The notes below the pieces were generated by a model. That model saw nothing but the letters and a program-made list of their open reading frames with translations. It ran no database searches and was not told the DNA's origin. DNA of 64,000 bases from Antedon mediterranea (lineage: Eukaryota > Echinodermata > Crinoidea > Comatulida > Antedonidae). A program made the position numbers and the translations under genes. Positions 1 through 64,000 of the stretch are shown here, one piece after another. The number at the start of each line of letters is the position of its first letter. Position 1 is the stretch's first letter. The stretch spans positions 4,841,001 through 4,905,000 of the forward strand of contig NC_092674.1 of the NCBI RefSeq assembly GCF_964355755.1, in the 5' to 3' direction.

Positions 1-780
1 GACTGTAGTAGAAGTTATAGTTCTCTCGATGAGAACTTAATTATAAAGTTATTGTCACATTTTAACATACGTTATGGAATCTGCAAGCCAACTTTTAAAG
101 TACAAATCTAGCCCTGTGGGCTGAAGAACTTAAAGTTTTGGCAACAAATGTACTGTATAGTTACATAAGGAGTTTAAATGGTTTCAAGTTTATGCTTTTC
201 TGATTTTCTGTTTTTATTTTGTTGTTCTGCATAAATAGCTGGGATAAAACCCTGTCTAGTCCTTGCTTGTTTACCACGTTGTTGGTAATGCTTAATTTAA
301 GTAAACAGAGCCTGTATTTATTTTGCTACTCTGTTTTCAGTAAAAGAATTAGTTATACTTCTAGAATTTAGCATCCAGCAAATCAACCGATTTGGTTTTA
401 AAACTTCAAAATATTTTTTGACTAGGTTTTCTAACTAGGTGCAAATTGCTAATATCTTGCATAGCTTTGAGATGATGTTTACTATCTATCAATGACTACC
501 CTGTCACATTGTGATGATGCACAAGCTAAATCTACCACTATATGTAAGCAATTGAAATCTAGCAACTGGTCATATTGACTATACTGGATTCAACTGCATC
601 TATATTGGTAAATTTATATCTTGATGCTCCAAAGCAATCTTGAAAGATCTTTGGAATGGTGTCATTTTGAAATGCAATCTCTTAGTTTTCTTGTCACGAT
701 TCGATCGTTGATGCTCTTGCATCTGCAATGTGGGGCTGCCGTCCTATGTAGCGGCTAAATAAAATGTTTTAACCTGAAAA
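1..780 (+). other. possible 3' UTR end of an upstream gene
   Basis: No coding frame of note is visible. An AATAAA polyadenylation-type hexamer lies near 755 and is followed by a T-rich stretch, as at the end of a plus-strand 3' UTR. The gene it would belong to is outside the window. This rests on the hexamer and the lack of coding frames only. Confidence 0.25.
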
Positions 781-1620
781 TATACAGTGTTTTGATTTTT
801 GTTTTTTTCTTGAAGTAACTTAAATGCATACTTTATTTTATACACTGAAGACAAAACTGAGAAATGTATGTACAAGTTTGGATTCATAATTTATATTAAA
901 ATAATTTTTACTTTCTACAATCAATGTGACAATTTGGTTGATATTTATGAGGTAAGTAAATTCTATTGATATTATTGCCAATGGTATTCATTGATTCATT
1001 TATTTATTTACACAAAGCAAAATTCAAAGCAATATGTTAACAAAATATGAATCAAATTAATAGTTAATGCCTTGTATCTGGAAAAACTCAAATAAGGTCA
1101 GAGAGCTTTAAGACAGGTTCCACCAGGAAACAAGTTTTTATAAAAAATAATTCGGATCAATGTTCATAGACAGACAAACAGGGGTTACAGAGTTATTTAG
1201 TTACATATTTATATCAAGTTATTATTGTTATTATCTGCGCATGTCCAGAATCCACCAACCGAAGCGCGCGTTGAGCTGCCGTGATAGTCTGCTGAACAAT
1301 TGGCCAATCAGATCTCTGGATTTGTTGTGGAAAAGGTGGCTGTAAATTTGACATCAAGAGTGAGCATCGTCCACCGAAAAGAATCAAAGTATTTAATAAT
1401 GTTATTTTATCTATATATCCAGGCCTCTTGGACACATCGTTTCAAGAATTTAAATCCTCACGATATACATGCATATAGGTAGGTAATGTTAATTTTTTAA
1501 ACTATGACTTAACAAACGCTAGGCCTCTTCCATTTTGGACGATTATGCTTAGTCCTAGGTAGAAGTACTGACTGGCCATCTTATTCGGTGTGTGATAGTG
1601 TTGAACCAGGGTTTGGTAGC
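781..1620. other. intergenic, nothing recognised
   Basis: AT-rich sequence with only short chance frames (60-73 codons). No splice-consistent exon, RNA gene or repeat was recognised. Confidence 0.4.
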
Positions 1621-3690
1621 CTAGTAGCTAAGTTTTGGTAGTAACAAAGTGCGAGGCACGCGAGGCAGGGAAGGCATGCGAGGCAAGTCAGAAATTTATG
1701 CGAGGCATCGTTTTACCATCATCAAAAAATGCGAGGCATCATTTTATCATTTCTCAAAATTGCAAGGCAGGAAATCACCGAAATTGAAGTAGCCTAGGCC
1801 TAGGCCCGCTAGGCTAGTTTCCTTTTGCACCTGCCTTGTATTTTAACCAACTTTATCCTGAATACCACAGCTTAGAATTAGTAGGCCTACTTTAATGAAG
1901 AAAAATCACATAAAAGTAACAATAAATCCATTAAATTGGTGATTTTACAGACGTTGTTTTTCTCGCATTTCGCACACTCAATGTTCAATATTTTGGTTTC
2001 TATGGAACGCCAAAAGAGCAAAATTAATTAGAGGGCTAAAAACTCTGTGGAATCCATTTATATTTAACGCATTATTTGGTGAAAATCAAGTACAATTTCA
2101 ATAGATTTTGTCACTGTCAGTAAGGAAAAATGTTACTGTTGATAATGTACACGGTTTCGTTAACCTTTTAAAGAATAAAATAGAAAAATTCATCATAATA
2201 TCCTTAGTAGGATGTCCTACTGTAGGTCTAGACTAGGTAGTGATGTTGATTTAGGATCGATTATTATTCTTTGAAAACAGAACAGTATCAGCAGTAACAT
2301 ATTACAACATTTTTATTGACAAATTAACAAATATATTGAAATGAAACGTGTTTTTCACCAATAAATGCATGAGAAATTGACGCATTCCACTGAGTTTTAT
2401 CGTTGCTCTTTTGGCGCTCCATAGAAACAAAAATATTGAACATTGAATAAGTGAAATTCGCGAACAGTGTGCGAGAAACACGCCTGTAAAATCATTAATT
2501 TAAGGATTTATTTGTTACTTTTTATGTGATTCTTTCATTAAAGTACTCATGAGGTATACTTCTAAGGTGTGGTATTCACACGATAAAGTTAGTTATCAAA
2601 TTTGGAGTAAAAATACAAGCGAAGGAAACTAGCGCCAGGTTTATTAGTACGTACATGGACAACAATAAATAAAAATCGTTCGTAATAATAATATACCTAG
2701 CTTACTAAAACAGGAATAGTGTATCATTATTAAATATCACACCAATTATTATTATATCAAAATTGATTAAATTATTTTCTACATAGGCCTCTTATCTAGG
2801 TTAGGGCTAAGCATATTAGCTAAAGTTTAATTTTAGGCCTAGTATTACAATTGTCGGACGTAAGTCTTTTTTCACACGCGCTCCAGAATTCTGTCGCAAT
2901 TTTTTTCTTTGCGGTATGTTATTGGATCGGCATATCAGTTACCTTTTATTCACCGCCAGTTATTGAACTTGTCCTGGCAATCGCTGTTCACCTTATTTGC
3001 GAGAGAGGTACACGTGTTGTTCCTAGAGAATGGAATGTCAAAAATGTCTTTGGCACGCCGCTCAGAGAGAAGTCTGTGCGTTGCTGCTGAAACCACGTGC
3101 TATAGGAGGGGAATGCACCACAATCCTCTGAGCTGAGGGCTGAATCATTCCGCTACCTGCTAAATAGTAAAGAGGGATTTTCCATCTCTCGGGTCTACCG
3201 GATCTAGGCGCAGGGGTGTGACAAAATATTATTTTCACTCTGCTATGTTCGAGAGACATGTGAGTGAACACGCTCGAAATGCCAACAAACATTGCAGTAA
3301 TTTGATGAGTGTCGCTATAACAATTATTGTTTATCGAAAGTTGAAGACTGTCGTTCAGATTTTTGAACCGTAGTTTGGGCACTTTTGTAAAAGTAAAATT
3401 TGACACGATATGACTTGAACAATGAAAAAACAATCGTTACATAAAAATAAACAACATGATGAGTGTATACACGAATCTATTTAGATACGCTTGTATCGAT
3501 TGATTATTAGGCTTATAATATAGCATAATAGCATGTTAAGATATGCCTCGCACCTTTTTGAAATTGTAAACTATATGCCGCTCATGCCTCGCACTTTTGG
3601 AAATGATAAAATGATACCTCGCACAAATATTTGGCATGCCTCGCGTGCCTCGCTGCCTCGCACTTTGTCAACACTCGCTAAGTTTGCCCG
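1621..3690. mobile_element. 2-kb element with GCGAGGCA-rich inverted ends and a nested inverted repeat
   Basis: The left end (about 1640-1780) repeats the word GCGAGGCA several times. The right end (about 3540-3665) carries the same words in reverse complement (TGCCTCGC), so the two ends form an imperfect inverted pair. Inside, about 1805-2170 and 2280-2640 form a second long inverted repeat with roughly 110 bp between the arms. It is placed off-centre. The rest (2640-3540) has no convincing frame; a 123-codon minus-strand frame at 3062-3433 resembles nothing known to me. This looks like a non-autonomous foldback transposon or one element nested in another. Exact ends and a target duplication were not established. 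Confidence 0.6.
1805..2640. repeat. long inverted repeat (arms about 365 bp)
   Basis: The left arm (about 1805-2170) and the reverse complement of the right arm (about 2280-2640) align over most of their length. Shared blocks include GCCAAAAGAGCAA, TTCAATATTTTGGTTTC and GATTTTACAG. Small gaps and substitutions show it is not recent. Confidence 0.75.
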
Positions 3691-4193
3691 AGTGCTGCAA
3701 AGGCATGTGTCATGGCTAGGCTACATCAATTGAAGATTTTATCCTTGATAATGTTCTGAAAAAGTCTTAAAACTTAACACTAAATATATTAAATATCATG
3801 ATAATATATCATCATAGTAATTGTGGTTTTAGACATATGTATGTTTCATTTTTAGCCTACTGAGTAGGAGCCTACGATGTAGGGCCTACAGTACATTTCT
3901 CTTTAATTATTATTCAGGGCTCATCTGCCATTGATTTTCCTTGTGTTTGTTACATTTTTATGTTTCTATTTTCTTCCCAGGTTCAGTTTCTTCAGTTTTT
4001 ATATGAAATAGATTACATTTTCTATCATCAAGTTTTTAGTTGGAAATATTAAAAAAATCCAGAATGTTTTGTTAAAATTGGATATCTGACTCTATAGTGT
4101 ACTTGCCATCAAAGTTGATTGGATATTGGATATAGAGACGTAAGCAAGAAGTGTCCATACACCTTTTTGATATTCACATTTCTATTATACGTA

Positions 4194-4380
4194 TGGTAGC
4201 TGCTAGGCAAGTGGTTGGGACACTTGACTGTCATACAGAGAGACCCAGTTTCAATTCAACAACTCCCCCAGTCTACTCAGCTGTAAATGAGTACCTGGTT
4301 GAAAATACTAGGGAGGATAAGGCGGTGTGGAAAGGAACTGGCCACCTATCACATTATGAATAACTTACCTACCTATCTGC
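4194..4380 (+). mobile_element. tRNA-derived SINE-like element
   Basis: The head has an A-box-like stretch (GGCAAGTGGTTGGGACACTT) and a weak B box (GTTTCAATTC) about 45 bp downstream, which is the spacing of a tRNA promoter. After it comes a body with CTCAGCTGTAAATGAGTACC, a motif type I associate with tRNA SINEs of marine invertebrates. The family was not identified and the 3' end is approximate. Confidence 0.5.
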
Positions 4381-5120
4381 TAAAATGGATGATTAATTCA
4401 AGCAATATTTGACAAAGGACAACTTAAACTGGAATTATGTGTGGCGCAACAAACTCAGGTAAGGACATTATGCATTTATTTAACATATGATGAAGTGTAT
4501 GTTCGGATGTGATGTATACAGTATATATTAACCATCGGCATATGATTATGATCAGGTGATATTATGTTGAGTCCTATGGGGATAATTCTATTGAATTATA
4601 CTTTTTAACTTTCTCATACATACTATACATAAAATGGCATATCCAACAACTAAAATGTTATTAGTTTTATTATATCTTTATTAAGAATGAAAAAGGCAAA
4701 AAATAAATTAGACAGAAACACTATAACAAAATATACATATTATATTTGATGCATAGCAGTAAAATTGTATACCTTTAACAGCAACTTTTTAAAAGAGTCT
4801 ATAAATACATTCTTTATAATTTTTATAAGCTTAAATAGTGACATAGGGATAGCCAAATAATATTTTTTTCCAGATACTGTATATAAAAAGTATATAAACC
4901 CCATATACCAAGAATAAATAAATGTAACTTTATATCTTAATATACTATATAATATAAAACTAAATAATGTGTACAGTAAGAGTGATAACAAAATATAACA
5001 ACTTAATAAAATTATACCCAATAGTTTTTTAATGTGGCAGCTACATAAGTGTATTCCAGTACAATGTGTTTAATATATTGCACAGACACATACTTACAGA
5101 AAAACACATTCTTGAGATTT
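4381..5120. other. AT-rich spacer
   Basis: Very AT-rich. The 93-codon minus-strand frame at 4740-5021 is Ile/Leu/Tyr-rich, as expected from random AT-rich DNA, and no gene is supported. Confidence 0.4.
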
Positions 5121-5222
5121 AAGTATCTAACTAGTTTGATAAAAAAAAGTGGTGAGATCAGTGTGTCCATCACATCACATGTTTTTGTCACATAAAGTTT
5201 GATAGTATATACAGACAGAGCT
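5121..5222. mobile_element. degenerate palindromic MITE, TWA-target family
   Basis: The right half matches the family seen at 7963, 13570, 44367, 58571 and 63902. It ends in ACAGACAGAGCT followed by TAA. The left terminus is decayed. Confidence 0.55.
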
Positions 5223-5228
5223 TAAGGA

Positions 5229-5375
5229 TTATTTGTACTTAGTAGTATTATTTACAATCTTCTTCCATTTAGGAGCAAACTTCATACTGTAGTTGAATGC
5301 TACTGCTCCACTGGCTATAGCCATTGAAAATGACAACAAGAATAACAAGGATTGTAATTCTTTTTTTTTTTGCAT
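5229..5375 (-). CDS. possible 48-aa single-pass membrane microprotein (tentative)
   Basis: A small open frame runs on the minus strand from ATG at 5375 to TAA at 5229. It begins M-Q-K-K-K-E and has a hydrophobic Leu/Phe/Ala-rich stretch at about residues 8-27. It ends in a basic tail containing KFAPKWKKIVNNTTKYK. It lies about 420 bp past the spartin stop codon on the same strand, so it could be a separate small gene, part of a long spartin 3' UTR, or chance. The four codons after ATG are read from an 11-base A run, where length errors are common. I do not recognise the protein. Confidence 0.25.
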   Translation of the reverse strand: MQKKKELQSLLFLLSFSMAIASGAVAFNYSMKFAPKWKKIVNNTTKYK

Positions 5376-5653
5376 ACAGTGTGTGGTGCATATAAAGTTA
5401 AATAATAGTTTTTAAAATATCATATGCGTAAGTAACATTTAGAATCCAGTTTTTAGCCCTGTATCAGAAGCGCATAAACACTGCTAAAATTTACGCACAA
5501 AATATGTACTGTACTAAATTTGAACAGAATACAGTGCTGTACAATACAATTAAATAATAGAAAAAAACTGTAAAAAATATAAATAATATATATTTATATA
5601 ATAATAACATTTTTTTTTTCTTCTTCCTAAAAAATATTTACAAAAATTTTATA

Positions 5654-5659
5654 TTTATT
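5654..5659 (-). terminator. candidate spartin polyadenylation signal (AATAAA)
   Basis: AATAAA on the minus strand, about 130 bases past the spartin stop codon. Use of this site is inferred from position only. Confidence 0.4.
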
Positions 5660-5789
5660 TGCACTTATGCTAAAAAGCCTCATTGCGCTGAACATAGAAA
5701 GTCAAAACAAACAAAAAAATCAAAATGAAAAGTAGGTTGCCCCTGTTGAAAGTATACCCTGTAAAGTTTTGTATTAAACAAAGCAAAAT

Positions 5790-8700
5790 CTACCCAGTTG
5801 GACCAGAGGTTCCATTTGTGTCGTTTTCCTTCATTGTGCCTTGAGCAGGGTTTCCCTTGTAATCAGCTACTACTGCTTTAGTGGTATCTTTTGCTGTACG
5901 TTTGGCTATTGCTTTGATTCCAAGATTATCGAGTCTGTAGGCTGCAACTCCAAGATTACCGACTGTGCCGAGAGCATCATCTGTAAGGCGTGCAGCAGCA
6001 TCACCATATCTACACGCACAAAAAATCAGAAAAAATGAATTTTGATGAATCTTTCATTGTTGATATTAGCAAAGCTGACTAGATTTTAAGGACATTACTG
6101 CTATAAATACACTGTATATCCTAAAATGAGCGTTCATGGTAAAGACTGTACACAGTATGTTGAACATGTCATGGCTGATTTCTTCTTTGCCAAAAGACAG
6201 ATAATTTTATTTTTGTCAGCATTCTAAAAGCAGCTTCATTTTTAACCTGGTCCAGGAATAGTGGTTTCCCAAAAGTTTGGATTTTTTTTTTTTCAGTTTT
6301 GCATAGCAGTAGCTTGTTGCCTATATAATATTGTGTATCCCAATTGAGATTTAGCTACTCTTCACTACAGAATTATTGATTAGTTCAGTAATTTGCCTAT
6401 TTTTTTAAAGTTTACATATACTTACTTATGATTTACAACATCTACAGTAGCTAATTGTATACTTTTTGCCAGTGCAAATGCAGCTGTCTCTAAGGTATGA
6501 TAAACTTGTACAAAACCTGAAATCATGAATACAATTTGGGTTCAGTAACACAATTATTGCTACTTGTAAAATAATTTGGACTTGTTATGTTTCATATACA
6601 GTACAAGCATTACAGTATAGGTTCCCCTGAATCAAGGTTACTGAGAGTATCAACACATTTAATAAAGTGTCCCAAAAATAGAGGGACTATTTACTTTACT
6701 ATTTACTCTTTACTGTACTAGATGCTCCAAAACAGAATTACATGTAAAGTAATTGACCACTGTAATGTAAACTATACACAATAAATTTCTGGTAAACACA
6801 GTATTGGTACAGTAGGAATGGATCTAGTATATTTTCTGGCAGTTTGGGTCTAAGCTTTCTTTTCTCTTAGTATCACCTTTGAATCATGGATAAAATTTCA
6901 CACTAGGTCTACACATTACTTGGGAGTACTATGTAAAATCTACCTTCTAAGCCACTTGATGCTACGTGTACAACTCCATCCAGGGTCTTGCTTCGCTTAC
7001 CATCCTTACTATCATCACCAGATTTCAAGTACTTCTCACCTTGCTCCCGGATGTGTGGAGCAACTTCCTCTGCTAGCCTTTTGGTGATGAAGCACAGTCC
7101 ATCGATTAAAACACCACTTACCTAGAAAAAACATTATAAAACCTTACTACCTGCAGTGGTACAAAGCAGGGGGAAAGGCCCACTCCTTAGGGCCCTCCAA
7201 CCCTAGTAATTTCATTAAGCTGCTCATACTTTGGGCCCCTTAAGCGCTGTGGCCCCTGGGTTAAGCCAGTGAGCACTCATAGCCGTTGATTGTACTCTAT
7301 GTCATAAACATTTTTAAAACCCTTAGATTTTTGCAATTTATATTTATAATGCTTACTTTGACAGCCACAGCTGCTGCTGCTCGTGCTTGCTGCATCCCTG
7401 TCTGGTACTTTTCTTTGATTTCAGCAGGTTCCTCTGCTGGTTTTAATCTCGACTTCACCTTCTTACTTCCTTTGTCTATGTACTTAACTGTCATCTCTGC
7501 TCCTTTACCCAAACCCCAGCTTACCCATGTGGCACCTGAAATATTATAAAATAAATACAAATAAATAAAATGATATACTTTTACTGAAACTGAATAAGAA
7601 AAACTTGAAACTTATTGTGTGGGGGTATAAATTACATAGGCTAGTATAAGATAAGTATAAATTAATTCATCCTTATCTTGTACAGAATCCTGAATAACAA
7701 AATAATAATGCATTTCTAAAGATACCAAACTTAGTTCCCACTAGGACGTATAGTAACACATGGACTCAAGTGCAATGCAATTAATTTGACTAATCAGGAC
7801 ATGGTGGATTGTCCGTACAATCACTTGAAATAGATTTGCATTGTGGCCAAGTGAGAACCAAGCTTAGAATTAAGACAACAATTTGTTTTGAGTTGAGTTT
7901 GTTTCTCTTATAAGCTGACTTAAACACAATATTTTTCTGTAGTTTACACTAATTGTACATTAAGCTCTGCCTACACTATCAAACTTTACAAAAAAAATGT
8001 GATGTGCCCATATATAGTCATGATGATGTCATATCACTACCATATTTGGACATATCACTACCACATTTGTTTGGTCAAACTAGTTTGATAGTGTAGAAAG
8101 ATGATTAGGAAAAAAAAATATTAATGTTCTTACCCACAGCTAATCCCTTTGATATTGAACTACTCCAGCTTGGTGGCCTATGCACATCTTCCTCACCCTC
8201 CGCACTAGATGCTTGCGTGCTAGGTTCTTGTCCATTAGAGCCTTGTGTATTTGGGTCTCTTATAGAGTATTTTGGAAGTGGTGGTCTTGGGGGTGCTTGT
8301 TTAGGTACATTAACAGTACCATTAGCATTCTGCTCAGCAACTGTTGCAAACCTTTTAAGTGTGTCCTCAAACAGAACCTTAGATGCTCTGAAAAATATAC
8401 ATTAAAGTATTCAAATCATAATATGTAATTAATATATAGGTCATCAATGAAAGTACTGATTGTATTTTACAGTATATAGTTACTGTAAACCAGTACTGGT
8501 AGGTCACTAAATATTGTGTTGGTATAGCAGCTTCATGCATCTGTAAAAAATATTATGTACAATAATAACACAATTCAAAGTTCCTGCTGTTTAAATACCA
8601 TTATCATCAATTATTGTACCGGGAGACTAAAATGTTATGAGTGTCTATATTATTTTTTAAAAAGTACCATCATAATATTTAAAAAAAATTGTATACCTAT

Positions 8701-9448
8701 TAACAGCATCATTGAACATAACCCCTACACTTGAACCTTCCTCCGGTGTCATCATGTCTAAGAAAATAAAGGCTCCATCATGACTCTTCAACACTGGGGA
8801 CTGTCCCTTGATCAACGGATACAACCAATCACAAACTTGTAAGAAAGCTGGAGGTTTGTCAGGATTTTGTACTTTTACCTCATCAGTAAACTCGTAAATT
8901 CTGAGAGAGCTAGGCATGCTTGGCGTACTCACATGGCCTTTGTTATTTATGAAGTAGATCTGTGCACCATCTGATATGCTAAATACCTCGTTAGCATTTG
9001 CTTCGCTTTCTAAATATGATGGTGGCTCTCCCATTTCCATTAACTCTTCTTCCATTTCAACATTACTATTCAAATTCTCCAATTCTTCTTCTGACAGACT
9101 ATTTGTGACCCCATTATGATTTACTTTTTGTAACCGTTCTAAATCTTCTAGCCGCGTTTTCATTTGAAGAAGTGTCTTCTTCATTTGCTTCTGCATTTCA
9201 CGTGCTTCATCCCATTCCTTTCCGCGACAGTCTGTCCCATTATTCTTAATTTCTAAGCCTTTCTTAAGACTTGTTAAAGCTTTACTGTAAAATCTTGCTG
9301 CTTCAGTTGTTTTGCCTTGCTCATCAAGAGCCAATGCTTTTTGGATATCAGAATAGGCTGCTTTTTTGTATGTTTTAATCTTTAAAATTCTTCCATCTTT
9401 GGTTTGTGTAGAATCTTTTGGTATAGCTCCATGTGAACACTGTGCCAT
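5790..9448 (-). CDS. SPART: spartin (MIT and senescence domain protein)
   Basis: Six coding exons on the minus strand join in frame: 8697-9448, 8134-8387, 7357-7535, 6944-7121, 6426-6516 and 5790-6009. All have GT and AG edges and give 557 aa with a TAG stop; human spartin is 666 aa. The start ATG at 9448 lies 7 nt into its exon, after the acceptor at about 9456. Residues about 25-108 form a MIT three-helix domain. PPSY at 142-145 is a WW-binding motif like the one by which human spartin recruits NEDD4-type ligases. Residues about 245-515 are the spartin senescence/plant-related domain, including SWGLGKG and VAAYRLDNLGIKA. Known family role: endosomal trafficking, EGFR turnover, lipid-droplet turnover and midbody/ESCRT binding. 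Nothing appears broken. Confidence 0.93.
7729..7864. mobile_element. MITE of the GGTTCCCACTAG family (in spartin intron)
   Basis: Terminal inverted repeats: ACTTAGTTCCCACT at the left and GTGAGAACCAAGCTTA at the right. Related copies lie at 23060, 35387, 45789 and 59401. It sits in the intron between the exons at 8134-8387 and 7357-7535. Confidence 0.55.
7963..8104. mobile_element. palindromic MITE, TWA-target family (in spartin intron)
   Basis: Begins AGCTCTGCCTACACTATCAA and its right end mirrors it (TTGATAGTGTAGAAAG). TTA flanks both ends (7960-7962 and 8105-8107), as expected of a 3-bp target duplication. It sits in the same spartin intron as the element at 7729. Confidence 0.7.
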
Positions 9449-10413
9449 ATTTATTCTGGAAATAAATACATAGATTTCAGTCACTAATATTAATAATACA
9501 CTGAGGTAACCTCTTCTACTACAGCAACTGGTAAAAGCACAGTCCTTAAAACTGCCATGATCTAGGCCAGGGCTATAAATTAATAATATACTTTACATAA
9601 GTATCTATTATACATCTTTTCACAATACAGAGAAGGCATGTTTGATAGATGAAACGCGATGCTGTGTAGCGAAGCGTAACCAACAGAAATAACAGATACA
9701 ACTTCAAGTACTATGTCTTAATATTTAATCATATTATATAACACACCTAGATTATTGTCATTTTTTTGGTCACATCGTGACATGTATAGGCCTACTGTAC
9801 AATGAAACAATTGTGCAATAGTGTTTTCCAGCTTCAATTTGTTGTACGAAAAACAATTTTGTACGTACAACTACATATCTCTTAACTTTTTTTGCTTGGC
9901 TTTTGTTTTGGCAAAAACGGCTTAGGCTATATAGGGCTAGCAGGGCCTAAGTAAATGATAATTAAATTAGAAATTCCACCCAAATGGAACTATTATTTTT
10001 AAGTTAGAGTTTCATGTTAGACCAAAAAAGCACAAGTGACTAGGCCTTAATTATTAAAACAACGTGGAATCGGGTATAGGCCTATAGTGTTAACAGTGTA
10101 ACGTAAAACGGGTCGAAGCGACTCTATTGTTGTGGACAAGTAAAGTAAGCACAGTATTTCTCTGGGCTAGGCTAGAAAGAACAGGGTATGCCTAGGAAGG
10201 ACAGGTACATAGGCCTAGAGGTATTAATATTATTGGGCCTCTAGGCTAGATTACCACGCTAGCATAAATAATTAGCTGCCTACGAAACGCCAAAAATACA
10301 ATACATTTTATAGAACTCACAATTGAATAATATGAAAAAAAACTCACTTAGGCCTCCTACCTACACTCTACACATCAGACATAAAAAAAATCAACAAATG
10401 ACTCATACTCACA

Positions 10414-10460
10414 CGCGCGCACCGTACCACCACCAGAGCCAGTGTAGTACAAATTAAAGT
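10414..10460 (-). promoter_or_regulatory. candidate spartin 5' non-coding exon and start region
   Basis: On the minus strand a good donor (GTGAGTATG) follows a GC-rich stretch at about 10414-10445. This would make a short non-coding first exon spliced to the acceptor at about 9456. The stretch is locally GC-rich, unlike its surroundings. The transcription start is not determined. Confidence 0.35.
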
Positions 10461-10677
10461 ACTGTATTCACTTGTCGCCCAATAAGGGCTAGTATTATGA
10501 TATAATTATAAAATATTATCAAGTACATGCTAAACATTATATTTATGGTTATTGTGATATTTAATTCTAGGTTTTATACATTTTTAATGTGAAAAACTGT
10601 AAATACTGATTGTTGGTTTCTCCCGAAACTAAGAATAGGCCTATATGAGACTGAAAATGATGTTTTTGTGGCACAGC

Positions 10678-11931
10678 GTTGCCAGCGATAAAATTTAAAT
10701 TATGCCGTATCCTGTCTCAAATAATGCCAGATTGGGAAAAATAATGCCAGATCCCCAAAATGTGGCCCTAAACAGCGCCACCAACGGTTGTATGTTTAAT
10801 AAACGTTTGTAAAACCCCAACTGACACAATATAGGGCCTAAATTGTATCCCTATGTCGTTCAAAAATTGTATTTTTAGTTTTGTGAGTAATAACTAATAA
10901 TTCTAAAAATATCTGGGGTGCAAAAATGGTAATTGCAAATGACACAAACACCAACCCACGAACCCTTCTCCCCCCCACCCCCCCAAAAAAAACCTGTTAC
11001 AGCCAATGGAAATTTAGAATTTTTGAGCTGAAATATGAGAGCTGCTCGATCTTTGCACTTAATTTCAAATATGAAAGGATCTTAGCCCACCATAATTAGA
11101 AAATGGCAATTATAATTTAAAATAGGAAATAAAAATATATATTATGTGTCTCAATGACTTCAGCCCCACCATGGTTGGGGCTGAGGTAAAAAAAAAAGAA
11201 AAATAGAGCTGCTCGATGGGCGGAAATGGCACTTAATTTTAAATAAAAATTACCTCGCCCACATGGTCACTACTGGGGATGAGAGGTGAAGAACATTTGG
11301 AAAAATAGAGTTGCTACGACGATGCAAATGAACATAATATGAATATTTGAAATATGGAAAACAAATTCTGCTAGAAGAAATTCTTTTTAAAATTAGAGCT
11401 TCTAATTAGTTACTGGAAATTGCCATTTCAAGGGTTGGGGTAGGGGTGCGGCCACTTATAATTATGAACTGAAACAACAAAACCCCTTTCATAATGTTTT
11501 CGTTCAATTGTCTCTATATCTGGGGATCCAATAACCTGCATGGTCTCTGAAATCAACATAATTGGCCAATAGCTAGCCTCTTCGGATTTGTTGTGCTGCC
11601 TATATCGCACACACGGTAGTTTTCGAGCAGCCTTCCTATCCGAAGAGTCTATTTAAGTCCGAAACAAAAGGATGGAAGAACTATTGTACGGAAAACCCGA
11701 ACAGATCTGTTTTGTACGATATGATATTGTGTAAGGTGATATGTATTAAATTGCAAGATTAAACAAAATATTTTATTTTTGTTCTGTGGTATATTATTTT
11801 TTTGGTTGTTCAAAAAACACAAAATTATGCCAGATTATGCTAAAAACGGCTAAATAATGCCGCGGCATTATGCCAGATGCCGTGGGCCTCTAAATAATGC
11901 CAAAAAGCATAATAATGCCAGAAATGGCAAC
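10678..11931. mobile_element. non-coding repeat element with ATAATGCCAG-studded ends, copy 1
   Basis: The left end starts GTTGCCAG and the right end finishes ATGGCAAC, a short inverted pair. Both end zones carry several copies of ATAATGCC. The interior is shared with 42398-43462, including AGAGCTGCTCGATGGGCGGA and TATTTAAGTCCGAAAC. No coding frame is convincing. The family is unknown to me; the TATTTAAG and ATTAAA words near 11.65-11.76 kb could be promoter and polyA signals of an LTR, but this is weak. Confidence 0.6.
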
Positions 11932-13569
11932 TATGTTGTGGCAGGCGTTGTGTGACGAATCAAGTTTAACATTAACAATGCTTTGCAGAAACTAGTTTCT
12001 GCACTGAATAATACTGTGTATGTGTACATTACCGTTTTAATTCCAATTAATTGTAGTATTGTTTAAATTCCGATTGTACTAATATTTAAGGTGTATAACC
12101 AGTAGGCATAGCATAGTATTTAAGATGTTTTAGAACCGACTGTAGGCCTAATATTCGTAGTATTAATATTTAAATCCCGGTAGTAGGCCTAATATAGTTT
12201 AATATAATTATATAATAATCCAAATTGTACAGTAATATAGTATACTACCCGAAGGTAAAAGATCTGATAATGCCAATTGTACATTTAGGTTATTGTTAGT
12301 ATCAGTATGACCGCTTTCTCTTCAATTTTGATTATAACCTGTGGCGAATGTGTTTGGTGTCTGTTAGAAAATTAACAATGCCAAATGGCTAGAGTTATGC
12401 ACCAAGAAACGCCGCGAAAGCGGCATTGATTGGTGACCTATATAGGAGACATTCCCATGACACCATTCAAAATAAGTTTAGGATGTCATAATTTAAAATA
12501 CTAGATGGTACGCGAACCGGATGTGGTTCTCGAATACATATAGTTTCAGCGTTAAATAACTGGTGATTTCAAATACGTACCGCTGGACAATAATACATGT
12601 CGTTTACAGGAACGAATAAATAGACACGGTGATTTATGTACTCAACCCAAATTAGCACACTGGGAATTACTTACGAAAGAAACTTGTTTGAGACAAAGTT
12701 TAACAAACTTAATTTGTGTTTTGTATGTAACAGGGCTGAGGGGGATGGGGAAGAGAATAGGTGCAATTTTTAAATATATTCTTTATCCATTCAGTAACGA
12801 AATATTAATTGTTTTCATGTTTTAATAATATACCACTTATAAACACAGAAAAAATTGCGATTTAATACTTTGTTGAAACTGTCACCGTCATAGTCGATTG
12901 AACCAGTAGCCTCAGTATGTAACGTTACACCAATTTGTGGAAAACACCTAGAATTCGGTGCAAAAACCAACCTTCTCCGAATATCTGAAATATGAACCTA
13001 AAGCAGAGACATACATGTTTGGTATTGAGAGAGAATTGTACAAGAAGTGGTAGGTCTTAACACTTGATCGAATACCAAACTTTAAAAATTTTACTTTTAT
13101 GACTTTTTATTAAATTGAGATGGCGATGATTACTGCCCCTCCGCTGAAAAGTCTGCCGGCATCCATCTTGGACGGCTCCGTATATCTCTTTTCTTTTACT
13201 ATGTATCTTTGTTCTTTTTTTGTAAATGTTGTTGCTTAACCATATACAGTACCATGATGTTAAGGTGAATGTTAATACATTTTGAATTTACCAGTTTCTT
13301 CCAATCGGATCGTTCATTGGCTATACTAGTTGTTTGATATCTTACTTGGTTTTCAATTGTCCGGGATACGTGATATTTGTGATCAGCTTATAAAGGTAGA
13401 GTAGGTATAAATTTGAGTGAAATTGTTGGATATCACTAATACTTAAGACTACCTTTATCTCAAAGATTTTGTCATCTTTATCGCTTCAATATTACATTGC
13501 AGGTATCACCGAGCGTAACATGATAAATGCGTCTTAAGAATTAGGTGTGCCGCTGATACGAAAGTGTTA
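11932..13569. other. intergenic, nothing recognised
   Basis: AT-rich, no long frames. A small hairpin (CGCCGCGAAAGCGGC) lies near 12412. Confidence 0.4.
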
Positions 13570-13713
13570 CGCTCTGTCTACACTATCAAACTAGTTTGAC
13601 AAAAAAATGGTGATGTGCCCAAATATGGTAGTGATATGACATCATCATTTCCATATATGGGCACATCACATTTTTGTTGTCACATAATTAAGTTTTATAG
13701 TGTAGACAGAGCT
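13570..13713. mobile_element. palindromic MITE, TWA-target family
   Basis: Near-perfect fold-back: left GCTCTGTCTACACTATCAAA, right ATAGTGTAGACAGAGCT. TTA at 13567-13569 and 13714-13716 is the likely target duplication. It contains GATGTGCCCAAATATGG and its mirror CCATATATGGGCACATC. Confidence 0.8.
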
Positions 13714-14309
13714 TTATAGTTTATAGGCATTTGTTTAACCAGAAAAGAGTGAATTCACTGTTAGTTTTAAAATATTTGCAAAATAACCTTAGAGTAAAAA
13801 AAAAATGTTCAAAGAATAGATATTTCTTTCACGCATATATAACGTAGCCTGTCTGGATTGAGGGTCCGATAAAGTTAACAAAAGTCCGTCGGACTTTGTG
13901 TTTGCAGCATGACCTTTATTCTGTCCATGGAGAAATTTCTCCATGTTCTGTCCTTTGTGTGTCAGCAGTCAAGTAAGGAAAGCCTTCCATGGTGGTAAGA
14001 TTTTTTTTCTTCTACTTTTTAGGACTAATAACTAGACTCGTTTTAGATACGATCATTTTGTTTTCATTTAAACAAAATGGTAAAAATGAATTGTGATGAA
14101 TTTAAAATTTAACATTAGACATATAAATATATAAAGCATCGTAACCAGTGATTGTAAATTGATAAATTTTAAACTGAACAGATACAAAATGATTGGAACG
14201 TTTTAGAGTGGTCTTGCAGTTTGAATGAGCTTAAAGAATTATTTCTAACTGTAAAACATACTTTCTGGCTGTTTTACTTTATCGTTTTGATTTAGCTTTT
14301 CGTTTTTTT
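13714..14309. other. intergenic with a perfect 20-bp palindrome
   Basis: CATGGAGAAATTTCTCCATG at 13926-13945 is its own reverse complement. The surrounding 13880-13998 is less AT-rich than the rest and ends in a donor-like GGTAAGA, so a first exon of an unseen transcript is possible. No product can be named. Confidence 0.4.
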
Positions 14310-14995
14310 TTTTTATCTCCACTGAAATTCAGCCACTGACCCACAGTATTGTCATTTAGTCAGTGCTTATTTGCGTTGTATCTCTATTGAGATTCAGCCA
14401 CTGATACCCACAGCATTGTCATTTTTTCAGTGATTTTTTTTTTTGTATATCTCCATTGAGATCCAGCCACTGATACCTACAGCATTGTCATTTTTTTAGT
14501 GATTATTTTTTTTGTATCTCCATTGAGATCCAACCACTGATACACAGCTTTTTTTCAGTGCTTATTTTTTTTTGTACCTATCTCCATTGAGATCCAGCCA
14601 CTGATACCCACAGCATTGTCATTTTTTCAGTGATCATTTTTTGTGTATATCCATTGAGATCCAGCCACTGATACCCACAGCATTGTCATTTTTTCAGTGA
14701 TCATTTTTTTTTGTATATCTCCATTGAGATCCAGCCACTGATACCCACAGCATTGTCATTTTTTCAGTGATCATTTTTTTTGTATATCTCCATTGAGATC
14801 CAGCCACTGATACCCACAGCATTGTCATTTTTTCAGTGATCATTTTTTTTGTATCTCCATTGAGATCCAGCCACTGATACCCACAGCATTTTTTCAGTGT
14901 TTATTTTTTTTTTATTTATGTCCATTGCGATCCAGCCACTGATACCCACAGCATTTATTCAGTGCCATTGTCATTTTTTCAGTAATTTGCCTTTG
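14310..14995. repeat. tandem repeat, about 69-bp unit, about 10 copies
   Basis: Units carry CTCCATTGAGATCCAGCCAC, then GATACCCACAGCATTGTCAT, then a T-run ending CAGTGATC. Two inner units start exactly 69 bp apart (14721 and 14790). Edge units are more diverged, as in older array margins. Confidence 0.85.
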
Positions 14996-15214
14996 GATTG
15001 ATACATACATACATAACATTTTATAAAATGGTTAACATTATATTTAATAATTTTTTGTAGACCTTATGCTTTATCATTTATTTAGAACAGGGTGCAATTT
15101 TATGCATCACCCACATCTTGCTAAACCGGGTCACCAACATTGCTGTAAATTTATTCAGGTGCGGGCAAAAACATTTTTATTGATCATACATTTTTGGGAT
15201 TTTATTTGTGTTAC

Positions 15215-15492
15215 ACGAGCTTGTTCAAAATAAGCACTTTCTTATAGTTCAAATTACACAGTAAAATCTCTATTCTTTTGTAAACAAATTTTGAAACAGA
15301 GAGGCATTTTTAAAAAACTATAAAAAAATAAACGGTCGATAAAAATTGTTATCAGATGACTAAATATAGGTAATATAAATTGAATTTTACGTTTCTGGTA
15401 TTTTTATTCAACTTCGAGTTTTTATTTTCATGCTGTAGCAAAAATTATCAATCGTAGGATATCCATCATCTGTTTTAACCTTCTTATCTAGG
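15215..15492. repeat. SLC17-array upstream block U1, copy 0
   Basis: Aligns with 20690-20950 upstream of gene A, with shared ATAAGCACTTTCTTAT, GAAACAGAGAGGCATTTT and TTTTACGTTTCTGGT. It marks the left edge of the SLC17 tandem array. Confidence 0.75.
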
Positions 15493-16210
15493 GAGTCACC
15501 AAACACGTTATTACACTAGGTTAAACCACCTTTTTTACTCGGGATTTTTAAAGTACTACTCCTCCCTTATTAGTTGTAGTATTGAGCTGGGATTTGGCAT
15601 GAATATACATGTCCTCAAATCTATAGAGCCGGATTTTTAAATTTCAAACCGGATGCAGCCATATGACGTCTCGAAGATGGTACCATATAGCCGTATTTGG
15701 TAGGTTATTGATGTGTATGTGACGTCACATCCCGTCTTATGACGCCATTACAGCTTCATTTGCTGTACCCCGAGTATCGCACATTCGTGCTTTTTACTTG
15801 GGGTACCCGAGTCTAGGACTTACTCATTTTCTCCTCCTCTTCTTCCTCCATCTGGACACTATTGAGTAAAAAGTGCGATTTTTAAAGTACTACTCCTCCC
15901 TTATTCGGTGTAGTATTGAGCTGGGATTTGGCATGAATACTACAGGCACATGTCCTCAAAGCTATAGAGCCAGATTTTAGTATTTTCAAACCGGATGCAG
16001 CAATATGACTTCTCGAAGATGGTACCATATAGCCGTATTTGGTAGGTTATTGATGTGTATGTGAAGTCACATCCCGTCTTATGACGTCATTACAGCTTCA
16101 TTTGCAGTACCCCGAGTATCGCACATTCGTGCTTTTTTGTTTGTTAATTAATTTGTTTAATTAAGAACCCACAATGTGTGACACACACCACAGCATCATG
16201 TAGTTATATG

Positions 16211-16283
16211 CGGAATCTTGGCGTAGTGGTTATCACGTTGGCTTAACAAGCAGAAGGTACCTGGTTCAAGCCCGGGAGAAACT
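16211..16283 (+). tRNA. degenerate tRNA-Val(AAC)-like sequence (pseudo-tRNA)
   Basis: Keeps the D-arm core (GCGTAGTGGTTATCAC), an AAC anticodon in loop TTAACAA and a good T arm (CCTGG-TTCAAGC-CCGGG). The acceptor and anticodon stems do not pair well. Probably a dead copy of the tRNA head at 16500. Confidence 0.55.
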
Positions 16284-16499
16284 TTTTTTTTTTAAACTTT
16301 ATGGTGAAAAGTACTGTATACGAAATATGATAATTATACACAGTATATCTTATTTTTATTATTTTTTTAAATACTTATTTTGTGTAATCGGTAATTATCA
16401 CTTTTACACATGTTTATTTTGCTTTGTGCTTATTACCATATTTATTTGTAATTCAAATGGATTAAAAAACTTTGTGTAACCCACATTTTTAGTGTAAGA

Positions 16500-16571
16500 G
16501 GTTTCGCAGTGTAGTGGTTGTCAAGTCTGCTTAACACGCAGAAGGTCCCGGTTCGAGCCCTGGCGAAACCT
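16500..16571 (+). tRNA. tRNA-Val (anticodon AAC)
   Basis: The acceptor stem GGTTTCG (16500-16506) pairs perfectly with CGAAACC (16564-16570). The D arm contains GTGTAGTGGTTGTCA. The anticodon stem TCTGC/GCAGA closes loop TTAACAC with anticodon AAC. The T arm CCCGG-TTCGAGC-CCTGG has one C-T mismatch. A T-rich run follows at 16573, as for a Pol III stop. Because it heads a repeated unit, it may be a SINE-like head rather than a working gene. Confidence 0.7.
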
Positions 16572-17055
16572 ATTTTTCTTTAACTTTATGGTGAAATATA
16601 CTGTATACGTAATATGATATAGAGTATATCTCGTTTTATTACCCGGGGTACCTGAGTCTAGGACTCTCATCTTTTCCTCTTCTTCTTCCATCCGGACACT
16701 ATTGAGCAAAAAGTGCGATTTATAAAGTACTACTCCTCCATTATTCGTTGTAGTATTGAGCTCGGATTTAGCATGAATATACTACAGGGACATGTCCTCA
16801 AGCTATAGAGCCGGATTTTTTAATTTCAAACCAGATGCAGCCATATCACGTCTCAAAGATGGTACCGTATAGCCGTATTTGGTTGCGCGGTTATTGATGT
16901 GTATGTGACGTTACATCCGGACTTATGACGTCATTACAGCTTCTTTCGCTGTACCCCGAGTATTGCACATTCGTGCTTGTTCATATTGATTTCTGTTACA
17001 AATATTTGATTTATTTATTAAATTTAAAATTCATGCCTGTACCTGAGCTTTAACG

Positions 17056-18918
17056 TTATAATAATATATTATATAATAATATAATAATATAACAATTTAT
17101 ATAGCGCACATATATATCCACTAAAAGTGTTCAAGGCTAATCACAACACTGTTTGTTTATACTTCATTAATACCATATGCCTCAGCAAGAAGGTTTGATT
17201 TTAATGATTTTTTAAAAGAACTAATTGTATGGCAATGCCTAATCCATTCAGGAATGTCATTCCACATACGCGGAGCACGATCTCCAAACGACGAGTTGTG
17301 AGATTTCGGTTGAAATAAAAGCAACTTATTATTGGTCGTAAATTACATTTAGGAGAGTATGAGCCCAGCATATCAGTCACATATTCTGGAGCAATTCCAT
17401 TAATAACTTTGAAAACAATTAACATTATTTTAAAAACAATTCTATGTTTAATAGGCAGCCAAGTAACTCTTTTAAGGTGCCTGTAATATGCGAAAATCTG
17501 GGCAAGTTAGTTACAACTCGTGCAGCCGCATTTTGTATTAGCTGAAGCCTATATAGTTGTTTATGTGGGAGACTTAATAACAAGGAGTTACACATATCGA
17601 GACGCGAACTAACACATGCATGTACAAGTTGCTCAGCAGCTGCACGATTTAAGTATTTTCTGATGCCTCGAATATTTCTTAAATGATATGACAATGCAGA
17701 CGTAATTTTAGAAATATGAGCCGTCATTGTCATATTAGCATCCAGAATTACACCAAGATTTCTAACTTGTGTAGTATTTTCAGTACAGAAGTTACCAATG
17801 GAAACCCTCCTAGATGGAATTTTCTCTAATTGTTGTTGCGAACCAAATAAAATGTACTCAGTCTTATCATAATTAAGTTTTAAAAAGTCTTTGGCCAACC
17901 AGACACGAATTTCAGAAATACATTTTTCAAGCAAATCAATTGATAATTCACTCTGTGTCATGGTAGGTTTAAACGATATATATATCTGAGTGTCATCAGC
18001 GTAAACATGATAGCTAAGGTTATATTTCTTAATGATATTACGAATAGGATATACATAAATTGTAAACAATTGTGGACCTAAAACAGATTCTTGCGGAACA
18101 GAGAAATTAGAAGTGGTAGGTTGAGTGAGAGATTGCCTCTCTAATACAAATGTGTTGAGGTCTGTCCGCCAATGATTGCCACCATCTTAGTGCACATCCC
18201 TTAACACCAATAGAAGCATGCAACCTCTCAATCAGAATACTATGATCTACCATATCAAACGCAGCACTCAAATCAAGTAAAATTAAAACAGTTACTTTTC
18301 CAACATCCATTGCATCCATCATAACGCGCAGCAGTGCAGTTTCAGTACTGTGATGTGCTTTATACGCTGATTGAAACGGATCAAGTAAAGAATTATCCTT
18401 TACGTGTGATAGTATACGTTTCGATACCACTTTTTCAATTACTTTGCCAAGAAAACACAGATTTGATACTGGTCTGTAATTGGATAGCTTTTCAGGATGA
18501 AGGCCCGATTTCTTTAATTGAGGACGTATGGGCGAGATTTTACAAATCAGGGAAAACCCCTGTTTCCAAAGACAGATTAACGACACGTGTAATTACTGGA
18601 ACAAAAACAACAGCATTTCTCTTAATTAAAAGAGTAGGAACTGGATCAAGACTGCAAGATTTAGCAGGCGAGTTTTTTTGACAATTTCAGAATATCTTTT
18701 TCACTTGCAGGTTCAAATTTACAAAGGAAGGGACAATTATAATTTTCACAGCATACGTCGTTATTAAAGTACAAACTTCAAGCACTATCTTTAACAAGAA
18801 GTTTACGAATATTAACAACAATTTTATTTTTTTTAAATACGGAAACCTTCTGCAAGCAACGATTTAGAACGGTGTAAAAGATTGTTTACAACTTTAAACA
18901 GCCTTTTTCTGATATAAT
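17056..18918 (-). mobile_element. 5'-truncated, frameshifted CR1/L2-type LINE
   Basis: Pieces of a reverse transcriptase lie on the minus strand. 18586-18107 has NYRPVSNLCFLGKVIEKVV and LLDLSAAFDMVDHS. 18069-17425 has the catalytic YADDTQIY (about 18.0 kb) and the RNLGVILDANMTM region. 17425-17201 holds C-terminal remains. At least two frameshifts separate them, so the element is dead. The 3' end is at the left: GCGCTATATAA followed by a TATAA-type microsatellite. It interrupts the SLC17 flank word GTTATAATAGTGTC, intact at about 22440 and 34770, and ATAATA on both sides may be the target duplication. Confidence 0.85.
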
Positions 18919-18970
18919 AGTGTCATGCTAAATTGTGGCCCATTATGCTACTTTGTACTTCCAACCGTTC

Positions 18971-19766
18971 ATTTCATTATTTATTTGGTCTATTTAAGTA
19001 TATTGTAATATAACGATATACTTTTATATTTAAGAAATTGACCTTTGTATCGGAATTCAAATAGGTTCACAAACTTGACCCAGAAAGTCCAGAGGAGAGT
19101 TTGTCCAGATGTTTTAATGACCATTTAGTTTATAATAGAGTCCCTAAAGAAAACACTTAGCTTAATTTTGTGACTTTCCCATCGTTAAACCAGGAGTGAC
19201 TGACACTATTTAAGTACAGATTTGACAGTGTCATCCATCACAGAAATACCTTATTATACCGTTAATCACTCCCACTTAAACACCCCTGGATCAACTTAGG
19301 ACCAATCATTAGCTCCATAAATGATGTAATGACATTATGCAAATGAACTGAGCCAATATACTCCCAAGTTTCAGAAGAACATCTACACCTTACAGCCATT
19401 TCACGGAGCACACACCTCACAGCCACTTCTTCAGAAGCAGACCTACACACTTCACACCTCACTGACAGCATCATTGATCGTCCGTTCCTTATCTATACTT
19501 ATAGTTGTATATTGTACTGAAATATTATACTGAATAAACAATATATGTGTTACGACAGTCAAGCGAGTCAGAGTCTTTCATTAGTACCTCAACAACGCAA
19601 CATTATATTACAATATACAAAACAAAAAAAATGAAATTGGGGAGACCTTAATCACTGTAGCTGAGCCGGTTGACCCAACCCCAAAGTCAGTTTACACATA
19701 AAAGACGTAAAGACAAAATACAGTTACAGCGAATCAAAATGAATATGAACTTTTCTAATGAAGGCT
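18971..19766. mobile_element. unclassified 0.8-kb insertion (possible solo LTR or TIR element)
   Basis: This block splits flank sequence that is continuous near 22490 and 34825. GTATATTGTAATATAA at 18999 recurs as its reverse complement ending at about 19618. An AATAAA-type signal at about 19532 and a CAACAACGCAACA stretch resemble LTR ends, but no primer-binding site or direct target duplication was confirmed. Confidence 0.4.
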
Positions 19767-19822
19767 GTCACCGTCACTGGTTTGCATACGATAAGCTAAT
19801 TTTAAACGAGAATGATTAGTGA

Positions 19823-19907
19823 GTTTTCTGATCTTTGGTACTAGTGAGGTTCAAGAATGGTCCAAAATTGACAATTCCGACACTGAAGTGGTTCCCGGTA
19901 TTGTATG
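19823..19907 (+). pseudogene. SLC17 copy 0: last-exon fragment
   Basis: About 85 bp matches the 3' part of the last coding exon of the SLC17 copies; translated, it has FLIFGTSEVQEWSK, then diverged residues to a stop. Just upstream (19767-19800) is the 5' flank that in copies A and B precedes the start codon. Everything between that flank and the last exon is deleted. The sequence after it (19906-20690) matches the region downstream of gene A (31122-31925). Confidence 0.8.
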
Positions 19908-20169
19908 ATGATTTTGTATGCACGCCCGCGTAAATTGATGATGATCTTTGACCCATCAAATTCAATCGTTGAGTGAATAATGCTGTTATTTTTATTTAAC
20001 TGATTAGTGGTGGAGAAATAAGTACTGTATAGATAAATACACTTACTGAATAGATCAACTTTCTAAAGATTTTAAATCGTTCCACTTTGTATAATATTAA
20101 GGCTGTGATGCATGACAATAATAGGCCTATAGTACAACAGATTATGAATAAAGTAGAATACATACAGAG

Positions 20170-20278
20170 TCAGTGAGGTGTAAAGTTTAAGATTCGATAT
20201 AGACCTCAGACCTACAGTATATAGTATTATTCACGATTGACGGGCATATCGGTCCCTAAGCCAGAAAGTCTTATCAAG
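20170..20278 (+). promoter_or_regulatory. candidate 5' non-coding exon/leader of SLC17 copy A
   Basis: The sequence ends TCTTATCAAG followed by GTAAAT, a plausible donor, and recurs upstream of gene B (to 31514). It could splice to the acceptor-like TACTTTAAAG just before the start codon. Inferred only from the splice-like words. Confidence 0.25.
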
Positions 20279-20279
20279 G

Positions 20280-20690
20280 TAAATATGTTTGATAGATCTC
20301 TTCATATAACTGGTTTCTCGATGTCTTATTCGGGGTCTCTGAGTGCTTCATTAGGCCTACCATTTTTTTTGTTCAGTGGGAATGTATTTAACCAGAATAG
20401 TACTTTGACGGCGATGGTGGTAGGTTATTGGCTTGTTGGTTCATAAAATACACATCTTATAGCCACAACCCTCAAGCACAAAATACAACTGTTGAGGATC
20501 TTCAAGGTTTGTTTTTTTTCCTGAACATTTCAACGTATGTTGTAATTATGTTTTTATCATGTTTACCACCAAAATTTAGAGTGAGAATCAATATCATAAG
20601 GAAAAATTGTTTCTATACTTTTTAAATGAGGTAGTAATTAGCATAATAAAGAACGAGGTATGTTTTTCTCATCGATAATTTTGGCTATTA
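20280..20690. promoter_or_regulatory. conserved upstream block of the SLC17 units, copy A
   Basis: About 400 bp nearly identical to 31515-31920 and still about 90% similar by eye to 43570-43932, just upstream of the much more diverged gene C. Shared words: TCGGGGTCTCTGAGTGCTTC, AACATTTCAA and GAATCAATATCATAAGGAAA. In copy C it ends about 70 bp before the start codon, so it is a candidate promoter/leader. Confidence 0.5.
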
Positions 20691-21114
20691 TAAGCACTTT
20701 CTTATCAGTGAGGGGGGATAGTTGAAATTACAAAGTAAAATCTATATTCTTTTGTACACAAATATTAAAACAGAGAGGCATTTTTAAAAAACTATGAAAA
20801 ATAAACGGTGTTATAACAAATGTTATCAGATGACCAAATATAGGTAATATAACTTGAATTTTACGTTTCTGGTTTTTTTTATTCAACTTCAGAGTTTTAT
20901 TTTCATGCTGTACCAAAAATTATCCACCGTATATCCATCATCTTTTTTAAACTACCTATCTACTGGAAAAAAGTCTTCCTGGTTTTTATAGAAGAAATTT
21001 GCCAAATTTTGTATTTGACCATTTTATAGGAAATCATGAAAACATTTCTTCTGGTTTCGATTCGTATAATAATATAAGTAGTTCTTTGATAGTAAACCAA
21101 TAAAACTTACGTTG

Positions 21115-21158
21115 GCAAGACAGTTTCGTCTAGCTGTCAGCTTGACTTCTTCAGTTGC
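21115..21158 (-). ncRNA. hammerhead-like ribozyme motif in left Penelope arm
   Basis: Mirror copy of the motif at 22253-22296: CTGAAGA at 21154-21148, GAAA at 21127-21124 and GTC at 21121-21119, read on the minus strand. See that entry for the fold. Confidence 0.5.
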
Positions 21159-22252
21159 TATGATGCGTTATGGCGCCGATTGGTCTCCTTTCCAGCCACT
21201 AGATGATTTTGTTGTGTAGCCTAGGGGACCAGTCGTCGTCAGAAGCTGATCGTAAATGTGAGATAGTTGGTGCGCGCCTTCGTCTCTATTCATCTTTGTA
21301 TTTTTATTTTGCTTTCTTATGCTGATGCTTTCTTTAATTTTACGTTTAAGCCAAACTTGTTCTTTGTGTAGTACCTCTATCTTATCCCAGTTAGGTATGT
21401 GGTTGTGTGTGGTCATATGGTCCGTGATTGCTGATTTATGTAAAATGGAGGACGAAACTTTCCGTGATGCACGCGTCTGCATGTTCTGTGTGTTTTCCTC
21501 AACATCTTTCTTGTGCTCTTTAATTCTGGTTTTGAGTGCCCTACCCGTTTCCCCAATGTACACCATCTCACAGCTGGTGCACCCCACTTTGTAGACGACA
21601 CCACAGGAATCCTCTTTGCATGCTTTATCTTTCGGTCGGACGATTAAGTTTTTAATTTTGTTAGATGGTTTAAAGTATGTTCGTATGTTATATATATTTT
21701 TTTTTTAAATGTTCTCTTGATTTTCTCTGACAGGCCTTGAATATATGGGATGGATATCGACCCTCTTATATCTTCTGTTTCGGGTTGTTTGTCCGTTTTT
21801 TGTTTATCTAGGTTACGTTGTACCTTTCTAATCGTCCATGTAGGGTAGTTGCATTGTTTAAGTGAAGTATGTATCATCTCAGTTTCGTTCTGTTTGTCTG
21901 GATTATTTGTGATTATCGTGTTACATCTGTGTAGAAGTGTGCGGATAACGGATAACTTGTGTTGCAGAGGATGATGTGAGTTAAAGTCCAAGTATTGATT
22001 TGTGTGGGTGGCTTTCCTAACTGGGATAAGATAGAGGTACTACACAAAGAACAAGTTTGGCTTAAACGTAAAATTAAAGAAAGCATCAGCATAAGAAAGC
22101 AAAATAAAAATACAAAGATGAATAGAGACGAAGGCGCGCACCAACTATCTCACATTTACGATCAGCTTCTGACGACGACTGGTCCCCTAGGCTACACAAC
22201 AAAATCATCTAGTGGCTGGAAAGGAGACCAATCGGCGCCATAACGCATCATA

Positions 22253-22296
22253 GCAACTGAAGAAGTCAAGCTGACAGCTAGACGAAACTGTCTTGC
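22253..22296 (+). ncRNA. hammerhead-like ribozyme motif in right Penelope arm
   Basis: Stem I is GCAA (22253-22256) with TTGC (22293-22296). The core CTGAAGA is at 22257-22263. Stem II is GTC-A-AGCT-GAC-AGCT-A-GAC, with one extra A before it. GAAA is at 22284-22287 and the cleavage triplet GTC at 22290-22292. Stem III is minimal, so cleavage would need a dimer, as proposed for many Penelope hammerheads. Type I hammerheads are known in Penelope pseudo-LTRs; activity of this one is inferred. Confidence 0.55.
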
Positions 22297-23059
22297 CAAC
22301 GTAAGTTTTATTGGTTTACTATCAAAGAACTACTTATATTATTATAGAAAATCATGTTTTTTATCTTAATTTCTGTTACAAATATTTGATTTATGTACAG
22401 ATATTAAATTTAAAATTCATGCCTGCACCTGAGTTTTAACGTTATAATAGTGTCGTGCTAATTTGTGGCCCATTTACTTTGTACTTCCCACCATTCTCAC
22501 AGTCACAGGTTTGCATACGATAAGCTAATTATTAATCGTTTTTACTTTAAAGGAGAATTACAAAATGAAAGAAAATAACAAATTTGAAAGTGAACCAATG
22601 TTACACAAAAATGGTAAGATTTAGTATAGCATTATATCATTAATCAGTAGTACTGTAGCCGAAAATAAAATAATCATAGATTTAGAAAAATTATATTTTA
22701 AAATTTTCATTTGGGCTTGCTTAATAATAAGTAGAAATAAAAATAATTGTTAGTACAGATTTTAAATGATGAATTTAAACATTTTCAATTGTGTTTGCAG
22801 AAACTCATACTTTACTGCCGATTCGTTATATAATTGTGTTCATGTGCTTTATGGCCGTCACACTGAACTATGCTACGCGAATGACCTTAAGTGTTGCCAT
22901 GTTCTGGCCATGGTACCAAAAGATAGCATGAATTTAACATCATCTAATGTATCTATGACATCAGATACAAGTAAACATTTGGTAAGTACAACTATAATAA
23001 TCTTTAAAATACAACACCGTGCATCTTTTAGATTATTACAAAGAAGTAGGCCTATATCG

Positions 23060-23188
23060 TGAGAGACGCAACACAAGGACATAACGCATAACGCAGGTAG
23101 TTGACCAATCACAAGCGAAGACTTATTTGAACTGTCGCTTGTCATTGGTAAACACGCTTTTGCGTTGCGACCTAGTTGGAACCAAGAT
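23060..23188. mobile_element. MITE of the GGTTCCCACTAG family, left end lost
   Basis: Same element as 35387-35520 in gene B, but the first ~14 bp of the left inverted repeat are missing here and TAACGCA is duplicated. The right end reads AGTTGGAACCAAG. Confidence 0.6.
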
Positions 23189-23271
23189 TTAGTCTTCCTA
23201 AACCATTATTGACAAACCTTTAATGAGGTAAATCTTTGTCGGATTTTAATTATTACAGAAATAATAATAAT

Positions 23272-23340
23272 GGTAGTGTTATATAGCGCCTAATACTATG
23301 TTTTTAAGCGCTTTACATATACAAACATGATCTATAAAAT
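23272..23340 (-). repeat. relic 3' tail of a CR1/L2-type element
   Basis: Read on the minus strand it has AAAGCGCTT, then GGCGCTATATAAC, then ATTATT repeats. This resembles the 3' tails of the LINEs at 17.09 and 31.97 kb. It is present in both genes A and B (in B it is split by the foldback insertion). Confidence 0.4.
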
Positions 23341-23981
23341 ATCCTAAGATAACCACAAACAAAATTAATAGCAGATGAACCATTTACACCGCTCCATAAT
23401 CCAGCACATCTCCGGAACAATATTTTGCAAGCTGTGAAATTTTGAGTGTAAATCCCTTTAACAAAACTTGTTTACATGGAATTATAATTTTGGAAAGTGT
23501 TTGAATTAGTTTGTGATTAATTTTCGACGTCAATTGTAAGAAACATAATTCAGTACAAAAAGTATGGTCAGATTAACTTCTACCGTATATGAAGGAAATA
23601 AAATAACATTATGTCATTTTGCTCCATACAGACGTTTAATTGGAGTCTTGAAACTCAACAATTTATTCTTGGTTCTTTGTATTATGGTAATACCATTACA
23701 CCCTTTTTCGCCGGTTGGTTGGTTGGAATATTTGGTGGCTCACCCATTATTCTACTGGGAACCTTGTTGATGTCTTTGATGATGTTATTGACGCCAGTAG
23801 CTGCAGAAGTAGGAGTTTGGTTATTGGTAATAACTAGAATCGTTGATGGAATGGGACAGGTAATTTTTAGTTTAGAATGTCTAGGCCAAAACTCCCTGAA
23901 TCACTAGCATTTTACCCGCCCGCTCCTCAGACACTATGCCATTATTATATTTTAAAAGTTTATTATTACGCCATGGATAAC

Positions 23982-23983
23982 CT

Positions 23984-24015
<32 letters not shown>
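23982..24015. repeat. poly-T tract in SLC17-A intron 3
   Basis: Uninterrupted T run of about 32 bases; the gene B counterpart is shorter and interrupted by G. Length is likely to vary or be misread. Confidence 0.8.
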
Positions 24016-24719
24016 TAGTGCAATATCAATATTTTACCAGTTGGTTTCTATATCTTTTCTATATACTCTTAAAATATCTTTTTTACTAGGGATTTGTTTA
24101 TCCGGCGACATTTAACCTTATTACTAACTGGTCGAAGTTGAATGAACGTAGTACATTTATATCAATTTCTGCCTCAGGTACCTATTTTTTTTTTTTATTA
24201 ATAGGCAAGTTTTATTTTTTAATAAATAGGCATATTTTGTTAAAATGAGGTATGGACCGGGTTTTGAATTCCGATGTCGGAAAATTATTATAGAAAGAAT
24301 AGAAATCGAAAATCATCAAATAAGCGTCACAGCCACTATTTATATCGAACGAACTTGTTTATATTTAAAGGACTTGGTTTTGGTCCAGTATTGGCGAGTT
24401 ATATATCTGCCTCACTTTGTTCAACTGATTTCTTAGGAGGATGGCCATCTACATTTTATCTATTTGGTAAGAAAACTCATATGCCTGGAAAATACCATTG
24501 GTAGAAACATACCATTAAGCCTTTGTGTGCAAACTCCAAGTTCGCCAAAAAGTTTTCCGAAGTTTGCTAGTGTAGACTAGTTGACAAACTGCTGAAAACA
24601 GAAGAAGCAGAAGCCTAATATTATATTTATTTCCCCCAGAGAATATAATATATACAGCAAAACAAATAAATATAAACACAATATATAAATATAAAAAAGC
24701 TTTATTGAGGAGCTGATAG

Positions 24720-26914
24720 CAGTGGGACAGCCAGTCGACAAATCGTGTCAAATTTCGACTCGGAGAGGGCGCCCTACTTTTCTAATTTAGTCCAAAATTG
24801 CTAAATTTTAGGGTGTTGGAAAAACACAATATTTGTAAATTTAGCTGATTATCGGAAAAATATTGTTAGTGAAATAAATTCATAAATGGTTTTAATATAT
24901 TGTCATGTAAAATTAAATTAAATGTATTTGAACAAAACGATAATCTGTAATTTAACGGCAAAATCAACCAATGTCTTTTTTTCGAAAATGTACCCTAGAA
25001 AATCATTAAAATAAAATATTTAGATAAATTGAACAGTCCTGAATTTAAAATCCCTGTTAGAAAAATTAATAATCTACAGAATACGATATTAAGATACAAA
25101 ATTCGGTGGTTGGGATGCAGCTCCGACTATTCAAACTAAAGGTACCACTATTTGTTCCATCAAAAACTAGCGAAACCGCCATTTTGTAAACACATCGTCA
25201 TCGTGTTTATGAATTTATTTATATCGAACGATATAATTGTCCGCGTATAAGAATTCATATAAATAAATACATTCCAATACAACGTATATTATTACTTGTT
25301 TATTTATCACAGTATACATTTTAGTTGAGGAATATTTATCATAACTATTATAATAGCTTTTATACGAGTCCGAGGCCTAGCCCTATTAGCGACCGATTGT
25401 TCCAGGGGCGGAAAGTCACTTAGTGACGTTGTGATCGGGCGCGTCGGGCCTAGCTAATATTAATAATATGACCTGAAATAAGCGGCTAACAAGAACTGTT
25501 ATATACTTGCTTACAATTGTTTTGTTATTGATGAACAAACAAGCAATTAGATTGAATAACAAATTATTTATTCATTTTTTTTTGGGTAAAAACATGTACA
25601 AACTACTACTAGTACTGTAGGCCTATAATATAAATTATAATATTTATAGTAATTATTAAACTAATACAGTATTAATAAAATATAAAATAGGCCTAACATA
25701 CAATAAATATTCAATTTTTAAGGTCTACCACATGACAATAACATAATTTACAGAGTATAGTGTAGTACGTTTGCATTCAACATAAATATTTGTATTGTAA
25801 TTCATCTAAATCCTCTGCAACATACATATATATTTGTAATTCAACATTTTGTTTTAAATAATTAAATTATAGTTTGGGTATGACAATGTCGGTAGGTACC
25901 GGTGTCATCTTTTTATCCACTTCACTCTCAGTTTGAAGTCACAAAGACAAAGAACTCTGCATCATCAACGATTCCTGAAAGTGTCAGAAAAAATAATAAA
26001 TATTATTTAAAAAAAATGTTAATGTCTGGTTGTACTGTATATATAATTATAATATTATATGATGACATAAAAGTAAGGCAAATGGAAGCTGTATTTTATT
26101 AATTAAATTACAGTATTTACTATTATTATTTATATAATCTAGGCCTACTAGTACTAGAGTAGCCTGCTAGGCATCTATTGAGCCTAATAAATCAAATAAT
26201 AAATGAAAAATAAAATAATAATATTAATAATACTGATTGAAAAAAAAGTATTTTTTTTTGCGGGGATCAGATCACCAGGCTAGGCCGGCCAGGACCAATG
26301 ATACTCGTAATCAGTACAACTTATAACGACTATCGGATCAGCATCAACACAGTACAACACACGTCTCGCTATCGCCTATACTGACACACGTGTCTCGCGT
26401 TGCCGAAACCACGCTCACAGCTAGAAAATGTACCTACCTTTCGAGGCCTGAGAATACACCAACAAATTTTGAACAGGATAGAAATATATCATACTCGATT
26501 AAACTAATATTATTCTTGATAAAACAATTGATTATAATTTTTTTAATTTGTTGGGATGCACCTCCGACTATTCAGAAAATGGACAACAAAACAGTAGTCA
26601 AATCGTACCACATTTATAAATTTCACGAGTCCCGACTTCAGTCGCCGAATGTATTGTATTAGCTTCGGTTTCTTTGAAGGAAACCGATTGGTTATTCAAT
26701 AATACTTATTAGGAAATGCTTTTACCATAATAGGTAATGTTGGGCGGTTCTTAAATATTCATGAGAGCTTAAAATAAAACAGCACTTATTTGCTAGGCGA
26801 CGAAAAATCGTGGTTTCAGTTTTCAACGATAGGTGGCGCTTCAAAATCGTCAATGCGGAAGTAAGTCGATTTTACACGATTTAACGGTCAAAACGCGAAG
26901 TGGCTTTCCCACTG
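24720..26914. mobile_element. 2.2-kb TIR element in SLC17-A intron 5
   Basis: Ends are CAGTGGGACAGCCA (left) and TGGCTTTCCCACTG (right), inverted repeats with one mismatch. ATAG flanks both sides (24716-24719, 26915-26918). Gene B lacks the block. No transposase frame was found, so it is non-autonomous. A direct internal repeat, GGGATGCA(G/C)CTCCGACTATTC, occurs near 25.12 and 26.55 kb. Superfamily uncertain; the ends are somewhat hAT-like but the flanking duplication looks too short. Confidence 0.65.
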
Positions 26915-27890
26915 ATAGGAGGGAAGGAGGGCATACCAAAAGGGAGTTTTCATACAATAAACAAAGCAGCACCAAATCAGCAAAAACAAAAATAATCAAA
27001 TTAAACTAAAACAAAAACCATAGGCAATACAATTTAAGCTTTACAAACAGTAATTTTTTTAATTTCTACTACATTTACCATTTCGGATTGATGGGGAAAG
27101 AGCGTTCCAATCACCAGTGATTCTATGACAAAAGGAATATGTAGGCCTAAGTCCATTGCATCTTCAATTTCTATTACAGTAGGATATTTCTTACAAACGA
27201 ATACAATAGCCAACTTTATTTCGGAAACAAACAATTTGCTAAATGTTTCTAGTGTAGATTAGGCTTAAAAGGAAAAAATATATTCTTCTATGAAACACGG
27301 TTTTCAAGAAAGTTGTGTATACCGAGGCGAATTAATAATGGCAATGGATAGCCAAACGTGATTGTAAACTCGTAGACTAACGAATTATATACAATGTCGT
27401 CTTCCTACGTTGTCATTCATGTTGTCCTTTAAAGCTGATATGGACTTCTTTGCATTGGAATTAAATTATCATTTTTATTTTAGGTGTAGTTGGTATGTTG
27501 TGGTGTATTGGCTGGTGTATTGTGGGATCGACTGACGTAAACAGTAACAGGTGGATATCAACGATTGAAAGAGATTCTATATTATTTTCTCAAACTGAAG
27601 AAATAAAAAATGTAAAGAAAGCCCGAATTTTATAATAGCATCCTAGCTTATGAACATTTGTTATAGCGAATCCGAAGTATAACATTTATATACAAAAAAA
27701 TGGGTTGAATGCTTGTATCCTTATATTAGGCAAACCACTTTACTTACCGGTACTTTCACCTTGCCCCAGGTGTACAAATGGGTACATAGTAAGGTCAAGA
27801 CACAAGTTTGCGTTATTATTATTAACTGGTATGGGAGTATATTTCCAAACGTCTTTAAGCACAAAAATGTATAATAATAATTATATACAA

Positions 27891-29214
27891 CTAGAGGGTG
27901 AGCTCGCTTCGCTCGCTCCCCCTCTAGGAAGTGTAGACGATGGTTCTCGGAATGATAATGTTCTCCTTATACATTTTCTGTCGGTTACCATTATTGAAAA
28001 TGCTTGACATTCGTAAAACTGAACTACTTTGTTTCACAGTGTTTTAGATGATTAATAACATTTTAAAGTATAGTTTTTATTGTTTGGTAGGGCCCTTTGG
28101 GGAGGCGGAGGTCATTTGAGGGAGGTGCTTATTCGAGGGATATATGTTAAATTTTTTAGTTCTAATAATATGGTAACATTTATAATCAAATGAAATCCTC
28201 TCATAGATATGAAAAGTGGTAAAAAAGAATAACAAATGCTTGGTAAATTGCAGATAACAGTGCGGTGAATTCTACTACAAATAGTATAATTGTGTTATTA
28301 TAAATATGTGGATGGACGTTTATTAGATAGTTAGGTTGTGGGGGTGGGGGGGGGGGGGTTATTATTCAAAGTGATGTTTTATTGGAGAGGCGTTTATTCA
28401 AATGAATACCATCCTAATAATTATTAATACATTATTTAATTTAATCATCTTTTGAAACTAACTGCCGTGACAGAGTGGGCCCAAGAAAGAAGACATTACG
28501 GCTTGCAACATGGGCAGACATCTCGGTCCTAACGGGACACAGGAAGATAGCCTACAGTTATTCCTGCAAGCTTCCTCAATAAAACTCAGCTATCGGGATT
28601 TCACTCGAAAAATGTCTTATCAAATCTCCCTATGTAATTTTATAATACTATTCCCCACAATATATTCTGATTCTTTATGGCGTATATTTAATTTGATCTT
28701 TATTAATTTGCAGTATAATTCCTATTATTTAACTACTGTACCTTCACACACGTGTGGTATGTTTTAAAATAAACAAAAAACTGAAATGGCTATGATTAAT
28801 GGCCAATTTTTTTTTTCGTCTTCCAAAGGGACACTGTATTGATTGATGGAAAGTGCCTGTTTCACCTTTAGGGTCAAATCTATTATTTTAACTGCTCCCT
28901 TGTGTATAAAAGAGAGAAAATATTTGAAACTAAGGTGAACTTATCTTAAACCCGGAAATTACTTTGACCGGGAAGAATTGAAATTGAGAGGAAAATCCAA
29001 TGTTGAAATCATAAATGTTGTTAAAAAACTCTTTATAATATCTTCCTAAGATATAAATATGGAACAATAGCGTCGGCGTGCACACTAATGTTATCAAATC
29101 TACGTTTCGCGGTACATCTCGGATAGATAAGGTAGGTATCCAAGGCGGAGATTTGTACCGAAGTTTTTGCATTGTGCTCGCCTATGTCAGAATTAACCAT
29201 AATTTATATATAGA
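27891..29214 (-). mobile_element. Helitron-like non-autonomous element in SLC17-A intron 6
   Basis: Compared with gene B (junction 40606/40607), 1,324 bp is inserted exactly between A and T with no target duplication. Read on the minus strand it starts TC and ends CTAG, the Helitron rule (A-TC...CTRR-T). Beside the CTAG end is a hairpin, AGAGGG-T-GAGC paired with GCTC-C-CCCTCT. It also holds a run of about 13 G near 28350. No helicase frame is present. The hairpin sits closer to the end than usual. Confidence 0.65.
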
Positions 29215-31514
29215 TACTTCGAAGTTTCGCAACATTTTAGGTGCTTTATAAATCCAGGATATTATTATTTTATTTAATATTTTTATTTCTCAGGCAAGCC
29301 AGTATGAAGTACCGTGGAAAAAGATCGCACATTCACCAGTTGTTTGGACACTGTGCTTTTGCACCATTGGCTTCAATTTCGGATTTTTTTTTCTATTAAC
29401 AGAGCTTCCGATATTTTTTGAAACGATTTTAGGATTTGAACTAAAAATGGTAATTGAGTACATAATATTAATCATTAACTAATTGTTCATTGGTGTTTCA
29501 GTTTTAAAGCTACTTTCACATCACGCCCCGATTCGGTCCGTCGCCCTGAGAAAAATATCGCGAGCGTTGAAGGTGTTTTCACACCTAGCACGTTGTCATC
29601 CGAGGTCATTCATGCTCACTGTTGATTGGTCAAAAGAAAAAAAAATCGTACGTCTTCAGTAAACAAGTGGATTCTTGAATAATCGCACCTGAGTCCGGGT
29701 TCGGTACGAATTTGGTGTGAACGATATTTGTCACGATATGTTTCTCAGGGCACCGGACTAAATTCGGGCGCGATATGAAAGCAGCTGCAGCTTAATATCC
29801 CATATACATTTTTGTTTATTTTTAATAATTGTTATTATTTATTTGATTAGAGGTTACAAAGAGAGGTTTATTTTAAAGTTTAACTATTAATTTTAATACT
29901 GATGAAGTGTAATGGTATTGATATAATTTGTAATAATTTATCCTTCAGATCTAAGATTGTAAAGTTGTTTAATGTTTATAATTGTATTCTTTGTTCTGTT
30001 TTAGTGGAGTGTTTATCTCTGTTAACTGTGCATGAATAGTATTTATTTGTGTTTTTTTAATCTCCTCTTCAGACCGGTTTATTAAGCACCATACCTCATT
30101 TTGTATTCTTTGTTGCTATGTTATTTGGAGGAGTTCTTGCTGACGCCTTGATATTTCATAAAATATTAACTGCTATTTCCACACGGAAGTTATTAGCCTG
30201 TTGTGGTAAGAAATATAATATTTCAAGAAGTTTAAAATGATCTATAAGCATATATCCTACCGTATATTATTGCACATGCGCAGTAGTGAAAATACATATT
30301 TTATCATTATTTAGTTCTGATGTAATTTTGTCTTTATCTAGCTCTTGGCATTTCACCAATGTTCCTAGTGTCCATTGGTTACGTTGCTAACAATGAAACA
30401 CTGGCTGTCGTTTTAATGATTTGTGTGTTTGGTATGTGCCCGTTTTATATTCCATCAGTTGAGGCGAGTGTACTGGATATTGCGCCTAATCATTCCGGGT
30501 TATTAATTGGAATTATGTCGTCAGCATCACATGTGTGTGGATTCATTGCCCCAGCTATTGTAGGGATTTTAACTAGAAATTGTGTAAGTATTTAATTATT
30601 ATGTAATGCGTGATTGGAATAAACAGACAGAGGTTTATTCCATAAATATTTCTGCTTATGTGTTTATTATTTTCAGAACACAATTTATCAATGGAGGAAA
30701 ATGTTTTGGATTACAGCAGGGGTACAAGTGTTTGGATTAGTGACTTTTATGATCTTTGGTACTAGTGAGGTTCAAGAATGGTCCAAACTTGACAAATCCG
30801 ACACTGATGAAGTGGTTCCTTGTATTGAGTCGGAAAAGGAAAGATGATTATATAGTTGTAAAGAAGCGGTGAAAACCCTCTTGCAAGATTATGAGTCAGC
30901 TGCAGAATGTAATTTCAAAGATTTTCCTTGCCGAACGGATCGGAAGTTTTTTGGTAGAAAAGATCTTAGATTTAAGAACAATTAAAGCAAACTTAAGCAA
31001 ATAATTGTTATGATTTTAATCAGATGTTTATCGCTTGTATTCCTTTTTGTGTGTTTTTATTGACTGAGTAAATTGACTTCTAAAATGAACCAACGCGATC
31101 ATTGGTACGTCGTGCTCGTTTAAATGATGATTTTGTATGCACGCACGCGTAAATTGATGATCTTTGACCCACCAAATTCAATCGTTGAGTGAACAATGAT
31201 GTTATTTTATTTAACTGATTAGTGGTGGAGAAATAAGTACTGTATAGATAAATAGACTTACTGAATAAATCAACTTTCTAAAGATTTTAAATCGTTCCAC
31301 TTTGTATAATATTAAGGCTGTGATGCATGACAATAATAGGCCTATAGTACAGCAGATTATGAATAAAAAGTAGAATACATACAGAGTCAGTGAGGTGTAA
31401 AGTTTAAGATTCGATATAGACCTCAGACCTACAGTATATAGTATTATTCACGATTAATTCGTTTGATTTCGAAAGACGGACATATCGGTACCTAAGCCAG
31501 AAAGTCTTATCAAG

Positions 31515-31920
31515 GTAAATATGTTTGATAGATCTCTTCTTATAACTGGTTTCTCGATGTCTTATTCAGGGTCTCTGAGTGCTTCATTAGGCCTACCATT
31601 TTTGTTGTTCAGTGGGAATGTATTTAACCAGAATAGTACTTTGACGGCGATGGTGGTTAGGTTGTTGGTTCATAAATTACACATTTTATAGCCACAACCC
31701 TCAAGCACAAAATACAACTGTTGAGGATCTTTAAGGTTTGTTTTTTTTCCTGAACATTTAATTCAACGTATGTTGTAATTATGTTTTTATCATGTTTACC
31801 ACCAAAATTTAGAGTGAGAATCAATATCATAAGGAAAAATTGTTTCTATACTATTTAAATGAGGTAATAATTAGCATAATAAAGAACGAGGTATGTTTTT
31901 CTCATCGATAATGTTGGCTA
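31515..31920. promoter_or_regulatory. conserved upstream block of the SLC17 units, copy B
   Basis: Counterpart of 20280-20690, almost identical. It lies between gene A and the LINE insertion, about 3 kb before the gene B start codon. Confidence 0.5.
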
Positions 31921-31965
31921 TTATAAGCACTTTCTTATCAGTGAGGGGGGGATAGTTGAAATTAA

Positions 31966-34547
31966 TAATAAATGAAAACTTATATAGCGCCGGTATCCTC
32001 CACCCATGTGGCGCTCATGGCGCTTTGTGCATTAACAACGTGCGAGAACATCAGCGAATAGCGACGTCTTTAGGTTGGTCTTGAAACTGTTTAGACTAGT
32101 TGAGCATTTAACTGTTGCTGGTAAGCTGTTCCATACACTTGCGGCCGCAACGTAAAAAGATCTCTGACCCCACTGATTTTTCGCTCTACGCTCTTGAAGA
32201 AGGTTTTGTGACAATGATCGTAGGCCTCTGCGGGATGATTCGTAACGATCCACAAGGTCAGATAAATAAGCAGGAGCACTGTCATTTAGGATCTTGAATA
32301 CAAACAACGCAAGTTTGTACTTAATACGTTGTTGAACAGGCAACCAATGCAAATCCATCAGGACAGGAGTTATGTGAGCGTTTGATTTTGTATTAGTTAC
32401 AATTCTAGCTGCCATATTTTGCAAGCGCTGCAAACGTTGTATTTGAGATTTTGGTATGCCAAACAACAAGGCATTACCAATGTCAATTTTAGAAGTGACA
32501 AATGAGTGTACAATCAATTCAGCTGTTTTCTTGTTAAGATTACCGCGAATACGACCAAGGTTCCTAATCGATATGCATGCTGCTTTGGATACAGTTGTTA
32601 TTTGTGCTTCCATAGTGAGATTACTATCCAGCATGATTCCCAGATTCCGGACCACCGATGAGGGAGCGATGTTAGAGTTTCCGATTCTGATATGTGTGAT
32701 GTTGATTTTGGAGATGTTACATTTAGACCCGACGATAATAAACTCTGTCTTTCCATCATTCAACTTTAGGTAATTTGTTGTCATCCAATTGCGAACATCT
32801 TCTATACAGGCTTCCATCTTACTGATTGCTGCAGCAACATCCCTTTGCACTGGATTTACTGACACATAAATCTGTGTATCATCTGCATAGAAATGGAAAT
32901 GTAGACTGTGTTTGCGAATAATGTCACCAAGGGGAAGCGTATAAATGGAAAACTGGCCAGGCCCAATTACTGACCCCTGTGGTACACCATATTCCAGGCA
33001 AGCTTCATCTGAGAATGCATCATTGATACAGACTAGCTGACGTCTTCCTGTAAGATATGACTGGAACCAGTTAAGAGCAACACCATTTATGCCAATGCGA
33101 TTTCTCAGACGGGTTATCAGTCTTTGGTGATCAACTGTATCAAACGCTGCTGACAAATCCAACAACACCAATAGCGTTATTTTCCCATCATTCATTCCTT
33201 GTAACAAATCATTCTGTACCTTTAAAAGGGAACTCTCCGTGCTATGACATGCACGATATGCCGACTGGTAATTCTCATTTAAATTATGCTTTTGAAGATA
33301 TGGAGTAATGCGTGATGTCACTACACGCTCCAGAGTCTTTCCAAGAAAAGAAAGATTCGACACCGGGCGGTAATTTTTCAGCGTGTTATGATCCAAGTTT
33401 TGCTTTTTTATTAAAGGACGAACGTGAGCAATTTTCAGTTCATCTGGCACTATGCCGGTATTAAGAGAATGGTTAATGATTTCCGTTATTATTGGAACGA
33501 CTGCGTCGATACACTTCTTCAGTATAGAAGTAGGAACTGGATCTAACCTGCATGATTTTGTTGGTGATTTCATCAGAATGTTGCGGATCTCATCTTGAGA
33601 TGCTGGTGTAAATGTTGTGAGATGCTGATGAACAGCTGTCACAGGCTCATTAAATGACATGTCATCAATCTTGAAGTCGTCTCTGATGATCTTGATCTTG
33701 TCTGTGAAAAACTGACAGAACCTGTTCGCAAGATCTAAGTCAGAAAGACTATCTAGGAGAGGTGATACCTGGCGATGATGAAGGAGTTGGTTAACAATTT
33801 TAAAAAGTCCTTTCTGATCTGCTGCATGTTCTTCACACAAGCCAATGTAGTAGTTGGCCTTTGCCTTTCTTACCATGGAATTTACATTCCTCTTCTGTGC
33901 AATGTAAGCTTGACGATCTATTTCCAGATGAGAGATTCTCCATTTCTTTTCAAGCTTACGCTTTGTTCTTTTCTCAGCATAGATGTCACTGTTATACCAA
34001 CTAGTGTTTGGTCGGACCTTTACTGTTCTCTTTTTCGGTGGTGCGTGTTTGTCAAGAAGTTCACTCAAAGTGGTGACATATAGTCGTACTTTACTTGATA
34101 AATCAAGATTTGAGAGCGAAGTTCCGAGATCAGACTGTGTGATATCTTTACATAATGTCTCAAAATTTATAGCATTCCAATGACGAGTTTCGATGGATTT
34201 AGTGATTACGGGTGGCTTCTTGATAAGGAGATTACATGTGATTGCATAGTGATCTGATATACCATCAATGACATTAAGGTTTGAGAAAACAGGAGGATCA
34301 GATGAACGAGTGATCAGCAAGTCTAATGTATGACCATGTCGGTGTGTAGGTGTAGACACATGCTGTTGAAGACTGCTTGCTACAAGTAGATTCCGAAAAT
34401 GAATTGCATCTGCATCATTTGGCATATCCACATGGATGTTAAAGTCTCCAACGAATAGTATGGGAGCCGGCTTCAATACATAGTGATCAACCAAAGTTGA
34501 GAATTCTTCAGTGAAAACATTTAGACTGCAACCCGTTGATTTGCTTT
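31966..34547 (-). mobile_element. young CR1/L2-type LINE with long open ORF2 (5'-truncated)
   Basis: An open frame on the minus strand to 32032 gives about 837 element-derived codons. In order it has the endonuclease C-terminal half (FVGDFNIH and SDHYAI), reverse transcriptase (NYRPVSNLSFLGKTLE, LLDLSAAFDTVDH, GVPQGSVIGP, catalytic YADDTQIY) and the C-terminal region (HWLPVQQRIKYK, ASVWNSLPA). The N-terminal half of the endonuclease is absent. The 3' end reads GCGCTATATAAG then ATTTATTATT. The uninterrupted site is at about 20726. There is no stop or frameshift, so insertion is recent. The first ~17 codons of the frame, from 34596, are host flank, not element. Confidence 0.9.
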
Positions 34548-34891
34548 GAGTAAAATCTATATTCTTTTGTACACAAATATTGAAACAGAGAGGCATTTTA
34601 AAAAAAACTATGAAAAATAAAAGGTGTTATAACAAATGTTATTTTGCCAAATTTTGTATTTGACCATTTTATAGGAAATCATGTTTTTTATCTTAATTTC
34701 TGTTACAAATATTTTATTTATGTACAGATATTAAATTTAAAATTCATGCCTGTACCTGAGCTTTAACGTTATAATAGTGTCGTGCTAAATTGTGGCCCAT
34801 TTACTTTGCACTTCCCATCATTCTCACCGTCACTGGTTTGCATATGATAAGCTAATTATTAATAGTTTTTACTTTAAAGGAGAATTACAAA

Positions 34892-37800
34892 ATGAAAGAA
34901 AATAACAAATTTGAAAGTGAACCAATGTTACACAAAAATGGTAAGATTTAGTATAGCATTATATCATTAATCAGTAGTACTGTAGCTAAAAATAAAATAA
35001 TCATAGATTTTTAAAAATTATAGTTTTAAAATTTTCATTGGGGCTTGCTTAATAATAAGTAGAAATAAAAATAATTGTTAGTACAGATTTGAAATGATGA
35101 ATTTAAACCTCTTCAATTGTGTTTGCAGAAACTCATACTTTACTGCCGATTCGTTATATAATTGTGTTCATGTGCTTTTTGGCCGTCACACTGAACTATG
35201 CTACGCGAATGACCTTAAGTGTTGCCATGTTGGCCATGGTACCAAAGGGTAGCATGAATTTAACATCATCTAATGTATCTATGACATCAGATACAAGTAA
35301 ACATTTGGTAAGTACAACTATAATAATCTTTAAAATACAACACCGTGCATCTTTTAGATTATTACAAAGAAGTAGGCCTATATCGTGCTTGGTTCACACT
35401 AGAGACGCAACACAAGGACATAACGCAGGTAGTTGACCATTCACAAGCGAAGACTTATTCGAACTGTCGCTTGTGATTGGTAAACACGCTTTTGCGTTGC
35501 GACCTAGTTGGAACTAAGCTCAGTCTTCCTGAACCATTATTGACAAACCTTTAATTAGGTAAATCTTTGTCGGATTTTAATTATTACAGAAATAATAAAT
35601 GGTAGTGTTATATAACGCCTAATACTATTAGTAGAGCAGTTAACGCCATAAAAATAGCCAAGTTGTGCATTTTATTACCATGAAGCATGAAACTTTCCAC
35701 AAAGTTTCTTTGATGTATATAGATTCAAAATATCGGGGGGTGCCAAGTGTGCAACGTCCGGTATGGCGGCCATCTTGATTTCAAAATGGCCACCATAAAA
35801 ACAAAAAGTGTTCATATCTTGGCAACTATAAACAGTAGAGACTTGATTCTGGTGTTAAATTAAATTAAATTGTTCACAAACCACATATTTCTATTTGCTC
35901 TAATAAAAAGTTTCGTCCAAAAATGACCGGAAATGGCGTTTCTTCCAGTTTGACCTTTGACCTCTTATCTGTATATCTCAGTAACTACTGATCATTTTCA
36001 ATCGATTTTGGTGTCATTTTGTTCAAAATAGAAACATTTATATTTGTAGTAATGAAACATTTTCACATAAAATTACTGGAAATACAATTTATAACCTTTG
36101 ACATATATAATTATGTGAACATACTGTATGTGGTTTAATTGGTATAAATGCACCTAATTTTTTTACCGAAATAAATGACACGGAATTATTATTCTGAATT
36201 TTTAACTTTTGATGTGATAGGATAGGCATAAAGTATGACAGATCACTGAGATCATCTATGCCGACATGTTTGCTAAACTGTGGTGTCAATCGTTTTTTCG
36301 TTGCATCTAAAAAAATGTACTCCATTTTTATGGTAATGGGCCTTTGCTGTAAACCTTTCATCTGAATCCTTTTCCTCGATTTTCTCTAGTCATTGATTTT
36401 TTAGCAAAATCCGAACTAAATCAATTCGTAAAAGACATCTCAATATAATTATTCAAGTAATCCTCAAATTAGTGACATGGACCTACAATATACTGTTCTG
36501 TACAAGACCTATTTAGGCATCCACCTGGGCTTTCACTTTAAAGGTCTTGGTTTCCTAATCATACAAGAAACAATGTCTAATTTAATCAATCAAAGTAGTG
36601 GGTCCATCCACAGACAAAGAAGGGGGTATAAGACCGTCCACAGACAAAGACAGGGGTATAAGACCATCTACAGACAAAGACAGGGGTATAAGACCATCTA
36701 CAGACAAAGAAAGGGGTGTAAGACCATCTACAGACAAAGACAGGGGTATAAGACCATCTACAGACAAAGACAGGGGTATAAGACCATCTACAGACAAAGA
36801 AAGGGGTGTAAGACCATCTACAGACAAAGACAGGGGTATAAGACCATCTACAGACAAAGACAGGGGTATAAGACCATCCACACACAAAGAAAGGGGTTTA
36901 ATACCATCAACAGACAAAGAAAGGGGTGATACCATCAACAGACACAGAAGGGGGTATAAGACCATCCACAGACAAAGAAAGGGGTATAAGACCGTCCACA
37001 GACAAAGAAAGGGGTGTAAGACCATCCACAGACAAAGAAGGGTGCATAAGACTATCCACAGACAAAGAAGGGGGTGTGGGATCATCCACAGAAAAGGAAG
37101 GGGGTGTAGGACCATCCACAGACAAAGAAGGGAGTGTAGGACCATCCACAGACAAAGAAGGGGTGTAAGACCATCTACAGACAAAGAAATGGGTGTAAGA
37201 CCATCCACACATAAAGAAAGGGGTGTAATAATACCATCAACAGACACAGAAGCGGGTATAAGACCATCCACAGACAAAGAATGGGGTATAAGACCATCTA
37301 CAGACAAAGAAGGAGGGTTAGGACCATATTAACCGAGGAAGCATACAAAAATAAGATGCAATCAAAATAGGCCACTTGGAAAACAATAAATTGTAGAATA
37401 ACTGTGGCTTAATTGTTGAAATAGAAAGGGTTCTTTGTAAGGTCATTAATAATATATTGATATAAACACGATCATCATACTATTCATTTGACAATCAAAT
37501 ACAGTCTGTCTCGAAAAGAAGCTCATACTATCACCTTTTCGAGGTTTTACGGTATTCAATAACATGTATGTTATTTCCTCTGTCAAACTATTAAAACTTT
37601 TAGCGAATCAGAAGGTGCCAAGATCATTGAACTAATGGTACCACCAAGCACAATGTTTACCAATTTTATGTACTACTGTATATACAATTTAAGTCCATTA
37701 ATCATTTAATATAATTACGCCTATCAGGTTAATGTTCAAAATTTAGGTGCACTTTAGACCAACAAAAACCACCTCAGTATATTCACATAATTAAAAATCA

Positions 37801-40800
37801 ATAAATTAATGTCAAAGGTCATAAATTGTATTTCCGGTCATTTTATGTGAAAATGTTTCATTACTACAAATATAAATGTATTTATTCTGAACAAAATGAC
37901 ACCAAAATCGATTGAAAATGACCAGTAGTTAAAGATTTACAAATACGAGGTCAAAGGTCAAACTGTAAGAAACGCCATTTCCGGTCATTTTTGGACGAAA
38001 CTTTTCATTAGAGCAAATAGAAATATATAGTTTGTGAACAATTTGAGACCAGAATTAAGCCTCTAATGTGTATAGTTGCCAAGATATGAACATTTTTTGT
38101 TTTTATGGTGGCCATTTTGAAATCAAGATGGCCGCCATACCGGACGTTGGACACTTGGCACCCCCCGATATTTTGAATCTATATACATCAAAGAAACTTT
38201 GTGTCAAGTTTCATGCTTTGGTAATCAAATGCACAGCTCATGTCATTAACTGCTCTACTATATGTTTTTAAGCGCTTTACATATACAAACATGATCTATA
38301 AAATATCCTAAGATAACCACAAAAAAAAATTAATAGCAGATGAACCATTTACACCGCTCCATAATCCAGCACATCTCCAGAACAATATTTTGCAAGCTGT
38401 GAAATTTTTAGTGTAAATCCCTTTAACAAAACTTGTTTGAATTAGTTTGTGATTAATTTTCGACGTCAATTGTAAGAAACATAATTCAGTACAAAAAGTA
38501 TGGTCAGATTAACTTCTACCGTATATGAAGGAAATAAAATAACATTATGTCATTTTGCTCCATACAGACGTTTGATTGGAGTCTTGAAACTCAACAATTT
38601 ATTCTTGGTTCTTTGTATTATGGTAATACCATTACACCCTTTTTCGCCGGTTGGTTGGTTGGAATATTTGGTGGCTCACCCATTATTCTACTGGGAACCT
38701 TGTTGATGTCTTTGATGATGTTATTGACGCCAGTAGCTGCAGAAGTAGGAGTTTGGTTATTGGTAATAACTAGAATCGTTGATGGAATGGGACAGGTAAT
38801 TTTTAGTTTAGAATGTCTAGGCCAAAACTCCCTGAATCACTAGCATTTTACCCGCCCGCTCCTCAGACACTATGCCATTATTATATTTTAAAAGTTTATT
38901 ATTACGCCATGGATAACCTGTTTTTTTTGTTTTGTTTTTTTTTGTTGTAGTGCAATATCAATATTTTACCCGTTGGTTTCTATATCTTTTCTATATACTC
39001 TTAAAATATCTTTTTTACTAGGGATTTGTTTATCCGGCGACATTTAACCTTATTACTAACTGGTCGAAGTTGAATGAACGTAATACATTTATATCAATTT
39101 CTGCCTCAGGTACCTATTTTTTTTTTATTAATAGGCAAGTTTTATTTTTTAATAAATAGGCATATTTTGTTAAAAAGAGGTATGGACCGGGTTTTGAATT
39201 CCGATGTCGGAAAATTATTATAGAAAGAATAGAAATCGAAAATCATCAAATAAGCGTCACAGCCACTATTTATATCGAACGAACTTGTTTATATTTAAAG
39301 GACTTGGTTTTGGTCCAGTATTGGCGAGTTATATATCTGCCTCACTTTGTTCAACTGATTTCTTAGGAGGATGGCCATCTACATTTTATCTATTTGGTAA
39401 GAAAACCCATATGCCTGGAAAATACCATTGGTAGAAACATACCATTAAGCCTTTGTTTGCAAACTCCAAGTTCGCCAAAAAGTTTTCCGAAGTTTGCTAG
39501 TGTAGACTAGTTGACAAACTGCTGAAAACAAGAAGCAGAAGCCTAATATTATATTTATTTCCTCCAGAAAATATAATATATACAGCAAAACAAATAAATA
39601 AATATAAACACAATATATAAATATAAAAAAGCTTTATTGAGGAGCTGATACCAAAAGGGAGTTTTCATACAATAAACAAAGCAGCACCAAATCAGCAAAA
39701 ACAAAATTAATCAAATTAAACTAAAACAAAAACCATAGGAAATACAATTTAAGCTTTACAAACAGTAATTTTTTTAATTTCTACTACATTTACCATTTCG
39801 GATTGATGGGGAAAGAGCGTTCCAATCACCAGTGATTCTATGACAAAAGGAATATGTAGGCCTAAGTCCATTGCATCTTCAGTTTCTATTACAGTAGGAT
39901 ATTTCTTACAAACGAATACAATAGCCAACTTTATTTCGGAAACAAACAATTTGCTAAATGTTTCTAGTGTAGATTAGGCTTAAAAGGAAAAAATATATTC
40001 TTCTATGAAACACGTTTTTCAAGAAAGTTGTGTATACCGAGGCGAATTAATAATGGCAATGGATAGCCAAACGTGATTGTAAACTCGTAGACTAACGAAT
40101 TATATACAATGTCGTCTTCCTACGTTGTCATTCATGTTTTCCTTTAAAGCTGATATGGACTTCTTTGCATTAGAATTAAATTATCATTTTTATTTTAGGT
40201 GTAGTTGGTATATTGTGGTGTATTGGCTGGTGTATTGTGGGATCGACTGACGTAAACAGTAACAGGTGGATATCAACGATTGAAAGAGATTCTATATTAT
40301 TTTCTCAAACTGAAGAAATAAAAAATGTAAAGAAAGCCCGAATTGTATAATAGCATCCTAGCTTATGAACATTTGTTATAGCGAATCCGAAGTATAACAT
40401 TTATATACAAAAAAAATGGGTTGAATGCATGTATCCTTATATTAGGCAAACCACTTTACTTACCGGTACTTTCACCTTGCCCCAGGTGTACAAATGGGTA
40501 CATAGTAAGGTCAAGACACAAGTTTGCGTTATTATTATTAACTGGTATGGGAGTATATTTCCAAACGTCTTTAAGCACAAAAATGTATAATAATAATTAT
40601 ATACAATACTTCGAAGTTTCGCAACATTTTAGGTGCTTTATAAATCCAGGATATTATTATTTTATTTAATATTTTTATTTCTCAGGCAAGCCAGTATGAA
40701 GTACCGTGGAAAAAGATCGCACAGTCACCAGTTGTTTGGACACTGTGCTTTTGCACCATTGGCTTCAATTTCGGATTTATTTTTCTATTAACAGAGCTTC

Positions 40801-42242
40801 CGATATTTTTTGAAACGATTTTAGGATTTGAACTAAAAATGGTAATTGAGTACATAATATTAATCATTAACTAATTGTTCATTGGTGTTTCAGTTTTAAA
40901 GCTACTTTCACATCACGCCCCGATTCGGTCCGGCGCCCTGATAAAAATATCGCGACCGTTGAAGGTGTTTTCACACCTAGCACGTTGTCATCCGAGGTCA
41001 TTCATGCTCACTGTTGATTGGTCAAAAGAAAAAAAATCGTACGTCTTCAGTAAACAAGTGGATTCTTGAATAATCGCACCTGAGTCCGGGTTCGGTACGA
41101 ATTTGGTGTGAACGATATTTGTCACGATATGTTTCTCAGGGCACCGGACTAAATTCGGGCGCGATATGAAAGCAGCTGCAGCTTAATATCCCATATACAT
41201 TTTTGTTTATTTTTAATAATTGTTATTATTTATTTGATTAGAGGTTACAAAGAGAGGTTTATTTTAAAGTTTAACTATTGATTTTAATACTGATGAAGTG
41301 TAATGGTATTGATATAATTTGTAATAATTTATCCTTTAGATCTAAGATTGTAAAGTTGTTTAATGTTTATAATTGTATTCTTTGTTCTGTTTTAGTGGAG
41401 TGTTTATCTCTGTTAACTGTGCATGAATAGTATTTATTTGTGTTTTTTTTTAATCTCCTCTTCAGACCGGTTTATTAAGCACCATACCTCATTTTGTATT
41501 CTTTGTTGCTATGTTATTTGGAGGAGTTCTTGCTGACGCCTTGATATTTCATAAAATATTAACTGCTATTTCCACACGGAAGTTATTAGCCTGTTGTGGT
41601 AAGGAATATAATATTTCAAGAAGTTTAAAATTATCTATAAGCATATATCCTACCGTATACTATTGCACATGCGCAGTAGTGAAAATACATATTCTATCAT
41701 TATTTAGTTCTGATGTAATTTTGTCTTTATCTAGCTCTTGGCATTTCACCAATGTTCCTAGTGTCCATTGGTTACGTTGCTAACAATGAAACACTGGCTG
41801 TCGTTTTAATGATTTGTGTGTTTGGTATGTGCCCGCTTTATATTCCGTCAGTAGAGGCGAGTATACTGGATATTGCGCCTAATCATTCCGGGTTATTAAT
41901 TGGAATTATGTCGTCAGCATCACATGTGTGTGGATTCATTGCCCCAGCTATTGTAGGGATTTTAACTAGAAATTGTGTAAGTATTTAATTATTATGTAAT
42001 GCGTGATTGGAATAAACATAGACAGAGGTTTATTCCATAAATATTTCTGCTTATGTGTTTATTATTTTCAGAACACAATTTATCAATGGAGGAAAATGTT
42101 TTGGATTACAGCAGGGGTACAAGTGTTAGGATTAGTGACTTTTATGATCTTTGGTACTAGTGAGGTTCAAGAATGGTCCAAACTTGACAAATCCGACACT
42201 GATGAAGTGGTTCCTTGTATTGAGTCGGAAAAGGAAAGATGA
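34892..42242 (+). CDS. SLC17-type (sialin/VGLUT-like) transporter, copy B
   Basis: Ten exons join in frame to 489 aa: 34892-34940, 35129-35307, 38568-38795, 39022-39109, 39301-39396, 40199-40326, 40686-40841, 41466-41598, 41735-41976 and 42072-42242. Every edge is GT/AG. The family is SLC17, normally 12 membrane helices and about 480-560 aa. Helix 1 ends in NYATRMTLSVAMLAMV. The loop after it has two N-glycosylation sites (NLTS, NVSM), as expected for its luminal/outer face. NWSKLNERN follows helix 4. The N-terminal ESEPML sits where human sialin has its DxxxLL lysosomal sorting motif. Substrate cannot be read from the sequence. It is probably the working member of the A/B pair. Confidence 0.88.
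35387..35520. mobile_element. MITE of the GGTTCCCACTAG family (in SLC17-B intron 2)
   Basis: Left GCTTGGTTCACACTAG, right CTAGTTGGAACTAAGC, inverted. Both ends are present, unlike the gene A copy at 23060. Confidence 0.65.
35629..38260. mobile_element. foldback transposon with ~530-bp inverted ends around a minisatellite
   Basis: The ends start TAGTAGAGCAGTTAA and mirror each other (35629 onward; 38260 backward). Similarity continues for about 530 bp each side, with shared blocks such as GGTATGGCGGCCATCTTGAT and CAATCGATTTTGGTGTCATT. TAT flanks both ends (35626-35628, 38261-38263). The empty site AATACTATGTTTT is intact in gene A at 23292-23304. The centre is a 30-bp minisatellite. No transposase frame was found. 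Confidence 0.85.
36594..37326. repeat. 30-bp minisatellite, about 24 units
   Basis: Unit AGACCATCTACAGACAAAGA plus CAGGGGTATA, with C/T and A/C variants; the left half is the most regular. Since 30 is divisible by 3 and units lack stops in several frames, long open frames arise on both strands. They are a by-product of the repeat, not genes. Confidence 0.9.
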
Positions 42243-42397
42243 TTATATAGTTGTAAAGAAGCGGTGAAAACCCCCTTGCAAGATTATGCGTCAGCTGCAG
42301 AATGTAATTTCAAAGATTTTCCTTGCCGAACGGATCGGAAGTTTTTTGGTAGAAAAGATCTTAGATTTAAGAACAATTAAAGCAAACTTAAGCAAAT

Positions 42398-43462
42398 ATA
42401 TTTATTAGTACCTCCAGGATCTTAGCCCACCATAGTTCGAAAATGGCAATTATAATTTAAAATAGGAAATAAAAATATATATTAAGTGTCTCCAGGACCT
42501 CAGCTCCACCATGGCTGGTGCTGAGGTAAGAAAATTTGGAAAAATAGAGCTGCTCAATGGGCGGAAATGGCACTTAATTTCAAATATGAAATAAAAATAT
42601 ATTTATTAGTACCTCCAGGATCTTAGCCCATCATAGTTTTGAAAATGGCAATTATAATTTAAAATAGGAAATAAAAATATATTAAGTGTCTCCATGACCT
42701 CAGCCCCACCATGGTTGGGGTGAGGTAAAAAAAATAGAAAAATAGAGCTGCTCGATGAGCGGAAATGGCACTTAATATAAAAATTACCTCGCCCACATGG
42801 TCACTACTGGGGCTGAGAGGTGAAGAACATTTGGAAAAATAGGGTTGCTACGACGATGCAAATGGAACATAATTTGAAATATGGAAAACAAATTCTCCTA
42901 GAAGAAATTCTTTTTAAAATTAGAGCTTCTAATTAGTTACTGGAAATTGCCATTTCAAGGGTTGGGGTAGAGGTGCGGCCACTTATAATTATGAACTGAA
43001 ACAACAAAACCCCTTTCATAATGTTTTCGTTCAATTGTCTCTATATCTGGGGATCCAATAACCTGCATGGTCTCTGAAATAGAGCAACATAATTGGCCAA
43101 TAGCTAGCCTCTTCGGATTTGTTGTGCTGCCTATATCGCACACACGGTAGTTTTCGAGCAGCCTTCCTATCCGAAGAGTCTATTTAAGTCCGAAACAAAA
43201 GGATGGCAGAACTATTGTACGGAAAACCCGAACAGATCTGTTTTGTACAATATGATATTGTGTAAGGTGATATGTATTAAATTGCAAGATTAAACAAAAT
43301 ATTTTATTTTTGTTCTGTGGTATATTATTTTTTTGGTTGTTCAAAAAACACAAAATTATGCCAGATTATGCTAAAAACGGCTAAATAATGCCGCGGCATT
43401 ATGCCAGATGCCGTGGGCCTCCAAATAATGCCAAAAAGCATAATAATGCCAGAAATGGCAAC
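42398..43462. mobile_element. non-coding repeat element with ATAATGCCAG-studded end, copy 2
   Basis: Matches 10678-11931 to the same right end (CCAGAAATGGCAAC). The left end of copy 1 is missing. An internal block of about 195 bp (TACCTCCAGGATCTTAGCCC) is duplicated at about 42410 and 42605. It sits directly after gene B's 3' flank and ends its alignment with gene A. Confidence 0.65.
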
Positions 43463-43569
43463 TATGGCCACAGCCCAAGCAAGCTATGCCCTCATTAGCA
43501 TAACCCATATGGTTGGTCACCTGTTCACTTGACACCCTTCAGTGAACACAAGCACAGTATACCTAGCTT

Positions 43570-43932
43570 GGATTTGGCACTTACAAATATGTTTGATAGA
43601 TATCTTCTTATAACTGGTTTCCCGATGTCTTATTCGGGGTCTCTGAGTGCTTCTTTAGGCCTACCATTTTTTTTCAGTGGGAATGTATTTAACCGGAATA
43701 GTACTTTGACGGCGATGGTGGTAGGTTATTGGCTTGTTTGTTGAGGATCTTCAAGGTTTGTTTGTTTCCTGAACATTTCAATGTATGTTGTAACTATGTT
43801 TTTAGCAACCAACATTAGAGTGAGAATCAATATCATAAGGAAAAAAATGTTTCGAGAATACTATTTAAATGAGGCAATAATTAGCATAATAAAGAACAGG
43901 TATGTTTCTCATCGATAATGTTGGCTATTATT
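43570..43932. promoter_or_regulatory. conserved upstream block of the SLC17 units, copy C
   Basis: Counterpart of 20280-20690 and 31515-31920 with a few substitutions and small gaps. It ends about 70 bp before the gene C start codon. An AT-rich TATA-like TATTTATAAATA follows at about 43945. Confidence 0.5.
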
Positions 43933-44001
43933 TTAGAAAGTTAGTTATCAAAGACCTATTTATAAATAAAATAACTTATTAATTATTTATTAGACCGCAA
44001 G

Positions 44002-47000
44002 ATGATCGTTAAATCGAATGATTATAAAACTGATGAAAGGGAACCAATTTTAGAGAAAGACGGTAAGAATTTTCCTAAAGGTATTTTTGGTCAATTAGAA
44101 TAAAATGTGTTGCTCAGAATAGTTACAGTGGTGTAGGCCTAGACTATGAAAATCCTCGGGTAAGCTGCTTTTAAACAATGGTTAAAACTGAATCCAGTTT
44201 GAAGGTTTTTTCTTTTGGACTTGCAAAAAGAAAGGTCGAATATAACACTAATAGGCCTAAAAAGAATAAAATAGGAACATACAATAGATGGTAAACATTT
44301 AAATTGTGTACCGAGATTAGTTCGTCATACGTTCACTGACGTGTAAACATAAATGTCCACTTCTAAAGCTTTCTCTACACTATCAAACTTTATGTGACAA
44401 CAAAATGTGATGTGCCCATATATGGACACGATGATGTCATTCACTACCATATTTGGGCATACCACTACAGTATTTAGGCACATCCCACTTTTTTGCCCAC
44501 TAGTTTGACAGTGTAGACAGAGCTTAACACCCATATGGACATGCACGTTCATTCAAAGAGAAACGTCTCTATTCATATTTTAAAAATTTTATATTTTGTT
44601 ACAGATGCACCTCCTTTCCTGCCGATTCGTTATGTTATTGTGTTCATGTGCTTTGTGGCTATTACATTGAACTATGCTACGCGAATGAACCTAAGTGTTG
44701 CAATGTTGGCCATGGTATCAAAAGATGGCAGTAATTTAACAGCTTCTAACTTAACTACGTCATCAGATATAAGCAAATTGGTAATTATTTTGTTCCTAAA
44801 GAAATTAACGGTAGAAATACATTTGATATGACGTAGTTGTTAAAGGTATGAAAATAGTGAGCTTTTAATTCTTAACGACCTACGCATTGATTAGTGTCGT
44901 ATTAGTATCACCAAAACTGTGTCGAGGAATTGCAGGGAAAAAGTACATACAACGTTCACGCATGCGCACAATGAACATGTGCCTACGTTGTCGGTCGCCG
45001 AATCTTACAAATGTTAAATGTTTTATCCTTTGTCCTCAAGCTTAACTGAAAATTGAGGAAATTCGGATTAGGCCCTCCCAGACCCACAGCAGCCAACAGT
45101 GCAGCTACCAGATCAGCACACCGGGAGAAGATCCCCTACTCTTTTTGAATAGTATACCAAGTTCTACACTATTATGTACACGGGACCAACTGTTATTCAA
45201 TTCAATTCAACTTTGATTTCAGACAATTGTCCATATGGTATAATACATTACACACAAAAAATATGAAGGAGAGAGGACCAAAACTTTGTCTATTTGTATA
45301 TAATGCCTCTCTCAATTTGTAGTACATGTTTGAATCAATCAACAAATATTTATATATTTAAATTAACATTCTGTTTTCGGTTTTCATTATTCTTGTAAAA
45401 ATGTACGGGAATTGATCAATAATAACTTTGTAAATCGTTTTCACAGATCTTTGATTGGAGTTTTCGTACTCAACAATTTATCTTTAGTTCTTTCTATTAT
45501 GGCGTGACCATTTCTCCTATTTTTGGTGGATGGATGGTTGGAGTATTTGGTGGCTCATCCATAATTCTACTGGGAATCCTGGTGACGTCTTTGATGATGT
45601 TATTGACACCAGTTGCTGCAGAAGTAGGAGTTTGGTTATTGGTAATAACTAGAATCGTTGATGGAATGGCACAGGTACATAGAATAACTAAAAAGTCACT
45701 CCTAAAATATGAATATATATTTATATGTGTCTTAAAGATGCACCCCCCCCCCCCCCTCTTTGATATAATGAAACAACTTATCCCTTATGCTTGCTTCCCA
45801 CTACAGACGCAACACAACGACGTAACGCAACGTAAGCGATTGATTATTCGAACTGTCGCTTGTCATTGGTCAACCCGCTTGTGTTGCGTCTGCGTCCTTA
45901 CGTCCTAGTGGGAACCAAGCTTTAGGACTTTATTATACCGTAGAACACTATACATTACCAAGGAGATATCTCCCTGATTAAACTGAAGTTATCTCTTAAT
46001 TGTCTGTAGACCACAGTAATTGCTTGCTATTGTCTGACGTGAATTAAACGACCATTATTATAATTAATTGTTTGCTCCATTAATTAACATCAAAACAATG
46101 CTATTATTTAAAGTAATTAATTATTTTTTAATTTGTGATTATATTGTTCTTAAGGGTATTGCTTATCCAGCTGTGTTTAATCTCGTTACAAACTGGTCGA
46201 AATTGAACGAACGTAGTACATTTTTATCATTTTCACTATCAGGTAGATATCTGTTATACATATACTTTACATCGCTAGGTGTGGAGACATCCATTGCGTG
46301 CATACTAAATACTAACTTTATTTTGAGATCTCTATTTCTCTATTAAATATTGTTCTTGTGTTATACAGTAACTTATCTTACCAGATGTTAATACGTATTT
46401 ACATTTAAAGGAATTGGTTTTGGGCCAGTATTGGCGAGTTATATATCTGCCTCACTTTGTTTAACTGATTTCTTAGGCGGATGGCCATCTACATTTTATC
46501 TATTTGGTAAGAACAACTGTCTTGGTCTATTGTTACGAAAAAAAACCCATTCAGCACCATTCAACCACCTATAACTAAAGTCTAGTAGTCTACACCGGCA
46601 AAGAAGAAATGTCTTTCCAGTGTTTGCTAGCGTGACGTCCAGTTAAAAACTTCGGAAACTGGAGAAAATAAGTCTACACTAGTAAATTTTAGTTTTCAAT
46701 TAAACACGTTGTTTGCTAGTGTAGACTAAGCTTTAGAGATGAATTCCTTTAAAGAACCGTTTTCTAGAAAAGTCTGTATACCAGTGAAACCGCACACAAT
46801 CATGGATGTCTCGCAAAATAAACTTATCTTGTCCGTTGAGTCTTTGTTTTCTTTTATTATAATGTCCGTCATTATTATTAGGTCTACTTGGTCTAGCGTG
46901 GTGTCTTGGCTGGTGTATTGTGGGATCGACTGACGTAAGCAGTAACAGGTGGATATCATCTATTGAAAGAGATTCGATATTATTTTCTCAAAGTGAAGAA

Positions 47001-48501
47001 ATAAAAAATAAAAATGTAAGAAACTAAATCTATCTTTGTAATGTTCATAATTTCTCCCAGTAACTTCGAATGTCCGTCCTCGTGGGTGACGTTACCAAAC
47101 CCAAAATGGTGTAAAAGTTGATCAAGACATTAAACATTAGGCCTAGGTTAATCTGAACTCAATGCTGTTTGTTTCAGGTAAAGCTATATGCAGTGCCATG
47201 GAAAGAGATTGCCAAGTCACCTGTTGTTTGGTCACTCTGCTTTTGCGCCATTGGATACAATTTCGGATTTTTTCTTCTATTAACAGATATTCCTGTATTT
47301 TTCAAATCGATTTTAGGATTTACATTGAAAATGGTAAGTATAATACGGTGTATGTATTATCATATTGTTTCAACTTGAAATGCTAAACTATAGTCCTAGT
47401 GACGTATACAAATCTCTTCTTAATTCCTCAGACTGGGTTACTAAGCACCTTACCTCATTTTGTATTCTTTATTGTTATTCTGTTTGGAGGAGTTCTTGCT
47501 GATGCCCTGGTGTCTCATAACATATTGTCTGCTATAAACACACGGAAACTATTAGGGTGTTTTGGTAAGAACACAATTTATCCACTATTATATAATGATT
47601 TATACATAATAGATAATAAATCATGATATCATGTAATATATTTTTAATTTCATAGCATAATCAATTCATACCATACTATAATGTGAAATATTCGGGACTT
47701 CACTTTGTAAATACTGTTACGTTCTTTTTGATATTTGTATATATTTGCTAGCTAGCTATATTTTGGAATGCTAGTATTTAGCTCCGTTACTGCTATTTTT
47801 ATAAATAAATAATACAAAATTAGGTTTTTATTGAAAATAATACAATTAAACTATGAATATTTTCTACAATTGTCTTCTCATTCAGCTCTTGGAAGCTCAT
47901 CATTTTTTCTCGTGTGCATTGGTTATGTTGTTAGCAATGCGACACTTTCTGTCATCTTAATAGTTGCTGTTTTCGGTATGTATGGCTTATTTATACCATC
48001 GATTGAGGCAGTTGCGATAGATATTGCACCTAACCATTCCGGATTAATAATTGGAATTATGGCTATATCGCACGCTTGTGGGTTCATTGCCCCGTCGATA
48101 GTAGGACTTTTAACTAGAAGTGGCGTAAGTATGATGTTTAATAATTGCAGTATTATGTTTTTAATAAAGATAATTGAAAGAAAACAGAATGTTTATAGCA
48201 AATGCCCAATAAATATATCTATAATATAAAATGCTGATAATGTACATTGGTCATGAAGATGATAGATTTTCGATTTCATGTTGTTTAACCGTCTGTCTTT
48301 CAGAACACAATTTATCAATGGAGGAAAGTGTTTTGGATGATAGCAAGTGTACAAGTACTTGGATTAGTGAGTTTTCTGATCTTTGGTACTAGTGAGGTTC
48401 AAGAATGGTCCAAATCCTCCAACCCTGAACTGGTTTCCTGTCGTGAATTAGAAGAAAGTACAGGTCAGGCAGTCAGTGAAAGATCCAGGATTTTGAAATA
48501 G
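44002..48501 (+). CDS. SLC17-type (sialin/VGLUT-like) transporter, copy C
   Basis: Ten exons join in frame to 502 aa: 44002-44062, 44605-44780, 45447-45674, 46155-46242, 46411-46506, 46882-47015, 47178-47333, 47432-47564, 47886-48124 and 48304-48501. Exon structure and phases equal copy B, with in-frame length changes (exon 1 +12, exon 2 -3, exon 6 +6, exon 9 -3, exon 10 +27 nt). Helix 1 reads NYATRMNLSVAMLAMV, closer to the family norm than B. The loop has glycosylation sites (NLTA, NLTT). EREPIL in the N-terminal tail fits an acidic dileucine-type endosome/lysosome signal. Introns share little with A and B, so this is an older paralogue. Nothing is broken; the substrate is unknown. Confidence 0.88.
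44367..44524. mobile_element. palindromic MITE, TWA-target family (in SLC17-C intron 1)
   Basis: Left AGCTTTCTCTACACTATCAA, right GACAGTGTAGACAGAGCT, flanked by TAA at 44364-44366 and 44525-44527. Confidence 0.75.
45739..45756. repeat. poly-C tract in SLC17-C intron 3
   Basis: Uninterrupted run of about 15 C near the exon 3 donor side. Length is likely unstable. Confidence 0.7.
45789..45921. mobile_element. MITE of the GGTTCCCACTAG family (in SLC17-C intron 3)
   Basis: Left GCTTGCTTCCCACTAC, right CTAGTGGGAACCAAGC, inverted. The inside has ACGCAACACAACGACGTAAC and its rough mirror. Confidence 0.65.
46590..46735. repeat. palindromic repeat with AGTCTACACTAGCAAA-type end (SLC17-C intron 5)
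   Basis: The right end reads TTTGCTAGTGTAGACTAAGC. Related ends occur at about 24545 and 27255 in gene A, about 39490 and 39965 in gene B, and about 48785. Probably a third MITE family; boundaries approximate. Confidence 0.4.
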
Positions 48502-49949
48502 AAATTCCCGAATGCTTAAAAATATTAAATGAATTGTTGAAATTAAAGAATTGTTATATTTTATTTGTTTATTCTGAGATTTAGGTTAGTTGGGACCAGA
48601 TGTGGGAAGATGTGGGAGTAAAATAATAAATTATATTGAAGTAGAGAAAGAGTAAAAAAAAATAAATCTTGTCTGTAAAATGATTACGCATCAAGCGATT
48701 ATTACCTTAACATAATTACAGTACTGTACTAAACCATACTAGAGATTCGCCAACAAGCGTAATGCAGTCTTTTGGTTTTCGAAGTTTGCTAGTGTAGTTC
48801 AGCAAACTACAAAAAGCTCCGAGTTTACAAATAATTGCTAGTGTCGAATTAGACTTGCCCCAAGTCTGTAGTTATTTCGAGGCTTTTCGATGTTTGTCTG
48901 AAATACACGCTCAAGTAGTATACGTATGAAACGCCATATGTGCCAAAATATTTATGTTTTTATTAATATAGTCAAAACTCTGTCTAGAATAGTGTAGACT
49001 ATGCATTAACCTACACCACTAAAATGTCCACATGAGCAATAATCATCACTTTCCGCACTCATTTTTTTTAAATTGAAGTTACGGTGTTTGAAAATAAAAT
49101 AGCTAACTTTTTGAATTGTAACATTGTTTGTATACAGTATTGCATAATCGTCGGTATTGCATAATCGTCGTTATGCAAATCGCAGTAATAGGGACTTTTA
49201 GACTTGAGTGAACGTAAGCAAAGATGACGTCCACATGGGTCGTAGTCGACTGTTGCTCGTCGACAGATATATATGAACGTTTTACGTTGACTCATGATGT
49301 CAGAGAGCGAACGACAAAATGCCACTGGAATGCCACGTTAGTCGGCCTGATGATAAGACATGGATAGGTTGTGAAACGTCAATGTGTTACTATTACCAAG
49401 TAAGTCCAGTTGACTAGAATTACTATTCTATAATTAGTAATACCGTTAGTAATTCACTGGGAGTCTAGAATATCTTAGATCTTAGTTTTCTAGACACCCG
49501 TGTGCACTTATTTTGGGTTTTATATAGAGAATTTCAATTTACGACAAACTAGGACAAACACCTACTTGTATAATATAATTGTGCATATAGTACGTCACTT
49601 GGACCCTAGAAAAGAAGACATTGTGTTCAACGACAATATTAAAATTGTTCCCTTTTGTTAAATCAAGGCTATGGCCTTGATTAAAATAAAGGAAATTGAA
49701 CTCTTAAGCATACAATGGTTGATGTTATTGTGTGTATTTTATGAATCGTGGAGAATATATACTTTTAAAGTAGTTTTTATACTTGACTGAATACATTGAC
49801 ATGGACTCTTGTCCGCAAATAGGGTTTTATTAGTGGAACATTTGATGGATATAAGTGACCAACCAATTACGACTGTATAGTTCAAGCTTTTGGAATTAAT
49901 AAGTTAAAATATTTTAAAATAAAACTTTTTTGTTGTTTTATTTCTTAAG
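48502..49949. other. spacer between SLC17 copies C and D
   Basis: Possible gene C polyA signal (ATTAAA at about 48525). A repeat fragment (GTTTGCTAGTGTAG) lies near 48785, and a short direct repeat TATTGCATAATCGTCG near 49140-49168. No gene recognised. Confidence 0.4.
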
Positions 49950-50573
49950 GGCTTTGTTTACCCAGCTGTAATTAATCTCGTTACAAACTGGTTGAAATTG
50001 AACGAACGTAGTACATTTTTATCACTTTCGGTATCAGGTAATACTGTTGATACCTTTCTGTCATCTTAATAATTGCTGCTTTCAGTGTGTACGGATTGTA
50101 CATACCATCTATCGAAGCAGTTGCGATAGATATTGCACCTAACCATTCCGTATTAATAATTGGAATTATGGCTACATCGAACGTGTCCGGATTCATTGCC
50201 CCATCGGTGGTAGGACTTTTAATTAGAAGTGGTGTAATTATGATGTTTATTAATTATTCGTGTTTTAATCAGGATAATTGATTTGGTAACCACTCGGCAC
50301 AATTGAAAAAAATATAGCGAATGTACAAATATATCACGCTTGTTGCACTCATTGCCTTTCAGAACACAGTTTATTATCAATGGAGGAAAATATTTTGGAT
50401 GATAGCCGGTTTAAAAGTGTTTGGATTGGTGAGTTTCTCGTCTTTGGTTCTAGTGAGGTACAAGAATGGTCCAAAACCCCTGACAGTGAACTGGTTACCT
50501 GTCTTGAGTTAGAAGAGATTAGGCCTACAGGACAGGCAGCCAGTGGTGGTACTGTAGATCCGGAAGATTGAAA
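49950..50573 (+). pseudogene. SLC17 copy D: exon 4 joined to partial exon 9 and exon 10
   Basis: 49950-50037 is exon 4 (VYPAVINLVTNW, KLNERSTF). About 15 bp later, from 50052, is the 3' part of exon 9 (SIEAVAIDIAPNHS), with exons 5-8 and half of 9 deleted. Exon 10 (50363-50571) has lost one base relative to copy C in the GTGAGTTTCTCGTC stretch, shifting frame to an early TAG. Upstream exons 1-3 are absent. It resembles copy C more than A/B. Certainly non-functional as a transporter. Confidence 0.88.
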
Positions 50574-52443
50574 TAGGTCCGAAGGCTTAAATATTAAATA
50601 CATTGTTGAATTTAACCAACGTTACATGGTATCTAAATTATAGATACACTACCAATCATGAACAAAGAGTTTTTTGTATTTATTTTATTTTAATTTTGAA
50701 AAGAACGTAATTAATAGTACCATGTTACTCTACACCTCTCAAATTGCCAACACTGAGCATTTTGATCAAATTGAATTGGTACGGTGGTGTAGGAGAATAA
50801 AAAAAACACTTACAGCAATACATTATAAAGTGAAACAGCAATGACTAAATTACTAGAATTTTTCTAGAATCATTTTATATTGGCCTATTGCATGTGATCA
50901 TCGTTAAGCTAAAAGTTACTGCAAATCGCATTAGGCCTAATGTGTAGGTCTGCAATTCGTAATATCTTTAAAGATGTATTGTTCCCTCAAAAACATGAAA
51001 ATGAAGATTAATTAAGTCAGATTTTGAACAGGTTATTTTGCAGTTATAATAAAGTAAAAGAAAAAATATGTTTTCTCATATAAAATGACAAAATAAATGG
51101 TCAAATTGGATCAACCAAAAACCCATTGGCTATTTTTTGCTTTAAATTACTGGTTTTTTTTTTCAATTAAATAGAATTTTTTTTCGATTTAATTTTTGTT
51201 CAAAGTGGATAATTATTATGTGACATTAAAATGGCATGTTAAAAAAAATTACAAATTTCTTTTTTTCAGGGGGACAATACATCTTTAAGTAGGCCTATTG
51301 GTTTTTTACAATTAATCACTAAGTGCGTATACTCAACAATAATCACAATAACAGCTATTTATTTTACATCAAAATTGACATACAATTACTGTACTTTTTG
51401 TGTACACGTTTATTCATCATATTTTGGGTTTTGTATGTTTATATTATTATGTCTTATCACAGACATTGATACTCACGAGTTCAAATGTCATATGATCATT
51501 GGTACGTACTCATTATTCACACGCGTTAGCATTCTGATTGGTACAGTACGCACGCGTTCAAATAATGATTGGTACGCGCGCCTTCAATTGATCATTTATA
51601 CGCACATGTTTAAATGTTCATTGGTACGTGTGCGTATAAATGATGATGAAACACAAAAACAAATTCAATCGTTGATTGAATAATCACGTAATAGATTAAA
51701 TATCATTATGACACTTAAATGGCGAAGGTTATTATATAGTTGATGTTTGCTCTTGTTTGATACTTATGAAATACCGGTACTGTAATTATGATCATTTGCA
51801 AACACACAAAATCTTTAACGTTTAAAAAATAGCAATTTTGTGCTACAAGATAACACCAAATGATTACACTTTACGAAGATAATTACCATTATTCTATAAT
51901 ATTCATCCATATTAATAAATATCAGTAGAAATAATACAATCTTCATAAGAGGTCATTTATAGTATACACTGATATATATTTTATGAATAAAAAAATCACA
52001 TTATATCTATACAATCTACAACCATATAAGATGCAATGTTTGCTTTGATTTAACATGTATTTCTATACAATAAAATGGATTGACAATAAGACAAATTACG
52101 AAACGAAAATAATAAAAATAACTTTTATAATTCGAAATATATAGTATTTAAAAATAATATTTGTTTATATACTGTACTTAATTTTTCTAAATAATTGGCA
52201 CATTCGCAGATAATTATTTACAACTGGTATTCAAGATAATAAATACAACCATTCTAAATATTAAACTAAATACAAATAGTTAAAATGTTTCCACCTTAAC
52301 GTTTTACAAACAGCTGGTAAGTATAGCAAAACTACAGCTGGTCTTAAACTGAGGAACAGCACAAAACAAAAACGAAAGTGCAATTGCTGGAATTGGAGCA
52401 CGGTTATATTGTCATGTCCAAACAATTGTAGTTCCACAACTGT
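50574..52443. other. spacer with dispersed ATTGGTACG repeats
   Basis: At 51480-51650, four loose repeats contain ATTGGTACG followed by purine-pyrimidine GCGCG words. Similar words occur near 31105, 60545 and 62640-62700. The rest is AT-rich and includes the likely 3' UTR of the THSD1-like gene next to 52443. No further gene seen. Confidence 0.4.
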
Positions 52444-55400
52444 TTAAACCTTTGAAATTTCTAGGCCTTCAAACAAATCCATATCGGAACCTAAATCTCC
52501 GGCTGGGTAATTAAAATTCCCTTCAAAATAAGATCCTGGTAAGTTTGGCATGTAGTTATCAAACTCTAGTTCATTTTCTTCCTGATAAATTACCATATCA
52601 CCAATAATTTGTGTATTTGATGGGAACTGGTTATTATTGAATGAATTTGGTCGTTTAGTAGGAGTTTCTGGTAATCTTCTCCGCGTGGGACTAGACTCTG
52701 CACTGCCACCAGAAATTGTCTTTGACAGACTTTCATCGCTAATAAATACTTGTCTCCACATATGTCTATCGTCTTTCTTTTCAAGTTTTCGTATCGGTGA
52801 TGGTTGTTCATCACTGAACATATACTCTTGGGAACTTGTACTGTAAAAAGATAGTCTCATTGGATTCAAATCTGACTCTGCTGACGAAAGACATTCAGTT
52901 GATTTCCGTTGACGTTTGGCGGCTTTCTGTTTCAGACGTCGTACTGGTCCACCGGGCGGCGACTCTCTTGTCATGGACATATGGCTAGCGACACTTTCTG
53001 ACGGACTCATTGTCTCCGAATCTAATCTCTCTGTACTTTCTGATGGTTCTTCATTGATTGTCATAACCGCGTTTTTGTTTGAACTTAGTCGACGTGTTTT
53101 AGAATTCTTTTGCCGAGTTGGAGTAACAGTACGTTGAGGTGAATTCTGATCAGGTTGTTCCATTTGGAATTCATAGAAAGCTGGTCTGGGAGCCGCTGGT
53201 AGCTTTCGTGGAACACGACTTGTAGGACTCCTAGTATCGCTATTCGTTTTTTCCGAGTGAACAACCACTTGTGTCGATGTGGGTGTCGTTTGTCTATCCC
53301 CGTCTTTACCACTTACCAAATGAGTTTCTGGAAGTATATCTGTAATGCCACAAGTGCTCTGTGACCTCCGCTGATCTTGATTTCCAACCAACGGGTTGTC
53401 TTTCTCATGACAAAGACTTAAACTTCTTGAAATTGCAAACCCGAGTGGTGTTAGATTGCCTTCTCGGTTGACGTATGGTGCAGCGAATTGAAAGTTTGAT
53501 GGTAAAGTGTTAGAAGAATCACAGCTATTGATCGAGGCTTGACGGGAATATCCAGACGGTCCTTCTCGCATGGTGTACTTGATTTGAAAGCTACTTCGAC
53601 TACCATCACTGTGAAATGAATATCTGTGGTTCCTCTGACCATCAGGATTACGGTCATCGAATGAGGCGTTTATTGCACCTGTAAACGATTGGTCCTGTCC
53701 AAGAGGGTCTTTACGGCAGTCATCGCTGTCAATAGATATCAGTCGACGTGGGAAGTCATTTGAATCCAGATTCGAATGTTCTTCTTTTGCTAGATACATT
53801 TGACTCCTATCGCAGACTTTGCCATCAGGATTGCCTCTATCGTCCATGTCACTCGGTATGTCTGTTTTATATGGTCGATGCACAGGGGAGCATTTATCTT
53901 GTTCTGCTGGAATAGAAAACTCTGACTTGATTCGAGGTTTAATGTTTCGTATACACTCCAACATTAAGCCACTCTTGATGTAAATGTAAGTTACGGCAGC
54001 AACTGTTATGAAGATTACACATACACACGTGATCACTCCAGCCATCATGATGGTATTTCCGGAAAACTGGTCTGGATTCGGATTTTCATAAATATGCTCT
54101 TTCTTTGTAGCTTCAATTACGCCTTCTTTCTCTGAAAGAAAACAAAAATGTAAAACTGTAAGTAAATATGAAAAATATATTTCTATTCCTCCCAGAGAAA
54201 TAATTGTATTTTTGTGGTTCATTCATTCATTCATGGCTTATTCAATCTCTGTTGGATTTAACCTTCCTCAAGTCTTAGCCAATCTTTTCTATTATTTTCT
54301 GTAGTTTCTGTGTATGTGTTTATGGCTGTTGGGTTCTCTAAAAATAGTAAACCTCATTTTGCCCTACCAGGTGATGTTACAATTTTAATTAAATTGTAAA
54401 TAATTTTTAAATAGTTTTTTTTATATTATGTATTTTGTTTGTTTTATCTGTTTATGTGAACATTTGCCCTTGATGGCAGTAGAGAATAAATTGAATCGAA
54501 TTCAATCCGCCACTTCCTACGTTCAGTAATATAATTTTTTTTTCTTTTAATTTTTAATTTTAAAAAAATTCACCCTACAGTGATAATTCGTCATTAGAGT
54601 TTTAAAAATAACCAACATTACATTCAACAATACCAAATTGTATGTAAATGACAAAATACTTTATCGTATAAAAGGCAATTATATAGTATATATAAAACTG
54701 TTTATTAAATGATATCAAACAAAATACATTTTGTAATAGGAAAATGACGAAAACGGTTGGCTGAGAAGCCATGAAAGTACAATTAATACAGAATGAGAGA
54801 AAGGTGAGCGGGCAAGCGACACCGAGTGAGAAAACGGTTGGCTGAGAAGCCATGAAAGTACAATTAATACAGAGTGAGAGAAAGATGAGCAGGCAAGCGA
54901 CACCGAGTGAGAAAACGGTTGGCTGAGAAGCCATGAAAGTACAATTAATACAGAGTGAGAGAAAGATGAGCAGGCAAGCGACACTGAGTGAGTACGCCTA
55001 CCAATGGACTACTAATGATAATGAGGTATGTGTTAATACTTGACACTGAGTGAGTACGCCTACCAATGGACTACTAATGATAATGAGGTATGTGTTAATA
55101 CTTGACACTGAGTGAGTACGCCTACCAATGGACTACTAATGATAATGAGGTATGTGTTAATACTTGACACTGAGTGAGTACGCCTACCAATGGACTACTA
55201 ATGATAATGAGGTATGTGTTAATACTTGAAACTGAGTGAGTACGCCTACCAATGGACTACTAATGATAATGAGGTATGTGTTAATACTTGACACTGAGTG
55301 AGTACGCCTACCAATGGACTCTACTAATGATAATGAGGTATGTGTTAATACTTGACACTGAGTGAGTACGCCTACCAATGGACTACTAATGATAATGAGG

Positions 55401-58400
55401 TATGTGTTAATACTTGACACTGAGTGAGTACGCCTACCAATGGACTACTAATGATAATGAGGTATGTGTTAATACTTGACACTGAGTGAGTACGCCTACC
55501 AATGGACTACTAATGATAATGAGGTATGTGTTAATACTTGACACTGAGTGAGTACGCCTACCAATGGACTACTAATGATAATGAGGTATGTGTTAATACT
55601 TGACACTGAGTGAGTACGCCTACCAATGGACTACTAATGATAATGAGGTATGTGTTAATACTTGACACTGAGTGAGTACGCCTACCAATGGACTACTAAT
55701 GATAATAAGGTATGTGTTAATACTTGACACTGAGTGAGTACGCCTACCAATGGACTACTAATGATAATGAGGTATGTGTTAATACTTGACACTGGGTGAG
55801 TACGCCTACCAATGGACTACTAATGATAATGAGGTATGTGTTAATACTTGACACTGAGTGAGTACGCCTACCAATGGACTACTAATGATAATGAGGTATG
55901 TGTTAATACTTGACACTGAGTGAGTACGCCTACCAATGGACTACTAATGATAATGAGGTATGTGTTAATACTTGACACTGAGTGAGTACGCCTACCAATG
56001 GACTACTAATGATAATGAGGTATGTGTTAATACTTGACACTGAGTGAGTACGCCTACCAATGGACTACTAATGATAATGAGGTATGTGTTAATACTTGAC
56101 ACTGAGTGAGTACGCCTACCAATGGACTACTAATGATAATGAGGTATGTGTTAATACTTGACACTGGGTGAGTACGCCTACCAATGGACTACTAATGATA
56201 ATGAGGTATGTGTTAATACTTGACACTGAGTGAGTACGCCTACCAATGGACTACTAATGATAATGAGGTATGTGTTAATACTTGACACTGAGTGAGTACG
56301 CCTACCAATGGACTACTAATGATAATGAGGTATGTGTTAATACTTGACACTGAGTGAGTACGCCTACCAATGGACTACTAATGATAATGAGGTATGTGTT
56401 AATACTTGACACTGAGTGAGTACGCCTACCAATGGACTACTAATGATAATGAGGTATGTGTTAATACTTGACACTGGGTGAGTACGCCTACCAATGGACT
56501 ACTAATGATAATGAGGTATGTGTTAATACTTGACACTGAGTGAGTACGCCTACCAATGGACTACTAATGATAATGAGGTATGTGTTAATACTTGACACTG
56601 AGTGAGTACGCCTACCAATGGACTACTAATGATAATGAGGTATGTGTTAATACTTGACACTGAGTGAGTACGCCTACCAATGGACTACTAATGATAATGA
56701 GGTATGTGTTAATACTTGACACTGGGTGAGTACGCCTACCAATGGACTACTAATGATAATGAGGTATGTGTTAATACTTGACACTGAGTGAGTACGCCTA
56801 CCAATGGACTACTAATGATAATGAGGTATGTGTTAATACTTGACACTGAGTGAGTACGCCTACCAATGGACTACTAATGATAATGAGGTATGTGTTAATA
56901 CTTGACACTGAGTGAGTACGCCTACCAATGGACTACTAATGATAATGAGGTATGTGTTAATACTTGACACTGAGTGAGTACGCCTACCAATGGACTACTA
57001 ATGATAATGAGGTATGTGTTAATACTTGACACTGAGTGAGTACGCCTACCAATGGACTACTAATGATAATGAGGTATGTGTTAATACTTGACACTGGGTG
57101 AGTACGCCTACCAATGGACTACTAATGATAATGAGGTATGTGTTAATACTTGACACTGAGTGAGTACGCCTACCAATGGACTACTAATGATAATGAGGTA
57201 TGTGTTAATACTTGACACTGAGTGAGTACGCCTACCAATGGACTACTAATGATAATGAGGTATGTGTTAATACTTGACACTGAGTGAGTACGCCTACCAA
57301 TGGACTACTAATGATAATGAGGTATGTGTTAATACTTGACACTGAGTGAGTACGCCTACCAATGGACTACTAATGATAATGAGGTATGTGTTAATACTTG
57401 ACACTGAGTGAGTACGCCTACCAATGGACTACTAATGATAATGAGGTATGTGTTAATACTTGACACTGAGTGAGTACGCCTACCAATGGACTACTAATGA
57501 TAATGAGGTATGTGTTAATACTTGACACTGGGTGAGTACGCCTACCAATGGACTACTAATGATAATGAGGTATGTGTTAATACTTGACACTGGGTGAGTA
57601 CGCCTACCAATGGACTACTAATGATAATGAGGTATGTGTTAATACTTGACACTGAGTGAGTACGCCTACCAATGGACTACTAATGATAATGAGGTATGTG
57701 TTAATACTTGACACTGAGTGAGTACGCCTACCAATGGACTACTAATGATAATGAGGTATGTGTTAATACTTGACACTGAGTGAGTACGCCTACCAATGGA
57801 CTACTAATGATAATGAGGTATGTGTTAATACTTGACACTGAGTGAGTACGCCTACCAATGGACTACTAATGATAATGAGGTATGTGTTAATACTTGACAC
57901 TGAGTGAGTACGCCTACCAATGGACTACTAATGATAATGAGGTATGTGTTAATCCTTGAATTTTCTTTGATGCACAATTACAACTTTCATGTAGGCCATG
58001 TTTCCGCAGCCAAAAATTAACCGATAATTAGCCGATAATTAACCGATAAACTGCCTGTGGAAACGGTGTTTAACCGATTCAGCTCGAAAAAAATAACCGA
58101 TAATTATATCATTCAAATTATTGGATAAATGCGATCATTTTAACCTTTGACCTGTAGGACAAATTGTTGCGTTGTGATTGGTCATTTGGTTGTTTTAATA
58201 ATAATAAACTGATCATGCGCACTTTATTGGTTAAAAAATAACTTTGTTTTGGCTGCGGAAATTTATTTGACAAAGATAACACACATTCATTTATAGCGCC
58301 ACCTACATTGAAATTACTTTTAGCCCCAAGTGCCATAACAAATAATGGTGATGTTAGATGGGAATATTATATTCAGAAAGGATATTAGCACAAATTAGTA

Positions 58401-61400
58401 GTCTACATCTTTGGATATCAATATCTTACCCAGAGCATTACGTATAGTACTTAAGTTCGGTATTGAGTTATTAAAGCGAAAAAAGACTCTTGATTATAGA
58501 TTTATATTAACCAATTAGTCGAGAATGGTATTTATTAATTGAGAGTAAAAACGACAAATGATGTAACTTAAGCTCTGTCTACACTATCAAACTAGTTTGA
58601 TAAAAAAAAGTGTGATGTACCCAAATATTGTGGTGATATGACCAAGTATGGTAGTGATATGACATCATCATGTCCATATATGGGCACATCATATTTTTTT
58701 GTCACATAAAGTTTGATAGTGTAGAAATAGCTTTAAATCAGTACAAAATTTGGAAGATTCATATGAATAATGAGCGTATAATATTATTTACGTCACTAGT
58801 ATGGTCTTTAAACAATACATTAGTTTTTCAATATTGCAAAGGTAGATACATTGTTTCAATCGATTTTTAAACACATTTTTTTAATCGATTTTAAAACATA
58901 TTTTTTAATCGACTTTAAAACACATTTTTATATCTGAATTATTCTTTTTAATAAAAAGAAAGGATTGTTTTTAAACATTTGAATGCATGAACAATACGGG
59001 TGGGGTCATGACATTATCACAGTTTACGACATTAGCAAGTGTTTATGATGTAGAAAACCAAAGGTATTAGCTTTAAAGAGCGCATGGGGACATATTATAT
59101 TTATAATACCATATTACATTACAAGAATACATACATATACATATTATGATTGTGTTTTAAGGAACTAAAAATGTCAATTCGTCGTATGAAATGGTGCGTA
59201 GGCCATAAAGATATAAATGTTGGCATCTAGTCGTCATTGCCCCAACGTGTTAAAACATTAAATTTCTTTTTAAATTCGCCTTAATTAAAAGCGCCAAAAG
59301 TGGAGTAATGTAGTAATTATAGCTAGCAGTACTCCATTAGATATATGTTGTACGGAAACATCTCAAGATTATACTTATAATAAAAATGGTCTTCCTAATA
59401 CTTGGATCCCACTTAAAGGCGCAATGCAATAAGTTATAGATTATTCGAACTGTCGATTGTCATTGGTCAACTCGCGCGCGCGCGTTCACCGGTGGCGTGT
59501 TGCGTCGCTGTTGGGAACCGAACTTTAACACGCATTACTAAACATTACAATACATTAAAATAAGAAAACAAACAAAAATACATAATTTACTTACTTGTTG
59601 AATTAAATGTCGCTAGGAATCCATGCCTGTAGCTATTCGAGCGATATATCTTATACTCTAAGAACATCACATCCCCAGTTGACACGACTGGAATCGGTCG
59701 ACGCGTTCCCGTTACGAATAATAAAATAGGTGCGTCAACATCATCACCGTCCCGTATCCTTAGGTACTCCTGATAACGGCCACTGGAAGATAGGTCAAAC
59801 GAATTGAACGTGATGTTGACGCGATATCCATGGTTTACACGTATTATCCAGGTTGCGCGAGAATGACAGTCTTTCTCGTACGCATCGATGATACCAGAAG
59901 GACTCTCCACTAAACAACCACATCCACACGTGTTATACGTTTTTGGTAGTTGATTATTCCCTGAAACTAAACAGAAAATAATTGGTGAATATAATTATTG
60001 ATAAGTCTACAAAGCACTTTCATCCACAGTAGCGACTGTATGGAAAACAAACAATGGAAACTCCTATCCAAGATTAATAAACAACTTGCTTAAACTACTG
60101 TATATGGCATCAGACGATGATAATACTGTACTTCAAAATAGCATATAATAAACACTTTTAATTAAACAATTATTAATATCCAAACAAAAAACAACGATTA
60201 TTTTGTATTAGTAAAAAACATATCTAATTTTGAAGAAAATGAGATATAATTTATTTTATAGTACTGGTATGACAATATTAAATTAAGAATGTATAGTATA
60301 AATGTTTATAGTTGATGAGTGGTATGACACAATCATTTTTACATTTGACTCTATTTTTTGTATTTTAAGATAATGATGTCAGAAACGTATTTTGTAGGCT
60401 TATTTACATTGTTCTATATAATCATCGAACTAGTATCTCAGCACTTTCACTTAATCTACAACAGTCATAACTATTCCATCGCTATACAGAATCATCGGTA
60501 TGTCGGTTTTAATTATGTACCATATTGCTTGTAATTATTGTGCGCGTAGTAGATTAGATGGATACGTACGCGCATTTCATTATCCCTGACAGACACGTCG
60601 TAGCAGTGCTTCATTTGTCGTTTCAACGTGTTTAAATGGCTTATTCGCTAATGCAAAAACCTCCATAATGTCTTCATTATTCAATTTGTATTACTCCAGA
60701 AAGGTTAGAAAAACAACTATGAGGTCATTTAGATTTACTTACTCACTCAGAACATCACATATTTTCTGTGGAAACTCGAGATTATGGAAATAGACGTTAT
60801 TAAGTTTATTTTGCCTTATTTGCATACCAGATGCTCTAATTACTGTTTTTACGTCCTTTTTCTTATTAAAATAACTTATTTAAACCAAATTATGAATTCA
60901 AACGGCAATAAACTAATTAATAAGATCATTAGAGAGTTGTATTGAGGAGAGTATTATTTATAAATCTTTTTGAAAATAAAAACATTGTACAAACCAAAAC
61001 GTAAGAAATATTTTGATTTGTTGCGCTGGAAATAAAGATTTGATTTGATTTTATTCGGTTTCAACATAAGATTACAAGACAATGTGAATGCAAAAGAAAT
61101 TACAACCAAATACATTAAATTGGAAACCAATGATAGCCTATATAGTCGAAAGAAAAATCAACTTAATTCTAATGGGTCAAATCAAGCACGCAACATTTTA
61201 TTATAAATTTATAACGACTCTCTTTTTTTTTAGGAAATAATGTAATTCTTTCTCTTTTTAGTAAGTAATCAGATGATTAATAAGAAAACATAGAGAGTTT
61301 TCACAAGTAGATTAAATTCGATTTCTAAGAAGATATGAGTTTTAGATTAACCATTGGCACTTGATAAACCTGAGTATAAAGTATAATTATGTACGAATAA

Positions 61401-63860
61401 TGCCAACAAGTAGATGCAAGTTCAATTTTGAATTTCTTCGAGGCATGTATACAATTTCGACAACATTATTTCAAAGTGACAATACTTGAGGGTATGTTGT
61501 TGTGAGTCACGTATTTAGTTAATAGAATGCAAATGAATACACGTACTATCGCCCGAATTCACGACGTATACTTCCAATTCAAAATAAGTATACAAAGTTT
61601 GACGAAACCGATGCACCATTATACTGTACACAACCCATTCTGCAGCTGTCACTAGATACATCTTAACTGACTATCGCAAGTCACTGAGATAGGTGTATTA
61701 GCGGTATCGTTTCTGCTGACTACACATAGGCTAGAGACATATTATTTAGAAAGAGATGTAGGCCTACGTTAATAACTTAGATTGTAGGTGTTATGTCGCT
61801 AGAGACGATACCATAAGAAGGGAATGTCATTGTGGTCTTTATTGGTTTCCCAAGTTCCATTCTTACCTGTAGGGCAGATGAATAAGTTACACTCCTCAGT
61901 TTTGACGTAATCACCATTGCACAGAGCACCACCATTTTTAGGAACTGGGTTCTCACAGCCACGCGTTCTATGACGACTTCCACCACTACAGCTAGCAGTA
62001 CAGGCACTCCACTCACCCCATTCAGACCAACCACCAGCTATTGCTATTTTAAGAAAAATATAAATTGATTTACATTATTACTACTGTATATTGACAAATA
62101 ATAATAACATTTACAGGCAATACTACTTAGCAAAACATCATACAGAGAAATATAAGTTTAAGACAGCTATATCACCCTATTGTGCAGTGTCACTAGGTAA
62201 ATCTTAACGGACTACTGACATATTGCTTAATACACCTAGACTCGTATCTAGATGACTATCAATAGTCAGTTAATGTCTACCTAGTGACAGCTGCAGAACC
62301 ATGTGGCTAAATTTTACATTATATTTTTATGCAGTATTCGAATATTGCGATTGTGTGGAAGGGGGAAAAGTCATAGCTGCGATTTTTTACGCTTCCATTT
62401 AAATAGAATGTTAAACCAGAAATCAGACAGAATACTGAGTAAGCAAGTTAATTAAAACTGACATTGATTTATCATTCTTTATTCCTAATTGATATACACT
62501 AGGTAATTTAAATCACGCTGTATCTCTCTATATGTCAACATAAAGAGAACGTGCGATGTGTTATCATAACCAATTTGATTTATAATATCCTTTGAGTGTT
62601 CTAATGGACGATTGGCGCCCGTATTGCAGCCGCAAATGTATGCGTGACGCGCGCGTACAAATGCCGTTCATTCTTATCAACATTTGAACGCGCGCGTTTT
62701 TTTGTTGTTGTATCTTCATCACCACGTGGTACTGTTAATATACAGTAATCTGTAAACAAACCTACTCAGAGTATTCGAATAATTCATGTACAGTAGTAAG
62801 ATTAGGCGGTATTTGATATGTTTAATTGAAATTTAAGTAAGTAGGCCTAAAATAATAGAAGTTCACTCACCGATATCCGACGAATAAAAGGGGACGCACA
62901 TGCGTGCTTGTTCGTGTACCGAACCAGTTCTCGTTACACTTACATAGAAAAAACAATATCCCAGATGAGTAGGAACAGACTTAGCTTGTTGGGCACCTGG
63001 TTCATAAAAATTAGAACAAGCTATTTTGTTATCATACTCATTGTTAGGCGTGTCAACCTCTAATATATACGCTAGACTGCCAATAGGTCCGGCCTCGGCA
63101 GAATAGCTTGTCTGGCCGTAAACTCGAATTTTATCATTTGATTTTCCACAATAAGGAGCTTGATGGTTAACGGATAACGACTGGTTTTTCGAGCACTCTG
63201 ATATACTCGGTGATGGCACAGTAACGCTATAGTTAGGGTTCCATAATACATTCATAAAATCACTAGATCCTAATACAGTACCACTCTTAGTTGTAACAAG
63301 AAATATATAATATCCAGCAGTATCTAAATATTCGCAGTCCAATGTCACTGTTGAATGTCCTTCTTGATAATCAATCGATTGCGAATATACTTCGATTTGG
63401 TCGGATTTATGATCGTTGTATTTCCGATATCTGGCAATAAAAAGTAGCTCATGTTGATTGTGTTGACAAAGGCCATTGTTAAACTTCATATAGAGTGATA
63501 TTCCGACAGGGCCGTCAAGAGTTTGCAATTGTGTTGAAGGTCGAACAACCTCCAAAAATGGAGGTTCCACGGTGAGGATGTCGCTTTGGGCTAACGTCGT
63601 TTCATTGTCATCCAGCACTTGAACAATCAGCCTACTTGTGTTGGTAAACATACTGCATGGGTATATAACTACCCCTGCTTGAGATGACACGTGATTGCGA
63701 TGCAATGATCGATTCGTATCAATATCAATCAATTCCAAAATTGCGTCTGATTTATTTCCACTGTTTTCCACCAATGTATAGTTGACTGAAATGTTTACAT
63801 TACTAAAGGCCATGTGTGTTGTAGGGGCCTGTACAAGATAAGTTCCATGGCAGAAACAAA
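52444..63860 (-). CDS. THSD1: THSD1-like transmembrane receptor with added CUB domain (5' end outside window)
   Basis: Four minus-strand exons join in frame, every intron in phase 1. 62871-63860 is an N-terminal ectodomain with HMAFSNVNISVNYT near its start, like vertebrate THSD1. 61867-62043 is a TSP1 repeat (GGWSEWGEWSACTASCSGG). 59595-59966 is a CUB domain. 52444-54131 holds a membrane helix of about 24 residues and a Ser/Pro/Arg-rich cytoplasmic tail of about 520 aa ending near LPGSYFEGN, which echoes the LPG-YF motif at the end of human THSD1. About 1,075 aa are visible. The signal-peptide exon is not seen: 63860 is an acceptor, and the frame running upstream to 63915 is intron plus MITE. 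Known role of THSD1: endothelial surface protein acting in focal adhesions. Human THSD1 has no CUB domain. Confidence 0.82.
54748..54980. repeat. 81-bp tandem repeat, about 3 copies
   Basis: Units start AAAACGGTTGGCTGAGAAGC at 54750, 54831 and 54912, exactly 81 bp apart. The last unit runs into the 62-bp satellite at the shared word GCGACAC(C/T)GAGTGAG. Confidence 0.9.
54981..57958. repeat. 62-bp satellite array, 48 copies, in THSD1-like intron
   Basis: Unit ACACTGAGTGAGTACGCCTA, CCAATGGACTACTAATGATA, ATGAGGTATGTGTTAATACT, TG. 2,978 bp equals 48 units plus a 2-bp insertion at about 55320. Units are almost identical. A GGGTGAG variant occurs in seven of them. The array lies in the 5.5-kb intron before the last exon. 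Confidence 0.95.
58001..58261. mobile_element. MITE with TTTCCGCAGCC inverted ends (THSD1-like intron)
   Basis: Left TTTCCGCAGCCAAAAATTAA, right TTTGGCTGCGGAAA. The interior repeats AACCGATAATTA. No coding frame. Target duplication not clear. Confidence 0.6.
58571..58732. mobile_element. palindromic MITE, TWA-target family (THSD1-like intron)
   Basis: Left AGCTCTGTCTACACTATCAA, right TTGATAGTGTAGAAATAGCT, with TTA on both sides (58568-58570, 58733-58735). It has an extra inner repeat of GTGATATGACC. Confidence 0.8.
59401..59524. mobile_element. diverged MITE of the GGTTCCCACTAG family (THSD1-like intron)
   Basis: Left CTTGGATCCCACTTA, right TGTTGGGAACCGAAC. It contains the family core TCGAACTGTCGATTGTCATT and a (CG)n stretch near 59473. 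It lies about 70 bp past the CUB exon donor. Confidence 0.5.
59967..61866. other. intron between TSP1 and CUB exons
   Basis: AT-rich. One arm of the palindromic repeat seen at 62181 (CTGCAGCTGTCACTAGATAC) is present at about 61641. No other feature recognised. Confidence 0.45.
62181..62296. repeat. short palindromic repeat (possible MITE) in THSD1-like intron
   Basis: Left GTGCAGTGTCACTAGGTAAA, right TCTACCTAGTGACAGCTGCA, imperfect inverted repeats about 70 bp apart. A related arm occurs at about 61641. Confidence 0.5.
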
Positions 63861-63901
63861 CTAAAATGAAATGGAAAATGATATTACAAAAAGTCAAAAA
63901 A

Positions 63902-64000
63902 AGCTCTGTGTACACTATTAAAATAGTTTGAAAAAAAATGCTAGTGATATACCCAAATATGGTAGTGATATGAAATTATCATTTCCATATATGGGCACAT
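63902..64000. mobile_element. palindromic MITE, TWA-target family, cut by window end
   Basis: Starts AGCTCTGTGTACACTATTAA and continues through GATATACCCAAATATGG to the mirrored CCATATATGGGCACAT at the window edge. It lies 40 bp upstream of the acceptor of the THSD1-like N-terminal exon. Confidence 0.7.

Follow-up and report, generated by a model that had tools for sequence, protein, structure and literature searches.

A predicted hammerhead-class RNA with an eight-nucleotide linker in the pseudo-LTRs of a young Penelope-like element of Antedon mediterranea

Introduction

Penelope-like elements (PLEs) are known hosts of minimal type I hammerheads (Cervera & de la Pena 2014; Lunse, Weinberg & Breaker 2017), which, as summarized in excerpts of PMC7761336, PMC6466107 and PMC6155905, lie in the pseudo-LTR (pLTR), have a type I layout with a vestigial stem III, and are expected to work as dimers. 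The Poseidon hammerhead of Anolis carolinensis is likewise a PLE hammerhead, placed at the pLTR/ORF junction (PMC11167929), and Penelope itself has an inverted pLTR and a 'tail' (PMC3846280). Here we describe a motif that shares with these minimal hammerheads the host element, the pLTR position, the type I layout, the vestigial stem III and the expected dimer mode. It lies in a stretch of 64,000 nt of the A. mediterranea genome (contig NC_092674.1, positions 4,841,001 to 4,905,000), which we call the window and in whose coordinates all positions below are given.

Results

The host element

The window contains a PLE insertion (Table 1) with a long-tail 3' end at its left and a 331-bp inverted duplicate with a short tail at its right; the two arms are 100% identical, without a mismatch. 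Counted from the motif start, the match to the element extends for 119 nt in the left arm (to 21036) and for 90 nt in the right arm (to 22346), and the flanks (GGAAATC at 21029-21035 and GAAAATC at 22347-22353) resemble a target-site duplication with one mismatch. Truncation at the 5' end has left the copy's ORF from about residue 590 onward. The remaining piece shows, by inspection, a GIY-YIG-like segment (VYKVGCTSCEMVYIGETGR), and a Pfam scan of the two ORF fragments of the window gave no domain match. In the longer relative L011, an open frame of 870 aa shows by eye the segments GMAMGSP and RYVDDI (RT-like) and VYKV...YIGE (GIY-YIG-like).

Near-identical arms number at least about 40 across the 354-Mb genome. 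Among the copies fetched, nearly all carry a pair of 3' ends that face outward and differ in length by about 31 nt, and several (e.g. L015, L018 and L025) have short flanking duplications; that is, the window element's family shows the PLE traits of inverted or direct pLTRs, an optional tail of ~30 nt and target-site duplication, and its fetched copies share the anatomy of Penelope. In the recent copies fetched, the motif is identical letter for letter. The window element is a young, recent insertion. To its right, exon-like pieces at 22800-24470 (+) on inspection resemble an SLC17/MFS-type transporter gene, in or near which the element may have inserted; elsewhere in the window a tRNA gene scored 41.2 bits (Rfam) at 16500-16571.

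Table 1. Coordinates in the window of the PLE insertion and of the parts of its hammerhead-type motif
Feature	Position	Strand	Remark
5'-truncated PLE insertion	21036-22346	-	arm-to-element matches
Arm 1 of inverted repeat (pLTR)	21065-21395	-	331 bp
Arm 2 of inverted repeat (pLTR)	22016-22346	+	331 bp
C-terminal part of PLE ORF	21168-22021	-	residues about 590-870; frameshift near 21690
Hammerhead-type motif, sense copy relative to the element's own ORF	21115-21158	-	just past ORF stop codon
Hammerhead-type motif, inverted copy	22253-22296	+	letters read, pattern match, model match
Stem I, GCAA/TTGC	22253-22256 / 22293-22296	+	
Linker, CUGAAGAA	22257-22264	+	8 nt; starts CTGAAGA at 22257
Stem II hairpin	22265-22283	+	
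GAA	22284-22286	+	
Stem III, ACTGT	22287-22291	+	with C 22292: TGTC; GTC = 22290-22292
N17 = C	22292	+	predicted cut after 22292
5' splice-site-like GTAAGT	22301-22306	+	8 nt past predicted cut; putative donor

Motif anatomy and detection by standard models

The two motif copies are perfect inverted copies of each other, with the letters and at the places that the first-pass annotation had given. That annotation had also found all core pieces to be in order; the order holds, but one nucleotide had been overlooked: an additional A at 22264 separates CTGAAGA from the first pair of stem II (GTC/GAC), so that the linker has 8 nt vs. 7 in canonical hammerheads and the core is non-canonical.

Shuffles give an expectation of 0.37 matches per window for a loose hammerhead pattern, vs. 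two seen, only one of them independent; at such a near-chance expectation the motif alone is not significant. The Rfam type I hammerhead models, which had been suggested as a check, gave no match to it: it went undetected in a scan of the window at the gathering cut-off and even at E ≤ 5, and in a genome search with RF00163 and RF00008 no match fell at the window element, the best RF00163 matches lying elsewhere. The models are silent because the motif departs from the canonical core. A canonical hammerhead pattern had only two exact matches genome-wide, which are unrelated to the window PLE: on the reverse strand at L009 (G000:C10:10407909-10408056), two canonical type I hammerheads with 7-nt linkers (CTGATGAGACCYGAAAGGTCGAAACGGTACC) stand in direct tandem 117 bp apart, a retrozyme-like spacing, and score 29.4 bits vs. 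the Rfam gathering cut-off of 34 bits.

We placed more weight on a covariance model built from relatives of the element. Trained on families A, B, C and F only (see below), with the window's own family left out, it matched exactly at 21114-21159 and 22252-22297, giving the window motif 18.1 bits, E = 0.031 over 64 kb on a rough calibration. Two other families that were not in the training set, E and G, scored 28.4 and 18.9 bits. A third match in the window, at 18410-18443 (12.4 bits, E = 0.82), was unrelated to any fetched PLE and was taken as chance.

Structural conservation across PLE families

PLE families were gathered from the same genome by protein similarity together with the pattern GAAACGT...GTAAGT, which had 462 matches in the genome vs. 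167 for the reversed control. Seven families with an identified ORF (0, to which the window element belongs, A, B, C, E, F and G), at about 50-60% protein identity, carry the motif layout at the same place, and an eighth (H) shows it in fragments only; in family D (L070 and L076) the hammerhead core is eroded or lost, with the ORF end and the splice-donor-like site retained. From the ORF stop to GTAAGT the common layout is stem I, a UGA-containing linker, stem II, GAAAC, (N)GU and H17. This comparison bears out the assignment of the motif, in the first-pass annotation, to a hammerhead type carried by a PLE.

The linker has 8 nt in every family: CUGAAGAA (family 0), UUGAGAAG (A), UUGAGAAU (B), CUGAAGCA (C), GUGAACAA (E), UUGAAAAA or UUGAGAAA (F and H) and AUGAUUAU (G). 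Its UGA is constant, and its letters 1 and 6 always form a Watson-Crick pair; these are hammerhead positions 3 and 8, which an excerpt of PMC3088659 gives as paired in the core. We aligned the families of equal length first and fitted the remainder by model, since an all-family MAFFT alignment misaligned the core. In the 18 distinct sequences of the resulting alignment, pair 3-8 was formed in all 18 (UA 9, CG 4, GC 4, AU 1), stem II was 94% paired and stem I 76% paired, and paired cells amounted to 88% vs. 51% in shuffles, counts that overstate the number of independent events, as this alignment (A4) was fitted to a model and sequences of the same family share ancestry. The covariation score was reached by 0 of 500 shuffles, slid registers gave at most 0.19 vs. 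0.97 in the true register, and an ungapped subset without the window's family gave the same picture.

Stems I and II and pair 3-8 thus covary as the helices and core pair of a hammerhead, with stem I weak in family A. The G-C form of the pair is found in family E (L065 722-764 and L087) and the A-U form in family G (L082 530-573 and L081), a family of two copies only, of which one has a damaged GAAAC stretch. The protein tree of the families is near-star with weak deep forks, which implies several independent double changes at 3-8, at least three for the four pair types. Because the pair has been swapped among all four Watson-Crick pairs with pairing kept, the alignment indicates that the fold is under selection. 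In the best copy per family U4, G5, A6, G12, A13, A14, A15.1 and U16.1 are constant and N17 is never G. The canonical core, CUGANGA / GAAA / UH, is absent as such: UGA, GAA, A15.1-U16.1 and H17 are retained, one extra linker nucleotide is present in all families, and C3-G8 is replaced by other pairs in several.

Stem III and the orientation of the arms

Stem III, ACUGU in the window motif and ACGU (its own complement) in relatives, was rightly judged too short for a stable monomer in the first pass: it has two pairs and at most one loop base, so that closure would practically require a second strand, and in the monomer the predicted fold reaches a population of only about 60%. Cleavage as dimers has been reported for PLE hammerheads (Lunse et al. 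2017, as cited in excerpts of PMC6466107 and PMC7761336), and the dimer is the likely active form here.

The further proposal that the two arms could supply such a dimer in cis, within one transcript, fails on their orientation. The arms are inverted and outward-facing, so that a transcript through both contains one motif and its exact complement; in the predicted fold of this transcript the arms form a 331-bp duplex, in which each of the 44 motif bases is paired to the opposite arm. A cis dimer is thus impossible for the window copy, and two direct copies or two transcripts would be needed; self-cleavage in cis by this copy, with its inverted arms only, is unlikely. Direct motif copies were found in fuller elements only, 2.65 kb apart in L011 and 2.69 kb apart in L060.

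Surroundings of the motif and insertion ends

The motif begins a few nucleotides past the ORF stop codon, and the other PLE families have a splice-donor-like GTAA(G/T)T at the place equivalent to the GTAAGT of the window. In the direct-tandem copy L011 the sequence runs on through ...AACCAG AAGAA ATG into the ORF, and for this reason GTAAGT...CAG looks like a short intron ahead of a start codon. In several families (L065, L060 and L070) the GTAAGT just 3' of the motif lies within short palindromes (CAAGTAAGTACTTG, GAGTAAGTACTC, CGTAAGTTTACG).

We collected 45 distinct 3' junctions of the window's family. Their distances beyond the predicted cut range from 15 to 88 nt and mostly cluster at 49-58 or 82-88 nt; not one of the 45 coincides with the cut itself. 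The RNA that served as the retrotransposition template was therefore uncut at the 3' motif, and cleavage is either unneeded for, or avoided by, this template.

Discussion

The motif probably belongs to the hammerhead class, as a minimal type I RNA in the pLTR of a young PLE, one of a set of families with an 8-nt linker and a pair 3-8 that varies yet stays paired, for which cleavage is predicted from sequence. In the mechanism that we propose, RNA in the motif's own direction would fold stems I and II with the core, and the weak stem III would be completed by a second direct copy, in a downstream tandem unit or another transcript. The cut would follow H17 (22292 on the plus strand, 21119 on the minus strand) and would generate a 5'-OH end shortly before the splice-donor-like site; read-through RNA of several units would be cut near the unit boundaries.

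A chance resemblance within a repeat would fit the silence of Rfam and the 0.37 loose matches expected per window, but it is highly improbable given eight families with the same layout at the same place, strong covariation, and detection of the window motif by a model trained without its family. Still less can be said for the inverted arms acting jointly as a double hammerhead in cis, which the presence of two copies per element might suggest: the copies are on opposite strands, one transcript holds the motif fully paired to its antisense, and this orientation leaves the idea practically without a chance.

The more serious rival holds that the motif was once a hammerhead, no longer cleaves, and persists as a structured RNA signal, e.g. 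as a docking site for RT or a hairpin near a splice site. An extra nucleotide in the core, insertion ends that spare the cut site with all templates uncut there, and the adjacency of the motif to a splice-donor-like GTAAGT across families would all suit such a signal, as would the finding that mutants of the anole PLE ribozyme left insertion in vitro unaffected (PMC11167929). A mere hairpin, however, would have no need for the covariation of pair 3-8, for a constant G12 and A15.1-U16.1, or for an H17 that is never G, and we consider this explanation somewhat unlikely. A bolder reading, plausible but with less than an even chance, is that of an active hammerhead lineage with an 8-nt linker, in which pair 3-8 has drifted through all four Watson-Crick pairs, which is missed by Rfam, which would act as a dimer only, and whose position by a 5' splice site could let cutting and splicing compete.

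What sets this structurally conserved hammerhead-class motif of PLEs apart, as read from the alignment of the families, is its departure from the canonical core. The finding supplies evidence from nature for core pair 3-8 of the hammerhead, its G-C form included, and suggests that standard models miss a set of PLE hammerheads. The purpose of PLE hammerheads also becomes more testable, because the insertion ends reveal templates left uncut at the 3' motif.

Among known systems, Poseidon (PMC11167929) has two reverse-transcription start sites that explain its short and long tails, and the two clusters of ends in the window's family resemble this arrangement. Its ORF starts at stem II, whereas in the window's family the splice-donor-like GTAAGT follows the motif and the first ATG of the ORF lies beyond; its cleavage was shown only with protein added, whereas cleavage of our motif is a prediction. 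The Rfam family Hammerhead_1 (RF00163) shares with motifs of the window type the order of elements, UGA, GAA, A15.1-U16.1 and H17, and differs from them in that they have an extra linker nucleotide and a minimal stem III and give no match to it. Compared with the PLE hammerheads of Cervera 2014 and Lunse 2017, as partly described by the papers that cite them, the present families differ in the 8-nt linker and, in two of them, in a G-C or A-U pair at 3-8. In the hammerhead literature consulted, including excerpts of PMC3088659, no natural G3-C8 or A3-U8 was found, the G-C form being met only in the anole hammerhead of Poseidon, as an engineered C3G/G8C double mutant that is partly active (PMC11167929). 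Covariation from C3-G8 to U3-A8 is known among the natural core variants of Perreault et al. 2011 (excerpts of PMC3088659), and hammerhead alignments include sequences with 1-2 inserted nt between CUGAnGA and a stem (PMC10085705).
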